This document shows, in pieces, positions 1 to 64,000 of a DNA stretch of 64,000 nucleotides. The DNA comes from Candidatus Oscillochloris fontis (lineage in GTDB: Bacteria; Chloroflexota; Chloroflexia; Chloroflexales; Chloroflexaceae). The DNA is taken from contig NZ_RYFD01000001.1 of the NCBI RefSeq assembly GCF_004138135.1, positions 124,001 through 188,000 on the forward strand, in the 5' to 3' direction. The translations under genes were made by a program, and so were the position numbers. Within the stretch, counting starts at the first letter, position 1, and every line of letters starts with the position of its first letter. A model generated the notes under the pieces. That model ran no database searches, was not told where the DNA came from, and saw only the letters and a list, made by a program, of their open reading frames with translations.

Positions 1-569
1 TGATCACGCTCGCGGGCCTCGTCATCTTTGCGATGCTGGTGCCGGCCCCGCTTGAAGACCTGGCCAACCCTGCGCATCCACCCAATCCGGCTAAGGCCGC
101 CTGGTACTTCCTGGGGGTGCAGGAGTTGTTGCTGCACATGCACCCGCTGGCAGCGCTGCTCGTGAGTCTGATCGGTGGGCTGGGGTTAGCGGTGCTGCCA
201 CTCTGGGATCGTGATGCCGCCGATGAGGGGATCTATTTCCGTTCGCCAACCGGGCGTCTGGCCGGGTTGATCGGCGCTCTCTGGGCCGTGCTCTTCACCC
301 CGCTGCTGGTGCTCGTGGATGAGTATTGGCTCGATCTGCCGACCCTGCTCGCCCCGTTACCGACGCTGGTCTCGAACGGGTTGCTCCCGCTGCTACTGAC
401 GCTGGCCGGGTTGGCGGCGATCTATGCCGGGTTGCGCAGTGGCCTGCGCGCCCGCCACAGTGAGGCGCTAGTGGGGCTCTTCAGCTTTGTGTGGGTGGCG
501 TTGTTGGTGTTAACCGCCGTGGGGATCTGGTTCCGGGGCGAGAATATGGCTTTGATCTGGCCATGGTAG
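1..569 (+). CDS. Cytochrome b/b6 C-terminal domain protein (partial, 5' end outside window)
   Basis: The frame is open from base 3 and runs off the left edge, so only the C-terminal about 188 residues are seen. The segment has the subunit IV type signature PNPAKAAWYFLGVQELL, which occupies the position of the PEWY quinol-oxidation loop, followed by about four hydrophobic helices. In the family this part anchors the quinol-oxidising site of a bc1/b6f-type complex in the membrane. It lies 12 bases before a Rieske gene and upstream of a cytochrome c gene, the expected operon partners. Whether the haem-binding N-terminal half is fused to it or separate cannot be told from this window. Confidence 0.88.
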   Translation, partial: ITLAGLVIFAMLVPAPLEDLANPAHPPNPAKAAWYFLGVQELLLHMHPLAALLVSLIGGLGLAVLPLWDRDAADEGIYFRSPTGRLAGLIGALWAVLFTPLLVLVDEYWLDLPTLLAPLPTLVSNGLLPLLLTLAGLAAIYAGLRSGLRARHSEALVGLFSFVWVALLVLTAVGIWFRGENMALIWPW

Positions 570-581
570 GGGAGAATTTCT

Positions 582-1064
582 ATGACACACGATACAACCA
601 TGTCCCGCCGCGACTTTCTTACCTTGGGGATGAGTGCCGTGGGCTTGCTCGGCCTGCTCCAGATGGGTGGCATGACGCTCCAGTTCCTCGGCCCGCGCCG
701 GGTGGAGGGCGAGTTTGGCGGGCTAGTCGAGGCGGGGCTGGCTGATAGTTTCCCCCCCGCTTCGGTCACGGAGTTCCCCGATGGGCGCTTCTTTCTGGCG
801 CGTACCAGCGATGGCGGCTTCCTGGCCGTTTCGCGGCGCTGCACCCATCTGGGCTGTGCGGTGAGTTGGGAGGCCAGCCAGAACCAGTTTGCCTGCCCGT
901 GCCACGGTTCGCACTTCGACCTCCAGGGCGATGTGCAGAACCCGCCCGCGCCGCGTCCGCTCGATACCTACCCGATCTCTGTGCGCGACGGGGTGTTGGT
1001 GGTGGATACCGCGAAGGCGATTCCGCGTGATCAGATTGCGCCAGAGCAGTTGTTGTATGTCTAA
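582..1064 (+). CDS. Rieske 2Fe-2S protein of the bc-type complex
   Basis: The 160-residue product has a twin-arginine-like N-terminus (SRRDFL at residues 8-13) followed by a hydrophobic segment, as expected for Tat-exported, membrane-anchored Rieske proteins. The two cluster-binding boxes are present: CTHLGC near residue 87 and CPCHGSHFD near residue 105, giving two Cys and two His ligands plus the disulfide cysteines. A second ATG at 600 would begin directly at MSRRDFL. The ATG at 582 is kept because GGGGAG lies just upstream. In the complex this protein takes an electron from quinol and passes it to cytochrome c. Confidence 0.95.
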   Translation: MTHDTTMSRRDFLTLGMSAVGLLGLLQMGGMTLQFLGPRRVEGEFGGLVEAGLADSFPPASVTEFPDGRFFLARTSDGGFLAVSRRCTHLGCAVSWEASQNQFACPCHGSHFDLQGDVQNPPAPRPLDTYPISVRDGVLVVDTAKAIPRDQIAPEQLLYV

Positions 1065-1079
1065 GAGGGGAAATATGCG

Positions 1080-2201
1080 ATGCGCTACCCGCTTATTGCC
1101 GGTTTTACCGCGCTGCTGGTACTCATAACCGCGCTGGCGATCTATACGGCGCGTGAAGAACAACGTATGCAGACCGCGCAGGCCGATCTGCGCCAGGTGG
1201 CGATCACCGATGCCTCGGTGGTCTATGTGCAATATTGCGCCACCTGCCACGGGGCGACGGGTGAGGGGATTGGGGCCACGCCGCCGCTCGATAATGAGGG
1301 GGTGCGCGGCATGGATTACGACACGCTCTTCAAGACGATAGCACGCGGGCGCTATGCTACCGCGATGACCGGCTGGCATGTGGATGAGGGTGGCATGCTC
1401 ACCACCTATGAGATTGACCAGTTGGTGGCGCTGTTGCGCTATGGCGAGTGGCCGCAGGTGCGCGAGCTGGCCGCGCAACAGGGGATGATCCCGGTCAGTC
1501 TGGCGGCACCCGAAGTGGCCGCCGAGCAGATCGCGGCGATCAGTGCGCTGGGGCCAGAAGGCAGTATCTGGGCCAACGGGCTGAACCTGTATGCCCAGAA
1601 CTGTACCACTTGCCACGGGGCGACGGGAGAGGGAAGCAGCCTCGCGGTGGCGCTGAACACCCCAGAGCTACGCAGCCAGGACGCAGCAACGATCACGCGC
1701 ACCATCACTGAGGGCGTGCCGGGAACGATGATGGCGGCGTGGAACAAGGCGCTGCAACCAGAGGAGATCAGTGCGCTTGCTGAGTTCCTGCGGCACTGGG
1801 ATCAGGTCGAAGCTGCCGGAATTGCGCTGAGCGCCCCCACGATTGAACAGATCGATCTCGGTGACGCCGAGGCAGTCTTGGCGCTGGGCGAGCGGCTCTT
1901 CACCACCACCTGCACCACCTGTCACGGCGAGAACGGATCGGGCGGGGTTGGGCCAGCGATCAACAGTCAGCAGTTCCTCAGCCGCAAAGATGATGCTGCG
2001 ATTGAGCAGACGATCATCGAAGGGGGGCACCGCGCCAATACGGGCATGCCCGCCTTTGGCGACCGGCTGACGAGTGTGGAGATCACGGCGCTGGTGCGCT
2101 ATATCCGTTCGCTCCAGGCCACCGCACCCAGCGTCGCCAACCCACGTGGCACCCAGCAGGGGGGCGGCGGGCCGCCATGGTTGCGCGATGGGCCACCGTA
2201 G
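1080..2201 (+). CDS. Tri-haem c-type cytochrome
   Basis: The 373-residue protein starts with a hydrophobic anchor (about residues 5-22) and carries three CxxCH haem c sites: CATCH, CTTCH and CTTCH, spaced about 120 and 110 residues apart. Each sits in a cytochrome c domain with the GATGEG or GENGSG sequence after the histidine. AGAGGGG at 1064-1070 is a good ribosome-binding site for the ATG at 1080. As third gene after cytochrome b and Rieske it is probably the electron acceptor of that complex. The C-terminus ends in a Gly/Pro-rich tail, and the TAG stop is the start of the downstream GTAGAGACGC repeat. Confidence 0.92.
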   Translation: MRYPLIAGFTALLVLITALAIYTAREEQRMQTAQADLRQVAITDASVVYVQYCATCHGATGEGIGATPPLDNEGVRGMDYDTLFKTIARGRYATAMTGWHVDEGGMLTTYEIDQLVALLRYGEWPQVRELAAQQGMIPVSLAAPEVAAEQIAAISALGPEGSIWANGLNLYAQNCTTCHGATGEGSSLAVALNTPELRSQDAATITRTITEGVPGTMMAAWNKALQPEEISALAEFLRHWDQVEAAGIALSAPTIEQIDLGDAEAVLALGERLFTTTCTTCHGENGSGGVGPAINSQQFLSRKDDAAIEQTIIEGGHRANTGMPAFGDRLTSVEITALVRYIRSLQATAPSVANPRGTQQGGGGPPWLRDGPP

Positions 2202-2326
2202 AGACGCAAGATATTGCGTCTCCACACCCGGAGATGTAGAGACGCAAGATATTGCGTCTCTACCTACCCGACGCAACATCTTGCATCTCTACCTACCCGA
2301 CGCAAGATATTGCGTCGCTACCCTAC
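2198..2326. repeat. Repeat family C, cluster 1 (four palindromic units)
   Basis: Four units with the palindromic core GACGCAAGATATTGCGTC (one unit has a CATCTTGC variant) are separated by short linkers such as CTACCTACCC. The cluster fills the whole gap between the convergent cytochrome c and pheT genes. The cytochrome c stop codon (2199-2201) is the TAG of the first GTAGAGACGC. The pheT stop (2323-2325 on the minus strand) lies in the last CTACCC linker. A second cluster of the same family is at 52107-52191, again between convergent genes. The units could fold as hairpins in transcripts from both sides. Confidence 0.9.
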
Positions 2327-4908
2327 CCGCGAATCGTCGCCCCGATCTCACGCTCCAAGCCACCGATAATCTTCTTGCGCACCTTCACCAACGCATCGTC
2401 GGTGAGGGTGCGGTCGCTGGCGCGGAAGGCGAGGTGGTAGGTGAGGCTGCGCTTGCCCTCGCCCACCTGTGGCCCGCTGTAGACATCGAAGAGGGTGAGT
2501 GATTCGAGCAGATCGCCTGCACCGCGCCGGATGAGTGCCGCAACGGTGGCTTCGGCAACCTCGACCGGGGCGGTGATCGAGAGATCCTGCACAATCGCCG
2601 GGAAGCGCGAGATCGAACTGAAGTGGGCTTTGTCGCTAGCCGCAAAGAGCACATCCAACTCGATCTCGGCCATGGCGGCGCGGGTCAGGCTGATCTCCAA
2701 GCGCTCGCGTACCGCCGGGTGCAGTTCACCCAACACGCCCACCACCTGCGTGCTTGCGGAGGTCTTACTCTTCTTGTCGGCCTTGGTCTCCAACACGAGT
2801 ACGGCTGAACGGCCCGGATGGAAACGCTCATCATCCGTCAGTGGCGCGTAGCGCACCCGCTCGCTCAGGCCCAGCCGCTCCACCAACACCTCCACCACCC
2901 CCTTGAGGTCGTAGAAGCCCATCGGCTCACGCTGCGTGGCCTGCCAGCCCTCCGCCTCACGCGGGCCAGCCAGGGCAATGCCCAGGCGGCGCGGTTCGGC
3001 GGGGAGCCAACCCTCTGCTTCGCCCATCTGCTCCGGCTTCAGATAGACTCGACCCACCTCAAAGACCGCCACCCGCTCGCGCTCACGCAGGTTGTTGCTC
3101 AGCGCCTCGCCCAACGAGGGTAGCAGCGAACGACGCATGTAGGTGCGTTCGGGGGTGTTGGGGTTAGCCAACTTCACATACTGCTCGGCCTGAGCCGCAC
3201 CAGGCTGCACGTTGGTCACCAGCGGCATCGCAATCAGCGAGTGGGTGATCAGTTCATCTAGGCCACACCCAACCATCACATCGCGCACCTTATGTTCGAG
3301 GCGCAATTCCTTATGATCCTCGGAGATCGGCAACGCATCAGCCAGCCGCATCTCAGGGATGCGGTCATAGCCATAGATCCGCGCCACCTCCTCGCAGAGA
3401 TCGGCCAGGATCTCGACATCCAAGCGGAACGAGGGCACCGTCACGCGCACGGTTGGCTCATGCACATAAGTAGCGAAGTCACCCAGGCCACTGCCACCAT
3501 AGAGTTCGCAAGTGAACCCAAGACGCATGAGGATGTCGGCGATCTCGCGGGCGGTGAGATGAATCCCGACGATACGTGCCACCTCGGTGGGGGCCAGATC
3601 GAGGCTGATCGTCTGCCAGGGGCGCGGGTAGGCATCCACAAAGCCCTGGGCCACTGTACCACCCGCGTAGAGGCGCATCAGTTCAAGGGCGCGGCGGAGG
3701 GCCAGCAGCGGCAGGTTGTAGTCCACGCCGCGCTCAAAACGCCGCGAAGCCTCACTGGGCAACTTGAGGCCGCGCGCCGTCTTACGGATCTGTACGGGTT
3801 CCCAGATCGCGGCTTCTAGCAGCACGGCGGACGTACTCTCACTCACCTCACTACTCTCGCCACCCATCACCCCCGCCACCGCCAGCGGGCCACTGGCATC
3901 ACACACCATCAGCGGGGTATGGCTCAGGCCACTCTCGGCCCCTGGGGTCAGCGAACGCTCCTTACCATCCAGGGTCAGCAGGTGCTCACCGGGTTGGGCG
4001 CTGCGCACAATCAACTGACCGCTCTGCACCTTGGCATAGTCGAAGGCGTGGGTCGGTTGGCCCCACTCCAGCATGACATAATTAGAGATGTCCACGATAT
4101 TGCTGATCGGGCGCATGCCGGCATAGGTCAAGCGGCGCTGCATCCACTGGGGCGAAGGGCCAACCTGTACCCCCTCGATCAGGCCCAAGGTGAAACGCGG
4201 GCAGAGCGCAGGCTCGACAATCTCCACCCCAGCGCGGCCCTCCAGCGGCGCACCCACAGCCACCACCTGCGGATCGGGCAGGGTCAGTTCAGCCCCGGTG
4301 ATCGCCGCCACCTCGCGGGCCATACCCACAATCGAGAGACAGCGCGCATAGTTGGGGGTGAAGTCGAGTTCGAGCACCACCTCACCCAAGAAATCGCGCA
4401 ACGGCACACCCACCGGCGCATCATCTTCGAGGATGATGATCCCATCATGCTCCTCGGAGATCCCCAACTCCTTCTCGGAGCAGAGCATGGCGTCACTCAT
4501 CACCCCGCGCACCGGGCGGCCCTTGAGGGTCGTGATCACCCAGCCCTCAGCGTGGCCATCATAGAGCCGCGAACCCTCTTTGGCATAGACCGCCTTGAGC
4601 GGATGGCTGAGCGGCCCCTGGCCCCGGTAGGGGAAGAGGTTGGGTGCCCCGGTGACAACCGTATGCGGCTCGGCAGCCCCATAATCCACATCGGCCAGCA
4701 CTAGGCGCTCGGCATTGGGATGCGGCTTCACCTCAAGGATGTTGCCCACCACGATCTTCTCCGGGTCCCAGGGCAGTTCGCTGCCCTCCAGACCAATGGA
4801 GCGAATATCAACCACCTCCATGCCACTCAGGGTGAGGCGCTGAGCCAACTCCTCCACCGGCATGGTGATCGCAACAAATTCACGCAACCAACTCAAAGGA
4901 ACTTTCAT
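2323..4908 (-). CDS. pheT: Phenylalanyl-tRNA synthetase beta subunit
   Basis: The 861-residue product starts MKVPLSWLREFV, typical of PheT, then shows the tRNA-binding (EMAP-like) domain, the B3/B4 editing region, the B5 domain and a C-terminal ferredoxin-fold anticodon-binding domain (SISRFPAIVQDLSITAP onward). PheT forms the alpha2-beta2 enzyme that charges tRNA-Phe. It is slightly longer than the usual about 800 residues. No pheS is adjacent in this window, although pheST is an operon in many bacteria. No strong ribosome-binding site is visible before the ATG, but a good promoter lies at 4954-4983. Confidence 0.97.
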   Translation of the reverse strand: MKVPLSWLREFVAITMPVEELAQRLTLSGMEVVDIRSIGLEGSELPWDPEKIVVGNILEVKPHPNAERLVLADVDYGAAEPHTVVTGAPNLFPYRGQGPLSHPLKAVYAKEGSRLYDGHAEGWVITTLKGRPVRGVMSDAMLCSEKELGISEEHDGIIILEDDAPVGVPLRDFLGEVVLELDFTPNYARCLSIVGMAREVAAITGAELTLPDPQVVAVGAPLEGRAGVEIVEPALCPRFTLGLIEGVQVGPSPQWMQRRLTYAGMRPISNIVDISNYVMLEWGQPTHAFDYAKVQSGQLIVRSAQPGEHLLTLDGKERSLTPGAESGLSHTPLMVCDASGPLAVAGVMGGESSEVSESTSAVLLEAAIWEPVQIRKTARGLKLPSEASRRFERGVDYNLPLLALRRALELMRLYAGGTVAQGFVDAYPRPWQTISLDLAPTEVARIVGIHLTAREIADILMRLGFTCELYGGSGLGDFATYVHEPTVRVTVPSFRLDVEILADLCEEVARIYGYDRIPEMRLADALPISEDHKELRLEHKVRDVMVGCGLDELITHSLIAMPLVTNVQPGAAQAEQYVKLANPNTPERTYMRRSLLPSLGEALSNNLRERERVAVFEVGRVYLKPEQMGEAEGWLPAEPRRLGIALAGPREAEGWQATQREPMGFYDLKGVVEVLVERLGLSERVRYAPLTDDERFHPGRSAVLVLETKADKKSKTSASTQVVGVLGELHPAVRERLEISLTRAAMAEIELDVLFAASDKAHFSSISRFPAIVQDLSITAPVEVAEATVAALIRRGAGDLLESLTLFDVYSGPQVGEGKRSLTYHLAFRASDRTLTDDALVKVRKKIIGGLEREIGATIRG

Positions 4909-4953
4909 GGTACGGTCGCTTTCATGATTTTGGTACGAGGCAATACCGTGCGG

Positions 4954-4983
4954 ATTGTAGCCGAGTCAACAAAAGGATGTCAA
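4954..4983 (-). promoter_or_regulatory. Promoter of pheT
   Basis: On the minus strand TTGACA (4978-4983) and TACAAT (4954-4959) are separated by 18 bases, close to the sigma-70 consensus. Transcription would start near 4947, leaving a leader of about 40 bases before the pheT ATG. The -35 box lies 4 bases from a 51-bp perfect palindrome. Confidence 0.75.
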
Positions 4984-4986
4984 GAA

Positions 4987-5102
4987 CGGGTTGGGGTGGT
5001 GGTTGGCGGCTCAGCCGCCAACCACCACCCCAACCCGTGGGGTTTTTCCGGGAGCCTGCGGCCCCCGCCCCCCCGCGTATGGAGCTGCGCCCCATACGCG
5101 GG
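4987..5102. repeat. 51-bp perfect palindrome followed by a second hairpin
   Basis: Bases 4987-5011 and 5013-5037 are perfect inverted copies around a single central base. A second hairpin has 11-bp arms at 5072-5082 and 5092-5102 and is followed on the plus strand by a T-rich run. The block fills the gap between pheT and the glycoside hydrolase gene. GGCGGC..GCCGCC stems also follow near 5118-5140. It resembles the hairpins of family A but is not a clear copy of it. Some of it may act as a terminator for the glycoside hydrolase transcript. Confidence 0.75.
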
Positions 5103-5151
5103 TTTTTGTTGTTTTTTGGCGGCCAAGCCGCCAAGCCGCCCCACTAAAGAG

Positions 5152-6954
5152 TTACGGTACCAACTCGATCTGATCGATGTAGAAGACCGACTGTACTCGC
5201 CCCGCAGCATCCTGGATCACCAGATCACTCAGGTTGGCTGGGTTGCCCAACTGGCTCAGCGGAACCTCGATCTGTACCCAACTGTTGGTCAGCGTTGGCA
5301 AGGCGAACGTTGCGCTGGTCGTTCCATCAGCACTGCGCACCCAGAGGTTAAGTTTCTGCTTACCTCCGGCACCATGTGCCCAGAAGCGCACCTTGGTATA
5401 GCCCTGGGTACTTAGCGCCTGATCGGTGTGTACGTAGAACCCGGCCCATGCACGTTTGTAGGTGACGGAGATGGAGTGTGTACCAACCTTCTTCTTGGCG
5501 GTAGAACGCAGATTGACTGAGCTATCCCACGACCAGTTGGCCCATCCGGTTGCGAGGCTATCGGCGTAGATAACCGAGGATGTTGCAGGCACCGGAGTAG
5601 CGGTTGGTGGCACCGGAGTGGCGGTTGGTGGCACCGGGGTGGTCGTCGGCGGCACGGCGGTGGTCGTCGGCGATACCGGGGTAGCGGTTGGCGGCACCGG
5701 AGTGGTCGTCGGCGTACTGCCACCCGTAGTGATATTCACCTCACGAGCGTAGGTCGTGTTGAAGGCTTTGAAGGCGGTGGCAATATCATTCCAACCACCT
5801 GCGTCATCCACATTCTCGTAGCTCCAGGCCCAAGCTCCGCCATAGCAGTTGCTATGCAACTTCTCTAGCAGGCCCGCCGGGTTATACCCCGTATCGCCCG
5901 CATTGGCCGGGAACTCTCCGATCACCGTCGGCTTATCGAAGCCTGCGGTGGCCCAATCAATCAGGGTTGGCGAATAGCTCCAATAGACTCCATCACCATT
6001 CATCCAGCCATAGTAATGGATCTGATAGAAGTCCAGGTAGCCCTTGGCATCATAGGGGGTGAGCGCCGAATCCTTCCAGACATTGCCGGTGGCACCAAGT
6101 GAGACATCACTATTCCAACGCATCGCCGCACTGCCCACCGTGGTCAACTGGTTGGAATTGCGATGGATCGCGCCGGAGATCTCGGCGATGAAACGCTGCA
6201 TCTGGGCCAGAGTGACGGGTGAGCTGATCTGGGGATCAACTGCGCCCAAGTCGCTGATACCAAACTCCGGCTCATTGAAGATATCCCAACCCATGACATT
6301 GGGATGTGTCCCGATGGTATAGCTGGTGCCGGGTACCGGGTAGGCCAACATCGGCAGTAGCGCCTTATTGATGAACGAGGCGCGCTTCGTCGCATTAACG
6401 ATCAGGTCGGTATGCCCACTCGCATGCTCTCCACGGGTATAGCCGTTGGAGTCGGGCAGGAGCATATCGAAGCTCCACAGATTAAAGACGATCCGAATAT
6501 TGTATTCCTGGGCCAATTTAATTGCATCGGCCATACTGGGTAATGTATTGGCATCGAGGCCCGTCACCGCTCCACCTGAGGTAGAGGCGAATTCAGGGGC
6601 ACCACGGCCATCTGCGAAGACCCACCAACGCACCGTGTTGATGCCGTTGGCCTGGAGGGCCGCAAACATCTGGCGCGTCCTTTCAGTTGAGTAGGTATGC
6701 TGTCCCCACTCCTCAACCGTGCCGAAATCGGCACCATAACCACCACTCTGCCAGGGTACATTGACCCCAGAGAGGAACCAGCGACCACCTTGGAAGGTAA
6801 CGAGATGGGACTGGTTGGTAGGACAAGCGGATGCAGCCGAGACGATATTGGAAGAGTTGGTAAAGCTGGGAAGTAGTGTGAGGATGAGACCGAAGATCAG
6901 GCTGCTGAGGGTGGTGATCCGTAGAATCGACTGTGGACGATGGGAGCCTTGCAT
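5152..6954 (-). CDS. Secreted glycoside hydrolase (GH5-like) with C-terminal carbohydrate-binding-like domain
   Basis: The protein of about 600 residues has a signal peptide (hydrophobic stretch, then SAASA), a TIM-barrel hydrolase domain, a Thr/Pro linker built of repeated TPVPPTATPV-like units, and a beta-rich C-terminal domain of about 140 residues. Clan GH-A marks are visible: WDIFNEPE holds the expected acid/base Glu and VIGEFPA the expected nucleophile Glu. It probably cuts a mannan- or cellulose-like polysaccharide outside the cell, but the substrate cannot be told. The ATG at 6954 is preferred to that at 6960 because AGGAG (6961-6965) is then 6 bases away. The linker is repetitive at DNA level. 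Confidence 0.85.
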   Translation of the reverse strand: MQGSHRPQSILRITTLSSLIFGLILTLLPSFTNSSNIVSAASACPTNQSHLVTFQGGRWFLSGVNVPWQSGGYGADFGTVEEWGQHTYSTERTRQMFAALQANGINTVRWWVFADGRGAPEFASTSGGAVTGLDANTLPSMADAIKLAQEYNIRIVFNLWSFDMLLPDSNGYTRGEHASGHTDLIVNATKRASFINKALLPMLAYPVPGTSYTIGTHPNVMGWDIFNEPEFGISDLGAVDPQISSPVTLAQMQRFIAEISGAIHRNSNQLTTVGSAAMRWNSDVSLGATGNVWKDSALTPYDAKGYLDFYQIHYYGWMNGDGVYWSYSPTLIDWATAGFDKPTVIGEFPANAGDTGYNPAGLLEKLHSNCYGGAWAWSYENVDDAGGWNDIATAFKAFNTTYAREVNITTGGSTPTTTPVPPTATPVSPTTTAVPPTTTPVPPTATPVPPTATPVPATSSVIYADSLATGWANWSWDSSVNLRSTAKKKVGTHSISVTYKRAWAGFYVHTDQALSTQGYTKVRFWAHGAGGKQKLNLWVRSADGTTSATFALPTLTNSWVQIEVPLSQLGNPANLSDLVIQDAAGRVQSVFYIDQIELVP

Positions 6955-7229
6955 GTGCATCTCCTAGAGGACTAGGGCTGGGGTGTAGTGGAGGATGTTC
7001 TTAAACATTTTGTCATCTTCGCCGCCATAATTGTTATACGTCTTTTATGAGGGTACCACTATAGCCCAGTGGTACTAGATTTTTGCGCTATAAAGTCTTG
7101 CATACGTACTAAGACCACTCCGAGATATGAAAAATTTGTCATATTGGGCAAAGAGATGACATGGTGAATGACTACATAAGAGACGGCCCATGCGGGCCGT
7201 CTCGTCGGTAAGGTTTGCGGGCTACGAAG
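6955..7229. other. Intergenic region, AT-richer, with one family D hairpin
   Basis: No gene is seen. The stretch is more AT-rich than its surroundings and should hold the promoter of the hydrolase gene, but no convincing -35/-10 pair was found. The only clear structure is the GAGACGGCCC hairpin at 7180-7203. Confidence 0.6.
7180..7203. repeat. Repeat family D, copy 1 (hairpin after korB)
   Basis: GAGACGGCCC and GGGCCGTCTC form a perfect 10-bp stem with a 4-base loop, 26 bases beyond the korB stop. It could act as a terminator or 3'-end stabiliser of the kor transcript, but it lacks a following U-run. Related copies occur at 44584, 44648 and 50683. Confidence 0.8.
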
Positions 7230-8075
7230 CTACGCGAGGTAGCGTTCCAGATGTGCCTGCGTATCAAACGGCTTCGCCCCGGAGGGCATCGGCATGGAGG
7301 TTGGTTGCCCCTGATAGAAGAGGCCCAGCGGCATGCGCTCGGTCTCTAGGGCGTAGCGCATCGCGGCGACTCTATCCTGCGGATTGTGGTCGTCGGGGAT
7401 CTGGTAGACCTGATCCTTAAAGATCTGGTAGGTATCGAAATAGCTCACACACGGGCTGAGGACGTGGATAAAACTGAAGCCCTGATGCTCCATCCCCTTG
7501 CGGATCAACTCGGCGAGTTGCTTGGGGTTGCTAGAGAAGCCGCGTGCGACGAACGAGGCTCCACTGGAGATCGCCAAGCCCAACGGGCGCATCGGCTGAG
7601 CTTGGTTGCCCATAGGCGTAGACTTGGTGATATGGCCATAGGGCGTGGTGGGCGAAGTCTGGCCCTTGGTGAGGCCATAGATCTCGTTATCCATCACGAT
7701 ACAGGTGATATTGATGTCGCGGCGGAAGGCGTGCGGCAGGTGGCCCGCGCCGATGCTAAAGAAATCGCCATCACCACCGACCGCCAGCACCGTCAGGTCG
7801 GGGCGTGCCAACTTGATGCCCTGGGCCGCCGGCAGGGCGCGCCCGTGGACGGTGTGCAGGCCATAGGAGCGCAGGAAGACCGGCAGGCGCGAGCTACAGC
7901 CAATGCCGGAGGCAATCGCCAGATCCTTGGGATCGATCTGAAGTGCCGCGAGTGACTGCTGAATCGCAGCCAACACCGCGTAGTCACCACAGCCGGGGCA
8001 CCAGATCGGCTTAATATCGGTCTTGTAATCAGCGGGCTTGCGCACGATCACATTGGGATCGAGGATAGCAGTCAT
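7230..8075 (-). CDS. korB: 2-oxoacid:ferredoxin oxidoreductase, beta subunit
   Basis: This subunit binds thiamine diphosphate and a 4Fe-4S cluster. Visible are CPGCGDY near the N-terminus, GIGCSSRLP, the thiamine-diphosphate motif GDGDFFSIGAGHLPHA followed by MDNEIYGLTKGQ, and a late cysteine in SPCVSY, the usual four cluster ligands. Together with KorA it interconverts a 2-oxoacid (2-oxoglutarate or pyruvate) and acyl-CoA using ferredoxin. The frame is open to a GTG at 8108. ATGs at 8087 and 8075 are alternatives, and 8075 gives the usual N-terminus MTAILDPN. It follows korA in one transcript. The substrate is not certain from sequence. Confidence 0.93.
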   Translation of the reverse strand: MTAILDPNVIVRKPADYKTDIKPIWCPGCGDYAVLAAIQQSLAALQIDPKDLAIASGIGCSSRLPVFLRSYGLHTVHGRALPAAQGIKLARPDLTVLAVGGDGDFFSIGAGHLPHAFRRDINITCIVMDNEIYGLTKGQTSPTTPYGHITKSTPMGNQAQPMRPLGLAISSGASFVARGFSSNPKQLAELIRKGMEHQGFSFIHVLSPCVSYFDTYQIFKDQVYQIPDDHNPQDRVAAMRYALETERMPLGLFYQGQPTSMPMPSGAKPFDTQAHLERYLA

Positions 8076-8134
8076 AGCAGTAACCATATCTCCGTATTGC
8101 CGATCCACGCAGCGCGCACCGGCAACATAGCAAC

Positions 8135-9871
8135 TTAGTGGAGTACCGGCTCTTCAACTCCCATCAACTCGTACACCTTGCGCAAAATAGTATTGCGGGC
8201 AAAGGGCAACGAGTTATACTGGGTATAGCTCTCAACCGGGATACACAGTTCAGCCTGGATGAGTTTAGCTAGTTGGCCCTGGTAATTGACTTCCGGTACC
8301 AGCACGATCTCGACATCCTGCGTAAACTCGCGGATGGCATCAACCGGCAGCGGCCAGACCATCTGGAGTTGCAGCACGGCTAGATCGTGACCAGCCTTAT
8401 GGGCAACCCGCAGCGCACCCCGGCAGGCACCGGCGGTGGTACCCCAGCAGATGATCCCCACCTTGGCCTTGGGGCTGCCGAAACGCTGCACATAGGCGCG
8501 GCTGGCCTTGAGCGGGGCCAACTTCTCCCAGCGCTTCTTGCTCATCGTCGTGTGGGCCTCTGGGGTTGAGGCCGGGCTACCAAACTCGTTGTGCTCCAAG
8601 CCGGTGGCGGTATAGTTGGCGTTCAGCATCCCCGGCGCAGCCATCGGCGAGATGTAGTTATCCGTCTTGGCAAAGCGCTTGTACTGCTTCGGCTCCAGAT
8701 CGCCCTCTGGGCGCAGGCGGTTGACTTGGGGGTACTGGGAGAGATCGAAGGGGTCTACTGTCTCGGTACGGTAGGAGAGCGAGTAGTCGGAGAGCACGAG
8801 CACCGGCGACTGATACTCCTCGGCCAGATTGACCCCCGCGACGGTGAGTTGGAAACACTCCTCCACCGATGCCGGAGCGAGCACAATCCGGGGCGAATCG
8901 CCGTGGCCACCATAGACCGAGATATTCAGATCGGACTGCTCGGTTTTGGTGGGGAGGCCGGTTGAAGGCCCGCCGCGCTGCGCATCCACCACCACCAGCG
9001 GGATCTCGGTCATACTCGCGAAGCCAAGCGCCTCACTCATCAGCGCCAACCCCGGCCCGGAGGTGGCGGTCATCGCCTTGCGGCCCGCATAGGAAGCCCC
9101 GATACAGGCCATCACCGAGGCGATCTCATCTTCAGCCTGAAGGTAGGCACCACCGGTCTGCATCATCGCGCTGGCCACCCCCTCCATGATCTCGGAAGCG
9201 GGGGTAATCGGATAGCCACCGAAGAACTCGATCCCGGCATGCATAGCCCCGGCGACAATCGCTTGGCTGCCGGTCATCACATAACGGTGGCGTTCACCCT
9301 CGGACTCGATCCAGAGTGCATCGGTGCGCTCGATACTCTTCGCATAGGCGATACCGGCGCGCAGTGCGGCCAGGTTGGATTCGAGAAACTCGGCCTTCTT
9401 GCCCAGTTTGGCATGCACAATATCTTCGAGCTTATTCAATCCCAGGCCGAACATACCCGCCACAACACCCAGTGCCACCACGTTCTTGCCGCGCCGATTG
9501 CCCGCCTCATTGGCGATCTTCCCAATCGGCACCGCATAGGCAATTCCGGTGTAGTTCTCAGGGGGTGTACACTCATCAGGATCGTACAAAAGGACCGATT
9601 TCGCGGCCAATGCTTGGTGATGCAGCCGCCACGCCTCTTGATTAAAGGCAAAGAGGACATCAACATCATCCCCCATCGTGCGAACCGGGTTGTTCGAGGC
9701 GCGTACCTGGAACATCACCGGGCCACCCTTGATCTCCGCCGGGGTGGTACGAAAGGTGAAGACTTGCAACCCCGACCGTGCGGCGGCCTGCGCGAGCATT
9801 TCGCCCGTCGCGCTGCTTCCGTCACCCGACTCGCCAGCCACCCGGATGACCAGATCTTCCTTTTGAATCAT
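8135..9871 (-). CDS. korA: 2-oxoacid:ferredoxin oxidoreductase, fused gamma-alpha subunit
   Basis: The 578-residue product is a fusion. Residues 1-190 are the gamma domain (VRVAGESGDGSSATGEML onward), and residues about 205-578 are the alpha domain with the pyrimidine-binding part (GGYPITPASEIMEG) and the transketolase C-terminal-like part. This domain order is typical of the two-subunit KorAB/OorAB class found in many Chloroflexota and Actinobacteria. It precedes korB by 26 to 59 bases depending on the korB start. AAGGAAG lies just upstream of the ATG. The enzyme feeds low-potential electrons to ferredoxin and could run in either direction. Confidence 0.94.
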   Translation of the reverse strand: MIQKEDLVIRVAGESGDGSSATGEMLAQAAARSGLQVFTFRTTPAEIKGGPVMFQVRASNNPVRTMGDDVDVLFAFNQEAWRLHHQALAAKSVLLYDPDECTPPENYTGIAYAVPIGKIANEAGNRRGKNVVALGVVAGMFGLGLNKLEDIVHAKLGKKAEFLESNLAALRAGIAYAKSIERTDALWIESEGERHRYVMTGSQAIVAGAMHAGIEFFGGYPITPASEIMEGVASAMMQTGGAYLQAEDEIASVMACIGASYAGRKAMTATSGPGLALMSEALGFASMTEIPLVVVDAQRGGPSTGLPTKTEQSDLNISVYGGHGDSPRIVLAPASVEECFQLTVAGVNLAEEYQSPVLVLSDYSLSYRTETVDPFDLSQYPQVNRLRPEGDLEPKQYKRFAKTDNYISPMAAPGMLNANYTATGLEHNEFGSPASTPEAHTTMSKKRWEKLAPLKASRAYVQRFGSPKAKVGIICWGTTAGACRGALRVAHKAGHDLAVLQLQMVWPLPVDAIREFTQDVEIVLVPEVNYQGQLAKLIQAELCIPVESYTQYNSLPFARNTILRKVYELMGVEEPVLH

Positions 9872-10018
9872 GGGCGTGCTTCCTTAGAGCAGTACTCTCA
9901 GTGCGGAGTATGCGGATACGTGTAGATAGTATGCTTCCCCGCAGTGCCGATGCCTACATCATAACATAATCTTGGGTTTTGTTTGTGAGACTACACAAAG
10001 CGTTGGGTTCTCCTTTCC

Positions 10019-10047
10019 TTGACAAGGATTTTGGGGGGTGCTATCCT
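10019..10047 (+). promoter_or_regulatory. Promoter of rel
   Basis: TTGACA (10019-10024) and TATCCT (10042-10047) are 17 bases apart. The -10 box is preceded by TGc, making an extended -10. Start of transcription would be near 10054. This places the promoter inside the theoretical upstream extension of the rel frame and argues that translation starts well downstream. Confidence 0.75.
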
Positions 10048-10053
10048 ACATAC

Positions 10054-10243
10054 CACCACAAGAACCACATACGCGATGGTCGCGGATGACCACACGAGTG
10101 GCGCGGACTGGCGTTCAACGCCAGCCCTTTTGCTTCTCAGGCCATGTGTATTTACACTCGCGATGGGTGTCAGGTGGCAATTGCTCCCCCGTCCGCCACC
10201 TGCCTTCCCCGCTAGATCGACCACTTCAGCTGAGGACATGGCA
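10054..10243 (+). promoter_or_regulatory. Long structured leader of rel
   Basis: About 190 bases lie between the predicted transcription start and the chosen rel ATG. Two clear hairpins are visible: CTGGCG..CGCCAG at 10108-10124, followed by a pyrimidine run, and CAGGTGGC/GCCACCTG with arms at 10171-10178 and 10195-10202. The first resembles a weak terminator. No known riboswitch was recognised. The frame of rel is open through this leader, so a longer N-terminus cannot be fully excluded. Confidence 0.45.
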
Positions 10244-12673
10244 ATGGACGACTCGACTGCTACCGCTGCGATGAGCGGCTATGAGGATCTTCCTCGTTTT
10301 CCTGGGCATCCGGCCCCTTCATCCCCCGCGTCTTCATCACGCCGCCCGCCCGATACCGAGCCGATCATCTCCCTCAGCCCCCTGCTCCAGCATCCGATTA
10401 TCGAGACCTTCGCCCAACATCTGCGCGAAAAAGAGAATCCTGATGCGACGGCAGATGGTGTACGCCGTACCTATGTGGCTGCACTCACGTCACCGACGGT
10501 CGAGGCGATCATTGGTCAGATGCACCAGTATCTTCCGAGTGGCGATGCGGATCTGATCCGGCGCGCCTACGCTTTGGCGCTGATTGCCCACGCCGGGCAG
10601 TATCGCCAGAGTGGTGAAGCCTATATTGATCACCCGGTCGCGGTGGCTTCGATCTTGCTTGAACTGCGCCTAGATGCTGAATCTATCGCCGCTGCGCTAC
10701 TGCATGATGTGGTTGAGGATACCGGGGTGCAACTCGATCTGGTGCGCAGCCAGTTTAATGGCTGTATTGCGCACTTGGTGGATGGCGTTACCAAACTGTC
10801 GGGCCTCGAAAATAAGACCAAAGAGGAACTTCAGGCCGGTTCCTACCGCAAGCTGATTATCGCGACGGCTGATGATCCGCGTGTGATCCTGATTAAGCTC
10901 GCCGACCGCCTGCATAATATGCGTACCCTTGGCGCAACGCCGCCCCATAAGCAGAAGCGCGTCGCCCGTGAGACACTCGACATCTATGCCCCGCTCGCCC
11001 ACCGTTTGGGAATGTGGCAGGTGAAGTCTGAGTTGGAGGATCTGGCCTTTAAGGCCATGAATGCCGAGCGTTACCAGGAGATCGCCCAGGGGTTGACCCT
11101 GCGGAAAGAGGCTCGTGAGCGCATCATCCAGCGCGTGATCAAACGCCTGAATGAAGCCCTCGATAAAGAGGGTATCTCCGCTCAGGTCTCCGGGCGACCC
11201 AAACATATCTACTCGATCTGGCGCAAGATGGATCGCAAGGGCTTGCCCCTCGAACGGATCTATGACCAACTTGCGGTACGGGTGATTATCCAAGAGCGCG
11301 ATCCAGAACGGGCGGTTGGCATCTGTTACCGCGTCCTAGGGGTCGTGCATATGCTCTGGACCCCCGTACTCTCCGAGTTTGATGACTATATCGCGGTTCC
11401 TAAAGAGAGTTCCTACCAGTCACTCCACACCACTGTTCTGGTTCCAGGTGGCACTCCCTGTGAGGTTCAGATCCGTACCGAGGAGATGCACCATATTGCC
11501 GAGCATGGTATCGCGGCTCACTGGCGCTATAAAGAGGGTTTTACCCGCAGCAGCGACCAGAACTATGAGGCGAAGATCAAGTGGCTGCGTGAGCTTATCT
11601 CCTGGCGGATTGAACTGACCGATGCGCGTGAGTTTGTTGAGAGCTTCAAGACCGAACTCGAAGAACAGGTCTACATCTTCACCCCCAAAGGCAAGATTAT
11701 TGATCTCCCCGAAGGCTCCACCCCTGTAGACTTTGCCTACCGCATCCACTCCGAAGTTGGTAATAAGTGTATTGGGGCCAAAGTAAATGGGCGGATCGTC
11801 CCGCTCGACTACCACTTGCGTAATGGCGAGATTGTCGAGGTGATGACGACCAAGGCCGGGCGTGGGCCGAGCCGCGATTGGCTGGGGTTTGTGAAGACGC
11901 TCGGTGCCCGTGATCATATCAAGCGCTTCTTCCGGCGTGCGGAACGTGAGGAGAATATCGCTGGTGGGCGCGATATGATCGAGAAGGAGTTGAAGCGCCT
12001 GGGGCTGAGTACGGTCAGTTTTGAGCAACTGGTAGAGCAGACCAACGCACGCTCGGTTGATGATCTCTTTGCCCTGATTGGTGCGGGTGACATTTCAGCC
12101 CGCACGGTGGCCCAAAAAGCCCTCGCCCTACAGGTCGAATCGCACCCCGAAGAGCCTTCCCACCTCGAACTCGCTACGACTCACCACGCTCCCGCTCCCA
12201 TTTCATCGAGTGGCATCCAGGTGATTGGCGTGGGTGCAGTGCATAACCGGCTGGCTAAGTGTTGTAGCCCGGTGGTCGGCGAGCCGATTGTTGGCTACGT
12301 CACCCGTGGGCGTGGGGTTACGGTACATCGCGCCGATTGTCGTACCATCGTCAATGAACGTGACCGGGCGCGGCTGATTGATGTCACCTGGGGTGGTCAG
12401 CAACCGCGTGGCTACTCGGTGCCGGTACGGGTCGAGTCGTGGGATCGGGTCGGTTTGTGGCGCGATGTCTCGATGGTGATCGCCGATGCGGGGGTGAATA
12501 TCGAGCGGGTTGAGCAGGGTAGCACGCGGCGGGTCGGGCGGGCGGTGTTGCATGTCACATGCACGATCCAGTCTATTAGCCAGCTCTCGACGCTGCTCGA
12601 CAAGCTCAACCGCATCCCCGATGTAATCGAGGCGCGCCGCGAGAACCAGAGCACGGCCAAGTCGGGGGATTGA
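10244..12673 (+). CDS. rel: Bifunctional (p)ppGpp synthetase/hydrolase (RelA/SpoT family)
   Basis: The 809-residue protein has the full Rel layout. It starts with an HD hydrolase domain (AALLHDVVEDTG, DRLHNMRT) that keeps the metal-binding His-Asp pair. A synthetase domain (GRPKHIYSIWRKM, AVPKESSYQSLHTTV) follows, then a TGS domain (YIFTPKGKIIDLPEGSTP) and a C-terminal ACT domain. It makes and degrades the alarmone ppGpp during starvation. The ATG at 10244 is chosen because GAGGA (10232-10236) is 7 bases upstream. The frame is open back to 10019, but that extension overlaps the promoter and has no family homology that I recognise. Confidence 0.95.
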   Translation: MDDSTATAAMSGYEDLPRFPGHPAPSSPASSSRRPPDTEPIISLSPLLQHPIIETFAQHLREKENPDATADGVRRTYVAALTSPTVEAIIGQMHQYLPSGDADLIRRAYALALIAHAGQYRQSGEAYIDHPVAVASILLELRLDAESIAAALLHDVVEDTGVQLDLVRSQFNGCIAHLVDGVTKLSGLENKTKEELQAGSYRKLIIATADDPRVILIKLADRLHNMRTLGATPPHKQKRVARETLDIYAPLAHRLGMWQVKSELEDLAFKAMNAERYQEIAQGLTLRKEARERIIQRVIKRLNEALDKEGISAQVSGRPKHIYSIWRKMDRKGLPLERIYDQLAVRVIIQERDPERAVGICYRVLGVVHMLWTPVLSEFDDYIAVPKESSYQSLHTTVLVPGGTPCEVQIRTEEMHHIAEHGIAAHWRYKEGFTRSSDQNYEAKIKWLRELISWRIELTDAREFVESFKTELEEQVYIFTPKGKIIDLPEGSTPVDFAYRIHSEVGNKCIGAKVNGRIVPLDYHLRNGEIVEVMTTKAGRGPSRDWLGFVKTLGARDHIKRFFRRAEREENIAGGRDMIEKELKRLGLSTVSFEQLVEQTNARSVDDLFALIGAGDISARTVAQKALALQVESHPEEPSHLELATTHHAPAPISSSGIQVIGVGAVHNRLAKCCSPVVGEPIVGYVTRGRGVTVHRADCRTIVNERDRARLIDVTWGGQQPRGYSVPVRVESWDRVGLWRDVSMVIADAGVNIERVEQGSTRRVGRAVLHVTCTIQSISQLSTLLDKLNRIPDVIEARRENQSTAKSGD

Positions 12674-12681
12674 AGCACCTC

Positions 12682-12775
12682 TTGACGCAAAGATTTTGAT
12701 TGGAGCATATCTTGAAGGCTTTGCGCCTTGGCGTCTTTGCGTCAAAACCTGGATGCTAGGGGAAGTGTAACTAGT
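12682..12775. repeat. Repeat family B, copy 1 (between rel and mutY)
   Basis: TTGACGCAAAG (12682-12692) and CTTTGCGTCAA (12735-12745) form an inverted repeat around a less conserved centre. The right flank GCTAGGGGAAGTGT resembles the outer end of the full-length family B copies, while the left outer end is missing. The repeat ends just before the mutY start. Confidence 0.8.
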
Positions 12776-12778
12776 TCC

Positions 12779-13663
12779 ATGCTCGCCAATCTCCTTCTGG
12801 CCTGGTTTGCCCAACACGCCCGCGATCTGCCCTGGCGGCGCAGCCGCGATCCCTACCCGATCCTCGTCGCCGAGGTGATGCTCCAGCAGACCCAGGTGGA
12901 TCGGGTGCTGCCCAAATATCACGCCTTCTTGGCCGCCTTTCCCAACGTGGCCGCGCTGGCGAGCGCCCCCACTGCGGAGGTGATCCGCTCCTGGGCGGGG
13001 CTGGGCTACAACCGGCGGGCGGTCAATCTGCAACGGGCGGTCCAGGTGGTGCAGACGCAGTATGGCGGGGAGTTCCCGCAGAGCGTGGAGGCGCTACGCG
13101 GCTTACCGGGGGTTGGCCCCTACACCGCTGGAGCTATCGCCTGTTTTGCCTTTGAGCAGGATGTGGTCTTTATGGACACCAACATCCGCCGCGTCTTGCG
13201 GCGGGCGCTGGTCGGCCCCGACAGTAACGATCCACCACCCCATGACCGTGCGTTGCTCGATCTGAGTGCGGCGCTGCTCCCCAATGGCCAGGGCTGGGCC
13301 TGGAACCAGGCGTTGATGGAGCTAGGGGCTTTGATCTGTAGCGCCACCACCCCGGCATGTGGGCGCTGCCCCATCCAGCGCGTGTGTTGTGCCGCTGCGG
13401 CAACGGGCAGCCCCAGCCTGCCACGCCCGCTGCGCCGGGTGGCCGAGGGCAAACGCGAGGCGTACCACGGTTCACGGCGCTGGCTGCGCGGGCGGATCAT
13501 TGACGCCCTCCGCCAGCATCCCCACTTGAGCCTGAGCCACCTGGGGCCACTCCTCAAACCCGACTACCGCGCCGATGATGAGGCGTGGCTGCGCGATTTG
13601 GTGCAGGGCTTGGTACGTGATGGCTTAGTGCAGGTGGACGGCGATGTCGTAGGGTTGCCATAG
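12779..13663 (+). CDS. mutY: Adenine DNA glycosylase without NUDIX domain
   Basis: The 294-residue protein has the MutY catalytic core: AEVMLQQTQVDRVLPKY with the catalytic Glu, a helix-hairpin-helix (LRGLPGVGPYTAGAI), the Asp in VVFMDTNIRR, and the iron-sulfur loop C-x6-C-x2-C-x5-C (ICSATTPACGRCPIQRVC). It removes adenine mispaired with 8-oxoguanine. The C-terminal NUDIX domain that reads 8-oxoguanine in the classical enzyme (about 350 residues) is absent. Instead there is a short winged-helix-like tail of about 70 residues. The ATG at 12779 is preferred. An in-frame TTG at 12728 lies inside the family B repeat. Confidence 0.9.
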   Translation: MLANLLLAWFAQHARDLPWRRSRDPYPILVAEVMLQQTQVDRVLPKYHAFLAAFPNVAALASAPTAEVIRSWAGLGYNRRAVNLQRAVQVVQTQYGGEFPQSVEALRGLPGVGPYTAGAIACFAFEQDVVFMDTNIRRVLRRALVGPDSNDPPPHDRALLDLSAALLPNGQGWAWNQALMELGALICSATTPACGRCPIQRVCCAAAATGSPSLPRPLRRVAEGKREAYHGSRRWLRGRIIDALRQHPHLSLSHLGPLLKPDYRADDEAWLRDLVQGLVRDGLVQVDGDVVGLP

Positions 13664-13681
13664 TGGGTATAATGGATCAAA

Positions 13682-13827
13682 GCATGGGCAAAGTTGTTGG
13701 GGCTGCACCCCAAGCCCCATTTTTTGTGGTGTTTTGGCGGCGAAGCCGCCAAAACACCACAAAAAAATTCTGCGGGGGCGGCGCAGCCGACCCCGAACCC
13801 CCACCGGAGGTGACTTTGCACATACCC
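13682..13827. mobile_element. Repeat family A, copy 1 (MITE-like, about 146 bp)
   Basis: The element has three nested hairpins: CTTGGGG-type, a long central stem with the TTTTGGCGG/CCGCCAAAA core flanked by T and A runs, and a GCGGGGGCG-type stem. Its right end is GACTTTGCACATACCC, a near copy of the family end. The left end is degenerate (GCATGGGCAAAGT). The central hairpin with T- and A-runs could terminate transcription in both directions. No open reading frame in it encodes a transposase. Confidence 0.85.
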
Positions 13828-13849
13828 TGTGTATAGATAGATTCTATGC

Positions 13850-13878
13850 TTGACCCTACTACAACGCTGTGTTACAGT
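13850..13878 (+). promoter_or_regulatory. Promoter of rlmI
   Basis: TTGACC (13850-13855) and TACAGT (13873-13878) are separated by 17 bases, with TGt directly before the -10. Transcription would begin near 13885, 23 bases before the rlmI ATG. It lies just outside the family A element. Confidence 0.6.
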
Positions 13879-13907
13879 GTTTCTTCATAGGCGAGCGAGA
13901 ACGGCTT

Positions 13908-15098
13908 ATGGCAACCATCACCCTGCGTCCCGGCAAAGAACGGCCCGTCATTCAACACCATCCCTGGATCTTCTCGGGGGCAATTGCGGCTGTGCGCGGT
14001 GATCCACTGGATGGTGAGCCGGTTGATGTCCTTGCCGCATCGGGCGATTGGTTAGCGCGTGGGTTGTGGAGTGGCCGTTCGCAGATCCGTGTGCGGCTCT
14101 GTACGTGGGACCCCAACCGCGATCTGGATGCCGAGTGGCTCCATGATCGGGTCGCCCGCGCTCTGGCGGGGCGGCGTCATCTGCTGAACGACCCGGAGTG
14201 TGCGTGCCGCCTCGTCTTTAGCGAGGCGGATGGCTTGCCCGGCCTGATTGTTGATCGCTACGGGCACTACCTGAGTGTGCAGATTCTTACCCAGGGGATG
14301 GAGTTACGTCGCGAGGCACTGGTGCGTTCGCTGGTCGAACTGCTCAACCCGCTGGGGATCTTCGAGCGCAGTGATGTCGAGATGCGCGAGAAGGAGGGCT
14401 TGCCACCCGCCGAAGGGGTGTTGTGGGGCCAAGCGCCACCCAACCAACTCGTGTTGCGCCCGATTGGTGTTGATCCGCCCCGTTTTCTGGTTGATCTGCA
14501 AACTGGCCAGAAGACTGGCTCCTACCTCGATCAGGCGCTCAACCGGGCGCATGTCGCCGCGTATTGTGCCGGAGCCGAGGTGCTCGACTGCTTCACCTAC
14601 AGTGGTGGCTTCTCGCTCTATGCCGCCCGTGCTGGTGCGAACCACCTCACCCTGATTGATACCAGCCCCGCCGCACTCGATCTCGCACGCCAACATCTGG
14701 TGCTCAACGAGCTTGAAACCCCCGCCGAGTTTGTCGAGGGTGATGTCTTTAAGGTGTTGCGTACCTACCGCGAGCAACAGCGCCGCTTTGATGTGATCAT
14801 CCTTGATCCACCCAAGTTTGCGCATAGCCAAGCCCATATTGATCGTGCGGCGCGTGGCTATAAGGATATTAACCTGCTGGCTATGCAACTGCTCCGTCCG
14901 GGTGGTATCCTCGCCACCTTCAGTTGTTCCGGCCTCGTCTCGACCGATCTGTTCCAGAAGATTGTCTTTGGTGCATCGGTTGATGCCCGTCGTGATGCCC
15001 AGATTATCGAGCGACTCGCTCAGTCGCCCGATCATCCCATACTCTTGACCTTTCCGGAGAGTGAGTATCTCAAAGGCTTTGTGTGCCGCATCTGGTGA
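13908..15098 (+). CDS. rlmI: 23S rRNA (cytosine-C5)-methyltransferase, RlmI family
   Basis: The 396-residue product combines an N-terminal PUA domain (ITLRPGKERPVIQHHPWIFSG) with a class I SAM-dependent methyltransferase domain (VLDCFTYSGGFSLYAARAG, DVIILDPPKFAHSQ, FSCSGLVSTDLF). The DPPK and CSG motifs match the RlmI/YccW group, which uses the Cys of the last motif in catalysis. The E. coli enzyme methylates C1962 of 23S rRNA. The ATG at 13908 starts at the conserved MATITLRPG. An earlier ATG at 13869 overlaps the promoter and is unlikely. Confidence 0.92.
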   Translation: MATITLRPGKERPVIQHHPWIFSGAIAAVRGDPLDGEPVDVLAASGDWLARGLWSGRSQIRVRLCTWDPNRDLDAEWLHDRVARALAGRRHLLNDPECACRLVFSEADGLPGLIVDRYGHYLSVQILTQGMELRREALVRSLVELLNPLGIFERSDVEMREKEGLPPAEGVLWGQAPPNQLVLRPIGVDPPRFLVDLQTGQKTGSYLDQALNRAHVAAYCAGAEVLDCFTYSGGFSLYAARAGANHLTLIDTSPAALDLARQHLVLNELETPAEFVEGDVFKVLRTYREQQRRFDVIILDPPKFAHSQAHIDRAARGYKDINLLAMQLLRPGGILATFSCSGLVSTDLFQKIVFGASVDARRDAQIIERLAQSPDHPILLTFPESEYLKGFVCRIW

Positions 15099-15161
15099 TG
15101 GGAGATGGTCGCTGTTTGGTACACCCAACCAAGGAGTGAGCATCTGCAATCTGCAACCACA

Positions 15162-16358
15162 ATGAGCTATACCATTTTTGAAGACGGCCATATCTCAAGC
15201 CCGCACGGCTTTCGAGCCACAGGTGTCTCCTGTGGACTGAAGGATGGCAGCAAGGCCCGCGACCTTGCACTTGTCTACTCGCTCCACCCGTGTAAGGTGG
15301 CAGCCATGTTTACCAGCAGTGTCACGCGGGCTGCGCCGGTCTATCTGAGTCAGGCGATCCTCTCGCGTAATCGTGAGGCGATTCGGGCGGTCATGATCAA
15401 CTCCGGGCATGCCAATGCTGGGACGGGGCAGTCGGGGTTGACGGACGCGGTCGAGTGTGCCAAGCTGCTTGCCGATGAGTTGGAGATCCAGCGTGATGGC
15501 GTCATGCTCATGTCTACCGGGATCATTGGGCTGCCGCTGCCGATGGTCAAGATGCGCGATGGTATTCGGCGTGCGGTGAGCGAGTTGGATAGTGGAGGCG
15601 GGCGGCGTGCCGCCGTGGCTATTCTCACTACCGATGTTCGGCCCAAGGAGCGGGTCTACCGGGTGCAACTCGCTGAGGGTCATCGGGTTACCCTCGCGGG
15701 CATGGCCAAAGGCACGCGCATGATCCATCCGCGCCTGGGCACGATGCTCTGTCTGATGACCACCGATGTTTCGATTGACCAGCGTCTATTGGCCCAATCG
15801 CTCAATCAGAGTGTCAACCACAGCTTCAATCGGCTCAACCTGGATGGTGATTGTAGCCCCAACGATACGGTCATGATCCTGGCCAATGGTGCCGCCGAAG
15901 GGCCGATGATCACCGATGCCACCTCGCGTGAGTTTGCGGCATGGCAGGAGGCGCTCAACCATCTCTGCAATGATCTGGCGCAACAGATTGTGCGTGATGC
16001 CTCTACCGGCGGTAAGGTGATTGAGGTGACGGTGCGCGGTGCGCCCAACGAAGAGGTGGCGCGCAAAGTGTGTGATGTGGTGGCCCAATCAACGGCGGTG
16101 CGTGCGGCATGTATGCGGAACATGCCCGATTGGGGTACGCTGTTAGCTGCGATTGGATCGAGTGGCGTCGATCTGCGCCCCGAATTGCTTGAACTGCGGG
16201 TTGGCCATCTGCTGTTGATGATCGAGGGCTTACCCTGTCCCTTCGATCATTCGACAGCCATGCAACTCTTTACCAGCCCTGAGGTCAATTTTATGATTGA
16301 TTTACACTTCGGGCCAGCCGAAGCGAGCGTCATCACCTGCACATGGCACGAGGAGTAG
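15162..16358 (+). CDS. argJ: Glutamate N-acetyltransferase / amino-acid acetyltransferase
   Basis: ArgJ recycles the acetyl group in arginine synthesis, moving it from N-acetylornithine to glutamate. The 398-residue chain has the family marks TGVSCGLK, MFTSSVTRAAPV, INSGHANAGTGQ and the self-cleavage site GMAKGTRMIHPRLGTMLCL, where the Thr of GTM becomes the N-terminal nucleophile of the beta chain. The ATG at 15162 fits the family start. A good AAGGAG is too far upstream (15131) to serve it directly, so the start is less sure than the function. No other arg gene is adjacent. Confidence 0.93.
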   Translation: MSYTIFEDGHISSPHGFRATGVSCGLKDGSKARDLALVYSLHPCKVAAMFTSSVTRAAPVYLSQAILSRNREAIRAVMINSGHANAGTGQSGLTDAVECAKLLADELEIQRDGVMLMSTGIIGLPLPMVKMRDGIRRAVSELDSGGGRRAAVAILTTDVRPKERVYRVQLAEGHRVTLAGMAKGTRMIHPRLGTMLCLMTTDVSIDQRLLAQSLNQSVNHSFNRLNLDGDCSPNDTVMILANGAAEGPMITDATSREFAAWQEALNHLCNDLAQQIVRDASTGGKVIEVTVRGAPNEEVARKVCDVVAQSTAVRAACMRNMPDWGTLLAAIGSSGVDLRPELLELRVGHLLLMIEGLPCPFDHSTAMQLFTSPEVNFMIDLHFGPAEASVITCTWHEE

Positions 16359-16368
16359 CCACAAAACT

Positions 16369-17007
16369 ATGATCCAGCAACTCCCGCTCTTTCCACTAGG
16401 GACGGTTCTCTTCCCTGGTAGCACGCTCAATCTGCACATCTTTGAAGAGCGTTACCGCACGATGATTGGGAAGTGCATTGTGGAAGATGTACCCTTTGGG
16501 GTCGTCTATCTACGTGCGGGAGATGAGGTCAGTGAAGATCGCCCGTTGGCGCTTCCCGCCGAGACGGCGAGTATCGGTACAATTGCTCAGATCAATGCAC
16601 ATGTCCGCTTGGAGGATGGACGCTATCTGATCAATGCGATTGGTATGCAGCGCTTCCACCTCCAATACATTATCCAACGTGCCCCCTATATGGTGGGAAT
16701 GGTGATGCCGCTCGCAGAAGAGAGTGGCGCGCAGGTGGATGTAGCGGCTAGAGAACTCCGCGCTGTCTATCGGCGCTATTGGCAGGCCGTCTCGGTGGCA
16801 TCGGGCGCACCGGTCGAGGCCGAAGATCTGCCCGTGGCTCCTGAAGCTCTGGCCTACTACCTCGCTGATCGGTGTCAGGTTTCGTATGTACAGAAGCAGC
16901 GCTGGTTGGAGATGGAGTTGATCGCCCGACTGCGGAGTTTGGGCAGTGAACTGATGAGTGAATTAGCTATTTTGCCGCCGTCAGTAGGATTAGGCAATCT
17001 GAATTAA
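16369..17007 (+). CDS. LON substrate-binding domain protein
   Basis: The 212-residue protein consists of one Lon N-terminal (substrate-binding) domain: QLPLFPLGTVLFPGSTLNLHIFEERYR at the start is characteristic. There is no ATPase or protease part, so it is one of the stand-alone LON-domain proteins of unknown role. GAGGAG (16350-16355) lies 13 bases before the ATG and overlaps the end of argJ, suggesting co-transcription with argJ and the next two genes. Confidence 0.85.
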   Translation: MIQQLPLFPLGTVLFPGSTLNLHIFEERYRTMIGKCIVEDVPFGVVYLRAGDEVSEDRPLALPAETASIGTIAQINAHVRLEDGRYLINAIGMQRFHLQYIIQRAPYMVGMVMPLAEESGAQVDVAARELRAVYRRYWQAVSVASGAPVEAEDLPVAPEALAYYLADRCQVSYVQKQRWLEMELIARLRSLGSELMSELAILPPSVGLGNLN

Positions 17008-17024
17008 CCTCTTCTTCTACACCT

Positions 17025-17309
17025 ATGGTTATTGGGGTTTGCACACTCACCCTGCATATCTTCGCCGCCCATTCGCTCAAAGAGAAGCGCCAGGTGGTCA
17101 AATCGCTCTTGGCACGGGTACGCAACGAGTTTAATGTCTCGATTGCCGAAGTGGGCGATCACGACATCTGGCAGAGCGCCGAGTTGGGCATCGCCTGTGT
17201 GAGTACCGACCAGAGCTATGCCCATGGCCAGCTAGAGGCGGTGATCCGCTTTATCGAACGTACTCGTCCAGATGCACCGATTGGTGGGTATGAGATAGAG
17301 ATGCTGTAA
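17025..17309 (+). CDS. DUF503 (YlxP-like) protein
   Basis: This small protein of 94 residues has the DUF503 pattern: MVIGVCTLTLHIFAAHSLKEKR, then VKSLLARVRNEFNVSIAEV and a late Ile-Glu-Arg helix. Members are often found near translation and ribosome-assembly genes, but their role is unproven. It is 17 bases after the LON gene and 3 bases before the chelatase-like gene, so the three are probably one operon. Confidence 0.85.
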   Translation: MVIGVCTLTLHIFAAHSLKEKRQVVKSLLARVRNEFNVSIAEVGDHDIWQSAELGIACVSTDQSYAHGQLEAVIRFIERTRPDAPIGGYEIEML

Positions 17310-17312
17310 CCT

Positions 17313-18356
17313 ATGGATGAAGTCCTGCCCTTCCCGCTGCTGGCCTTGGTTGGTCAGCCAGAATTGAAGACTGCACTCATCCTGGGGTTGATCAACCCAC
17401 AGATTGGTGGGGTACTGATCAGTGGGCCATACGGAGTGGGCAAGACAACGTCGGTGCGCGGTTTGCTCGACATTATGCCGCGCCGTGAGCAGCAGTGGGC
17501 GGATGCCGAAGGCACAACCCATACTAGTTACGAGCCGATGCGGCTGATTGAGTTACCGCTCAATGCGCGGCTAGAAGATGTCGTCGGCGGCATCAATGAG
17601 CGGGTGGCGATTGAGCAGCAGCGGGTCATCCTCGACGAGGGTGTGTTGGCGTTGGCGCATCGCAACCTGCTCTATGTGGACGAGATCAACCTGCTCGATC
17701 CTGCCGTGGTAAAGGCGATCCTTGATGCGGCGGCCCAGGGGCGCACGTTGGTGCGGCGTGGCCCCATGACGCGCCTCTTCCCCAGCCAGTTCTTCCTGGT
17801 GGGTTCGATGAACCCCGAAGAGGGGCCGTTGCGTCCACAGATCCTCGACCGCTTTGGGCTGCGGGTCTGGGTGATGCCGTTAGAAGACCCCCAGGCGCGG
17901 CTGGAGGCGTACCGGCGCACGCGGCTCTTCCGCACTGATCCTTCGGCCTTCCGGCTGGCCTACGCTGCCCAGACGAGCGCTCTGGCTGAGGAGGTGGAGG
18001 CTGCGCGTGAGATTCTGCCCCATGTGGAGATCCCACCGCACCTCGAAGAGTTGGCGATGAACCTCGTGCAGACCCTCAAGGTGCCCTCGCAGCGCGCCGA
18101 AATCGCGTTGCTGGAGGCTGCTCGCGCGCGCGCAGCCGCCGATTTCCGCGACCGGGTGAGTGAAGAAGATGTGCGCCAGATTGCTCCATTGGCGCTGCGT
18201 CAACGCCATAGTCTCCAGATCGATCAGTATGTTTGTGGAAACGCCGATGAGTATAGTCAGATCAATGCCGCACTGGATGCTCTCATCACCCCAGCCCCAA
18301 CTAAGCCTCAGCGTTTGCGCAAGCGTAGCACCGTGCGCCAGATAGAGGATACCTAA
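17313..18356 (+). CDS. Magnesium-chelatase subunit I-like AAA ATPase
   Basis: The 347-residue ATPase has a Walker A loop GPYGVGKT, Walker B LLYVDEINLLD, and the chelatase-type sequence MNPEEGPLRPQILDRFGLRV. ChlI/BchI subunits drive insertion of Mg or Co into tetrapyrroles as hexamers with a D subunit. The Walker A differs from the usual GDRGTGKS of photosynthetic BchI, and no D or H subunit is nearby, so it may belong to a chelatase-like family with another job. It starts 3 bases after the DUF503 gene. Confidence 0.8.
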   Translation: MDEVLPFPLLALVGQPELKTALILGLINPQIGGVLISGPYGVGKTTSVRGLLDIMPRREQQWADAEGTTHTSYEPMRLIELPLNARLEDVVGGINERVAIEQQRVILDEGVLALAHRNLLYVDEINLLDPAVVKAILDAAAQGRTLVRRGPMTRLFPSQFFLVGSMNPEEGPLRPQILDRFGLRVWVMPLEDPQARLEAYRRTRLFRTDPSAFRLAYAAQTSALAEEVEAAREILPHVEIPPHLEELAMNLVQTLKVPSQRAEIALLEAARARAAADFRDRVSEEDVRQIAPLALRQRHSLQIDQYVCGNADEYSQINAALDALITPAPTKPQRLRKRSTVRQIEDT

Positions 18357-18367
18357 GGAGGTAGGCT

Positions 18368-20794
18368 GTGGCGAGTGGTAGTCTACCGCAGGTAGGATTT
18401 GAAAAACGTATCTTGATCGAATTTCCCGCCCTGCCCCAACGCGCTCAAGCCTACCTGATCGGTCTTTGGTCTACGGCACTGATCACCACGCTCATCACCG
18501 CATTGATCTATCCCCGTGCTGGCATCCACCTGATTGATATTCTCTCCACCCTGATCTTCGCTGGGATGCTCATGGGGGCCGATCTGCTCGCCTTCGATGT
18601 CAAGCAGGGGCGCAGTCTCGCGATCTCGATGGCGCTGCTGATTGCCGGGGTGACAGCACTGGGCTGGCCACTTATGCTCGCAGTGGTGCTGATTGGCACC
18701 ATTAGCGCTGGCATCGCCCGCGAGCGGGCCTGGTGGCAGATCAGCGCGATAATCGCCGTGCGTATGATCGGCATCCTGATCAGCAGTGGGATTGCCCTGC
18801 TCCACCTGGGAAGCGCCTTCTTTTCGGTAGGGGTGGGCCGTCTACCCTACACCACCATCACCTCACTGCTGGCACTCCTCTTTACTGGTGCGACCATCTA
18901 TGCGCTGGAACTTGCGGCTGAGGGCGGCTTTGCGATCTTTGCTGCTGGCAAAGACCCCCACGCGGTGTTACGCATTCGTAGCGATGAGGTGCGTTGGCAT
19001 GTCTTGATGCTGGCTCCGCTCGGTGGCCTGATGGCGACGCTCTGGGAGATCAGCGGCTTTGCCTTTATGCTCGGTATTGTGCCGGTGGTGGTCTTTCAGA
19101 TTGCGCTGGCCAACCAGGGCAAAATGCTCAACTATACCAGCGATATGCAGGCGTTGAGTGCCAAGTCTTCCGATCTCAATACCAAGCTTGAACATCTCCA
19201 GAGCCTCATGATGGCTCTGATCAGCACCCGCGATGTGCCGGTTATGCTCGAACTGCTCTGCCACCGCCTCGCGGTGTTGATGAATGCCTCTAACGGTTGG
19301 GTGGTGCTGATTGATGATCTGCAACGCCCGGTTCTGGTGGCGGCCCATAACCTGCCGGTGCCGATGGAGCGTGATGTCGCAATCCCCGTTCCCTTTCCGC
19401 AGAGCTATGAGGTGGTGTTGGCACGCCAACGGGTGATGATGTTCACCGATCAGTATACCCAGACTTTGGCACCGCTCCCCGCGCTAACCCAAAATGTCTA
19501 CTGGAATGCGCTGGTCTGTATTCCGCTGGTTGAAGAACAACGGGTCATGGGGGCGATCTGCCTCACCTTCCCCGAAGCGCGGAGCCTCTTGGATGGTGAG
19601 CAGCGCATTCTGATGACTTTCGCACGTCAAGCGGCGATGGTGATCCAGAATGCGCAACTCTTCCGCCGCGTGCAGGAGTCGCAGGCCGAGCTGATTCAAT
19701 CCTCTAAACTGGCTGCGCTAGGCACCTTTGCGGCGGGCATTGCCCACGAGTTTAACAACCTGCTCGGCGGGATGCTGGGCTACGCCCAACTTGGTCTCTC
19801 AAGCCCCGATGACACGACCAAGAATGAGTCGCTCAAGGTGGTGGTGGATACCTGTAAGCGCGGTAAGAGCATCACTGGTAGCCTACTTACCTTTGCACGC
19901 CGGGGTGAGCCGCGCCGCGAGATGGCCGATCTCTCCGATGCGGTGCGCGGTACCGTCACGCTGATGGAGATTGAACTCCGCAAACACCAGATCAAGCTTG
20001 TGCAGGAGATTGACCCGGTGCCGCTCACGATTTGTGATCCGGGGCAGATCTCGCAGGTGGTACTCAACTTCCTCACCAACGCCCGCGACGCGATGAAGCC
20101 TGATGGCGGAACGCTGACGGTGCGGATGAGTAGCGATGCGCAGCGGATCACTCTGACGATCTCCGACACTGGCTGCGGTATTCCCGATGCCATCCGCGAC
20201 AAGATCTTCGAGCCATTTGTGACCACCAAGGGTGCGCTAGGGGGCAGCGCCACTCCCGGTACCGGGCTGGGGCTGGCGGTCTCGTATGGAATTGTGCAGA
20301 GCCACGGTGGGACATTGGAGGTGGAGAGCAACCCCGGCGAAGGTACGACGATGATCATGCGTCTGCCGATCACCGCCAATGCCGCCGACCTACCCGACGC
20401 GCCGCCGGTGGTCGAGGTTCCCAACCTCAATCTGCTTGTCGTTGATGATGATCTGCGCATCGCGCAGTCGCTCCAGGTCTTGTTGGAGCGGATCGGGCAC
20501 AGCGTGACCATCTACAACAATGCGCTGAGTGCGTTCGATGCCTACAAGGTACGCAACTTTGATCTGGTGTTGAGTGATCTGGCCATGCCGGGAATGAATG
20601 GGATTGAGTTGTTACGGCAATTGCGCGACTACAACCCCCAGGTGCGGGTGTTGCTCTTCACGGGGCAGGCGCTCCCCAACCTGATCGAGGAGGCGCGGCG
20701 GGCCGGGGCGGTGGGGGTGTTGCGCAAGCCCTTCGAGTTGAAGGAGGTGCTGGATGCGATCCAGCAGGCGTATATAAAAGAGAGTAGGCAGTAG
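18368..20794 (+). CDS. Hybrid sensor histidine kinase with GAF and receiver domains
   Basis: The 808-residue protein begins with about seven membrane helices (residues about 25-245). A short coiled coil, a GAF domain (about 280-430), a HisKA helix with the phospho-accepting His in GIAHEFNNLLGG, an HATPase domain and a C-terminal receiver (LLVVDDDLRIAQ; acceptor Asp in LVLSDLAMPGMNG) follow. It starts with GTG, supported by AAGGAGG 6 bases upstream. The order kinase-receiver in one chain suggests a phosphorelay to an outside partner. The signal is unknown. It follows the chelatase-like gene by 11 bases. Confidence 0.9.
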   Translation: MASGSLPQVGFEKRILIEFPALPQRAQAYLIGLWSTALITTLITALIYPRAGIHLIDILSTLIFAGMLMGADLLAFDVKQGRSLAISMALLIAGVTALGWPLMLAVVLIGTISAGIARERAWWQISAIIAVRMIGILISSGIALLHLGSAFFSVGVGRLPYTTITSLLALLFTGATIYALELAAEGGFAIFAAGKDPHAVLRIRSDEVRWHVLMLAPLGGLMATLWEISGFAFMLGIVPVVVFQIALANQGKMLNYTSDMQALSAKSSDLNTKLEHLQSLMMALISTRDVPVMLELLCHRLAVLMNASNGWVVLIDDLQRPVLVAAHNLPVPMERDVAIPVPFPQSYEVVLARQRVMMFTDQYTQTLAPLPALTQNVYWNALVCIPLVEEQRVMGAICLTFPEARSLLDGEQRILMTFARQAAMVIQNAQLFRRVQESQAELIQSSKLAALGTFAAGIAHEFNNLLGGMLGYAQLGLSSPDDTTKNESLKVVVDTCKRGKSITGSLLTFARRGEPRREMADLSDAVRGTVTLMEIELRKHQIKLVQEIDPVPLTICDPGQISQVVLNFLTNARDAMKPDGGTLTVRMSSDAQRITLTISDTGCGIPDAIRDKIFEPFVTTKGALGGSATPGTGLGLAVSYGIVQSHGGTLEVESNPGEGTTMIMRLPITANAADLPDAPPVVEVPNLNLLVVDDDLRIAQSLQVLLERIGHSVTIYNNALSAFDAYKVRNFDLVLSDLAMPGMNGIELLRQLRDYNPQVRVLLFTGQALPNLIEEARRAGAVGVLRKPFELKEVLDAIQQAYIKESRQ

Positions 20795-20824
20795 AGCAGA
20801 AGAAACGTGGTATTGCGAGATTAG

Positions 20825-21037
20825 CTATTTCAGCTCTGGCATCTCTACCGGATCTTCACGCGGCTCACACACTCCACAAAAGAGCGCTTTGGCCGTCACC
20901 ACCGCCTTGTGAACCCCCTTGGTATCCTGGTAGAGCGCGACAATATGCGGCATCTCCTGGGCATGTTCGCGGCAGACGGCACGCCCACAGAAGATGCAGG
21001 TGCCATGGGCGGGGCGATCACAGTGCCAACAGTTCAT
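20825..21037 (-). CDS. Small zinc-ribbon-like protein
   Basis: The 70-residue product is rich in paired Cys/His: CWHC, CIFC, CREH and FCGVC, spaced as in treble-clef or B-box-like zinc fingers. I do not recognise a specific family. It is 12 bases after rsmA on the same strand and is probably co-transcribed with it. Confidence 0.7.
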   Translation of the reverse strand: MNCWHCDRPAHGTCIFCGRAVCREHAQEMPHIVALYQDTKGVHKAVVTAKALFCGVCEPREDPVEMPELK

Positions 21038-21049
21038 GGGGTGTTCCTT

Positions 21050-21907
21050 TCAATGCGGGAGAGCTTGGTAGATCGCCGCCCACTCGGCGAGGGTGAGCGT
21101 TTCGGCGCGCCGCATCGGATCAATCCCCACCTGATGCAGCACGGCCACGACCACATCGCGGGGCATGCCGCCACCGATAGCCGCCAACCCACCGGGGAGG
21201 GCGTTGCCCAACTGCTTGCGCGGCTGGAGAAACCCGGCCTTGATGATGCGGAAGAGCGCGGCTACATCATCCACCGCGACGGCAAGTTGGGGGCGGCGGC
21301 GCATCCGCAGGATGGCCGAGTCCACTGCTGGGGCGGGGTGGAAGCTGCTGGCGGGGACGCGGGCGATGATCTCTGGCTCGGTATAGATCTGGACGGCGTG
21401 GGCCAGCACACTCAGATCGCCCGGTTGGGCACAGATGCGCTCGGCCACTTCCCACTGAACCAGCACCACGATCAGATCGGGGGCGGGTTGGCCCTCCAGA
21501 AAGTGGCGCAACACCGGCGCGGTGATCGCGTAGGGCAGATTGGCCACGAGCTTGTAGGGGGGCACCAGATCATCCAGGATGGTGGCGGGCGGAGTACGCA
21601 ACACATCGGCCTGGATGATCCGCAGTGGCGCGGTGGGGAACTCCTCGTGCAGCCGGGCGGCGAGGCGGCGATCCAACTCCACCGCCACGACCTGGTGGGC
21701 CACGCGCACCAACTCCCAGGTCAGCACGCCCAAGCCGGGGCCAACCTCAACCACCAGATCATCCGGGGTGAGTTCGGCGGCCTGCACAATCGCATCAAGT
21801 GCCAGCGGGTCAATCAAGAAGTTCTGGCCCATGCCACGGGTGGGGCGCAGATCGAGTGCCCGTAGCGCGGCGCGTACACGTTGGGGGATGAGATAGGGGT
21901 TCTCCAC
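21050..21907 (-). CDS. rsmA: 16S rRNA dimethyladenosine transferase (KsgA)
   Basis: The 285-residue enzyme dimethylates two adjacent adenines near the 3' end of 16S rRNA during 30S assembly. Motifs: GQNFLIDPLALDAIV, the SAM site VVEVGPGLGVLTWEL, acidic VAVELDRRL, and the catalytic NLPY box (ANLPYAITAPVLRHF). It starts 8 bases after the kinase gene stop, so the kinase, rsmA and the zinc protein seem to form one transcript. Confidence 0.96.
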   Translation of the reverse strand: MENPYLIPQRVRAALRALDLRPTRGMGQNFLIDPLALDAIVQAAELTPDDLVVEVGPGLGVLTWELVRVAHQVVAVELDRRLAARLHEEFPTAPLRIIQADVLRTPPATILDDLVPPYKLVANLPYAITAPVLRHFLEGQPAPDLIVVLVQWEVAERICAQPGDLSVLAHAVQIYTEPEIIARVPASSFHPAPAVDSAILRMRRRPQLAVAVDDVAALFRIIKAGFLQPRKQLGNALPGGLAAIGGGMPRDVVVAVLHQVGIDPMRRAETLTLAEWAAIYQALPH

Positions 21908-21915
21908 GCTGCTCC

Positions 21916-23706
21916 CTATTCAATCGGGACGATGATCGTCACTTTGGTACCCTTACCTAGCGCCGATTCCATCTCGGCTTGGCCACCGACGAGGCGCGCC
22001 CGTTCATCAATGTTGAGCAGGCCGAAGGAGCCGCGCTTCTCGTAAGAACGCAGCACCGCCGCCTTATCAAAGCCCGCGCCATCGTCCTGCACCACCGCAT
22101 GCAGCATCTTCCCATTACGGTGCAGCCGTACCCAGATATGCTTGGCCTTGGCGTGCTTGAGGGCATTGTTGACCGCTTCCTGGATAATATTGAAGAGCGT
22201 GCCTTCGGTCTTCGTATCCAGGGTGACCCCAGCGATCTGCTCAGCCTCAAGAATAATCTCGGTACCGGCATTATTGCCCTTGAAGCGCTCTAAATACTGT
22301 TCGAGCGTCACCTTCAGCCCCTGGGTCTCAAGCACCAACGGGCGCAGTTCAAAGAGCATGGTACGGACTTCGTAGGTGGTACGTTTGGCCAGCGCACTAA
22401 GCTTATCCAACTCATCAACCACGCGCTTGGGATCACGATCAAGCAGCTTCTTGATAAACTCAATATTCATCGTGATCGCGGCGATAGACTGCGCCGGGCC
22501 ATCGTGCAGGTCGCGGGCGAGTTGATGGCGCACCTCTTCTTCCTTGGAGAGTAGTTTGGTGCGCTCCTCCTTCAGATCGAAGATGAGTTGGGCATTATGC
22601 AGGGCGATGATCGCATAGCGCGCCAGTGCGGTGAGCATATCGTTCTGCTCGCCGGTAAAGGCGGCGGCGCGATCTGTTCCAACCACCATCAGGCCATAGG
22701 TGCGCATCGCCGCTTGCAAGGGGATGATACAGGCCGAACGGCACGCCCGCAATGCCTCAAAGAGTTGCAGATCTGGTTGGTCAGCAATGGCAACCATCTT
22801 AGAATCCCCAGAGCGCAACACCTCAGCCAAGCCCCCCTGCGCAACCGTCATTTTACGTGCCTGATCGGCAACTCCAAGTGACTGACTCGCGGCGACATAG
22901 AGCTCGTTCTCTTCGCCGGAGGAGAGCAAGACAAAGCCACACGTATAGGGCACCAAGCGGCGACTCTCGCGCAACGCCGACTCGAGCACATTGCGGTAGT
23001 CCATCGTGGTGGAGAGGGCGTAGGCCACCTCATAGAGCGAGCGCATCTGGTCGCGGTAGGCGCGGGCCTGGATCAACGCCTGTTCGGATTGATGTTGGGC
23101 TTCAAGCACACTCTGGCGATTATTCTCACTCCAACGCTCAGCGAGCGCACTCGTCATCCATGGCAAGAGACTCAAGGTCAGGCTACGCAGCGCCAAGGCC
23201 ACAAACTCAATATTCTGTACCGAACTCTCGCTGATCAAATAGCGCCAGCCGACAAAGGCCATGGAGTAGAAGAGCGCCGCCGCAATCCCAGAGACGAGGC
23301 CGATGATCGCCGGTTGGCGGATTGCCGCATTGATCAGCGGCAGCAGGTAGAGCGGAAAGAAGATCGCATGATCATCCCCGCCAAAGAAGGCCATAAGCGA
23401 GATAAAGCCAATATCAATCAGATAGGCAAAACTGAGCAGTTGCGCCACATTAGGGACAAAGAGCGCCACCGTCGCCAGCAAACTGAAGATGGTATAGGCC
23501 CACAGGATGACCACGAGGGGCTGGCTCTGCAAACTCAGTGGCCAGATGGGGGTTTGGGTGATAAAGAGGGTCACCCCCATGAGGAGCAGAATCGTCACCC
23601 AACGTGCGAGGGTATAGAATCGCTCACCGCCGAGTAATTTCCAGCGGTCGGAACTGGTGCTCGGCGCGTTGGAAGTTGATGTTGCTGTCGTTGTGCTTGC
23701 TTTCAC
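21916..23706 (-). CDS. Sensor histidine kinase, NarL/HisKA_3 type
   Basis: The 596-residue protein has about six N-terminal membrane helices, a coiled coil, a GAF domain (residues about 235-385), a HisKA_3 dimerisation helix with the His in ARDLHDGPAQSIAAI, and a HATPase domain (DDGAGFDKAAV, GSFGLLNIDERARLVGG). Kinases of this class signal to LuxR-type response regulators, but none is encoded nearby. The N-terminus is Ser/Thr-rich and low in complexity. Confidence 0.9.
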   Translation of the reverse strand: MKASTTTATSTSNAPSTSSDRWKLLGGERFYTLARWVTILLLMGVTLFITQTPIWPLSLQSQPLVVILWAYTIFSLLATVALFVPNVAQLLSFAYLIDIGFISLMAFFGGDDHAIFFPLYLLPLINAAIRQPAIIGLVSGIAAALFYSMAFVGWRYLISESSVQNIEFVALALRSLTLSLLPWMTSALAERWSENNRQSVLEAQHQSEQALIQARAYRDQMRSLYEVAYALSTTMDYRNVLESALRESRRLVPYTCGFVLLSSGEENELYVAASQSLGVADQARKMTVAQGGLAEVLRSGDSKMVAIADQPDLQLFEALRACRSACIIPLQAAMRTYGLMVVGTDRAAAFTGEQNDMLTALARYAIIALHNAQLIFDLKEERTKLLSKEEEVRHQLARDLHDGPAQSIAAITMNIEFIKKLLDRDPKRVVDELDKLSALAKRTTYEVRTMLFELRPLVLETQGLKVTLEQYLERFKGNNAGTEIILEAEQIAGVTLDTKTEGTLFNIIQEAVNNALKHAKAKHIWVRLHRNGKMLHAVVQDDGAGFDKAAVLRSYEKRGSFGLLNIDERARLVGGQAEMESALGKGTKVTIIVPIE

Positions 23707-23774
23707 TCACACACCTCGCACAAGGGGGAGGGGTGCCAGATCGTAACACCCCCCTCCAAATTCCAGATTAGCCT

Positions 23775-23789
23775 AGCTTCCCGGAAGCT
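23775..23789. repeat. Repeat family G, single arm
   Basis: AGCTTCCCGGAAGCT, itself nearly palindromic, sits 7 bases beyond the mdh stop. Paired copies of this 15-mer form hairpins at 29158-29186 and 58062-58094. Confidence 0.6.
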
Positions 23790-23795
23790 GCGTAT

Positions 23796-24818
<1,023 letters not shown>

Positions 24819-24830
24819 CTACGCCGCATA

Positions 24831-24894
24831 GGGCATGTACAAAGTCACCTCCGGTGGGGGTTCGGGGGCGTAGCCCCAAGAATTTTGCCCATGC
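24831..24894. mobile_element. Repeat family A, copy 2 (64-bp internal deletion form)
   Basis: Both outer ends are present: GGGCATGTACAAAGTC on the left and TTTTGCCCATGC on the right. Only parts of the two outer hairpins remain between them, and the long central hairpin is missing. This is what an internally deleted element would look like. It lies between mdh and rluD. Confidence 0.75.
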
Positions 24895-24898
24895 GCTG

Positions 24899-25828
24899 CT
24901 ACGCCGTCCTTATAGCCCGCAACTTCACCAACACCGCCTGAAGATCTTCGGGGAGGGGCGAGGCGAACTCACGCCAACTACCATCCAAGAGATTGAAGCC
25001 GAGCAAGTGGGCGTGCAGAAATTGGCGTTCGAGGCCGAAGGTGGGGCGACCCTTGCGGGCACCATAGAGCGGATCGCCGATAATCGGGCGGCCCAGGTGT
25101 TGCAGATGAACCCGGATCTGATGCGTGCGCCCGGTTTCGAGGCGCAACTCCAGCAGCGTATAGTTACCGAATTCCTCACACACCCGGTAGTGGGTACGTG
25201 CCTCGCGGCCAGTGGGCGTTACCGCCATGCGCAGGCGGTCGTGGGGATGCCGACCAACCGGCGCATCAATCAGCCCCTCGGCTTGCTTAAAGCGGCCCTC
25301 TGCCACCGCGAGATAGATCTTGCGCATCTGGCGTGCGTGTTGCAGCGTGGTCAGATGGCGCAACGCTTGGTCGTGGCGTGCCACCACCAACAAGCCGGAG
25401 GTACCCGCATCAAGGCGATGCACAATCCCTGGGCGCAGGTCGCCTCCGACCTCCATGGTGGGGTAGCGCGCCAGCAGCGCATTCACCAACGTGCCGTTGG
25501 GGTGGCCAGGTGCCGGATGCACCACCATCCCGGCGGGTTTCTCGACCACCACGAGATCGGCATCTTCATACACCACATGTAGTGGGATGGCTTCGGGTAG
25601 TAGCGCGATGGGCTGGGCGGGTGGTACCGTCACCGTCACCTGATCGCCATGGCGCAGCGGGTAACTAGAGCGCACCGGCTGCGCATTCACCACCACATGA
25701 CCATCTACGATGAGGTGTTGCACAAACGAGCGCGAGAGGTTGGGCAGTGCTTGGGCCACAAAGCGGTCGAGGCGTTCGCCAACCGCCGGGGCTTCTACCA
25801 GCAACGAGTAGGTATGCAACTCAGACAC
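24899..25828 (-). CDS. rluD: 23S rRNA pseudouridine synthase, RluD family
   Basis: The protein has an S4 RNA-binding domain (ERLDRFVAQALPNLSRSFVQHLI) and a pseudouridine synthase domain with the catalytic Asp in GIVHRLDAGTSGLLVVA and the motif GRTHQIRVHLQHLGRPIIGD. It modifies uridines in the large-subunit rRNA. The frame is open to a TTG at 25843 that overlaps the lspA stop. The GTG at 25828 is preferred because GAGGTGG is 6 bases upstream. Translation is probably coupled to the preceding lspA. Confidence 0.93.
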   Translation of the reverse strand: MSELHTYSLLVEAPAVGERLDRFVAQALPNLSRSFVQHLIVDGHVVVNAQPVRSSYPLRHGDQVTVTVPPAQPIALLPEAIPLHVVYEDADLVVVEKPAGMVVHPAPGHPNGTLVNALLARYPTMEVGGDLRPGIVHRLDAGTSGLLVVARHDQALRHLTTLQHARQMRKIYLAVAEGRFKQAEGLIDAPVGRHPHDRLRMAVTPTGREARTHYRVCEEFGNYTLLELRLETGRTHQIRVHLQHLGRPIIGDPLYGARKGRPTFGLERQFLHAHLLGFNLLDGSWREFASPLPEDLQAVLVKLRAIRTA

Positions 25829-25839
25829 GGGGAGCCACC

Positions 25840-26397
25840 TCAATCCACATCATGGCTGAGCAGATCTTGGAGCAAGCCATCATCGCGGGGGGGCATGGGC
25901 GAAGCGGGTGGCTCACCAACAATGATCAGGTACCCGGTCAGGGCAAGCACCCCCAGCACAATTGCGCTATCGGCCACATTAAAGACCGGCCACCAACCAA
26001 CGCTCATAAAATCCACCACCCACCCCAACCGCACGCGGTCAATAATATTGCCCACGGCCCCACCCAAAATCAGGCCCATAGCCAACTGCACCCAGGGCAC
26101 CTGATTGGGCAAGTAGGCGTGGTAGGCATAGAGCGCAGCTAGAGTAATGACGATGGAGGTGAAGAGGAAGAAGAGCGGAATCTGCCGAAAGAGGCCAAAC
26201 GCCACCCCTGTATTCTGCGAATAGACCAGATTGAGCCAGGAGGGGCCGAGCGTGATCCGGCGCGTAAACGGTTCTGGCCCTAAGGTCGCTACGATCATCA
26301 TCTTGGTCAGTTGATCACACACGATCACGAAGAGCGCCAGTACCAACGGAATGGCCCAGCGGAGCGGCAAAACTGGTGGTGAAATCGAACCTTTCAC
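25840..26397 (-). CDS. lspA: Lipoprotein signal peptidase, second tandem copy
   Basis: The 185-residue membrane protein has four hydrophobic helices and the two LspA active-site boxes: GNIIDRVRLGWVVDF and FNVADSAI, each with a catalytic Asp, plus NTGVAFGLF. It cleaves the signal peptide of prolipoproteins after lipid attachment. It overlaps the stop of the upstream lspA by 4 bases. The two proteins share layout but differ through most of their length, so this is an old duplication or a functional split. Confidence 0.93.
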   Translation of the reverse strand: MKGSISPPVLPLRWAIPLVLALFVIVCDQLTKMMIVATLGPEPFTRRITLGPSWLNLVYSQNTGVAFGLFRQIPLFFLFTSIVITLAALYAYHAYLPNQVPWVQLAMGLILGGAVGNIIDRVRLGWVVDFMSVGWWPVFNVADSAIVLGVLALTGYLIIVGEPPASPMPPRDDGLLQDLLSHDVD

Positions 26398-26906
26398 TGC
26401 AAAACCATTGTCCGATCATCGCCCTGTTGCGCAAGTTCTTCGCGAATAAACTGAATAATCAGCAGGAATGCACCCACGGAGATTGCACAATCAGCTAGAT
26501 TGAAGATTGGAAACCAGCCGATCTGAATAAAATCAACCACGTACCCGATACGTACTCGATCTATTAAGTTACCAAACGCCCCACCCATGATCAAACCCAT
26601 GATCAACTGGACAAAGAAGCTCTGGTTGGGTAACTGGGTACGGTAAAAATAGATCGCAGCAGCAATGATTAACAATGAAGTAAAAGTAAGAAACTGTGGC
26701 ACATCCTGAAAAAGACTAAATGCTACCCCAGTATTTTGTGAATAAGCAATCCGCGCTGCATCACCAACCACTGGAATAAAGCGGGTCATCGTTGCTGGGC
26801 CGAGCGCCTGTACGACCCACACTTTACTGACCTGGTCGGCAATAATAACACCAGTGGCGATCAGTGTTGGAACTGACCAGACACGATGACCCAGATTCAT
26901 GCGCAT
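26394..26906 (-). CDS. lspA: Lipoprotein signal peptidase, first tandem copy
   Basis: The 170-residue protein has the same four-helix layout with NTGVAFSLF, GNLIDRVRIGYVVDF and FNLADCAI, so both catalytic Asp residues are intact. It is the first gene of lspA-lspA-rluD, with ATGA-type overlaps that imply translational coupling. Its DNA is less GC-rich than that of its neighbour. Confidence 0.93.
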   Translation of the reverse strand: MRMNLGHRVWSVPTLIATGVIIADQVSKVWVVQALGPATMTRFIPVVGDAARIAYSQNTGVAFSLFQDVPQFLTFTSLLIIAAAIYFYRTQLPNQSFFVQLIMGLIMGGAFGNLIDRVRIGYVVDFIQIGWFPIFNLADCAISVGAFLLIIQFIREELAQQGDDRTMVLQ

Positions 26907-26953
26907 ATTCCCCTTAGATGGTTGTTGTACTCCAATACGCCACCGATTGCTGC

Positions 26954-26962
26954 ATTATACCA
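26954..26962 (-). promoter_or_regulatory. Extended -10 promoter of the lspA-lspA-rluD operon
   Basis: On the minus strand TGGTATAAT matches an extended -10, placing the transcript start near 26947, about 40 bases before the first lspA ATG. A good -35 is not seen. It lies directly after the end of the GAF kinase gene. Confidence 0.6.
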
Positions 26963-26967
26963 TTCAG

Positions 26968-28194
26968 TTAGTGGTGTGGCAGACACAACGTAAAGGTACT
27001 CCCCACCCCATACTCACTCTGAAGCGTAATCGTGCCTCCCAAGGTCTCCGCCAAACGGTGCGCCAGACGCAACCCCAGTCCTGTCCCCTCACGGGTACGT
27101 ACCTCGGCTGAATCAATGCGCCCAAACTCAGCAAAGAGGCGCACTTGGTCTTCAGGTCTAATGCCGATTCCGGTATCGCGTACCGCAAACAGGAGGCTCG
27201 GCCCTTCACGGTGTATGGTTATATGCACCTCACCTGCATCGGTGAACTTGATCGCATTATTAATCAGATTGATCAATATCTGACGCAAAATACGCAGATC
27301 AGTATTGATAGGGATGAGTTGATCGGGGGTGGTCATCTGCACCATCAAACCCCGTTGTTCGGCCAAGGGACGCAGTTCAGCAATCACATCATCCAGCACC
27401 TCTTGCGCCACCACCGTTTTAAGGCGCAGTTCAACTCGCCCCGATTCGATGCGGGCCAGATCGAGAATATCGTTAATCAGGGTCAGAAGGTGCTGGGCGC
27501 TACGTTTAATCGTACTCAGTTGGCGCTCCTGCGCCTCAGTCAGTGGCCCCGGCAGTTTCATCAGGAGCGTGCCGGTAAAGCCAAGGATGGCATTGAGTGG
27601 TGTACGCAACTCGTGGGACATACTGGCCAAAAAAGCGCTCTTCGCCTGGTTTGCCCGTTGCAGATCGTGTGTGAGCCGCGCTCGCGCATAGGCACTCGCA
27701 ATCTGGTTCGACAACGTCTCTAACAGATCAACATCCTGGGGGCTAAAATCGGATTCATCGGGGCGGTTAACCGCTGCCAACACGCCCACAATAGACTCCG
27801 AAGGCGTAAACGGGATAACCATGATTGCGCCACACTGCGCCTCGGTGCGCCACGCTTGGGCGGCGGGACTCTCACGCGGATCGCGGTAGCCCTTGGGGGA
27901 GATCGCGGGACGGCGTTGTTCAATCGCCCAACCGATCAGACTATCCTTGAGCCGATCATAGCTGATCGTCTCGGCGGCGTGCAATGCCCCAGTGCCCCCA
28001 ATGTGTAGGTGGATGATCTGGTGTTGATCTTGATGAACGATCAGTAGCAAGACGCGATGCGCCGGTATCGCATTCGCAGCCAAATTTACCGCTTTTTCCA
28101 GGGCTTCATCCAGATCATCAATGCAGATTGTCGCATTAGTAATCTCATACAGCGCCTGGGTACGGCGCAGCGCCAAGCGCAGCTTAGTATTCAT
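26968..28194 (-). CDS. GAF-domain sensor histidine kinase (soluble half)
   Basis: The 408-residue protein has an N-terminal coiled coil, a GAF domain (about 15-165), a HisKA helix with the His in MSHELRTPLNAILGF, and an HATPase domain (NLINNAIKFTDAG, DTGIGIRPEDQ, GTGLGLRLAH). It has no membrane segment. The preceding gene ends 11 bases inside it and encodes only a MASE1 membrane sensor, so the two together look like one membrane kinase split in two frames. Confidence 0.88.
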   Translation of the reverse strand: MNTKLRLALRRTQALYEITNATICIDDLDEALEKAVNLAANAIPAHRVLLLIVHQDQHQIIHLHIGGTGALHAAETISYDRLKDSLIGWAIEQRRPAISPKGYRDPRESPAAQAWRTEAQCGAIMVIPFTPSESIVGVLAAVNRPDESDFSPQDVDLLETLSNQIASAYARARLTHDLQRANQAKSAFLASMSHELRTPLNAILGFTGTLLMKLPGPLTEAQERQLSTIKRSAQHLLTLINDILDLARIESGRVELRLKTVVAQEVLDDVIAELRPLAEQRGLMVQMTTPDQLIPINTDLRILRQILINLINNAIKFTDAGEVHITIHREGPSLLFAVRDTGIGIRPEDQVRLFAEFGRIDSAEVRTREGTGLGLRLAHRLAETLGGTITLQSEYGVGSTFTLCLPHH

Positions 28195-29131
28195 CTGCTC
28201 CAGATTGATCTGGGGCTACGACACGTTCGTGTTGGCTCGCGGCCAACAATAATCCTGAGGTGATCAGCACGGCAAAGAAGGTTTGGGCCGCAAGCAAGTG
28301 GGTACTGAGTGGCTCCATCGGAGAACTAAAGAACCCCTGTCCCATCACGGTAATCCACAGCACGACCGTTGTCATCATGAGGCCAATCAGGGTGGTTCCA
28401 TGAACACCAAAGCGGGTTGCGGCCCAGATCACGGGCGGGATGAGCAGGTAGGGGTAGTTGATCGCAGTGGGTAGGGTGCTGAAAGTGGAGATGCCGATAG
28501 TCAGGCTGATCAGACAGAGCAGGCCAAACTCGATCTCACGACCTAAGATCGCGAAGGTTCGCTTGCGTATATCGGTACTCCAACTGAGAATGGCTCCACC
28601 CACCAAGAGCATCCCCAGCCCATCTGCGGCGACCCAGTTGAACCAGGTGGGCCAAAAGGGTATGGCAAAGGCATAGGTGGCAACTCCAGCCCCAATCAGG
28701 CCCGTAAGCGCATTGGTACCGATCACCGCCCAACCGAGCAGCCCAATCACTTCACGGATGCTACCCAGGGTGATCGGCAAGCCAACGTAACGGATGAGCA
28801 GGCTACTCGCCAAGGCCGATTCGGCGGTATTGGCAAACGCAAAACCGAGGCTGGGCACCAGCGCCATGCCGGTTATCAGGTTGGTGAAGAATACCGCGGT
28901 GAAGATTCCTGCCAAGAGCGTGGGGCGTCCACGCTGGTCAATCAGCAATAGACTGGCCAGTGCGAGGCCACTTGGTGGCCAGATTCCGGCAATATTCTGC
29001 GGTAACTGCACCAACATCCGGCTGCTGCTTGCAGCAGCGACATAGATGAGGATAATGCCGAAGATGATGGCGAAGCGGCGTTGGCCTTCCGAGCGCTGTA
29101 AGGGCTGCAATGGTGTGGTCTGGATGCTCAT
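28184..29131 (-). CDS. MASE1-like membrane sensor protein
   Basis: The 315-residue product has eight or more membrane helices with the MASE1 pattern (NIAGIWPPSGLALASLLL near residue 45; WVAADGLGMLLVGG near 170). MASE1 domains normally sit at the N-terminus of kinases or diguanylate cyclases. Here the frame ends 20 residues after the last helix (QHERVVAPDQSGADEY) with an 11-base overlap into a soluble kinase. In the kinase frame, the codons before its ATG read PQINLEQ, a natural coiled-coil continuation. A frameshift or a real two-protein split are both possible. Confidence 0.8.
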   Translation of the reverse strand: MSIQTTPLQPLQRSEGQRRFAIIFGIILIYVAAASSSRMLVQLPQNIAGIWPPSGLALASLLLIDQRGRPTLLAGIFTAVFFTNLITGMALVPSLGFAFANTAESALASSLLIRYVGLPITLGSIREVIGLLGWAVIGTNALTGLIGAGVATYAFAIPFWPTWFNWVAADGLGMLLVGGAILSWSTDIRKRTFAILGREIEFGLLCLISLTIGISTFSTLPTAINYPYLLIPPVIWAATRFGVHGTTLIGLMMTTVVLWITVMGQGFFSSPMEPLSTHLLAAQTFFAVLITSGLLLAASQHERVVAPDQSGADEY

Positions 29132-29157
29132 ACCAAGTGGCCCTCGTTTTTTTTGAA

Positions 29158-29186
29158 CTTCCGGGAAGCTTCAAGCTTCCCGGAAG
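29158..29186. repeat. Repeat family G hairpin
   Basis: CTTCCGGGAAGCTT (29158-29171) and AAGCTTCCCGGAAG (29173-29186) are perfect inverted arms around one base. It lies 10 bases after the SH3-protein stop. A run of eight T is on its far side, which in the transcribed (minus) direction reads as A and so does not make a classical terminator. Confidence 0.8.
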
Positions 29187-29196
29187 CTTGGAGACT

Positions 29197-29889
29197 CTAT
29201 TCAGGCTGAGTTACCAACTCGGTACCTGCCACCCACCCCTCACGGCCATCGCTGGCGCGAATATGCCACCAGGGGTAGCCGTCGTTATCAACTGGCCCAG
29301 CGAGAAGGGTCATCGAGGTTCCGGGCGATAAGCTATCAATGACGGTGGTTTGCAAGCCCGCCGCGCTACGCAAGCGCAGGTTCTTCCCGCCCTCCTTGCG
29401 CACATAGGCTGTGCGACCAACCGCCAACACATGCGGATCTTCGAGGGCAGCTTTACTCTCGTGGTCGCCCATAGCGCCTGGCTTGGCACCGCCCGCAGCC
29501 CCAGCGGCGGGGCCAGCCGGCTTGGCACCGCTTGCAGCACCCGCCGTCGGGCCAACCCGGCTCACGCCCACCGACCCAGCCGTTCCGGCTGATTTCCCGC
29601 CCGCAGGTGCTACCGCGCCACCCGCCGCTCTTCCGCTCGCAGCGTCGGGTTTAGACTTCATCTTCTCCATCTCCGTCTGGAGTTGTTTCAGTTGCGCCTG
29701 GGCCGCCGTAAGTGCCGTATTCGCCTGTGCGCTGACAGCGGCGTTATTTTTGGCCTCAATCAACTGGGCCTGAAGTTGCTGGATTGTTTTGGTCTGCTGC
29801 GCGATCTGCTCTTGCATCTGCGCCATCAACGCATCTTCTGCTTTTTCCCGCTCTTCCTCTTCCTTCTTCTTGTTACCGAAGCCGAACAT
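29197..29889 (-). CDS. Coiled-coil protein with bacterial SH3 domain
   Basis: The 230-residue protein starts with charged MFGFGNKKKEEEEREKAEDA and a coiled coil (about residues 10-80). An Ala/Gly/Pro-rich low-complexity linker (about 85-145) and a C-terminal SH3b-like domain (VRKEGGKNLRLRSAAGLQ ... YPWWHIRASDGREGWVAG) follow. SH3b domains often bind cell-wall peptides. There is no signal peptide, so its location is unclear and no function is assigned. Confidence 0.75.
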   Translation of the reverse strand: MFGFGNKKKEEEEREKAEDALMAQMQEQIAQQTKTIQQLQAQLIEAKNNAAVSAQANTALTAAQAQLKQLQTEMEKMKSKPDAASGRAAGGAVAPAGGKSAGTAGSVGVSRVGPTAGAASGAKPAGPAAGAAGGAKPGAMGDHESKAALEDPHVLAVGRTAYVRKEGGKNLRLRSAAGLQTTVIDSLSPGTSMTLLAGPVDNDGYPWWHIRASDGREGWVAGTELVTQPE

Positions 29890-30255
29890 AGGGATACTCC
29901 TTTGTATAGTGCGGATAACCTAAGGACAGTTGATGGTTGATACTAGGTCACCTAGTATCTGGCATCAGAGACCACACAGTAGTAATGGTATCACGCCGCA
30001 GAGGCTACGGCAACTAGTACTCTGGGCAGGGCAGGGCATGTGCAAAGTCCTTGGGGCTGCACCCCAAGCCCCATTTTTTGTGGTGTTTTGGCGGCGAAGC
30101 CGCCAAAACACCACAAAAAATTCTGCGGGGGCAGCGCAGCCGCTCCCGCACCCCCACCGGAGGTGACTTTGCACATGCCCTGGTCTTCTGGGTGCGATAG
30201 GGCATGTGCAGCGTAGGGGCGCAGCATTTGGCCCAGCGAACATCGCAGAGTCTCC
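29890..30255. other. Gene-free region with family A and E repeats
   Basis: No gene is seen. The region holds a small palindrome near 29941-29957 (ACTAGGTCACCTAGT), the full-length family A element at 30032-30182, a lone family A end (GGGCATGTGCA) at 30200-30210, and the left half of a family E element at 30213. Confidence 0.75.
30032..30182. mobile_element. Repeat family A, copy 3 (full-length, 151 bp)
   Basis: This is one of the two best copies. Its perfect 18-bp terminal inverted repeats are CAGGGCATGTGCAAAGTC at 30032-30049 and the complement at 30165-30182. Inside are three hairpins: CTTGGGG..CCCCAAG, a long central stem with T-run, TGTGGTGTTTTGGCGGC core and A-run, and TGCGGGGGC..GCTCCCGCA. 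There is no coding capacity for a transposase, so it looks like a miniature element moved in trans. Target-site duplications are not obvious. Confidence 0.9.
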
Positions 30256-30288
30256 CTATTCATGGGTGGCCAAATGGGTCGCCCCTAC
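30213..30288. repeat. Repeat family E, copy overlapping the cyclase 3' end
   Basis: GTAGGGGCGCAGCATTTGGCC on one side and GGCCAAATGGGTCGCCCCTAC on the other are imperfect inverted arms with a short spacer. The right arm is the coding end of the adenylate-cyclase gene, where it is read in frame as the last ten or so residues. Confidence 0.8.
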
Positions 30289-33200
30289 GGGTTGGGTCTG
30301 GGCCAAGGCAGTGAATCTCCGCGCCAGGGGGGAGGGCATCCCCATCTGTGCAGCGAGGTTGGCGGCGCGCTGCCAATAACGGCGTGCCCGTTGTTGCTGT
30401 CCGCGTAGCCACGCAGCGCGCCCACGCCACATCAGCACTGCCGGGCGTACCATCGGGAAGATACGTGCCAGTTGGCCTAGCATCCGGGTGATGCGGCGCA
30501 GCCGCCGTGGTTGGCGCTTGGTCGCCCAGAGTTCTAGCAAGACCTCGGCAAGTGCGACATAGCCTCCCAGTGCATAGATCGCGACCGGGGGATGTTCACC
30601 GACCAGATCATCAGCGGTATCGGCCAAGGTTTGCGCGAGAGGAGTATTGCCGCTGCGCCACGCGAGTTTGGCATGCAAACCATAGGCCCAGATCTCTTCA
30701 GCGCGGGTACTGCCCAGATTCTCGGCCAACAGGCCATTTGCTACTTCTAGTAAGGCCAGCGCTTGGGGATCAGCATCCTGTTGGATCAGGCACTCAGCCT
30801 GCCCGATCAGCCCCCAGGCACACACTTGCAGGTCGCCACGGGCTTGTGCTGCCGCATAGAGTTCGGCATAGCGCTCTTGGGCGGCATGGAGGTTGCCCTG
30901 AAGCAGATCCGCGAGTGCCAGCATCCCATGACACTCGGCGCGGCGGCGTTGATCGCCCAGATGTTCGGCTACCACCAGTGCGAGGTTGAGCGCCGCACTT
31001 GCGCGGCGCCAATCGGCGCGATCCATCGCGGCGATCCCTTGGGCCTCGTACACCCAGGCATAGGTGGGCAGGTGATTGATCTGGTGGGCGAGATCTAAGG
31101 CGCGCTGCTGGTACCGGCGGGCGAGGGGCGCGATAATGCCGGTGGCGAGGTGGGCCGAGGCATAGGCCGCCGCTAACTCCGGGGTCTCACCGCTGCGTTC
31201 GGCGAGGCTGAGGCTGCGCAGGGCGGCGCGGATGGCTTCGGGGAGTTGGCTGTTGTAGTAGCTGAGTTGGGCGAGCAGCATGGAGGTTCGCGCCGCTTCG
31301 CGCAGTAGCTCCGAATCTGGTTCGCGGCGCGGCGCAGGTAGGGGCAAGATGGTGCGCACTCCTTGGCGCACCAACAACCAACTCAGCCCCATCATGGTGC
31401 GCCGCAGATGCACCGGCAAGAGGCGGCTCAGATGCTCCTCGGCACGTTCGAGCAGATCGCGGCTCTCGTTCAAGCGGCCTAAGCCGTGGTACGCCTCGGC
31501 TAGTTGGCGTTCCCAGCGTACCCGTGTGATCAGATCGGGGGAACCGGCGGCATTGGCACCGCCGCCGCTGATCTGAATTGCCTCACGTAGAAAATTGCTC
31601 GCTTCCTGGTAGGCTCCCGCCGTGAGCGCCTGCTCGCCCGCCCGTGCTAGGTAGCCCATTGCCCGATCTGGCTCATCGGCTTGACGCCAATGGTAGGCGA
31701 GTTGTGCCGCGTCACCATCAGCCTCGTAATACTCCGCTATTGTACGGTGGAGTTGCCGCCGCTGACGGAAACTCATGAGGTTGTAGGCCACTTCGGCTAC
31801 GACGGCGTGGCGGAAGCTGTAGACTAGTTCGGGATCGAATTCCTCGATCAACACCAGACCCGCTTGTTGCAAGGTGAAGAGTTGCTCAACCAAGTGGTTG
31901 GGATCGTTCTCGACCGGATGGATGGCGCTGAGCGTCGAGAGTGCAAACGAACGCCCGATCACACTCGCCACCTTGAGTGTGAGTTGTTGCGCCGGGCTGA
32001 GTCGGTCAATGCGGCTGATGATCAAACCCTCAATGGTACTGGGTAAGGGCACTGCGTTGAGGATCTGGATCGGATCACCGGCGCGTGCCATTATCTGACA
32101 CTCGCGCCCAACTACAGTAATCAGGCCGTTTTGGCGTAGGGCGTGTAGTAGTTCTTCACTAAAGAAGGGGTTCCCCTGGGAGCGATCCGCAATCAGGTGC
32201 CAGATTGCGGTGGGTACCCGATCTACCCCTAGTCGTTGCGCCAGCAGATCATGAATCTGCGATGGCTCTAGCCCACTCAGATGAATGCGGCGTGTATCGG
32301 GCAGGTAGGCTAACCGCTGATATTCGGCGGGCGGATCGGAGAGCGGGCGGATCGCTATCGCCAATAACAAGCGCTCAACCCGTTCGGCTACTACCGCCAA
32401 GAGCGCCCACGAACTGGTATCGAGCCATTGTGCATCCTCGATCATAATGACTAACGGGTTGCGTTGGGTGGCGCGATCCAACAGCCGCACCAGCAGATCG
32501 CGGGTATTATCGGCGCGTACTTGGCCACTCATCTGCGCGGTGATCGTGGTTTCCGGGAGATCAACATGCAATACCGCCCGCAGCAGCGGTGCTAGGGGCA
32601 TCAGATCTTCCCCCAAGAGATCGGCGGGCCATTGCGCGGCATCATTGAGCAAGAGGCTACTAAAGACTGACCGCCATGCCCCATAGGGGGCGGCATCTAC
32701 CGAGCGCCCGATTCCGATCATGGCCTCGACCCCCGCTTGGCGTGCGGCATGTTCAAGCGTATGCAGGAGACGGGTCTTGCCGATGCCTTCATCACCTTCA
32801 AGAATCAGGGTCGCTCGCCGTCCATGGAGCGCCAGATTGTTCAGGAATCCATCTATTATGGCCAGTTCGCGGTTGCGTCCGATCAGCGTTCCCATATGTT
32901 GTAGTGGCTCGCGCACCATAGCGGGGAGCGCCAATGCCAGTGGGCGATAGACTACCATCGGCTCGCTGACTCCCTTGAGCCGTAGGGGGGCGAGGCGTTC
33001 AAAGCGTAGGACGTGGCGTGCCGCAGTCATGGTGGCGGTATCACACAAGATGGCCACGCCATTATTTGGATCGAGATGCGCCGCCGCCTGCATGAGCCGT
33101 GCCGAACGGTTTACCATCGAACCCATCATCGTATATTCGCGGCGCGCCTCGCCGCCCACCGCCCCACATAGGGCTTGGCCCGTCGTAATGCCTATCGCAC

Positions 33201-34248
33201 AACGGAAGCCCTGTTCGGCCAGCGCAGTATGAATATCCAGCGCTGCCCGTGCCCCGCGCTCCGGGTCGTCCTCGTGCGAGAAGGGCGGCAGACCGAGTGC
33301 TGCTACCAAGGTTGGCCCTTTGGCATCGGTGCCCAAGCGGCTAATACTCCCCTCGTAGCGGTAGAGCATAGATTGAATACTGCGCATCATCGCCTGCGCT
33401 TTGGGCAGCGGCGTTTCGGCTTGCAGATCGGGCAGATTGATAAAGAGCACCGTCACCCGGCGCTGCTCGGCCAACCATGCCGTCTGTCCGGCATCCATGC
33501 GCGCCAAGATCGCCTTGGGCAAATAGAAGCGCAATGAGTCGGCCATATCCATACGCAGCACGGGCACATCCAGCCCGCGCATGGGCAAATAATCGGTGAG
33601 CGAAACCAGCCGCACCCCACCGGTGGGCAGCGCTACGCCCATACAACTCTCGGCCACCAGTGGCCACGCCTCAGCGGCAATCACCACATCCCCCGGCTGG
33701 GCCTGGCTCTCCGCTAACCCGGTCTGACGGATAGGCTCGCCCGTTACCAATAACTCCCAGCGCCCAAAGATGCCCCCGACGTGCATTGTCGTCACCTGAC
33801 CAGCCCCGACCCCCACGCGGATTTTGAGCGGGGTAGTGGGGGTCTCAAAACTGCCCCACATCTCCGGCGACATCATCATCTGCACGGCGAGGCCACACTG
33901 CACGGCCCGTTGGGTTAGTTGGGCCAGATCCTCCTCGCCATACCAGAGCGCCAGCAAGCCATCACCCGCAAACTTCATCACATCCCCACCGTGGGCGGTT
34001 ACCACACGCACCAGATGGCCGAAGTAGAGGTCGAGGATCTGGGTCAGTTCTTCAGTACCAGCCGGGTTATGGAGGCTGAGTTGTTCGGTAAGTGCAGTAA
34101 AGCCAGTGAGATCAGCAAAGAGCGCCGCAGCGGGGAAGTGTTCTAGGGTTGGCGCCATCGTGAGTGCCACATCATGGTTCATCCGGCGCAGAATAAACGC
34201 CGGAAGATAGCTAGCCAGATCCGCAAGCGGTGCAGAGGAGGTTGGCAT
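30256..34248 (-). CDS. Soluble-adenylate-cyclase-like protein: two cyclase domains, AAA/STAND ATPase and TPR repeats
   Basis: The 1330-residue protein has the layout of animal soluble adenylate cyclase. The first class III cyclase domain (about 30-190) keeps both metal Asp motifs, LFADLTGFTALTEQL and MKFAGDGLLALWYG. The second domain (about 265-430) is degenerate at the first metal site (LFINLPDL) but has the GTDAKGPTLVAALGLPP stretch. A P-loop ATPase (EGDEGIGKTRLL) and many C-terminal TPR-like helices follow. It probably makes cAMP under control of the ATPase/TPR region. The final residues VGATHLATHE are encoded by a family E repeat. Confidence 0.9.
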   Translation of the reverse strand: MPTSSAPLADLASYLPAFILRRMNHDVALTMAPTLEHFPAAALFADLTGFTALTEQLSLHNPAGTEELTQILDLYFGHLVRVVTAHGGDVMKFAGDGLLALWYGEEDLAQLTQRAVQCGLAVQMMMSPEMWGSFETPTTPLKIRVGVGAGQVTTMHVGGIFGRWELLVTGEPIRQTGLAESQAQPGDVVIAAEAWPLVAESCMGVALPTGGVRLVSLTDYLPMRGLDVPVLRMDMADSLRFYLPKAILARMDAGQTAWLAEQRRVTVLFINLPDLQAETPLPKAQAMMRSIQSMLYRYEGSISRLGTDAKGPTLVAALGLPPFSHEDDPERGARAALDIHTALAEQGFRCAIGITTGQALCGAVGGEARREYTMMGSMVNRSARLMQAAAHLDPNNGVAILCDTATMTAARHVLRFERLAPLRLKGVSEPMVVYRPLALALPAMVREPLQHMGTLIGRNRELAIIDGFLNNLALHGRRATLILEGDEGIGKTRLLHTLEHAARQAGVEAMIGIGRSVDAAPYGAWRSVFSSLLLNDAAQWPADLLGEDLMPLAPLLRAVLHVDLPETTITAQMSGQVRADNTRDLLVRLLDRATQRNPLVIMIEDAQWLDTSSWALLAVVAERVERLLLAIAIRPLSDPPAEYQRLAYLPDTRRIHLSGLEPSQIHDLLAQRLGVDRVPTAIWHLIADRSQGNPFFSEELLHALRQNGLITVVGRECQIMARAGDPIQILNAVPLPSTIEGLIISRIDRLSPAQQLTLKVASVIGRSFALSTLSAIHPVENDPNHLVEQLFTLQQAGLVLIEEFDPELVYSFRHAVVAEVAYNLMSFRQRRQLHRTIAEYYEADGDAAQLAYHWRQADEPDRAMGYLARAGEQALTAGAYQEASNFLREAIQISGGGANAAGSPDLITRVRWERQLAEAYHGLGRLNESRDLLERAEEHLSRLLPVHLRRTMMGLSWLLVRQGVRTILPLPAPRREPDSELLREAARTSMLLAQLSYYNSQLPEAIRAALRSLSLAERSGETPELAAAYASAHLATGIIAPLARRYQQRALDLAHQINHLPTYAWVYEAQGIAAMDRADWRRASAALNLALVVAEHLGDQRRRAECHGMLALADLLQGNLHAAQERYAELYAAAQARGDLQVCAWGLIGQAECLIQQDADPQALALLEVANGLLAENLGSTRAEEIWAYGLHAKLAWRSGNTPLAQTLADTADDLVGEHPPVAIYALGGYVALAEVLLELWATKRQPRRLRRITRMLGQLARIFPMVRPAVLMWRGRAAWLRGQQQRARRYWQRAANLAAQMGMPSPLARRFTALAQTQPVGATHLATHE

Positions 34249-34258
34249 AGGTGATCTC

Positions 34259-34332
34259 GTAGGGGCGAAGCATCGCCCTCCATGTAGTTTGGGGAATACG
34301 AACTTGGTTGGAGGGCGATGCTTCGCCCCTAC
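34259..34332. repeat. Repeat family E, copy in the cyclase/sigma divergent gap
   Basis: GTAGGGGCGAAGCATCGCCC and GGGCGATGCTTCGCCCCTAC are 20-bp perfect inverted arms at the two ends of a 74-bp unit with a 34-bp unrelated centre. It lies between the start of the cyclase gene and the divergent sigma-factor gene. The same 73-74-bp unit is at 50820 and 59064. Confidence 0.9.
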
Positions 34333-34488
34333 AGTCCCATGATAGCAGATAACGGCATAACCGGAACCTCCTCATTTCGTCAGGTCTTCGGCAGGTAATG
34401 AACCTCTAAAAAGCGGGTCGTGCGGAGTAGGCTGGTTGTAGCAGAAGCAAGACGTAGCCGACACATCCACACCAGTAGGAGGCCCGAT

Positions 34489-35229
34489 ATGACGCAGATG
34501 ATGAGTGTAGCCCCCATTACCGCCGTGCCGAGCGGCACCCGCCGCAGCAACGGGGACGACCTCAGCCGGATGGATCTTGGTGCCCTGATGCGCCATTGTG
34601 CGGTCGAGAGTCGGCTCTTCTACGATCACCAGGAGTACGATCCGCGCTTTGCCTATGAGCTCTTCCGCCGCGCCTTGGTCGAGCGCAACGAAGATGCTTG
34701 GGAGCAGGTCTACCAGCACTACTTCCAGTTGGTCGAACATTGGGTACGCCGCACGGGAGCCTTTACGGTGAGTGGCGAGACCAGCGATTTCTTTGTGAGT
34801 GCGGCCTTCACGCGCTTCTGGCGTGCCATTCCCGCCGAGCGTTTCGGCTCCTTCCCGACGCTGGCTGCGCTGCTCAACTACCTGCGCCGCTGCGCCAGTT
34901 GTGTGGTGATTGATAGTGCCCGTGCCCAATCCTACGCCGATATTCTGCCCGAAGAGAGCATCAACTGGAACAACCAGAAGTTCTCGCACGCCGATGAAGA
35001 GGCTACCGAGCGGGTCAGCCGGGTGGAGTTTTGGAAGTTGATTGACGGGTTGTTGCAGAATGAGGCCGAGCGGGTGATTGTGCGTAGCTCGTTCCTGTTG
35101 GGAATGAAGCCGGGCGATATCTTTGCCGAGCGCGGCGATCTCTTTAGCGACATCAGCGAGGTGTATGCGATCAAGCGCAACATCCTGGTGCGGCTGCGGC
35201 GCAACCCGGAGTTGCAGGGGTTGTATTAA
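34489..35229 (+). CDS. Sigma-70 family (ECF-like) RNA polymerase sigma factor
   Basis: The 246-residue protein has a region 2-like helix set (EQVYQHYFQLVEHWVRR ... FVSAAFTRFWRAI ... LLNYLRRCASCVVIDSAR) and a C-terminal helical part that resembles a region 4 without a strong DNA-reading signature. Such sigma-like proteins are common in Chloroflexota. The ATG at 34489 is chosen because AGGAGG (34477-34482) lies 6 bases upstream. The frame is open to 34420. No anti-sigma gene is adjacent. It may therefore be regulated otherwise. Confidence 0.7.
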   Translation: MTQMMSVAPITAVPSGTRRSNGDDLSRMDLGALMRHCAVESRLFYDHQEYDPRFAYELFRRALVERNEDAWEQVYQHYFQLVEHWVRRTGAFTVSGETSDFFVSAAFTRFWRAIPAERFGSFPTLAALLNYLRRCASCVVIDSARAQSYADILPEESINWNNQKFSHADEEATERVSRVEFWKLIDGLLQNEAERVIVRSSFLLGMKPGDIFAERGDLFSDISEVYAIKRNILVRLRRNPELQGLY

Positions 35230-35250
35230 GTCACGATGGGGGTAATCAGG

Positions 35251-35309
35251 TTGACGCCAAGACGCAAAGGTTTTGTTGTAGGCTTTGCGCCTTGGCGTCT
35301 TGGCGTCAA
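35251..35309. repeat. Repeat family B, short copy
   Basis: TTGACGCCAAGACGCAAAG on the left and CTTTGCGCCTTGGCGTCTTGGCGTCAA-type sequence on the right form the family B core. The outer TAACTGTTCACACTT ends are missing. It fills the gap between the sigma-factor gene and the DUF4058 remnant. Confidence 0.8.
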
Positions 35310-35319
35310 AATCGGAAAG

Positions 35320-36075
35320 TCACACCGCACGCAGAATCTCCTCGGCCCATGCCGTATCGGCTTCGTCCAGGGGCGGTTCGGGGGGGCGTTTGTAGTCGAG
35401 GCGCAGATCGTAGCCGCTACGATCATACAGCGCGTGCAGAAGCGGCCCCAGATCTACCAGCGGCTCGGTATCGTTGGGCAACAGCGGCAGGTGGAAGGTC
35501 GGGATTGGCTGGCGCACACTAAAGGGTAAGAGCAGCGAGCGGGGGCGCTTATTGCCCCGACTGATCAAGATCCGATAGTCGCTGCGGTCATTCCAGCCCG
35601 ACATGGGCATCGGCTCACCCGCCCGCAAAAGATCCACCTCCACCAGATGCGTCAGCGAACTCACCACCGCATCGCGCTTGCGCAGATACTGCTTGCGCCC
35701 CTCACCAGGGCGCTTGTTGGTCGGTGAGAGCAGTTACAGCATCGTCACCACATTCCCGGTCGCCGAAGCACGCACCTCCAAGTAGGTCTCGCGCATCAGA
35801 TCGGACATCTCGACCATCCCACTTGTTTCAGCCTTGGCCGCATACTGAAGCGCCTGCGCATACCCCGGCCCCACCACTGCCACATCCGCCCGCCCCGTAA
35901 AGACCAGATCGCTCGGCTCGATCAGGTAGGTGCGTTCCTCAATGGAGACATAGTAGCGTGGCCGTAGTGGTGGGGCAATTGCATCTCGCAAAGCAACAAT
36001 CAGACTGTTATGCACATCCGGCCAGATGATCGGATGCTCCAACCAAGGGTCCATACCAGGAAAGGGTGTGGGCAT
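35320..36075 (-). pseudogene. DUF4058 protein gene interrupted by one in-frame stop
   Basis: Two reading frames on the minus strand, 36075-35734 and 35667-35320, are in the same frame. Between them the codons read LLSPTNKRPGEGRKQYLRKRDA, which is typical DUF4058 sequence, with only a TAA at 35734-35736. The family normally has Glu there (ELLSPTNK). The start MPTPFPGMDPWLE is the classical DUF4058 N-terminus. Without the stop the product would be 251 residues, a normal family length. It is a recent nonsense mutation, a sequencing error, or a read-through stop. The family has no proven function. Confidence 0.85.
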
Positions 36076-36139
36076 AGGAACCTCCTTTGGGTGTGGGGGT
36101 AACTATGCTATCAGTATAGCATGGGCCTATTCGGGGTAT

Positions 36140-36282
36140 GGGTCATGTCACCTCCGGTGGGGGTTCGGGGGCGGCGCAGCCGCCCCCGAAGATATTTTTT
36201 GGTATGTTTTGGCGGCGAAGCCGCCAAAACATACCAAAAATGGGGTTTGGGGCGTAGCCCCAAGAACTTTGCACATGCCCTG
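36140..36282. mobile_element. Repeat family A, copy 4 (143 bp)
   Basis: The three family hairpins are present with compensated changes: the central stem reads TTTTTTGGTATGTTTTGGCG against CGCCAAAACATACCAAAAA. The right end GAACTTTGCACATGCCC is nearly intact, while the left end has lost several bases (GGGTCATGTCACC). The paired changes in the stem suggest structure is kept under selection or was copied from an older subfamily. Confidence 0.85.
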
Positions 36283-36321
36283 GTGGCGAAGCCTCCCCAG
36301 ACGCCACAGAGAAACCAAACC

Positions 36322-36330
36322 TGCTATAAT
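36322..36330 (+). promoter_or_regulatory. Extended -10 promoter of mrp
   Basis: TGCTATAAT is a perfect extended -10 box. No clear -35 is seen. Transcription would begin near 36337, about 70 bases before the mrp ATG. Confidence 0.6.
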
Positions 36331-36345
36331 AGAATGCAGTAGGTA

Positions 36346-36390
36346 GAGGCTCCGGGTGAGTAATCGCTCCCCGGCCTTTTGTCATTTTTT
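36346..36390 (+). terminator. Possible attenuator in the mrp leader
   Basis: A GC hairpin (CCGGG against CCCGG, with partly paired flanks) is followed by CCTTTTGTCATTTTTT, between the mrp promoter and its ribosome-binding site GAGGAG. It could terminate early transcripts. The stem is short and not perfect. Confidence 0.3.
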
Positions 36391-36407
36391 GTGATCGAGG
36401 AGTAACC

Positions 36408-37490
36408 ATGGGCCAGCAGATCAGCGAGCAGCAGGTACTTGCCGCGTTGAGCCGTGTGCAAGAACCGGAGCTCGGCGGCGATCTCGTCTCGCGGCGGATG
36501 ATAAAGAATGTGCAGGTTGATGGTAGTGTCGTCAGCTTTACGGTAGAGCTCACGACCCCCGCCTGCCCACTCAAGGGCCAGATTCGTAGTGAGGTTGAGG
36601 CGGCAGTACTCGCCATCCCCGGTGTGACGGAGGTCAAGGTCGAGTTTAGTGCCAATGTACGCCAGCATGCCGGTATTCCGGAGCAGGCCGTGATTCCTGG
36701 GGTGGCGAATGTCATCGCCGTGGCCGCCGGGAAGGGCGGGGTGGGCAAGAGTACCGTGGCGGCCAACTTGGCGGTCGCACTGGCCCAAGAAGGGGCGAGT
36801 GTTGGCCTGCTCGATGCGGATGTCTTTGGCCCCAGCCTGCCGCTGATGTTGGGGATTACAGGCCAGCCTAACGCGGTAAGCGATGAGAATGGCCAAGCGG
36901 TGATGTTGCCCCTAGAGGGCTATGGCATCAAGACGATCTCGGTTGGGTTTTTGATTGACGAGAACCAGCCGGTGATCTGGCGCGGGCCAATGGTGAGCCA
37001 GTTGTTGCGCCAGTTCCTCTACCAAGTGGCCTGGGCACCGTTGGATTACCTGATTATTGATATGCCCCCCGGTACGGGTGATATTGCGCTCACCTTGGCC
37101 CAGAGCCTGCCACTCACCGGCGCGGTGATTGTCACCACCCCGCAGACGGTGGCGACGATTGATGTGATCAAGGCGATGGAGATGTTCAAGAAGGTGAATG
37201 TGCCCCTGATTGGGGTGGTCGAGAACATGGCCTACTTCCTTGCCCCCGACACGGGTACGCGCTACGACATCTTCGGTTCGGGTGGGGCGCAGCGGGTGGC
37301 AACCCAACTGAATGTGCCACTTCTGGGCCAGATCCCGCTGGGGATGGCGGTGCGTGCCGGTGGCGATAGCGGCCATCCCGCTGTGATTAGTGATGCCCCC
37401 GATGCCTACGCCGAGGTCTTCCGCGAAGTGGCGCGTCAGGTCGCTGGTCGTATTTCGATCATGAAGTACGCAGGGAGTGCACAATCCTAG
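36408..37490 (+). CDS. mrp: Mrp/ApbC-type iron-sulfur carrier ATPase
   Basis: The 360-residue protein has an N-terminal MIP18/DUF59 domain (about residues 5-85) and a ParA-like P-loop domain (AVAAGKGGVGKSTVAANLAV, LLDADVFGPSLPLM, LIIDMPPGTGDIALT). Family members carry Fe-S clusters to apoproteins. The CxxC pair usual near the ENMxxF motif is replaced (ENMAYFLAPDTGTRYDIFG), as in some homologues, so cluster binding may differ. moaA, a 4Fe-4S enzyme, follows 12 bases later and could be a client or partner. Confidence 0.94.
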   Translation: MGQQISEQQVLAALSRVQEPELGGDLVSRRMIKNVQVDGSVVSFTVELTTPACPLKGQIRSEVEAAVLAIPGVTEVKVEFSANVRQHAGIPEQAVIPGVANVIAVAAGKGGVGKSTVAANLAVALAQEGASVGLLDADVFGPSLPLMLGITGQPNAVSDENGQAVMLPLEGYGIKTISVGFLIDENQPVIWRGPMVSQLLRQFLYQVAWAPLDYLIIDMPPGTGDIALTLAQSLPLTGAVIVTTPQTVATIDVIKAMEMFKKVNVPLIGVVENMAYFLAPDTGTRYDIFGSGGAQRVATQLNVPLLGQIPLGMAVRAGGDSGHPAVISDAPDAYAEVFREVARQVAGRISIMKYAGSAQS

Positions 37491-37502
37491 AGGAGTGCCA
37501 GC

Positions 37503-38510
37503 ATGCCCGATCACCCAACGCTGGGTGAACCCGCCCATGATAGCTATGGTCGGCGGATTGATTACCTCCGAGTATCACTGACCGACCGCTGTAATATGCG
37601 GTGTGTCTACTGCATGCCCACTGTGGGCATGCAGTTTGTTCCTCGCCCCGAACTGCTCACCAACGCCGAACTCATATGCGTACTCCAGGCCGCCGCTGCG
37701 GTGGGCTTGCGTAAGATTCGCCTCACCGGCGGGGAGCCACTGCTGCGCCCTGGCTTGGTTGATCTGGTGCGAGCGATCAAGGCTATTCCTGGGATCGAAC
37801 AGATCGCCATGACCACCAATGCGCTGCGGTTGGACGAGTTGGCACTACCGCTGCGTCAAGCAGGGCTGGATCGGGTCAATATGAGTATTGACAGCCTCGA
37901 TCCGCACAAATTCCGCCGCATGACCGGTGGCGGGAGCCTTGATGAAGTTTGGGCGGGGGTGCGTGCCGCTGACGCTGCGGGCTTGCATCCGATCAAGCTG
38001 AATGCGGTGGTGGTGCGCGGTATGAATGATGATGAGGTGGTGCAACTCGCCGCCCTGACGCAGACCTACCCCTGGGAACTGCGCTTTATCGAGGTGATGC
38101 CGCTCACCGGGGTGGCTGGTCTGGCCGATGCGGGGGTGATCAGTAGCGCCGAGTTGATCACGCGGGTTGAGTCCCACTTCGGCCCGCTCGAACTGCTCAG
38201 CCACGACCCCCACGATCCCGCACGTTGCTATCGTATCCCTGGTGCAGCGGGCCAGATTGGGTTTATTAGTGCGGTTACCGATCCCTTCTGTGCCACCTGT
38301 AACCGCATGCGTCTGACTGCCGAAGGTCGCTTGCACCTCTGCCTGCTGCGCGATGATGAGGTTGATCTGCGGGCGGCGGTGCGGGGTGGCGCGAGCCAAG
38401 CCGAGTTGGCCCAGATCATCCGCGACGCTGTCAGCGCAAAGCCATGGGGCCACGGCTTGCCCGATGGGGTGCGCCCAACCTTGCGGGGGATGTCGCAGAT
38501 TGGGGGGTAG
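37503..38510 (+). CDS. moaA: GTP 3',8-cyclase (molybdenum cofactor synthesis)
   Basis: MoaA is the radical-SAM enzyme that starts molybdopterin synthesis from GTP. The 335-residue chain has the N-terminal cluster motif CNMRCVYC, the SAM-binding GGEPLL, and the C-terminal cluster CATCNRMRLTAEGRLHLC. It ends in Gly-Gly, the conserved tail needed for activity in this family. No other moa gene is in the window. It is probably co-transcribed with mrp (AGGAG just before the ATG). Confidence 0.96.
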   Translation: MPDHPTLGEPAHDSYGRRIDYLRVSLTDRCNMRCVYCMPTVGMQFVPRPELLTNAELICVLQAAAAVGLRKIRLTGGEPLLRPGLVDLVRAIKAIPGIEQIAMTTNALRLDELALPLRQAGLDRVNMSIDSLDPHKFRRMTGGGSLDEVWAGVRAADAAGLHPIKLNAVVVRGMNDDEVVQLAALTQTYPWELRFIEVMPLTGVAGLADAGVISSAELITRVESHFGPLELLSHDPHDPARCYRIPGAAGQIGFISAVTDPFCATCNRMRLTAEGRLHLCLLRDDEVDLRAAVRGGASQAELAQIIRDAVSAKPWGHGLPDGVRPTLRGMSQIGG

Positions 38511-38545
38511 TAGGGGCTAGGGCCACGTCAAATGCAGCGGGCAGT

Positions 38546-38561
38546 GTAACTGTTCACATGT
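38546..38561. repeat. Lone family B end before the glycosyltransferase
   Basis: GTAACTGTTCACA-like sequence (TGTAACTGTTCACATG) matches the outer end of family B elements, without the rest of the element. It lies just before the start of the glycosyltransferase gene. Confidence 0.5.
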
Positions 38562-38571
38562 GGAATACGCT

Positions 38572-39837
38572 ATGCACATCCTCCATGTTGTCCAACTCTA
38601 CCACCAGGCCAGCGGTGCGGCACGCTACTTTATTGAGATCGGGGCGCGGTTGGCGCGTGAGGGCCATCGGGTGACGGTACTCTCGACCGATGCGTTCGAC
38701 CTCGAACATTTTTGGGCCACCGGCAAGCGCCAGATGACTGAGCGCGAGGAGGATCTGGGTGGGGTGCGGGTGTTGCGCTTCCCGGTGCAGCGCGCCCCTG
38801 GCCCGGCGATCATCTACCCGGTGCTACGCCGCCTCATGCTGGAACTGGGCCGCACTGGGCGTCCGAGCATCCCGCTGCTGCGACGGATGGCCACGCTCAC
38901 CCCACGCCTGCCCGCGCTCCAGAACTACCTCGCCACCAACCCCGATCTGGCCGATGTGGCGGTAGTCCATACCACCAACATTACGCTCGATTTTGCCATC
39001 CTGCCCGTGGCGCAGTGGGCCAAACAGCGCCGGATTCGCCACATCTGTACCCCCTTTGTGCATCTGGGCGAACCGGGCAACCCGCAGATTGTGCGCTACT
39101 ACAGCATGCCGCACCAGATCGATCTGCTGCGCCAGTGTGATGCCGTGGCCACCATGACCGATCTCGAACGCGATTTTCTGCTCGCACGCGGCCTACAACC
39201 GGCCCGCGTGCATACGGTCGGTGCCGGGGTGACACCGGCGGAGTTGGCCGGGGGCGATGCGGCGCGTTTCCGCCAGACCCACGCTATCAGCGGGCCTATC
39301 GTGCTGAGCCTGGGAGCCGCCGCCTACGATAAGGGGACGGTACATGTGTTGGAGGCTATGCGGCGCTTGTGGGCGGCGGGTATCCAGGTGACGTGGGTGC
39401 AGTGTGGGCCGCTCTTGGGGCACTTCGAGACCTTCTATGCCAGCCTTTCTGAAGCCGAACGCCGCCAGACCCGCGTGCTGGGCTATGTGAGCGATGCGGT
39501 GCGTCACGACGCGCTAGCCGCCGCCGACATCTACGCCCAGCCCTCGCGCACCGACAGCTTCGGCATCGCCTACCTAGAGGCGTGGTGCTACGGCGTGCCG
39601 GTGATTGGAGCCAATGCTGGCGGCGTCCCGGCGGTCATCCGCCACGGCGTAGATGGGCTACTCGTCCCGTTTGGGGATGTGGCAGCCCTGGCGGGGAGCA
39701 TCGAGCGCCTGCTGAAAGATCGGGAACTTGCGCGCAGCTTCGGGGCCATCGGGCGGGCGCGAGTCGCCGAGACGATGACCTGGGAGGCGGTGTATGCGCG
39801 GGCGCGGGGGTTGTATGGGGGTGACATGCTACAATAG
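38572..39837 (+). CDS. Glycosyltransferase, GT4-like
   Basis: The 421-residue protein has the GT-B layout: an N-terminal MHILHVVQLYHQASGAARYF with the glycine-rich acceptor loop, and a C-terminal nucleotide-sugar site (PSRTDSFGIAYLEAWCYGVPVIG, E-x7-E type). It probably transfers a hexose in cell-surface polysaccharide or glycolipid synthesis. The ATG at 38572 is preferred. A GTG at 38560 lies in a repeat remnant. Neighbours give no pathway. Confidence 0.88.
   Translation: MHILHVVQLYHQASGAARYFIEIGARLAREGHRVTVLSTDAFDLEHFWATGKRQMTEREEDLGGVRVLRFPVQRAPGPAIIYPVLRRLMLELGRTGRPSIPLLRRMATLTPRLPALQNYLATNPDLADVAVVHTTNITLDFAILPVAQWAKQRRIRHICTPFVHLGEPGNPQIVRYYSMPHQIDLLRQCDAVATMTDLERDFLLARGLQPARVHTVGAGVTPAELAGGDAARFRQTHAISGPIVLSLGAAAYDKGTVHVLEAMRRLWAAGIQVTWVQCGPLLGHFETFYASLSEAERRQTRVLGYVSDAVRHDALAAADIYAQPSRTDSFGIAYLEAWCYGVPVIGANAGGVPAVIRHGVDGLLVPFGDVAALAGSIERLLKDRELARSFGAIGRARVAETMTWEAVYARARGLYGGDMLQ
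39827..39835 (+). promoter_or_regulatory. Extended -10 promoter of the DUF433/DUF5615 pair
   Basis: TGCTACAAT overlaps the end of the glycosyltransferase gene. Transcription would start near 39842, and AAGGAGG (39849-39855) lies 6 bases before the DUF433 ATG, so the leader is very short. Confidence 0.55.
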
Positions 39838-39861
39838 ATTTAAATCATAAGGAGGCATTCG

Positions 39862-40092
39862 ATGAAAGAAGCATGGAGACATCTTGCAGCCGTCGAATCA
39901 CACCCTGATATTGTAAGTGGCGCATGGGTCTTTCGGGGAACACGAGTTCCGGTTGCAGCGTTGTTTGAGAACCTGCGCGATGGCGCAACCATAAACCAAT
40001 TTCTTGAATGGTTCCCCGGTGTCCAACGGGTTGATGTGGAAGCAGTACTCGACTACGAAGTTGCGGTGTTGAGTATACGGGCAGCAGCATGA
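39862..40092 (+). CDS. DUF433 antitoxin
   Basis: The 76-residue protein has the DUF433 helix-turn-helix pattern (SGAWVFRGTRVPVAALFENLRDGATINQFLEWFPG). In known cases DUF433 proteins are antitoxins of DUF5615 nucleases. Here it overlaps the DUF5615 gene by 4 bases. It has a strong ribosome-binding site and its own promoter. Its GC content is lower than that of its neighbours, a hint of transfer. Confidence 0.88.
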   Translation: MKEAWRHLAAVESHPDIVSGAWVFRGTRVPVAALFENLRDGATINQFLEWFPGVQRVDVEAVLDYEVAVLSIRAAA

Positions 40093-40409
40093 ACATTCTC
40101 TTTGATCAAGGCACGCCTGTCCCGCTTCGAAGATACCTCGGCACTCACATAGTTACCACAACCTATGAACGTGGATGGGCGGAACTTACCAATGGTCAAC
40201 TTCTCGCACAAGCTGAATTAGTTGGTATTGACCTGCTTATTACAACCGATCAGAATCTCCGATACCAACAAAACCTGAGTACCCGTCGCATCGCGATTTT
40301 GGTGCTTTGCTCCACATCTTGGCCTAAGATACAGATACATCTTGATGCTGTTCAAGCGGCTGTTCAACGGGTTGGTGTGGGTACCTATGAAGAGGTGGTT
40401 ATCGGGTAG
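40089..40409 (+). CDS. DUF5615 PIN-like toxin
   Basis: The 106-residue protein starts MNILFDQGTPVPLRRYL with the first PIN-type Asp and continues with LLITTDQNLRYQQN carrying the second acidic site. DUF5615 proteins are predicted RNases in toxin-antitoxin pairs. The ATG overlaps the DUF433 stop. The TAG stop is the TAG of GTAGGGGCGCG, the start of a family F repeat. Confidence 0.88.
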   Translation: MNILFDQGTPVPLRRYLGTHIVTTTYERGWAELTNGQLLAQAELVGIDLLITTDQNLRYQQNLSTRRIAILVLCSTSWPKIQIHLDAVQAAVQRVGVGTYEEVVIG

Positions 40410-40479
40410 GGGCGCGTCGCGGTGCGCCCATGGGTAGGGTGGGGCACACGGGCGGGGGCGCATCACGACGCGCCCCTAC
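40406..40479. repeat. Repeat family F, complete 74-bp unit
   Basis: GTAGGGGCGCGTCG..GCGCCC on the left and GGGCGC..CGACGCGCCCCTAC on the right form the ends of a 74-bp unit. Length and layout are the same as family E, but the arm sequence differs. The left TAG is the DUF5615 stop codon. Confidence 0.8.
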
Positions 40480-40541
40480 GTTTTCTTCCTCTGCGCACCT
40501 CCGCGCCCCTCGGCGGTTAAAAATCGGGGTCATATTCTTCT

Positions 40542-40617
40542 ACCGCAGAGAACACAGAGGTACGCAGAGGGGAGACCAAAGTGTACATCCTCTGCGTACC
40601 TCTGTGTTCTCTGCGGT
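40542..40617. repeat. 29-bp perfect inverted repeat
   Basis: The arms at 40542-40570 and 40589-40617 are perfect complements (left begins ACCGCAGAGAACACAGAGG) with an 18-base spacer. This could form a strong hairpin or cruciform. Confidence 0.85.
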
Positions 40618-40741
40618 GAACAGCCGGAATAATCTGCGCAATCTGCGGATACATAACGCGGGGGCGCATCACGATGCGCCCCTACGGTTCTTTCTCTGCG
40701 TCCCTCCGCCTCCTCGGCGGTGAATAACCGGGGTAAGCCTA

Positions 40742-40750
40742 TGCTATCAT
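40742..40750 (+). promoter_or_regulatory. Extended -10 promoter of the CHAT gene
   Basis: TGCTATCAT is an extended -10 box. The transcript would begin near 40757, 30 bases before the ATG. GAGGGGG lies before the ATG as ribosome-binding site. The -35 region is poor. Confidence 0.5.
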
Positions 40751-40786
40751 ACGCACAGATCCGTGCTCTGATCGAACGAGGGGGCT

Positions 40787-43700
40787 ATGCCACTTACTAC
40801 GCTCACCCTGACGATCCGCAGGCATACCGATGGTACCCGCTGGGTGGATATGGATGTGCGCAGCGATCAGAGTGATGCTGCGAGCCAACTGGCATCCCAG
40901 CGTTCGTTCGTCCTGGATACCGAGGCTCTGCTGGCAGTGCAGAATGACTCTGCACGCTACGGGCGTTTGCTGGCAGCGCAACTCTTCGCCGATCCGCAGG
41001 TGCGCACGGCGTGGCTCCAAGCCCGCGCCTATGCCGCCACGGGGGATCTGCAACTGCGGCTCCATCTTGATGCCGCTGATCCAGATCTTCATGCGATTCG
41101 GTGGGAGACGCTGGCCGATCCGCAGAGCGACGACCCGCTTGCGCTCCATCAGCGGGTGCGCCTGGTGCGCACGCTTGCGAGTTCCGATCTGACGCCGGTG
41201 CGCCTGCTGCCCCGCCCCGATCTCTGGGCGTTGGTGCTGGTGGCCAATCCGTCCGACTTGGAACGCTTCAAGCTGGCCGAGGTGGACGTGGATGGTGAGG
41301 TGGCGCGGGTACGCACTGCCCTCGGTGCTATTCCACTGCGTATTCTGGCGGATCACCCCGATGCGGTGGGGCGGGCGACACTGGCCAATCTGCTGCGCCA
41401 CCTGGGTGATGCGCCACCGTTGGTGCTGCTCATCGCCCACGGGACGTTGCGTAACCGCCAGCCGATCCTTTGGCTGGAACAGGAGGACGGCACGGCCCAT
41501 CAGGTGGATGGCTCAGAGGTGGTGCAGGGCGTGGCGCGTCTGTCGGCGCGCCCGCTGCTACTGGCGCTCTTGAGTTGCCAGAGTGCCGGGCGCGGCTACA
41601 CCGACACGCTTCAGGCATTGGGGCCAGCACTGGCCCAGGTTGGCATCCCGGCGGTGCTCGGTTTCCAAGGCAACGTGGCCATGAGTACGGTCAAGGTGCT
41701 GTTGCCCGCGCTCATCCGCGAGGTGCGCCGCGATGGCCAGATTGACCGGGCGCTGGCGGCGGCGCGTACCGCCCTGGGGCCAGACCAGCCCTGGTGGCAG
41801 GCGACGCTCTGGCTGCGGACGGATGGGCGGCTGTGGGTGGCAGCGGAGATGCGTAACGTAGACCCCCAGGCGATCCTGGCATCCATGCCCCTCGACACCA
41901 TCCCCGATGTGGCTCCGTTACCCTTCGGCTCGCGCATGCCCTTCAGCCGCAACCCGCACTTTGTCGGGCGCGGTGATGATCTCCGCTGGCTGGCAGCGAT
42001 GCTCAAGGAGGGCGTGACCGCCGCGATTGGCCAGGTCGCCGTTGCCACCGGGCTAGGTGGTATCGGCAAGACCAACCTCGCCACCGAGTTTGCCCACCGC
42101 TACGGGCAGTTCTTTGTTGGCGGTGTCTTCTGGCTTAGCTTTGCCGACCCTGCTGGCGTTCCCGGCGAGATCGCCGCCTGTGGAATGGCCCTCGATCTCC
42201 CTGGTTTTGCCGACCTCAAAATGGACGAGCAGGTGCAGCGGGTATTCGCCGCGTGGCAGGAAGCGCTACCGCGCCTGCTGATCTTCGACAACTGCGAGGA
42301 CGAGGCGCTGCTTGCGCAATGGCGACCAAAGAGCGGCGGGTGCCGGGTACTGGTGACGAGTCGTAAGGCGACCTGGAGCCGCAGCCTGGGAATAACGGTG
42401 CTTCCGCTAGGAATCCTTAGTCGGTATGAAAGCATCACCCTGCTGCACAAACACCGCCCCGACGTAGACGAGGATAACCCAGTGTTCAATGAGATCGCCG
42501 AAGAATTGGGCGATCTCCCGCTCGCACTCCATTTGGCCGGGAGCTTTTTGGAGACCTACCAGCATAGCTCTATTTTTGGTGACCCAGCCGATTTTCTGGC
42601 CGAACTGCGCGATCAGCACCTGCTTAACCACGACGCGCTGAAGGGGATTGATGTTACGCACTCAACTACTAACCATGATCTGCATGTGGCGCGCACCTTC
42701 GCCCTGAGTTATAACCAACTTGCCCCTAGCAATCCGGTAGATACCCTAGCCCTCCGGATGCTGGCCCGTGCCGCCTGCCTTGCTCCAGGTGAACCTATCC
42801 CGCGTGATCTGCTGGTCGCGGCACTGGAGATCGCCGAAGGCGACCGCAGTGTACAGCGCCAGGCCGAGAAAGGGCTGCTGCGTCTGGTTGCGCTGGGCTT
42901 ATTGGAGTCCGTTGAAGTGCATACATTGCGTATGCACCGCTTGGTGCGCCGGTTTGTTGAGCAGGTAGGCACCATGGATGAGGCACACAACGCTGTGGCA
43001 AAACTGATCTTGTATCTCGCAGATATGTTGATACAGCAGCAAAATGCCACTGCTGCAATAGAAATTCAGCATCACATACTCGCTGTAACTGAACATGCCA
43101 TAGCTACACAAACCCCTAATGGTTATCACCTCTGCAACGAAGCAGGACGTTGCCTTAATCTGGTAGGTGATTTTGACAATGCACGCTATCTATTTGAGCA
43201 GGCTCTTGGATTGTTAGAGCTACATGATCAGGATAACCTAGAGGATCGTGCCAATATATTACAGAATCTTGGCGGGCTTTTTTGGGATCTCGGTGCGTAT
43301 AACGAGGCACGGCAAGTCTTGGAACAAGTAGTAGAGATTGATGAACAACAACATGGGCCAAACAATCCAATTCTTGCGAGCAGTCTGAATGCACTTGGTA
43401 TGATCATACAAGATCAAGGAGATTACCCGTCGGCGCTCCCGTTGCTGAAGCGTGCCTTGGCCATCCGCGAACAGACGCTGGAGTCCAGCCATCCTGATAC
43501 CGCCGAAAGTCTGAACAATTTGGCCGGACTCTTCTATGCAGTGGGCGACTACGCGGCGGCGCGACCGCTCTACGAACGTGCCCTGGTGATCCACGAGGCG
43601 ACTTTTGGCTCGACCCATCCCACTACTGCTACCAGTTTCAACAATTTGGCTTTGATCCTGCAAGCGGTGGGCGACTACACAGCGGCACTCCCATTCTACG

Positions 43701-44488
43701 AGCGTGCCCTAGCGATCTGGGAAGCGACCCTTGGCCCGACCCATCCCCAGACGGCCGCCAGCCTCAGCAACTTGGCCGAACTCTTCCGGGCGATGGGGAA
43801 CCACACGACGGCATGCCCGCTTTCCGAACGCGCCCTGGCGATCTATGAGACAACCCTCGGTTCGACCCATCCCGCTACCGCCCAAAGCCTCAACAACTTG
43901 GCCATAATCTTCTATGCGGTGGGCGACTACGCAGCGGCGTACCCGCTCTTCGAGCGTGCCCTAGCGATCTGGGAAGTGACCCTCGGCCCAGCCCATCCCC
44001 ATACTGCTCTGTGCCTGAACAACCTCGCCGAAATCTTCCGGTCGCAGGGCGACTATGCGGCGGCGCTCCCGTTCTTCGAGCGTGCCCTGGCGATCTGGGA
44101 AGCGACCCTTGGTCCGACCCATCCCCATACTGCTCTGTGCCTGAACAACCTCGCCGAAATCTTTCGGGCACAGGGCGACTATGCGGCGGCACGCCCGCTT
44201 TCCGAACGCGCCCTGGCGATCTATGAGACAACCCTCGGTTCGACCCATCCCGCTACCGCCCAAAGCCTCAACAACTTGGCCATGCTCTTCTATGCGGTGG
44301 GCGACTACGCAGCGGCTGCTGATCTGATGCGCCGTGCTTTGGACATTTTGAAGTTGCGACTTCCATCCAATCACCCACATATCCAGACATGCCAGCAAAG
44401 CCTTGCAGTCATTGAGCAAAGTCTTGTAGGCAATGAGGCACTACCCTCCGCTGATGATTCGCGGATTGCCCAGAATGATTCTTCCTAG
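40787..44488 (+). CDS. CHAT protease / NB-ARC ATPase / TPR repeat protein
   Basis: The 1233-residue protein has three parts. A CHAT caspase-like domain has the predicted catalytic His218 (LLIAHGTL) and Cys264 (LALLSCQSAG). An NB-ARC/STAND ATPase has P-loop GLGGIGKT at about 422, Walker B PRLLIFDNCED, LVTSRK and GDLPLALHLAGS. About nine 42-residue TPR units follow from about 820 to 1210. Known relatives act as sensors that trigger proteolysis, in some cases in phage defence or cell death. Here the target is unknown. The TPR DNA contains near-identical repeats. A toxin-antitoxin pair and repeats flank it. Confidence 0.9.
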   Translation: MPLTTLTLTIRRHTDGTRWVDMDVRSDQSDAASQLASQRSFVLDTEALLAVQNDSARYGRLLAAQLFADPQVRTAWLQARAYAATGDLQLRLHLDAADPDLHAIRWETLADPQSDDPLALHQRVRLVRTLASSDLTPVRLLPRPDLWALVLVANPSDLERFKLAEVDVDGEVARVRTALGAIPLRILADHPDAVGRATLANLLRHLGDAPPLVLLIAHGTLRNRQPILWLEQEDGTAHQVDGSEVVQGVARLSARPLLLALLSCQSAGRGYTDTLQALGPALAQVGIPAVLGFQGNVAMSTVKVLLPALIREVRRDGQIDRALAAARTALGPDQPWWQATLWLRTDGRLWVAAEMRNVDPQAILASMPLDTIPDVAPLPFGSRMPFSRNPHFVGRGDDLRWLAAMLKEGVTAAIGQVAVATGLGGIGKTNLATEFAHRYGQFFVGGVFWLSFADPAGVPGEIAACGMALDLPGFADLKMDEQVQRVFAAWQEALPRLLIFDNCEDEALLAQWRPKSGGCRVLVTSRKATWSRSLGITVLPLGILSRYESITLLHKHRPDVDEDNPVFNEIAEELGDLPLALHLAGSFLETYQHSSIFGDPADFLAELRDQHLLNHDALKGIDVTHSTTNHDLHVARTFALSYNQLAPSNPVDTLALRMLARAACLAPGEPIPRDLLVAALEIAEGDRSVQRQAEKGLLRLVALGLLESVEVHTLRMHRLVRRFVEQVGTMDEAHNAVAKLILYLADMLIQQQNATAAIEIQHHILAVTEHAIATQTPNGYHLCNEAGRCLNLVGDFDNARYLFEQALGLLELHDQDNLEDRANILQNLGGLFWDLGAYNEARQVLEQVVEIDEQQHGPNNPILASSLNALGMIIQDQGDYPSALPLLKRALAIREQTLESSHPDTAESLNNLAGLFYAVGDYAAARPLYERALVIHEATFGSTHPTTATSFNNLALILQAVGDYTAALPFYERALAIWEATLGPTHPQTAASLSNLAELFRAMGNHTTACPLSERALAIYETTLGSTHPATAQSLNNLAIIFYAVGDYAAAYPLFERALAIWEVTLGPAHPHTALCLNNLAEIFRSQGDYAAALPFFERALAIWEATLGPTHPHTALCLNNLAEIFRAQGDYAAARPLSERALAIYETTLGSTHPATAQSLNNLAMLFYAVGDYAAAADLMRRALDILKLRLPSNHPHIQTCQQSLAVIEQSLVGNEALPSADDSRIAQNDSS
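43815..44283 (+). repeat. Recently duplicated TPR-coding DNA
   Basis: The 91 bases 43815-43905 recur, by eye without change, at 44193-44283, exactly 378 bases (three 126-base TPR units) further on. Another nearly identical stretch recurs with 126-base spacing at about 43996 and 44122. This points to recent expansion or gene conversion of the TPR array. Confidence 0.85.
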
Positions 44489-44583
44489 TCATATGGTGGG
44501 CGATGGGCGGCGTGCCGTGGGATTCTTCCTCTGCGTCCCTCCGCGTCCTCGGCGGTTAATCATCGGTGTCACCCAAATGCACG

Positions 44584-44609
44584 GAGACGGCCCAGCGGGC
44601 CGTCTCTAC
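44584..44609. repeat. Repeat family D, copy 2
   Basis: GAGACGGCCC/GGGCCGTCTC hairpin followed by TACC. It is part of a tandem pair with 44648-44673, each preceded by AAATGCACG. Confidence 0.8.
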
Positions 44610-44647
44610 CGGCGTCCGGGGGGCATTGGGAGGGGGCCAAATGCACG

Positions 44648-44673
44648 GAGACGGCCCGCCGGGCCGTCTCTAC
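44648..44673. repeat. Repeat family D, copy 3
   Basis: GAGACGGCCCGCCGGGCCGT hairpin followed by CTCTACC, the second unit of a tandem pair 64 bases apart. Confidence 0.8.
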
Positions 44674-44699
44674 CCGGTTCCTCTGCGTCCTCAGCGGTG

Positions 44700-44867
44700 A
44701 ACAACCGGAATAATCTGCGTAATCTGCGCAATCTGCGGATACATAACGCGGAGGCGCATCACGACGCGCCCCTCCGCGTTCTCGGCGATGAACAACCGGA
44801 ATAATCTGCGCAATCTGCGCAATCTGCGGATACATAACGCGGAGGCGCATCACGACGCGCCCCTACC
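44700..44867. repeat. Two tandem direct repeats of about 77 bp ending in family F right arm
   Basis: Two copies (44700-44776 and 44791-44867) share ACAACCGGAATAATCTGCG, then AATCTGCGGATACATAACGC and a right arm GGCGCATCACGACGCGCCCC. A third copy is at 40619-40685. The last CTAC supplies the stop codon of the M32 carboxypeptidase gene on the minus strand. Confidence 0.8.
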
Positions 44868-46371
44868 CGATCTGATACATCGCCCCGTACTTCTTGCGCA
44901 GGTACGCCATATACGGGCCAATGTCCAGCGGCCCGCCAGTGGTGCGCTGGAGCAGTTCGTCGGTGGTGAACTTGCTGCCATGCGTGTAGATCTGCCGCTG
45001 CAACCAACCATGCAGCGTCCCAAACTCACCCTGGCTGATCTCCGACTCAATCGTGGGCTGGGCGGCGCAGGCCGCCGCAAAGAACTGCGCACTCATGATG
45101 TTGCCCAACGTATAGCCCTGGAATGCCCCACCGATTGGCCCACTAAACCAGTGGACATCCTGAAGTACCCCGTTGCTGTCGTTGGGCGGGGTAATGCCCA
45201 GATCCTCGCGGTAGCGTGTGTTCCACGCCTCTGGCAGATCCTTCACCTCCAGGCTACCCTCTAGCAACGCCAGTTCCAGATCGAAGCGAATCATCACGTG
45301 CAGGTTGTAGGTCACTTCATCCGAATCGGTGCGGATGAGCGAGCGCTGCACCTTGTTGATCGCCCGGTAGAAGGTGTCGAGCGGGGTATCGGCAAGCTGC
45401 GCGGGGAAGGCCGCCTGCAACTGCGGGTAGTAGAACTCCCACATACTGCGCGAGCGCCCCACTAGGTTCTCCCACAACCGCGATTGGCTCTCGTGGACAC
45501 CCGCTGAGGTGCCGTTAGCCAACGGGGTGCCCTCGAAGGTGCGCTTGATGCCCTGCTCGTACATGGCATGCCCCGACTCGTGCAGCGTGCTGAACAGGCC
45601 GTCGCTCAGATCATGCTCGTTGTAGCGCGTGGTGATGCGCACATCCCCCAACGAGAACTTGGTCATGAAGGGGTGGTGGGTCAGATCCTGACGCCCGCGC
45701 TCAAAGTCATAGCCAAAGGCGCGGATGATCTGCTCACCAAATGCCTTCTGCTGCGCCGCTGGGTAGTGGCGGTGCAGACAGACATCATTGGCCGGAGCCT
45801 GCGCGGTAATCGCCTGCACCAGTGGCACCAGTTCCGCCCGCAACTGGGTAAAGATCGCTCGCACTGTCTCAGCACGCATGCCATAGTCGCTCATATCAAT
45901 CAGCGGATCGGCGATGTGCTGATAACCAGGGAAACAGTTGGCAATCCGGCGACTCAGATCGAGTGTGCGCTCCAGCAGCGGGCGCACAGCAGCAAAATCG
46001 TTCGCCGGGCGGGCGCGTGTCCAGGCATCGTAACTGGCCGCACTATGCGCCAACATCTCGCCGATCAGATCCTCAGGAATGCGCACCTGCTGCTCGTAGG
46101 TACGCCGTGCCACCCGAATCAGCGCCGCGTCATCCGCGTCGGCGTCGAGGCTCTCCGCATAGGGCTGCAAATCCTCCAACAACGCCCCGATCTCCTCGTC
46201 GGTGGCTTTCTGGTGGGCGATCCGCCCGATAGTCGCCATCTGCCGCCCGCGTGCCTCAGCGCCGCCCGCAGGCATATAGGTGCTCTGGTCCCACCCCAAG
46301 AGCGCTCCGACCATTTGCAGATCGAAGACTTCGCCTAACCGCCGTTTGAGTTCCTCTAACTGCTGCTCCAT
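44863..46371 (-). CDS. Metallocarboxypeptidase, family M32 (Taq type)
   Basis: The 502-residue enzyme has the zinc site HESGH in STLHESGHAMYEQG, the DPLIDMSDYGM region, and the late SAGVHESQSRLWENLVGRS and GYTLGNIMSAQFF of family M32. It removes C-terminal residues from peptides in the cytoplasm. The length is normal for the family. The TAG stop is formed by the repeat that follows it. Confidence 0.95.
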   Translation of the reverse strand: MEQQLEELKRRLGEVFDLQMVGALLGWDQSTYMPAGGAEARGRQMATIGRIAHQKATDEEIGALLEDLQPYAESLDADADDAALIRVARRTYEQQVRIPEDLIGEMLAHSAASYDAWTRARPANDFAAVRPLLERTLDLSRRIANCFPGYQHIADPLIDMSDYGMRAETVRAIFTQLRAELVPLVQAITAQAPANDVCLHRHYPAAQQKAFGEQIIRAFGYDFERGRQDLTHHPFMTKFSLGDVRITTRYNEHDLSDGLFSTLHESGHAMYEQGIKRTFEGTPLANGTSAGVHESQSRLWENLVGRSRSMWEFYYPQLQAAFPAQLADTPLDTFYRAINKVQRSLIRTDSDEVTYNLHVMIRFDLELALLEGSLEVKDLPEAWNTRYREDLGITPPNDSNGVLQDVHWFSGPIGGAFQGYTLGNIMSAQFFAAACAAQPTIESEISQGEFGTLHGWLQRQIYTHGSKFTTDELLQRTTGGPLDIGPYMAYLRKKYGAMYQIG

Positions 46372-46642
46372 ACTATCCCTCCTACTAGTAACTGTTCACA
46401 CTTCTCCTAGCATTCCGGTTTTGACGCAAAGACGCAGAGGCGCAAAGCCTTCAATAAAACCTTCGCGTCTTTGCGCCTTTGCGTCAATCAGAAGCTTCCT
46501 TTACCCCAAGTGTGAATAGTTACTCCTACTACAGGTTTTGACGCAAAGACGCCAAGGCGCAAAGCCTTCAAGCTAGACCCCGATCCAAATCTTTGCGCCT
46601 TGGCGTCAAGAAGAGAATGCTGTCTACCCCACGTGTGAACGG
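46372..46642. other. Gap filled by two family B elements
   Basis: No gene is seen. Two family B elements lie head to tail with a shared or abutting end between the M32 and aminotransferase genes, both on the minus strand. Confidence 0.75.
46388..46523. mobile_element. Repeat family B, copy 3 (136 bp)
   Basis: The outer ends GTAACTGTTCACACTT (46388-46403) and AAGTGTGAATAGTTAC (46508-46523) are inverted repeats with one mismatch. Inside are TCCTAGCATTCCGG and the inverted core TTGACGCAAAGACG..GCGTCTTTGCGCC..TGCGTCAA. There is no coding capacity for a transposase. Confidence 0.85.
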
Positions 46643-46645
46643 TTA
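46508..46645. mobile_element. Repeat family B, copy 4 (138 bp, sharing an end with copy 3)
   Basis: The left end AAGTGTGAATAGTTAC is the right end of copy 3. The right end ACGTGTGAACGGTTA stops at 46645. The core TTGACGCAAAGACGCCAAGG is paired with CCTTGGCGTCAAG. The final TTA (46643-46645) is the TAA stop codon of the minus-strand aminotransferase gene. Confidence 0.75.
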
Positions 46646-47830
46646 GTGATTCATCACCTCCAAGCGACCCGCCGCTGCGCGCAGGGTCTCCAATTTCTTT
46701 GCAAAACAGAAACGAACCAGCAAGGGCAGATCCTGATCGTTGGCGTAGAAGGCCGAGAGCGGGATCGCCGCCACCCCCACCTCACTGGTCAACCAGCGGC
46801 AAAAGTCGCGGTCATTGCCGAGCGGGGTCTGGCTGATGTCGGCCAGCATGAAGTAACTGCCCTCAACCGGCAATGGCGGCAAACCGACATCGTGTAACAC
46901 CTGGCGCAACACCTCGCGCCGCTCGACATATTCAACCCGCAACTGCTCGTAATACCCGCGCCCCGCCGCCCGCTCCAAGCCCACCGCCACCGCCGCCTGC
47001 AAGGGCGTCGCGGTCGCAAAAGTGATCCACTGGTGCGCCGCACGCAACGCGGCGCTCAACTCCGGCGCGGCTACCACATAGCCAATCTTCCAGCCGGTCA
47101 GGCTGAAGGTCTTGCCGGTGCTGTTGATCGTCAAGGTGCGCTCCCACATTCCCGGCAGGGTGGCGATGGGAATGTGCTGGCACGGTTCAAAGATGATCTG
47201 ATCATACACCTCGTCGGCGATCACCAGCACCTCATGTTCGATACAGAGCGCGGCGATCTGCTCCAGTTCCGCCCGCGTAAAGACCTTACCCGTCGGGTTG
47301 TGTGGGCTATTGAGGAAGAGCAGCCGCGTGCGCGGCGAGAAGGCAGCCGCTAGTTCGGCGGGATCAACATACCACGTCTGCGGGCCGTCGGCATGGGGCG
47401 GGCGCATGCGTACATAGCGCGGGACACCCCCGGCCATCACCACATCCGGCACATAAGCGTCGTAGAAGGGTTCAAAGATAATCACCTCATCGCCCGGATT
47501 GATCAGGGCTTGAGTAGCAGCAAAGAGCGCCTCGGTTGCCCCACTCGTGATCGTGACTTCATGATGGGGATCAACCGCACGCCAGCCATTCGCCTGCCAC
47601 GTCGCCGCTATCGCCTCACGCAAGCGCGGCAGACCGAGGTAGGGCGCGTACTGGTTGAGATCGGCATCAATCGCCTCAATTGCGGCGACCTTCAGCCACT
47701 CCGGCCCGGCAAAGTCGGGGAAACCCTGCCCAAGATTGACCGCTGCGTGCTGGGTGGCCAACGCACTCACCTCAGCAAAGATCGAGGTACCGAAACTGCG
47801 CACGCGCTCGGCGGCGTGGATGGTGGACAT
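46643..47830 (-). CDS. PLP-dependent aminotransferase, class I/II
   Basis: The 395-residue enzyme is of the kynurenine/methionine aminotransferase group: NLGQGFPDFAGPEW at the start, SPHNPTGKVF, YDQIIFEP, and the PLP-binding Lys in NSTGKTFSLTGWKIGY. It could serve methionine or aromatic amino-acid synthesis; the substrate is not decided by sequence. Its TAA stop overlaps the end of a family B element. Confidence 0.9.
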   Translation of the reverse strand: MSTIHAAERVRSFGTSIFAEVSALATQHAAVNLGQGFPDFAGPEWLKVAAIEAIDADLNQYAPYLGLPRLREAIAATWQANGWRAVDPHHEVTITSGATEALFAATQALINPGDEVIIFEPFYDAYVPDVVMAGGVPRYVRMRPPHADGPQTWYVDPAELAAAFSPRTRLLFLNSPHNPTGKVFTRAELEQIAALCIEHEVLVIADEVYDQIIFEPCQHIPIATLPGMWERTLTINSTGKTFSLTGWKIGYVVAAPELSAALRAAHQWITFATATPLQAAVAVGLERAAGRGYYEQLRVEYVERREVLRQVLHDVGLPPLPVEGSYFMLADISQTPLGNDRDFCRWLTSEVGVAAIPLSAFYANDQDLPLLVRFCFAKKLETLRAAAGRLEVMNH

Positions 47831-47863
47831 AACTGCTCCCGTCCATAATGCAAAAAATTCTAC

Positions 47864-48009
47864 AACTCATCACACTTCTCCTAGCATCCCGGTGTTGACG
47901 CAAAGACGCCAAGGCGCAAAGCTCTCACTATAGGCTCCATCAAAACCTTTGCGTCTTTGCGCCTTTGCGTCAACACGAGGATTCGGTTTCCCCCAAGTGT
48001 GAACAGTTA
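47864..48009. mobile_element. Repeat family B, copy 5 (146 bp)
   Basis: The ends AACTCATCACACTTCTCC and CCCAAGTGTGAACAGTTA are imperfect inverted repeats. The core has TTGACGCAAAGACGCC and GCGTCTTTGCGCC..TGCGTCAA. It lies in the divergent gap between the aminotransferase and acyl-CoA synthetase genes, upstream of the latter's promoter. Confidence 0.8.
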
Positions 48010-48041
48010 TGATCTTGAGCTATGGTACCACAGAGCGAGAA

Positions 48042-48050
48042 TGGTATAAT
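48042..48050 (+). promoter_or_regulatory. Extended -10 promoter of the acyl-CoA synthetase operon
   Basis: TGGTATAAT is an extended -10 box. No good -35 is seen. Transcription would start near 48057, about 48 bases before the ATG at 48105, which rules out an earlier start at 48009. Confidence 0.6.
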
Positions 48051-48104
48051 ACCGTCCGAGACCCCGCTCCTCCCCCGCGAAGACGACCAACAGGAGGTAC
48101 ACCG

Positions 48105-49628
48105 ATGCAGATGTTTCTCGGTGATTGGCTGCGTCGTCGGGCGCTGCTAACGCCGGAGAAGGTAGCTCTGCGCGATGCAGAGGCCGATCTGGCCCCGATA
48201 ACCTATCGGGAGTGGGACGCTCGCGCCGGACGGACGGCAAACTACCTGCGCAGTTTGGGCGTGGCACGTGGCGACCGAGTGGCGGTACTGGCCTTCAATT
48301 CTCTGACCTATCTAGATGTCTGGTTTGCGTGTGCCAAGCTGGGCGCGATTATGCAGCCGCTCAACTACCGCCTGACTGCGGCGGAGTTGCTTGCGCTCCT
48401 TACGGATGCGACGCCCATCGTGTTGCTCTATGGTGTCGAATTTGCTGAAGTGGTTGCCCAACTGCACGTCTATCCATCGTCGGTGCAGCACTGGATCGAT
48501 CTGGAGCCGGGGCTGGTGCTGGCGCGCCAATCCTTCCCGGCGGAGATCGAGCCGCTCGAACTGAACCGCGATGACCCCTGGGTGATCTGTTATACCGGCG
48601 GGACAACCGGTATTCCCAAGGGTGCCGTCTTGACCCACGGGAGTATCGCCGCCAACGCGGTCAATACGGTGGCCAGTTGGGGGCTGACGCCCGATGATGT
48701 GGCGATCCTCAACGCTCCGCTCTTCCATACCGGTGGGCTGAATGTCTTTACCGCGCCGCTCGTGCTGGTCGGTGGCTGTTCGATAGTCTGCAAGGGCTTT
48801 GAGGTTCATCAGGTCTTCGATCTGATTGCCCATGCCGGGGTGACGATCCACTTTGGCGTGCCCACCATGTTCATTGCCATGCAGCAGCACCCGCGCTGGG
48901 CCGAGGCCGATCTCTCGCGCCTCAAGCTACTCATCAGTGGCGGTGCCCCCTGTCCGCTCCCCGTCTTCGAGGAGTTTTGGCGGCGCGGGCTGGATTTCAA
49001 GACCGGCTATGGTCTGACCGAGGCTGGCCCCAACACCTTTTGGTTGCCCACCGCCGATGTGCAACGCAAACCAGGCGCGGTCGGCTTCCCGCTCTTCTTT
49101 GTGGATGTGCGCATCGCCGATTCAAGTGGCCACGAGCTTGGCCCCAACCAAGTCGGCGAACTGCTCATCCGGGGGCCACACGTCTGCAAGGGCTACTGGG
49201 GCCGCCCCGATGAGACGGCGCGCACCATCGTGGATGGCTGGCTCCACACCGGCGATCTGGCGCTGCGCGATGCTGAGGGCTACTACACGATTGTCGGGCG
49301 GCTCAAGGATGTCATTATCTCTGGTGGCGAGAACATCTACCCCGCCGAGGTGGAGAGTGTCTTGGCGGGGCACCCAGCGGTGGCCGAGGTGGCGCTCATC
49401 CCCGCCCCCGACCCGCATTGGGGCGAGGTCGGTTGGGCCGTGGTGGTCGCCCGCCCCCAGATGACGCTCACACCCGATGATCTCCTCGCCTATGCCGGGG
49501 CGCGCCTCGCACGCTTCAAACTCCCCAAACGGATCATTCTGGCTGCGGCCTTGCCCAAGACAGCAGCGGGTAAGTTGGATAAAAAGACGTTGCATCAGAT
49601 GTATGTTCCAGCCGAGGAGTCCATATGA
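48105..49628 (+). CDS. Acyl-CoA synthetase (AMP-binding)
   Basis: The 507-residue enzyme has the adenylation motifs CYTGGTTGIPKGAVLTH, GYGLTEAGPNTF, LHTGDLALRDAEGYYTIVGR and KDVIISGGENIYPAEVE, and the catalytic Lys in KTAAGKLDKKTL. It activates a fatty or aromatic acid to its CoA thioester through an acyl-AMP. CAGGAGGT precedes the ATG at 48105. The next gene, a hydrolase, overlaps it by 4 bases. Confidence 0.93.
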   Translation: MQMFLGDWLRRRALLTPEKVALRDAEADLAPITYREWDARAGRTANYLRSLGVARGDRVAVLAFNSLTYLDVWFACAKLGAIMQPLNYRLTAAELLALLTDATPIVLLYGVEFAEVVAQLHVYPSSVQHWIDLEPGLVLARQSFPAEIEPLELNRDDPWVICYTGGTTGIPKGAVLTHGSIAANAVNTVASWGLTPDDVAILNAPLFHTGGLNVFTAPLVLVGGCSIVCKGFEVHQVFDLIAHAGVTIHFGVPTMFIAMQQHPRWAEADLSRLKLLISGGAPCPLPVFEEFWRRGLDFKTGYGLTEAGPNTFWLPTADVQRKPGAVGFPLFFVDVRIADSSGHELGPNQVGELLIRGPHVCKGYWGRPDETARTIVDGWLHTGDLALRDAEGYYTIVGRLKDVIISGGENIYPAEVESVLAGHPAVAEVALIPAPDPHWGEVGWAVVVARPQMTLTPDDLLAYAGARLARFKLPKRIILAAALPKTAAGKLDKKTLHQMYVPAEESI

Positions 49629-50686
49629 GTAGCATCCCCTTGATGCCCGGAATCAGCGCACAGATGGTCACAACTCCACGCCTAGCGATCCATGTGCGCA
49701 ACAGTGGCCCCGACGATGGCATTCCCGTCCTCTTCATCCACGGCAATAACTCCTGCGCCACCTACTGGGAAGAGACGATGTTGGCGCTGCCCGCCACCTT
49801 TCGCGCCATCGCCCCCGATCTGCGCGGCTATGGCGATACCGAGTTCAAGCCGATTGATGCAACACGCGGCTGCCGCGATTGGGTAGATGATCTGCTTGGC
49901 CTGATGGACACACTCGATGCGGAACACTTCCACGTGATCGGTCACTCGCTGGGTGGCTCGGTCTGCTGGGCGCTGCTGGCCGCCGCCCCCGAACGGCTGC
50001 TCAGTGTCACCCTGGCGGCACCGGGTTCGCCCTACGGCTTTGGCGGCACCAAGGATGTAGCTGGTAGCCCCTGTTGGCCCGACTATGCCGGTTCAGGCGC
50101 GGGCTTGGTGAGTGCCGAGTTTGTGCGCCGCGAAGGTGCGGGGGATCGGAGTGAGGATGAGCCAAAGACCGCCCCCCGCGTGATTATGAACACCTACTAC
50201 TGGAAGCCGCCCTTCCGCCCGGCACGCGAGGAGGAACTGCTCTCCGGGTTGCTCAGTATCAAGGTGCGCCCCGACAACCACCCTGGCGATAAGGTGGCGA
50301 GCGAACATTGGCCCGGCATCGCGCCGGGGCGCTTTGGCCCCAATAATGCCCTGTCGCCCAAGTATGTGGGCGATAGTGTCGAACGTATCCTAGCTTCGGC
50401 GATCAAACCGCCCATCCTGTGGGTACGTGGAGCCGACGATCAGATCGTGAGCGATGCCAGCCTGTTTGAAATCGGAACGCTAGGGCAACTCGGTGTCGTT
50501 CCGGGTTGGCCGGGGGAAGCCGCCTTCCCACCCCAACCGATGCTGAGTCAGACCCGGCGCGTTCTCGAACGCTATGCCGCTGCGGGCGGCACCTTCCGCG
50601 AACTGGTACTGGCCGAATGTGGCCATACGCCCTATCTGGAACACCCAGAGGCATTCAACCGCGCCTTTCATGCCATAATCACGTAG
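49625..50686 (+). CDS. Alpha/beta hydrolase
   Basis: The 353-residue enzyme has the alpha/beta-hydrolase layout: oxyanion HGNNSCATYW, nucleophile Ser in VIGHSLGGSV, acidic residue near VRGADDQIV, and the His in ECGHTPYLEHPEAF. The ATGA overlap with the synthetase gene implies coupled translation and a joint role, perhaps hydrolysis of an ester or thioester of the same acid. The substrate is unknown. Its TAG stop opens the family D repeat GTAGAGACGG. Confidence 0.88.
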   Translation: MSSIPLMPGISAQMVTTPRLAIHVRNSGPDDGIPVLFIHGNNSCATYWEETMLALPATFRAIAPDLRGYGDTEFKPIDATRGCRDWVDDLLGLMDTLDAEHFHVIGHSLGGSVCWALLAAAPERLLSVTLAAPGSPYGFGGTKDVAGSPCWPDYAGSGAGLVSAEFVRREGAGDRSEDEPKTAPRVIMNTYYWKPPFRPAREEELLSGLLSIKVRPDNHPGDKVASEHWPGIAPGRFGPNNALSPKYVGDSVERILASAIKPPILWVRGADDQIVSDASLFEIGTLGQLGVVPGWPGEAAFPPQPMLSQTRRVLERYAAAGGTFRELVLAECGHTPYLEHPEAFNRAFHAIIT

Positions 50687-50709
50687 AGACGGCCCGGCGG
50701 GCCATCTAC
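50683..50709. repeat. Repeat family D, copy 4
   Basis: GTAGAGACGGCCCGGCGGGC followed by CATCTAC forms a hairpin. The TAG at 50684-50686 is the stop codon of the hydrolase gene. Confidence 0.8.
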
Positions 50710-50712
50710 CGG

Positions 50713-50812
50713 GTGCTCCGGTGGGGGTTCGGGGGCGGCGAAGCCGCCCCCGAAGATCTTTTTTTGGTGTGTGTTGGCGGCGAAGCCGCCAACACACACC
50801 AAACATTGGGTT
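50713..50812. mobile_element. Repeat family A, copy 5 (about 100 bp, ends lost)
   Basis: The GCGGGGGC-type hairpin and the central stem (TTTTTTGGTGTGTGTTGGCG against CGCCAACACACACCAAA) are present, but both terminal inverted repeats are gone. It is bordered by a family D unit on the left and a family E unit on the right. Confidence 0.75.
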
Positions 50813-50819
50813 TAGCATT

Positions 50820-50892
50820 GTAGGGGCGAAGCATCGCCCGCCATAGAGCAGGGGAACTCGAACGAGAGTGGCGGGCGATGCTTCGCCCCTAC
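50820..50892. repeat. Repeat family E, 73-bp unit
   Basis: GTAGGGGCGAAGCATCGCCC and GGGCGATGCTTCGCCCCTAC are at the two ends, with an unrelated centre. It lies between a family A remnant and the promoter of the next glycosyltransferase. Confidence 0.9.
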
Positions 50893-50920
50893 TTGCACCG
50901 CACCATGAACGTGGTATAGT
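50893..50920 (+). promoter_or_regulatory. Promoter of the second glycosyltransferase
   Basis: TTGCAC (50893-50898) and TATAGT (50915-50920) are 16 bases apart, and TGg precedes the -10. The -35 box begins one base after the family E unit. Transcription would start near 50927, only 11 bases before the first ATG. Confidence 0.65.
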
Positions 50921-50937
50921 GTGCCCGTCAAACCACA

Positions 50938-52110
50938 ATGAGGAGTGTAAACAAAGACGTGCAGGTGCTTATTAACGGGAATTTCTGGGGCCAACCCAAT
51001 GTCGGGAGTGGTCAATACCTCCATGGTCTGTTGCGCTGGCTGCCCCAAGTTGCCCCACAGCATCGCTACCTACTCCTGCGCCCTGCGACCGATGCTGCTG
51101 GTCCAGACCTCCCACCCGGTGTTGCCGCCCTTGCGCTGCGCACCCCCTTTGATCGCATCAACCGTAATCTCGCCAAGCTCTTCTTTGAGCAGATCGCCCT
51201 CCCGACGGCGGCAGGTCGCCTCGCACGCCGCAGTGACTCGGCGGTGCTCTTCATTCCCTACTTTGCTCCGCCCATGCGCTCGCCCATCCCGGTCGTCACC
51301 ACCGTTGGCGACATTATCCCGCTGGTGCTGCCAGAGTATCGCGGCGGCCCGCACGTGCGCGCCTATATGCACCTCGTCCGCCGCACCGTGCGCCGCAGTA
51401 GCCACATTCTCACCTTCTCCCAGGCCAGCCGCGATGACATCATTGTGCGCCTGGGGCTGCCCGCCCGCCGCGTGACGAGCGTGTTGCTCGCCGCTGGCGA
51501 CCAGTACAGCCCCGGTGATCCCGAGGCTGCCCGCGCCGAAGTTGCCCAGCGCTACGGCATCACTGGCCCCTTCGTCTACTATGTCGGCGGCTTGGATGCG
51601 CGCAAAAACCTCGGCGTCCTGTTGCGCGCCTTCGCCCTACTCCGTTCGCGGGGCGTGCAGGCCACCCTCGCCATCGCCGGGCGTGCGCTGGGCCGGGATC
51701 GCCGCCTCTTCCCCGACCTTGACGCGACGATTCGCGATCTGGAACTGGGATCAGCCGTGCAGCGCATCAACGTCCCCACCGAGGATGGCCCGCTGCTCTA
51801 CCGCGCCTGCGCCGCCTTCGCCTTCCCCTCGCGCTATGAAGGCTTCGGCCTGCCACCCCTAGAGGCCATGGCCTGTGGCGCACCCGTGGTCGTCAGCGAC
51901 GCCAGCAGCCTCCCCGAAGTGGTTGGCCCCGCCGCCCTGCGGGTTGACCCCGATGATGTCCTGGGTTGGGCGGCGGCGCTCGGTCGCCTCCTGAGCGACT
52001 CACGCCTCAGTGCCGATATGCGCGAGCAGGGCTTGGCCCGCGCCAGCCAGTTCTCCTACCGCCGCGTCGCCGAAGAGACCGTGGCAGTGTTGCGCAGCGC
52101 GGCGCGGTAG
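50938..52110 (+). CDS. Glycosyltransferase, GT4-like
   Basis: The 390-residue protein has a GT-B fold layout: QPNVGSGQYLHGLL at the N-terminus, GGLDARKNLGVLLRAF in the linker, and the donor site PSRYEGFGLPPLEAMACGAPVV with the E-x7-E pair. The ATG at 50938 precedes GAGGAG (50940-50945), so a GTG at 50959 starting MQVLINGNFWG may be the true start. Otherwise the transcript is nearly leaderless. The TAG stop is part of the family C repeat. Confidence 0.88.
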   Translation: MRSVNKDVQVLINGNFWGQPNVGSGQYLHGLLRWLPQVAPQHRYLLLRPATDAAGPDLPPGVAALALRTPFDRINRNLAKLFFEQIALPTAAGRLARRSDSAVLFIPYFAPPMRSPIPVVTTVGDIIPLVLPEYRGGPHVRAYMHLVRRTVRRSSHILTFSQASRDDIIVRLGLPARRVTSVLLAAGDQYSPGDPEAARAEVAQRYGITGPFVYYVGGLDARKNLGVLLRAFALLRSRGVQATLAIAGRALGRDRRLFPDLDATIRDLELGSAVQRINVPTEDGPLLYRACAAFAFPSRYEGFGLPPLEAMACGAPVVVSDASSLPEVVGPAALRVDPDDVLGWAAALGRLLSDSRLSADMREQGLARASQFSYRRVAEETVAVLRSAAR

Positions 52111-52191
52111 AGACGCAACATCTTGCGTCTCTACTCTACCGCGCCGCAACATCTTGCGTCTCTACCGCGCCGCAACATCTTGCGTCTCTAC
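52107..52191. repeat. Repeat family C, cluster 2 (three palindromic units)
   Basis: Three units with core GACGCAACATCTTGCGTC or CGCAACATCTTGCGTCTCTAC lie between the convergent glycosyltransferase and sdhB genes. The first GTAG contains the glycosyltransferase stop (52108-52110) and the last CTAC contains the sdhB stop (52188-52190). Confidence 0.9.
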
Positions 52192-52976
52192 TTCTTCTTC
52201 TGCTCCAGCGTCTTCGCCGCCAACCCGGTCGGCTCCAACCCCTTGAGCGACGCCACGATCAGATCGCGGTTCATGCGCGCAATCACGTCCAGCGAGATCT
52301 GCTTCGGGCAGACCGCCGAACACTCGCCGATGTTGGTGCAGCTTCCGAAGCCCTCGGCATCCATCTGCGTCACCATATTCAGCGCCCGCTGCGAACGCTC
52401 GGCCTGCCCCTGCGGCAAGAAGCCCAGGTGCGCGATCTTCGCGCCCACAAAGAGCATCGCCGATGCATTCGGGCACGCCGCCACACACGCCCCACACCCA
52501 ATACAGGCCGCCGCATCCATCGCTAGTTCCGCCGCCGGCTTGGGTACCTGCACCGCGCTGGCATCTGGAGCCGACCCAGTCGAGACACTAATAAAGCCGC
52601 CCGACTGAATGATGCGGTCGAATGCCTCGCGATCCACCGCCAGATCCTTAATGATCGCGAAGGGCTGGGCACGCCACGGCTCAATCGTGATCGTGTCGCC
52701 ATCCTTGAAGCTGCGCATATGCAACTGGCAGGTGGTCACGCCCTGGTTTGGCCCGTGCGCCACACCATTGATCATCAGCGAACACATGCCGCAGATCCCC
52801 TCGCGGCAATCATGGTCGAAGGCAATCGGATCTTCGCCCTTGAGGATCAGATCCTCATTCACCACGTCCAACATCTCCAAAAAGGACATGTCCGGGCTGA
52901 CATGGGGGGCTTCATAGGTTTTGAACGCGCCGGTGCCATTCTTCTTCTGGCGCCAGACGTTAAGGGTGAGCTTCAT
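52188..52976 (-). CDS. sdhB: Succinate dehydrogenase iron-sulfur subunit
   Basis: The 262-residue subunit carries the electron chain of complex II. It has a 2Fe-2S site ([10 protein letters not shown] ... TTCQ) and two Cys clusters for the 4Fe-4S and 3Fe-4S centres ([15 protein letters not shown] and [14 protein letters not shown]). The ATG at 52976 follows GGAG and gives the family start [10 protein letters not shown]. The frame is open further to 53036. It is the last gene of sdhCAB. The tail ends in Lys residues, and the stop lies in a family C repeat. Confidence 0.96.
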
Positions 52977-53039
52977 GTCGCTATGGCTCCCAGTAGTGCG
53001 GCATGATCCCGGTGCGCCACCGGGATCATGCCCCAAACA

Positions 53040-54980
<1,941 letters not shown>

Positions 54981-54996
54981 GTCATCTAGCTCCTAC

Positions 54997-55145
54997 GTAA
55001 CTGTTCACACTTGGGAGAACAGAAGCCTTGTGTTGACGCCAAGGCGCAAAGACGCAAAGGTTTTGATTGAAGCCTCTATTGAAATCTTTGCGCCTTGGCG
55101 TCTTTGCGTCAAAATCGGGATGCTAGGAGAAGTGTGTACACTTAC
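54997..55145. mobile_element. Repeat family B, copy 6 (149 bp, inside the sdh operon)
   Basis: GTAACTGTTCACACTT at the left and AAGTGTGTACACTTAC at the right are the outer ends. The core has TTGACGCCAAGGCGCAAAGA and CTTTGCGCCTTGGCGTC. It lies between sdhC and sdhA, which are normally close together, so it lengthens the operon spacer to about 200 bases. Confidence 0.85.
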
Positions 55146-55188
55146 GCTCCTACGCAGAGTTGACGTGGTGTGAAATGCGACTAACCGC

Positions 55189-55914
55189 TTACAGACCAAC
55201 GATCCCGGTCATGACCGCAATCGGGAAGAACATATTGGGCAGAATGATGATCGCCGTCACCACAATCGCCACCCCACGCCACATGCCAGTATACTTCTCG
55301 TTATTCAGCCCCAGGGTCTGGAAGGCGCTCCAGATGCCATGGAAGAGGTGGAAGCCCAAAAAGCCCATGGCCAGAATGTAGAAGAACGAGACCGGCCAGA
55401 CCTGGAAGCCCAATACCACATTGCTGTAGGCATTAAACTCGCCATGCTTCTCGGCAATATACTCGCGCCCCGGCCCATACCCAACCATCCCAAAGGTGAA
55501 GTGCAACAGGTGGTAGACGATGAAGAGGAAGATTACGATCCCACCATAGCGCATCGTATAGGCCGCATAACCGGTGCGGCGCTGCTTCTGGGCGTAGCGC
55601 TTCATCGAACCAACACCGTTGGCATAGGCGCTCTTCTGGCTCTGCCCGGTCAGGGCCATGGCCGACCAGATGTGGCCCACAACGGAACCGAGTAGCACGA
55701 CTCGCATTACCCACAGTAGATGCTCATGCCCCAACACGGGGTGCCCCAGTTCACGCAGCCCGGCAGCGTAGGCGTTGAAGGCTTCTGCACCGTAGAACAT
55801 CTTGGTGTTGCCATACATGTGGATCACCAAGAAACTCACCAGGACGATCCCGGTGACGGCCATGATGACCTTTTTCCCAATTGACGAACGATAGAGCGTC
55901 AGCACCCCTGTCAT
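55189..55914 (-). CDS. sdhC: Succinate dehydrogenase cytochrome b subunit
   Basis: The 241-residue membrane subunit has five hydrophobic helices and conserved His residues (VIHMYGNTKMF, GHEHLLWVMR, VYHLLHFTFG, FHLFHGIWSAF) for two haem b groups, as in Bacillus/Bacteroides-type complex II with one anchor protein. The ATG at 55914 starts MTGVLTLYRSSIGKK, the family start. The frame is open further to 55989. It is the first gene of the operon. Confidence 0.95.
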   Translation of the reverse strand: MTGVLTLYRSSIGKKVIMAVTGIVLVSFLVIHMYGNTKMFYGAEAFNAYAAGLRELGHPVLGHEHLLWVMRVVLLGSVVGHIWSAMALTGQSQKSAYANGVGSMKRYAQKQRRTGYAAYTMRYGGIVIFLFIVYHLLHFTFGMVGYGPGREYIAEKHGEFNAYSNVVLGFQVWPVSFFYILAMGFLGFHLFHGIWSAFQTLGLNNEKYTGMWRGVAIVVTAIIILPNMFFPIAVMTGIVGL

Positions 55915-56058
55915 CTTTTTCGTTTCCTTCCATAACGCATACGCAAGCGCGGTGCCACCTTGAGGGGAGATCAAGGCAACACCACGCACAGACGCTGCTG
56001 TAGGTGGTTCCCAAGCCCAAAATCGCGCACATGTCCCCAGAAATAATAGCGTCGGGGA

Positions 56059-56087
56059 ATTATAGCTTAAAGCAAGGGGCTTGTCGA
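56059..56087 (-). promoter_or_regulatory. Promoter of the sdhCAB operon
   Basis: On the minus strand TCGACA (56082-56087) and TATAAT (56059-56064) are separated by 17 bases. Transcription would start near 56052, giving a leader of about 138 bases before sdhC. Confidence 0.65.
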
Positions 56088-56133
56088 ACCCTATGATTGT
56101 TAGAACGATCAGATCTCTATTGTCGCCAAAGAT

Positions 56134-56184
56134 CTATTTGGTTGTTTTGTGGCCACGAAGCGGCCACAAAACAACCAAACACTA
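56134..56184. terminator. Long hairpin after the AAA ATPase gene
   Basis: TTGGTTGTTTTGTGGCC and GGCCACAAAACAACCAA form a 17-bp perfect stem with a 7-base loop, 3-4 bases after the ATPase stop. It resembles the central stem of family A but without the rest of the element. It probably ends or protects the ATPase transcript. Confidence 0.6.
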
Positions 56185-57801
56185 CTACATATCCAACCGC
56201 ACCTTGGCCCCGAAGTTCTTCTTGTCCTTGCTGGGGAAGTAGGTCAGACACGCCGCATCCAGCAGATCCGCATTCATCGTCGGCGTCTCCATGTTGTATT
56301 TGGCAATCGAGATCATCTGATCGAGGATGTCACGCGGCTGGCACATGCGGAAGGGACGCTCATCGGGCTTGTACCACTTGTTGATCAGGTAGTCTACCCC
56401 GCGCTCTTCATAGGGAACTTTGCGCACCTTACACATGATCTTCCAGATCTCACGGTACTGGCGCTCGGTCGGGTCAATGATCTCGAACTTGAACTTGATA
56501 CGCCGTAGCAGTGCGTCATCGCCCAAATCCTTGGGATCAAGGTTTGTACTGAACATAATGAGCTGATCAAAGGGGATCTGCATCTTCTGACCCGTCACCG
56601 TGTTCAGGTAGTCGTAGCGCTTCTCCAGCGGCACGATCCAGCGGTTGAGCAGGTCGAAGACGCGCACCTGTTGGCGTCCAAAGTCATCAATCAGGAAGAT
56701 GCCACAGTTGGCCTTCATCTGGAAGGGTGCCTCATAGATCTTCGAGGTCTCATTGAAGATCAGATTGAGTTGCTCCAGCGTCAACTCACCACCCACCACC
56801 ACCACCGGGCGGCTCACCCGTGCCCAGCGCCGATCATAATCGGCATCTTCCGCCCAGGCATTGCGCGGCGGCTCATGCACAATCGCATCGTACATCTTGA
56901 TCACCGCGCCATCCGCGTAGACCGTGTAGGGGATGAAGATGTCATCGCCCATCAGGTGGGTGATGCGTTCAGCAATCGTCGTCTTGCCATTCCCAGGGTA
57001 GCCGAAGAGCATCATCGAGGAGCCGGAGTTGACCGCCGGGCCGACCATGTTCAGGATCGATTCGTCAATCACCAGCCCCTCAAAGGCGTCGCGGATGTTC
57101 TTGCGCGTCACCTTCACATTCTTTACCGTCTGGGTCTTCACCGACTCGACCCAGCGGTCGAGCGTCACCGGGCATGGCCCGGCATACTGGGTCTTGCCCA
57201 GCGCTGCTTGGGCCGCCTCCATGCCGCGTGGGGTCAGTACATACTCATAGTTGATGTCGCCAAACCCGCGCTGACCAATAATATCAATCTGCTCAATATT
57301 GCGCAGGTCAATAATCACCTGCTCGATAATCGCATAGAAGAGGCACATCTCTTCGGCGATTTGGCTCCCCGTTAAGCGCCCCTTGTTGTAGAGAATACGC
57401 AGGAAGTGTTCGGTGAGGAAGGTGCGGTTCATCCCCGTATCTTCGATGGTTTGCGGTTGCGGGGGCGTGAAGCTGTTCCGCAGTTGCGGGCGTGCTTCGT
57501 CTTCGGTGGGTGGAGGGTCGCCTATTGCTTGGAGCGCAGCAATATTCTCACCCCGGCTACGCGCCTCCTGAATCAGCTTCTCAACGTCCTGCACATGCAT
57601 TGTCAGGTGCAAGAGCGCATCGGTGTCGCTGCGCGCCTGCGCCTCCTTCAAACAAGCATAGACCGCCCGCGCTACGGTATACTTGACTCCATCAATGTAG
57701 AGATGGTGCAGATATTCGGTACCCCGTACATAGCAGTCGCGTGGATGAAGATCACGAGCGAGCATCTCTTCGTATGACTTCTGATCGAGCAGAACGCGCA
57801 T
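56185..57801 (-). CDS. AAA ATPase with N-terminal helical extension
   Basis: The 538-residue protein has an N-terminal helical part (1-130), a winged-helix-like middle part (about 130-210), and a P-loop ATPase (Walker A LFGYPGNGKTT near 268, Walker B IFLIDDFGR, then STNLDPKDLGDDALLRRIKFKF as sensor region). I recognise it only as a MoxR/AAA-like ATPase. There is no adjacent partner gene on the same strand. Two family A-like hairpins flank it. Confidence 0.8.
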   Translation of the reverse strand: MRVLLDQKSYEEMLARDLHPRDCYVRGTEYLHHLYIDGVKYTVARAVYACLKEAQARSDTDALLHLTMHVQDVEKLIQEARSRGENIAALQAIGDPPPTEDEARPQLRNSFTPPQPQTIEDTGMNRTFLTEHFLRILYNKGRLTGSQIAEEMCLFYAIIEQVIIDLRNIEQIDIIGQRGFGDINYEYVLTPRGMEAAQAALGKTQYAGPCPVTLDRWVESVKTQTVKNVKVTRKNIRDAFEGLVIDESILNMVGPAVNSGSSMMLFGYPGNGKTTIAERITHLMGDDIFIPYTVYADGAVIKMYDAIVHEPPRNAWAEDADYDRRWARVSRPVVVVGGELTLEQLNLIFNETSKIYEAPFQMKANCGIFLIDDFGRQQVRVFDLLNRWIVPLEKRYDYLNTVTGQKMQIPFDQLIMFSTNLDPKDLGDDALLRRIKFKFEIIDPTERQYREIWKIMCKVRKVPYEERGVDYLINKWYKPDERPFRMCQPRDILDQMISIAKYNMETPTMNADLLDAACLTYFPSKDKKNFGAKVRLDM

Positions 57802-57892
57802 ACTCTTCCCCTTGGTCTTGGTTGGTTTGCACTATCTAGGTTAATCATCGTACAGTATAGCTGTAGGGTGCAACCGTAATTTGCCGTATGAG

Positions 57893-58044
57893 CAGGGCAT
57901 GTGCAAAGTCACCTCCGGTGGAGGTGCGGGGGCGGCGCAGCCGCCCCCGCAGAAATTTTTTGTGGTGTTTTGGCGGCGCAGCCGCCAAAACACCACAAAA
58001 AATGGGGCTTGGGGCGCAGCCCCAAGGACTTTGCACATGCCCTG
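57893..58044. mobile_element. Repeat family A, copy 6 (full-length, 152 bp)
   Basis: The perfect 18-bp terminal inverted repeats are CAGGGCATGTGCAAAGTC (57893-57910) and its complement (58027-58044). The three hairpins are in the reverse order of copy 3, so this copy is inverted relative to it. The central stem is flanked by T and A runs. Confidence 0.9.
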
Positions 58045-58061
58045 GCCGTATGAGCTTCTAC

Positions 58062-58094
58062 AGCTTCCCGGAAGCTGTAAGCTTCCGGGAAGCT
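58062..58094. repeat. Repeat family G hairpin
   Basis: AGCTTCCCGGAAGCT (58062-58076) and AGCTTCCGGGAAGCT (58080-58094) are perfect inverted arms with a 3-base loop. It lies 22 bases before the GT87-like gene. Confidence 0.85.
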
Positions 58095-58116
58095 AGGGGT
58101 ACAGAGGACATCCACT

Positions 58117-59067
58117 GTGGAACAGATCTTCGCTGACTGGCGTTCATTGATGGTCGGTATCCAACTCTGGCTAGAGGGGGCCAACCCGTATGCCAGTTAC
58201 CCCCACCCGGTCTTTCCGGGCCGTATGGTGAATGCGGGGTGGTACGCCTACCCACCACCAACCCTGTTTCTCTTTACACCCCTGGCGCTGCTCCCCTGGC
58301 CGCTGAGTAGCGCCATATTGCTTTTGGCCTCGATCATCCCCTTTGAACGTTGGACTCGCCAGACGAGCTTACGTACCGGGTTGCCCTGGCTCTTGCTCTG
58401 GCTGCCCTTGGCCCAGGGGCTTTGGATCGGTCAGACGACGCTGCTCGCACTCGTGGCGCTACTCTGGGGCGAACGTGCTGCCCACGAACGCCAGGATGTG
58501 CGTGCGGCGTTCTTACTCGCGCTGGCGCTGCTTAAACCGCAGATTGGGATCGTGCCCATCGCCTGGCTGCTGCTCGAAGCGCTCTGGCAGCGCCGCTGGC
58601 GTCTGCCCCTCGCCTTCACGCTGATCAACCTCGTGTTGTGGGGTGGGACGGCGCTGCTGGCTGGGCCGCAGATCTACGTGCAGTGGCTCGGTGGCCTCAT
58701 GAACTACGACCAGTTCTTACCCAATCGCCCGCTGCTCTTTCCGCCCTTCGGCATGATCCTGGGCGCACTCGCGGTCTTCTTCTGGTACCGCCATGGGCGT
58801 GGCGATATGTTTGGCCTCGCGCTACTCTTCAACACCCTGATCTACCCACTCTCGGTTGTCTATAGCGCCAGTGCGCTCGCCATGGTCGTCATCCGCTGGA
58901 ATCCGCGCTGGCCCTGGTACCCACTCATCCTCAGTTGGCTCATCCCGATGCTCGTCCCACTCGCCCAGCGCACCCCCGACAGCATCGCCGGGATGACCCA
59001 AGCGATTATTGCGACTGCGCTGCTCACCGCGCTACTGCCCCAACTGCCAGGACAGCAGCGCAAGTAG
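58117..59067 (+). CDS. DUF2029/GT87-like membrane glycosyltransferase, perhaps N-truncated
   Basis: The 316-residue protein has about eight hydrophobic helices and the family sequence DWRSLMVGIQLWLEGANPYAS ... YAYPPPTLFLFTPLALLPW near the N-terminus. GT87 proteins are usually about 400 residues and have one membrane helix before this motif. Here the first helix is missing and a repeat lies directly upstream, so the gene may be shortened. It starts with GTG and lacks a strong ribosome-binding site. The TAG stop belongs to a family E repeat. Confidence 0.75.
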   Translation: MEQIFADWRSLMVGIQLWLEGANPYASYPHPVFPGRMVNAGWYAYPPPTLFLFTPLALLPWPLSSAILLLASIIPFERWTRQTSLRTGLPWLLLWLPLAQGLWIGQTTLLALVALLWGERAAHERQDVRAAFLLALALLKPQIGIVPIAWLLLEALWQRRWRLPLAFTLINLVLWGGTALLAGPQIYVQWLGGLMNYDQFLPNRPLLFPPFGMILGALAVFFWYRHGRGDMFGLALLFNTLIYPLSVVYSASALAMVVIRWNPRWPWYPLILSWLIPMLVPLAQRTPDSIAGMTQAIIATALLTALLPQLPGQQRK

Positions 59068-59137
59068 GGGCGAAGCATCGCCCGTCAGTGTAGTGCAGGT
59101 TTCCCTGGTTTCATGAAGGGCGACGCTTCGCCCCTAC
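59064..59137. repeat. Repeat family E, 74-bp unit at the end of the GT87-like gene
   Basis: GTAGGGGCGAAGCATCGCCC and GGGCGACGCTTCGCCCCTAC are the arms. TAG at 59065-59067 is the stop codon of the GT87-like gene. Confidence 0.9.
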
Positions 59138-59160
59138 GGGATGCCGATCCCGTCCGCCCG

Positions 59161-59169
59161 TGCTACAAT
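59161..59169 (+). promoter_or_regulatory. Extended -10 promoter of the tsaE operon
   Basis: TGCTACAAT is an extended -10 box. The -35 is poor. AGGAGGAG lies about 11 bases before the tsaE ATG. Confidence 0.5.
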
Positions 59170-59195
59170 AGGCCACAGGAGGAGATCTGTATCCT

Positions 59196-59717
59196 ATGAG
59201 CGAGCGCAAGTTGCCCGCGACCCAAGCGGCCCACGAACTCGATTTTATTAGCCATAGCCCCGCCCAAACGGAGCGTATTGGCCAGCGCCTCGGTGAGCAG
59301 TTTCAGCCCGGCGATCTGATCCTGCTGATCGGCGATTTTGGCGTCGGCAAGACCCATCTGGTCAAGGGGGTGGCGCGTGGTCTCGAATCGCCGGATCTGG
59401 TCACCAGCCCCAGCTTTGTGCTCATCAACGAGTACCACGCCGGATCGGCTCGCCGCACCATGCCGATCTACCACGCCGATCTCTATCGGATCGCCGAGGC
59501 GGGGGAACTCACCACGATTGGCCTTGATGAACTCTGGGCTGGTGATGGCGTCTGTTTGATCGAGTGGCCGGAACGCGCCGGGGCGCTCCTCCCCGCCGAA
59601 CATCTGGCCATCCATATGCAGCACCTCAGCGAGACCAAACGCCGCCTGCGCTTGGCCCCCCACGGCCCGCGCTATGTGGCGCTGCTTGACCGCTTTAAGG
59701 ATATGACCTTTGGGTAA
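59196..59717 (+). CDS. tsaE: tRNA threonylcarbamoyladenosine synthesis ATPase TsaE
   Basis: The 173-residue ATPase of the t6A machinery has the P-loop LLIGDFGVGKTHLVKG, the SPSFVLINEY switch and the YHADLYRI, IEWPER motifs. It works with TsaB and TsaD to put threonylcarbamoyl on A37 of tRNAs. tsaB follows 13 bases after its stop; tsaD is not in the window. Confidence 0.95.
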   Translation: MSERKLPATQAAHELDFISHSPAQTERIGQRLGEQFQPGDLILLIGDFGVGKTHLVKGVARGLESPDLVTSPSFVLINEYHAGSARRTMPIYHADLYRIAEAGELTTIGLDELWAGDGVCLIEWPERAGALLPAEHLAIHMQHLSETKRRLRLAPHGPRYVALLDRFKDMTFG

Positions 59718-59730
59718 AGGCACGCATTCT

Positions 59731-60417
59731 ATGATCCTTGTTGCGATTGATACCGCTACGACCATTACCGGGCTGGCCCTCTGCCAGCACGGCGATCTGC
59801 TGGCTGAAGCGGCGTGGCACTCTGGGCGTAACCATACTGCCCAACTTCTGCCCCAACTCGATCTTCTGCTACGTCATGTTGGGGCCACCCCAGCCGATCT
59901 GGGCGCGGTGGCGGTTGCGCTTGGCCCCGGCAGTTGGAGTGGCCTGCGGGTCGGCCTGAGTGTTGCCAAGGGGCTGGCGTTGGCCGCCGATCTACCGTTG
60001 ATCGGCATCAGTAGCCTCGAAGCCCTCGCCTACCAACAACAGCGCCGGGGGCTGCCCATCTACCCGCTCATTCGCCTGGGCCGCGAGCGCTTTGCCAGCG
60101 CAACCTTCCGCTTCACCGATTGGATCGAGCGCCAGACGCCAGATCGCAACATCACCCTGGCCGAACTCTGCGCCGAGATTGATGAACGAGCCCTCTTCTG
60201 CGGCGACCTTGACGATCAGGTCTGTACCCAGATCCAAACCCATCTGGGTGAAGAACGCGCCCTCTTTCCCACCCCCGCCGCAACCCTGCGCCGCCCCGGC
60301 TTTCTCGCCGAATTGGCCTGGCAGCGCTACCAGAACCAGACGTATGATGACCTCGTTGCCCTTGAGCCGGTCTACCTCGGTGAGGCGGTGCAACCCAAGG
60401 TGGCGGTAAAAAGTTAG
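59731..60417 (+). CDS. tsaB: tRNA threonylcarbamoyladenosine synthesis protein TsaB
   Basis: The 228-residue protein starts MILVAIDTATTITGLALC and has the ASKHA-fold motif VALGPGSWSGLRVGLSVAKGLALA, typical of TsaB (YeaZ). It is the scaffold for TsaD and TsaE. The ATG at 59731 is preferred to an upstream TTG at 59710 that overlaps tsaE. Confidence 0.95.
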   Translation: MILVAIDTATTITGLALCQHGDLLAEAAWHSGRNHTAQLLPQLDLLLRHVGATPADLGAVAVALGPGSWSGLRVGLSVAKGLALAADLPLIGISSLEALAYQQQRRGLPIYPLIRLGRERFASATFRFTDWIERQTPDRNITLAELCAEIDERALFCGDLDDQVCTQIQTHLGEERALFPTPAATLRRPGFLAELAWQRYQNQTYDDLVALEPVYLGEAVQPKVAVKS

Positions 60418-60431
60418 GAGGCCAGCATCCT

Positions 60432-61151
60432 ATGTCTGCACTGAGCCGCTTTGAGCAACTGATGGAACAGATGGTTGAGGGGTCGGTGGCGCGCCTCTTC
60501 CGTAGTCCCGTGCAACCGGTCGAGATTGCCCGCCGCCTCGAACGAGCGATGGAGAGTCAGCAGTCAATTAGTGTCAAGCGCATCATTGTGCCCAGTTTCT
60601 ACCGCGCCTACCTCAACCCGCAAGATTTTGTCGCCTTCCAGCCGGTACGCACCCAGCTTGAACAAGAGATGGCGACCTACCTGAGTGATCTGGCGGCGGA
60701 ACGCGGTTTTACGATGCTTGAGCATCCACGGGTAGCGCTGGCCGAAGAGGCCGCTGTGCCGCGCCGCAGTATCCAGGTAGTGGCCGAATTGGCCAATGCC
60801 CAAGCATCCTCAAGCACCCAGGTCATGTCGGCCACCGCCGTCCAAGCGGCCCCGGCACGGCGCGGACACGCGCTGCTCCTCCTCCAGACCAGCGCTGGCC
60901 CGCAGCCAATCCCGCTCGAAACCACCACCGCAACCGTCGGGCGTGGCCTGGGCAATGATATTATTCTCGAAGATACCCGCGTCTCACGCCACCACGCCCA
61001 ACTCCGCTACAAGGCGCGCCGCTTCTGGATCACCGACTTGAATACGACCAACGGCACCTTCGTCAATGGTGCCCGGATTACCGAAACCGCCCTGCGTGAT
61101 GGTGATGTGGTCTCTCTTGGTGGCTTGGAGTTGACATTTCGTGATGCGTGA
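60432..61151 (+). CDS. FhaA-like protein (DUF3662 + FHA)
   Basis: The 239-residue protein has an N-terminal DUF3662 domain (MSALSRFEQLMEQMVEGSVARLF, VEIARRLERAM) and a C-terminal FHA domain (TVGRGLGNDIILEDTRVSRHHAQL, DLNTTNGTFVNG). FHA domains bind phosphothreonine. In Actinobacteria FhaA works with Ser/Thr kinases in cell-wall control. No kinase is encoded here. AGGAGG lies 7-10 bases before the ATG. Confidence 0.92.
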   Translation: MSALSRFEQLMEQMVEGSVARLFRSPVQPVEIARRLERAMESQQSISVKRIIVPSFYRAYLNPQDFVAFQPVRTQLEQEMATYLSDLAAERGFTMLEHPRVALAEEAAVPRRSIQVVAELANAQASSSTQVMSATAVQAAPARRGHALLLLQTSAGPQPIPLETTTATVGRGLGNDIILEDTRVSRHHAQLRYKARRFWITDLNTTNGTFVNGARITETALRDGDVVSLGGLELTFRDA

Positions 61152-61195
61152 GGTTGGCAGATCTCCAACACCACTCACTACCAATCAAGAATCAT

Positions 61196-61651
61196 ATGTT
61201 TGATATCGCCAACCTCTCTATCGGAGTCATACTGCTCCTGCTGCGCGTCAGCGTCGTCTTCCTGCTCTATTTCTTCCTTTGGCAGGTACTCCGCGTGGTT
61301 GCCCGCGACCTGCGGAGCGGAGCGCCGCTTACACCCCAAGTCGCCAACCCCTTCGGCCAGTTGGTGGTGGTCAGTTCCGGCCAAACCGGTATCCCCGTGG
61401 GCAAGATCTTCGCCCTCGCCCCAGTCACGATCATCGGGCGCAGTACCGAAGCCGAGGTGGCCCTTAACGACACCTTCCTCTCCGCCGAACATGCCCGCCT
61501 TAGTCTCCAAGAGAGCGGCTGGATGCTCGAAGATCTCCACAGTACCAACGGTACCTACCTCAACGGCTTTGAGGTGCGCGAACTCACCGAAGTCCAAGAT
61601 GCTGATGTGATCCGGGTTGGGCGGGTTGAGATCAAATTGATGTTGGCCTAA
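61196..61651 (+). CDS. FhaB-like membrane-anchored FHA protein
   Basis: The protein of about 151 residues has one N-terminal membrane helix (SIGVILLLLRVSVVFLLYFFLW) and a C-terminal FHA domain (TIIGRSTEAEVALNDTFLSAEHARL, DLHSTNGTYLNG). It matches the FhaB/FipA-like partner of FhaA. The ATG at 61196 is preferred. A GTG at 61148 overlapping the fhaA stop is a possible coupled start. The pair probably forms a phosphopeptide-binding module at the membrane. Confidence 0.9.
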   Translation: MFDIANLSIGVILLLLRVSVVFLLYFFLWQVLRVVARDLRSGAPLTPQVANPFGQLVVVSSGQTGIPVGKIFALAPVTIIGRSTEAEVALNDTFLSAEHARLSLQESGWMLEDLHSTNGTYLNGFEVRELTEVQDADVIRVGRVEIKLMLA

Positions 61652-61767
61652 TTCCTAATTTTTTGGTTAACAAATAACCATTAAAGTGGTACAAAATCTC
61701 ATTGTGATGCACCGCACGCACTACCTCTGCACAGCATTACAGTGCGAAACCTGGAAAAAGCCTCGTT

Positions 61768-61796
61768 TTGCGTCACATCCCGGCCTGTGCTATACT
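61768..61796 (+). promoter_or_regulatory. Promoter of the nuo operon
   Basis: TTGCGT (61768-61773) and TATACT (61791-61796) are 17 bases apart, with TGc before the -10. Transcription would begin near 61803. GGAGG (61830-61834) lies 9 bases before the nuoA ATG. Confidence 0.75.
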
Positions 61797-61843
61797 ACTT
61801 CATACTCAAACAGGTATCGTATAGACCACGGAGGTTCGCCGCG

Positions 61844-62200
61844 ATGCTCGCGAACTATGCCTTTATTGGGGTATTCTTTGTTGCTGCTCTGAGCTTTCCG
61901 GTCATCCCTCTACTGCTTGCCTTCTTGTTGCGGCCCAAACGACCGGCTCCGCTCAAGCTTTCCACCTACGAGTGTGGTCTGGAAGCGATTGGCGACATCC
62001 GGGTGCAGTTCAAGGTGCAGTACTACCTCTACGCCCTGGCCTTCGTGATCTTCGATGTTGAGGTGGTCTTCCTCTATCCTTGGGCCGTGGCATTCCACAA
62101 GGTTGGGCTGTATGGCTTCACCGCTGCGGCGGTCTTCCTGGCCATGCTCTTTGCGGGCTTGATTTATGAGTGGCGTAAGGGTGCATTGGAGTGGGTCTAG
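61844..62200 (+). CDS. nuoA: NADH-quinone oxidoreductase subunit A
   Basis: The 118-residue membrane subunit has three helices and the conserved loop [32 protein letters not shown] with the Cys and acidic residues near the quinone channel. The ATG at 61844 is chosen because GGAGG is 9 bases upstream and the promoter ends before it. The frame is open to 61742, but that lies across the promoter. It is the first gene of a nuo operon that continues past the window. Confidence 0.96.
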
Positions 62201-62245
62201 CCCTGCGCAAATGTGGCGATTCAGAACCTGCGATCTGCGAGCACT

Positions 62246-63046
62246 ATGACTGACACGAACAAAATCCAGCTAGATCTTGAGAAGCAGGGCGTCTTCATGT
62301 CGACGGTCAACCGCTTCTACAATTGGGGGCGGCGCTCGTCGGTCTGGCCGATGTCGTTCGGTTTGGCCTGCTGTGCCATCGAGATGATGGCCTTCGGCCT
62401 CAGCCGCTATGATGTGGCGCGCTTTGGGGCCGAACTCTTCCGCGCTTCACCCCGTCAGGCCGACCTCATGATTGTCGCCGGGACTGTCACCAAGAAGATG
62501 TTGCCCCAGGTGGTGCGCCTCTATAACCAGATGGCTGAGCCGCGCTATGTGCTCTCCATGGGTGCCTGCGCAACGTCGGGTGGCCCCTTCCGCGATGGCT
62601 ATAATGTGGTGCGCGGGGTTGACCTCTTCATTCCCGTGGATGTCTATATCCCCGGTTGCCCGCCCCGCCCAGAGGCACTCCTCCACGCCCTGATCACGCT
62701 CCAAGAGCAGATTGATAACCAGAAGCTTGGCAAGGTGCGCTGGTATGGTGGTGGGGATCGCCCGCAGATGCAGGATTTCCCTATTCCTGAGTTTGGTGCT
62801 AAGGGTTTGGAGATTGATGGTAAACTGGTTGACCCGGTGGGCGGTTTGCCTCTCGTCAGCCCCTATACCTCGCCAGATCGCGGAGAGCATAAGACCGGGA
62901 TGCTTGAGCATCCAGAGATTACGCGCCGCTTCCCGATTATGGACCCCACGGTTGAACTCGAAAACGCGCTCAAGGCGCGTGGGGTCGCTCCTGAGATTGT
63001 TGCTAATGACCTGAAGCGCAGTGAGGTGCCTGATGCCACTGCTTAG
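62246..63046 (+). CDS. nuoB: NADH-quinone oxidoreductase subunit B, with C-terminal extension
   Basis: The 266-residue subunit carries cluster N2, the last Fe-S centre before quinone: [23 protein letters not shown] and [14 protein letters not shown] hold the four Cys ligands. The core ends near residue 175. The remaining about 90 residues (from [13 protein letters not shown]) are longer than in the usual bacterial NuoB. The ATG at 62246 gives [11 protein letters not shown]; an upstream ATG at 62213 lacks support. It overlaps nuoC by 14 bases. Confidence 0.95.
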
Positions 63047-63548
63047 TGCTGAAGAACTGCGCACCCGCTTGGGCCGCGATCTGCCAGGGGCCGTCCTTGA
63101 GGCCGCGCCGCTCCAGATTGTGCCGCCTGCCCACGGTTCTAAGGGGCCGTTTGTGACCACGGATGTGCTGGTTGAGCCAACCCGCCTCCTCGATGCCGCG
63201 CTCTATCTGCGCGATCAGGTTGGCTATACCTACCTCTCCGATATTGCTGTGGTGGATTACCTCACCGATAATCTGCTGGAGGTGGTCTACCGTTTCTACC
63301 ACCTCGATGGTGGCCCGTCCCTCGCACTTAAAGTACGTCTCCCCCGCGAGAACCCGGAGTTGGCCTCGCTCACGCCCCATTGGCCGGGGGCCAATTTCCA
63401 TGAGCGTGAAGCCTATGACCTCTATGGTGTTGTCTTTACTGGCCATCCCTTCCTGCGGCGCATCTATATGTGGGACGAGTTCGAGGGCTTTCCGATGCGC
63501 AAGGACTTTCCGAAGCAGGGTGATAAGTATATCGGTGCAGAAGAATAG
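63033..63548 (+). CDS. nuoC: NADH-quinone oxidoreductase subunit C
   Basis: The 171-residue subunit has the 30-kDa subunit pattern: [44 protein letters not shown] and GFPMRKDFP. It is not fused to NuoD, unlike in E. coli. It starts inside nuoB (ATG at 63033, preceded by GAGGTG); an in-frame GTG at 63021 is also possible. Confidence 0.95.
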
Positions 63549-63619
63549 CCAGCCCAATATGTCATGCTGGGCGCTTCGCCGCCCGTTGGGCATGTTGAAT
63601 TCTGAATGTTGTATTCATT

Positions 63620-64000
63620 ATGCTGAAGACCGAAGAGCTCCAGATTAATATCGGGCCGCAGCACCCCTCCACCCACGGCGTGTTCCGCATGATCGTGACG
63701 GTGGATGGCGAGACGATCACCGACCTGAAGCCGGTGTTCGGCTACCTGCACCGTAACCACGAACAGATCGCCGAGGTGAATACCTACCTCCAGAATATGC
63801 CCTATACCGACCGCCTCGATTACTTTAATTCGATGGCGAATAACCATGCCTATGCGTTGGCGGTCGAGAAGTTGGTCGGGATTGAGGTGCCCGAACGCGC
63901 TGAGTATCTGCGCGTGCTCATGGTTGAACTGACCCGTATCCTCAACCATGCCGGGGCGCTCGGTTTCTTGATCAACGACATGGGTGCCTGGCAGACTCAG
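63620..64000 (+). CDS. nuoD: NADH-quinone oxidoreductase subunit D (partial, 3' end outside window)
   Basis: An open frame from ATG 63620 runs to the right edge, 127 codons. It starts [20 protein letters not shown], the classical NuoD N-terminus with the quinone-site His of GPQHPSTHG, and continues with [12 protein letters not shown] and [15 protein letters not shown]. NuoD with NuoB lines the quinone pocket of complex I. It lies 71 bases after nuoC, with nothing else recognised in the gap. Confidence 0.95.

Follow-up and report, generated by a model that had tools for sequence, protein, structure and literature searches.

According to excerpts of Di Nocera, De Gregorio and Rocco (2013; PMC3733652), GTAG-REPs form head-to-head (HH) dimers with an outer GTAG at both ends, inverted arms, and a high copy number, and most GTAG-REP dimers are 20-100 bp apart. 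The same excerpts place them often near gene 3′ ends, with border TAGs serving as stop codons, describe some copies that code for residues, the COOH end included, and name Chloroflexi among the hosts of GTAG repeats. They also describe the Rickettsia palindromic elements (RPEs), palindromic repeats that are read in frame as protein. Excerpts of Corneloup 2021 (PMC8266576) present GTAG as part of the element recognised by the transposase, and REPs near stops were counted in E. coli in the excerpted text of a 2025 REP survey (PMC12306157). RAYT, or TnpA-REP, transposases have a Y1_Tnp domain and an HFH motif, and their genes stand beside clusters of putative repeats. RPEs lie mostly inside proteins, with the remainder of the protein kept, and T. 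roseum is reportedly one of the Chloroflexi that carry GTAG repeats.

Here we describe a locus at which an element of this kind appears to stand in place of a protein end. The window, i.e., the whole stretch of 64,000 nucleotides that was analysed (C1:124001-188000; the draft genome comprises 139 contigs and 4.46 Mb), contains a gene for a class III cyclase with an AAA domain, and a GTAG-ended inverted repeat overlaps the 3′ end of this gene (Table 1). Both domains score above their gathering cut-offs (Guanylate_cyc PF00211, 51.8 bits against 21.9; AAA_16 PF13191, 62.9 bits against 32.6), while TPR_12 stays below its own (26 bits against 30.1). The protein also matches TIGR03903 (TOMM system kinase/cyclase fusion) weakly, at 130 bits against a cut-off of 705.75.

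Table 1. Coordinates of the features discussed, in window positions unless a contig is named
Feature	Position	Strand	Details
SH3_3 domain protein	29197-29889	minus	next gene downstream of the cyclase
Other inverted-repeat element	30034-30180		147 bp; ends GGGCATGTGCA...TGCACATGCCC; downstream of the cyclase stop
GTAG-ended inverted repeat	30213-30288	none	76 bp; head-to-head, REP-dimer-like, body diverged
Left arm	about 30213-30234	plus	GTAGGGGCGCAGCATTTGGCCC
Right arm	about 30267-30288	minus	minus-strand reading gives VGATHLA of the cyclase end
Repeat-coded C-terminus	30256-30288	minus	VGATHLATHE and TAG; stop at 30256-30258, within the spacer
Cyclase gene	30256-34248	minus	1330 aa; Guanylate_cyc (41-194), AAA_16 (455-626); C-terminal part all-helical in the model
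C-terminal peptide of the cyclase			predicted, ...TALAQTQPVGATHLATHE
Second GTAG dimer	34259-34332		consensus-like; upstream of the cyclase, 10 bp from its start codon
GTAG dimer in the usual arrangement	59064-59137		border TAG is the stop of gene 58117-59067 (plus)
RAYT-like gene	G000:C6, about 31,234-31,755		173 aa; HFH motif

The repeat at the cyclase end runs from GTAGGGGCG to CGCCCCTAC, with GTAG at the outer end of both units, and is an HH inverted dimer with pairing arms. Taken as 30212-30233 and 30268-30289, these arms are 86% complementary with 34 nt between them, and the element folds better than shuffled sequences do (z of -6.0 and -5.5 on the two strands; 0 of 200 shuffles fold as well). 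Its folding energy is -22.5 kcal/mol, and four other copies in the window fold more strongly (-27.7 to -33.8 kcal/mol). Eighteen of 24 arm positions pair, a value held by two copies and the lowest among the 57 dimers of the sample described below (range, 18-24). Neither unit has a stem-loop of its own beside GTAG (the perfect stems measure 4 and 3), so we call the element REP-like or degenerate rather than a canonical REP. Its exact body, GGGGCGACCCATTTGG, has one match in six same-genus genomes, namely itself, and this, together with the weak single-unit hairpins, suggests that it may be an old or recombined copy. Rfam returned nothing at gathering score across 29800-30500. A fragment at 30199-30210 lies beside the repeat and was noted with the GGGCATGTGCA-ended element, whose GGGCATGTGCA...TGCACATGCCC pairs number seven in the 1.09-Mb sample. 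The cyclase gene as a whole is bracketed by two GTAG repeats, and 9 of the 57 sample dimers have a called start no more than 30 bp away.

The original prediction held that the repeat encodes the C-terminus of the cyclase, and the minus-strand frame, ...TQP-VGATHLATHE-TAG, confirmed both the reading and the repeat. The codons are GTA GGG GCG ACC CAT TTG GCC ACC CAT GAA TAG. The right arm, credited in that prediction with all of VGATHLATHE before the TAG, supplies VGATHLA, whereas THE and the stop derive from the spacer.

A search for the pattern GTAGGGGC-N44-74-GCCCCTAC found 149 pairs in the 4.46-Mb genome and 0 when the pattern was read backwards; chance is therefore excluded for the element, and the family has the high genomic copy number of a GTAG-REP. 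Five same-genus genomes held 1, 12, 13, 13, and 9 pairs (0, 0, 1, 1, and 0 in the backward control), and 16 of the 41 genomes searched, our own included, had any match to the pattern. Among the 50 of 149 copies that were listed, most carry the unit GTAG-GGGCGA-AGCA-TCGCCC at one or both ends. GTAG stands before hairpins 108 times against 35.1 expected, with seven other tetramers among those listed at 0.5-1.7 times expectation. Individual dimers and gene ends were scored in a sample of 1.09 Mb (~24% of the genome), which took in contigs C1, C34, C15, C22, C2, C3, and C8 whole, C6, C9, C12, and C14 nearly so, and short pieces of six others; these contigs were chosen where a first listing showed elements, and the 829 genes of the sample come from a dicodon scorer rather than a curated annotation. 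A perfect stem of at least 6 occurs in both halves of 29 of the 57 sample dimers, in one half of 22, and in neither half of 6, one of which is the cyclase-end copy. A RAYT-like protein is encoded on C6, and it matches Pfam Y1_Tnp at 29.3 bits (cut-off 23) and NF047646, the NCBIfam model for REP-associated tyrosine transposases, at 61.8 bits, below the cut-off of 80. Copies of GTAGGGGCG at C6 30,047-31,125 adjoin its gene and cluster on one side of it, and part of this cluster before the gene (locus L009) reads N. The contrast between 149 pairs here and 1-13 in relatives, with a RAYT-like gene by a repeat cluster, fits a lineage-specific expansion of GTAG-REP dimers, and on sequence grounds this appears to be a GTAG-REP family, its putative transposase gene included, that has multiplied in the lineage.

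To compare the end of the cyclase with those of its relatives, we searched 61 genomes, our own among them, for homologues; 57 had a match, and 3′ ends were examined at 20 loci besides that of the window. Four loci at which no stop was seen (L016, L018, L028, and L030) were left out of the end alignment, as were three (L013 and L014, both from same-genus genomes, and L017) whose stops fall around query residue 916-923. Of the 13 aligned loci, four (L020-L023) stop short of the junction between native sequence and repeat and have short, unrelated tails; the other nine extend that far. Eight of these nine have 25-39 residues past the junction column, in a pattern like GRH...HLxQAxxxF..., against 10 in the window protein; the ninth, L025, has 2 residues and no repeat. 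Neither VGATHLATHE nor VGATH occurs in any of the nine, so that no repeat-free homologue among them shares the C-terminal residues. This agrees with the original prediction, which had also asked whether orthologues end before the repeat-coded residues and spoken of a repeat that extends or replaces a protein end; with eight of nine homologues running on past that point, only replacement survives, and with shortening. These comparisons indicate that the native end of the cyclase was replaced by a shorter one, not extended. They also suggest that the C-terminal part is variable in this cyclase family and that the longer tail is the commonest state among the homologues that reach the junction. 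In G003 (L014), where the sister cyclase stops close to residue 923, a GC-rich palindrome of another kind follows the stop directly.

AlphaFold models of the last 330 residues, built from the same ten sequences in two orders, bear on what occupies this place in relatives. The model of the sister protein from genome G001 has confident helices at 296-312 and 316-327 (pLDDT in blocks of 10 from residue 291: 95, 98, 96, and 86), and in the model of the window protein residues 323-330 of the fragment have pLDDT below 50. By these models, the element stands where a folded helix pair is missing. We looked for a remnant of the severed tail by tblastn in the 1.4 kb around and beyond the stop, where nothing convincing appeared (best E, 0.052), and the two genes downstream of the cyclase were not found in the 1.1-2.9 kb beyond its homologues at L011, L012, L015, L019, and L059. 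Simple insertion alone is therefore insufficient, and deletion or rearrangement at the repeats seems more likely than a clean insertion.

We suggest the following course of events, which we hold to be probable as a whole. A short head-to-head GTAG-REP-like dimer, probably moved by a single-strand (RAYT-type) transposase, would have come to lie within the 3′ end of the cyclase gene or close to it, and deletion or rearrangement at the site would have removed the native tail; the deletion step and the order of these events are read back from the present arrangement. Because the outer GTAG fell in the frame GTA GGG GCG (VGA...), the border TAG would not be read as a stop, and translation would continue for 30 nt into the element, to the TAG in the spacer, adding the tail VGATHLATHE. 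The shortened cyclase would have been tolerated, presumably since the C-terminal part varies in the family.

The tail may instead have gone first, by deletion or a stop mutation, with the element later capping a gene that was already short. L025 ends near the same place without tail or repeat, early stops occur at L013, L014, and L017, the orthologues in G003 and G005 end at about residue 923, and the AQTQP before the junction is already unlike the nearly invariant RH of the homologues. Loss before insertion nevertheless needs a coincidence, in that homology stops within a few residues of the element border, and we regard this order as unlikely. We thus retain the landing of the dimer together with deletion or rearrangement as the preferred account.

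How exceptional the cyclase is depends on where other copies landed. The window contains 15 GTAGGGGC tails (7 plus, 8 minus). The border TAG is a gene stop for two of them (58117-59067, plus; 44863-46371, minus), another shares a single base with the stop of gene 37503-38510, one is that of the cyclase, and none of the remainder lies within a called same-strand gene. The statement of the original prediction that other copies stop translation at once at the border TAG thus holds only in part inside the window, but it does hold as a rule in the 24% sample. There, 241 GTAGGGGC tails provided a same-strand stop through the border TAG in 26 cases, were read in the VGA frame in 2, and in the third frame in 0. 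Not included in this 26:2:0 count are three genes whose stop shares one base with the border, nine phase-0 and two phase-1 genes whose frames run on for hundreds of bases at least, and 199 tails outside any same-strand gene; of these 199, 25 lie no more than 40 bp past a stop.

The search for further repeat-coded C-termini, covering the same 24% of the genome, was rewarded with one more: besides the cyclase, the VGA frame is used by C9:40470-41735, which ends in FEQVY-VGAKHRLL* and whose product reads as glycosyltransferase-like. Seven orthologues have other tails, 4-14 residues long, which suggests a variable end at the position that the repeat now occupies. The apparent VGA tail of a glycosyltransferase-like gene in G003 (L215) was rejected, since the sequence proved to be GTGGGGGCACAGG rather than a REP.

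A second GTAG family, GTAGAGACGCAA...TTGCGTCTC, occurs on G000:C1, C9, C15, C34, and other contigs. Its GTAGAGACG tails (n = 66) supplied TAG stops in 22 cases, against one phase-0 gene ending inside the element and one phase-1 gene ending 137 nt on; two further phase-0 genes read on. For GTAGCG[ATC]CG taken without a hairpin filter (n = 70), the counts were 10 TAG stops, 0 phase-0 and 1 phase-1 genes ending inside, and 19 reading on. A rough string control, GTAGGG[ACT] (n = 305), was also skewed, with 14 TAG stops against 3 phase-0 ends, because a stop is possible only in that phase, and the count was therefore repeated on genuine elements. Among intact dimers, 114 ends gave 10 TAG stops, 2 VGA frames, and 0 in the third frame, with 2 one-base overlaps and 1 gene reading on. 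We place no weight on binomial values for the frames, which presuppose that copies are independent and frames equal, and retention of TAG by selection could bias searches for intact GTAG; bodies taken with any preceding tetramer (n = 289) gave 20 TAG stops, 1 VGA frame, and 1 end shifted by one base (C12), with 2 one-base overlaps and 9 genes reading on, and AGACG bodies (n = 54) gave 13 TAG stops and 0 in other frames. With 26:2:0 in one family and 22:1:1 in a second, REP dimers may serve as movable stop codons on which the landing frame acts as a filter, where landings at coding ends would be kept almost only if the element's own TAG is in frame, and the cyclase would be one of the few escapes, at the cost of its tail; we put the chances of this reading at about even. 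If it is true, mobile repeats now determine where a noticeable share of this genome's genes end.

The border TAG could also be older than the element. Were GTAG at gene ends a native stop and a target for the hairpin, the cyclase would be a case in which the hairpin entered an internal GTAG. More of the sample's called genes end in TAG (379 of 829) than in either other stop, and an excess of G before TAG favours such targeting: G precedes 227 of 379 TAG stops, whereas the figures are 80 of 234 in TAA-ended and 59 of 216 in TGA-ended genes. Background explains part of this excess, however, since 34% of intergenic and 45% of intragenic TAG triplets likewise have G before them. A REP-like string follows 57 of the 227 GTAG-type stops (68 with a looser string). 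We then turned to orthologues from the five same-genus genomes, accepted at 50% identity or more, using 11 of the 38 genes with a perfect hairpin directly after the stop and, as controls, 6 of the 314 genes that end in TAA or TGA. Within five codons of the same place end 37 of the 45 orthologues of REP-stopped genes, the other 8 running longer, and 27 of the 29 control orthologues. GTAG stands at the stop in 8 of 45 against 9 of 29 in the controls, a comparison of low power because the relatives are distant and stop codons drift. These results argue that the element most likely brings the border TAG with it and that most REP-stopped genes lost little, the cyclase being the exception in having apparently lost a folded tail. 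The excerpts of Corneloup 2021 (PMC8266576), in which GTAG belongs to the element, likewise speak against a native target, an explanation that we find improbable. Least credible of all, to the point that we set it aside, is recruitment of the repeat-coded tail for a function, e.g., as a regulatory peptide or a signal for degradation. Ten codons are open in the frame, and one other protein ends in a VGA-coded tail (VGAKHRLL*), but only two genes in the sampled 24% of the genome have one, the two diverge after VGA, and residues 323-330 of the modelled cyclase fragment fall below pLDDT 50.

Our preferred account, a GTAG-REP-like dimer that landed with deletion or rearrangement and is read through in the VGA frame, makes the cyclase a fresh example and not a new system, as REP-supplied stops and REP-coded residues both appear in the excerpts of Di Nocera 2013 (PMC3733652). 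Titles and abstract starts among the matches listed for open-licence PMC literature held no report of this family in Oscillochloris. What the cyclase adds is a case where, judged by orthologues, a published kind of repeat stands in place of a folded tail. The landing-frame count is the most useful addition; although drawn from part of one genome, the counts of repeat-supplied stops and repeat-coded tails make landing-frame selection testable in strain collections. The unit here, GTAGGGGCGAAGCATCGCCC, is likened to the GTAG-REPs of Di Nocera by general features and not by a match to their 24 families, and the cyclase-end copy differs from their HH dimers in its weak single-unit hairpins. A further difference from the excerpted GTAG-REP work (PMC3733652) is that we count landing frames and a native tail that was lost. 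The candidate transposase shares domain, motif, and gene position with RAYTs but scores below the NCBIfam cut-off. Finally, unlike the RPEs, the element at this locus ends the protein.
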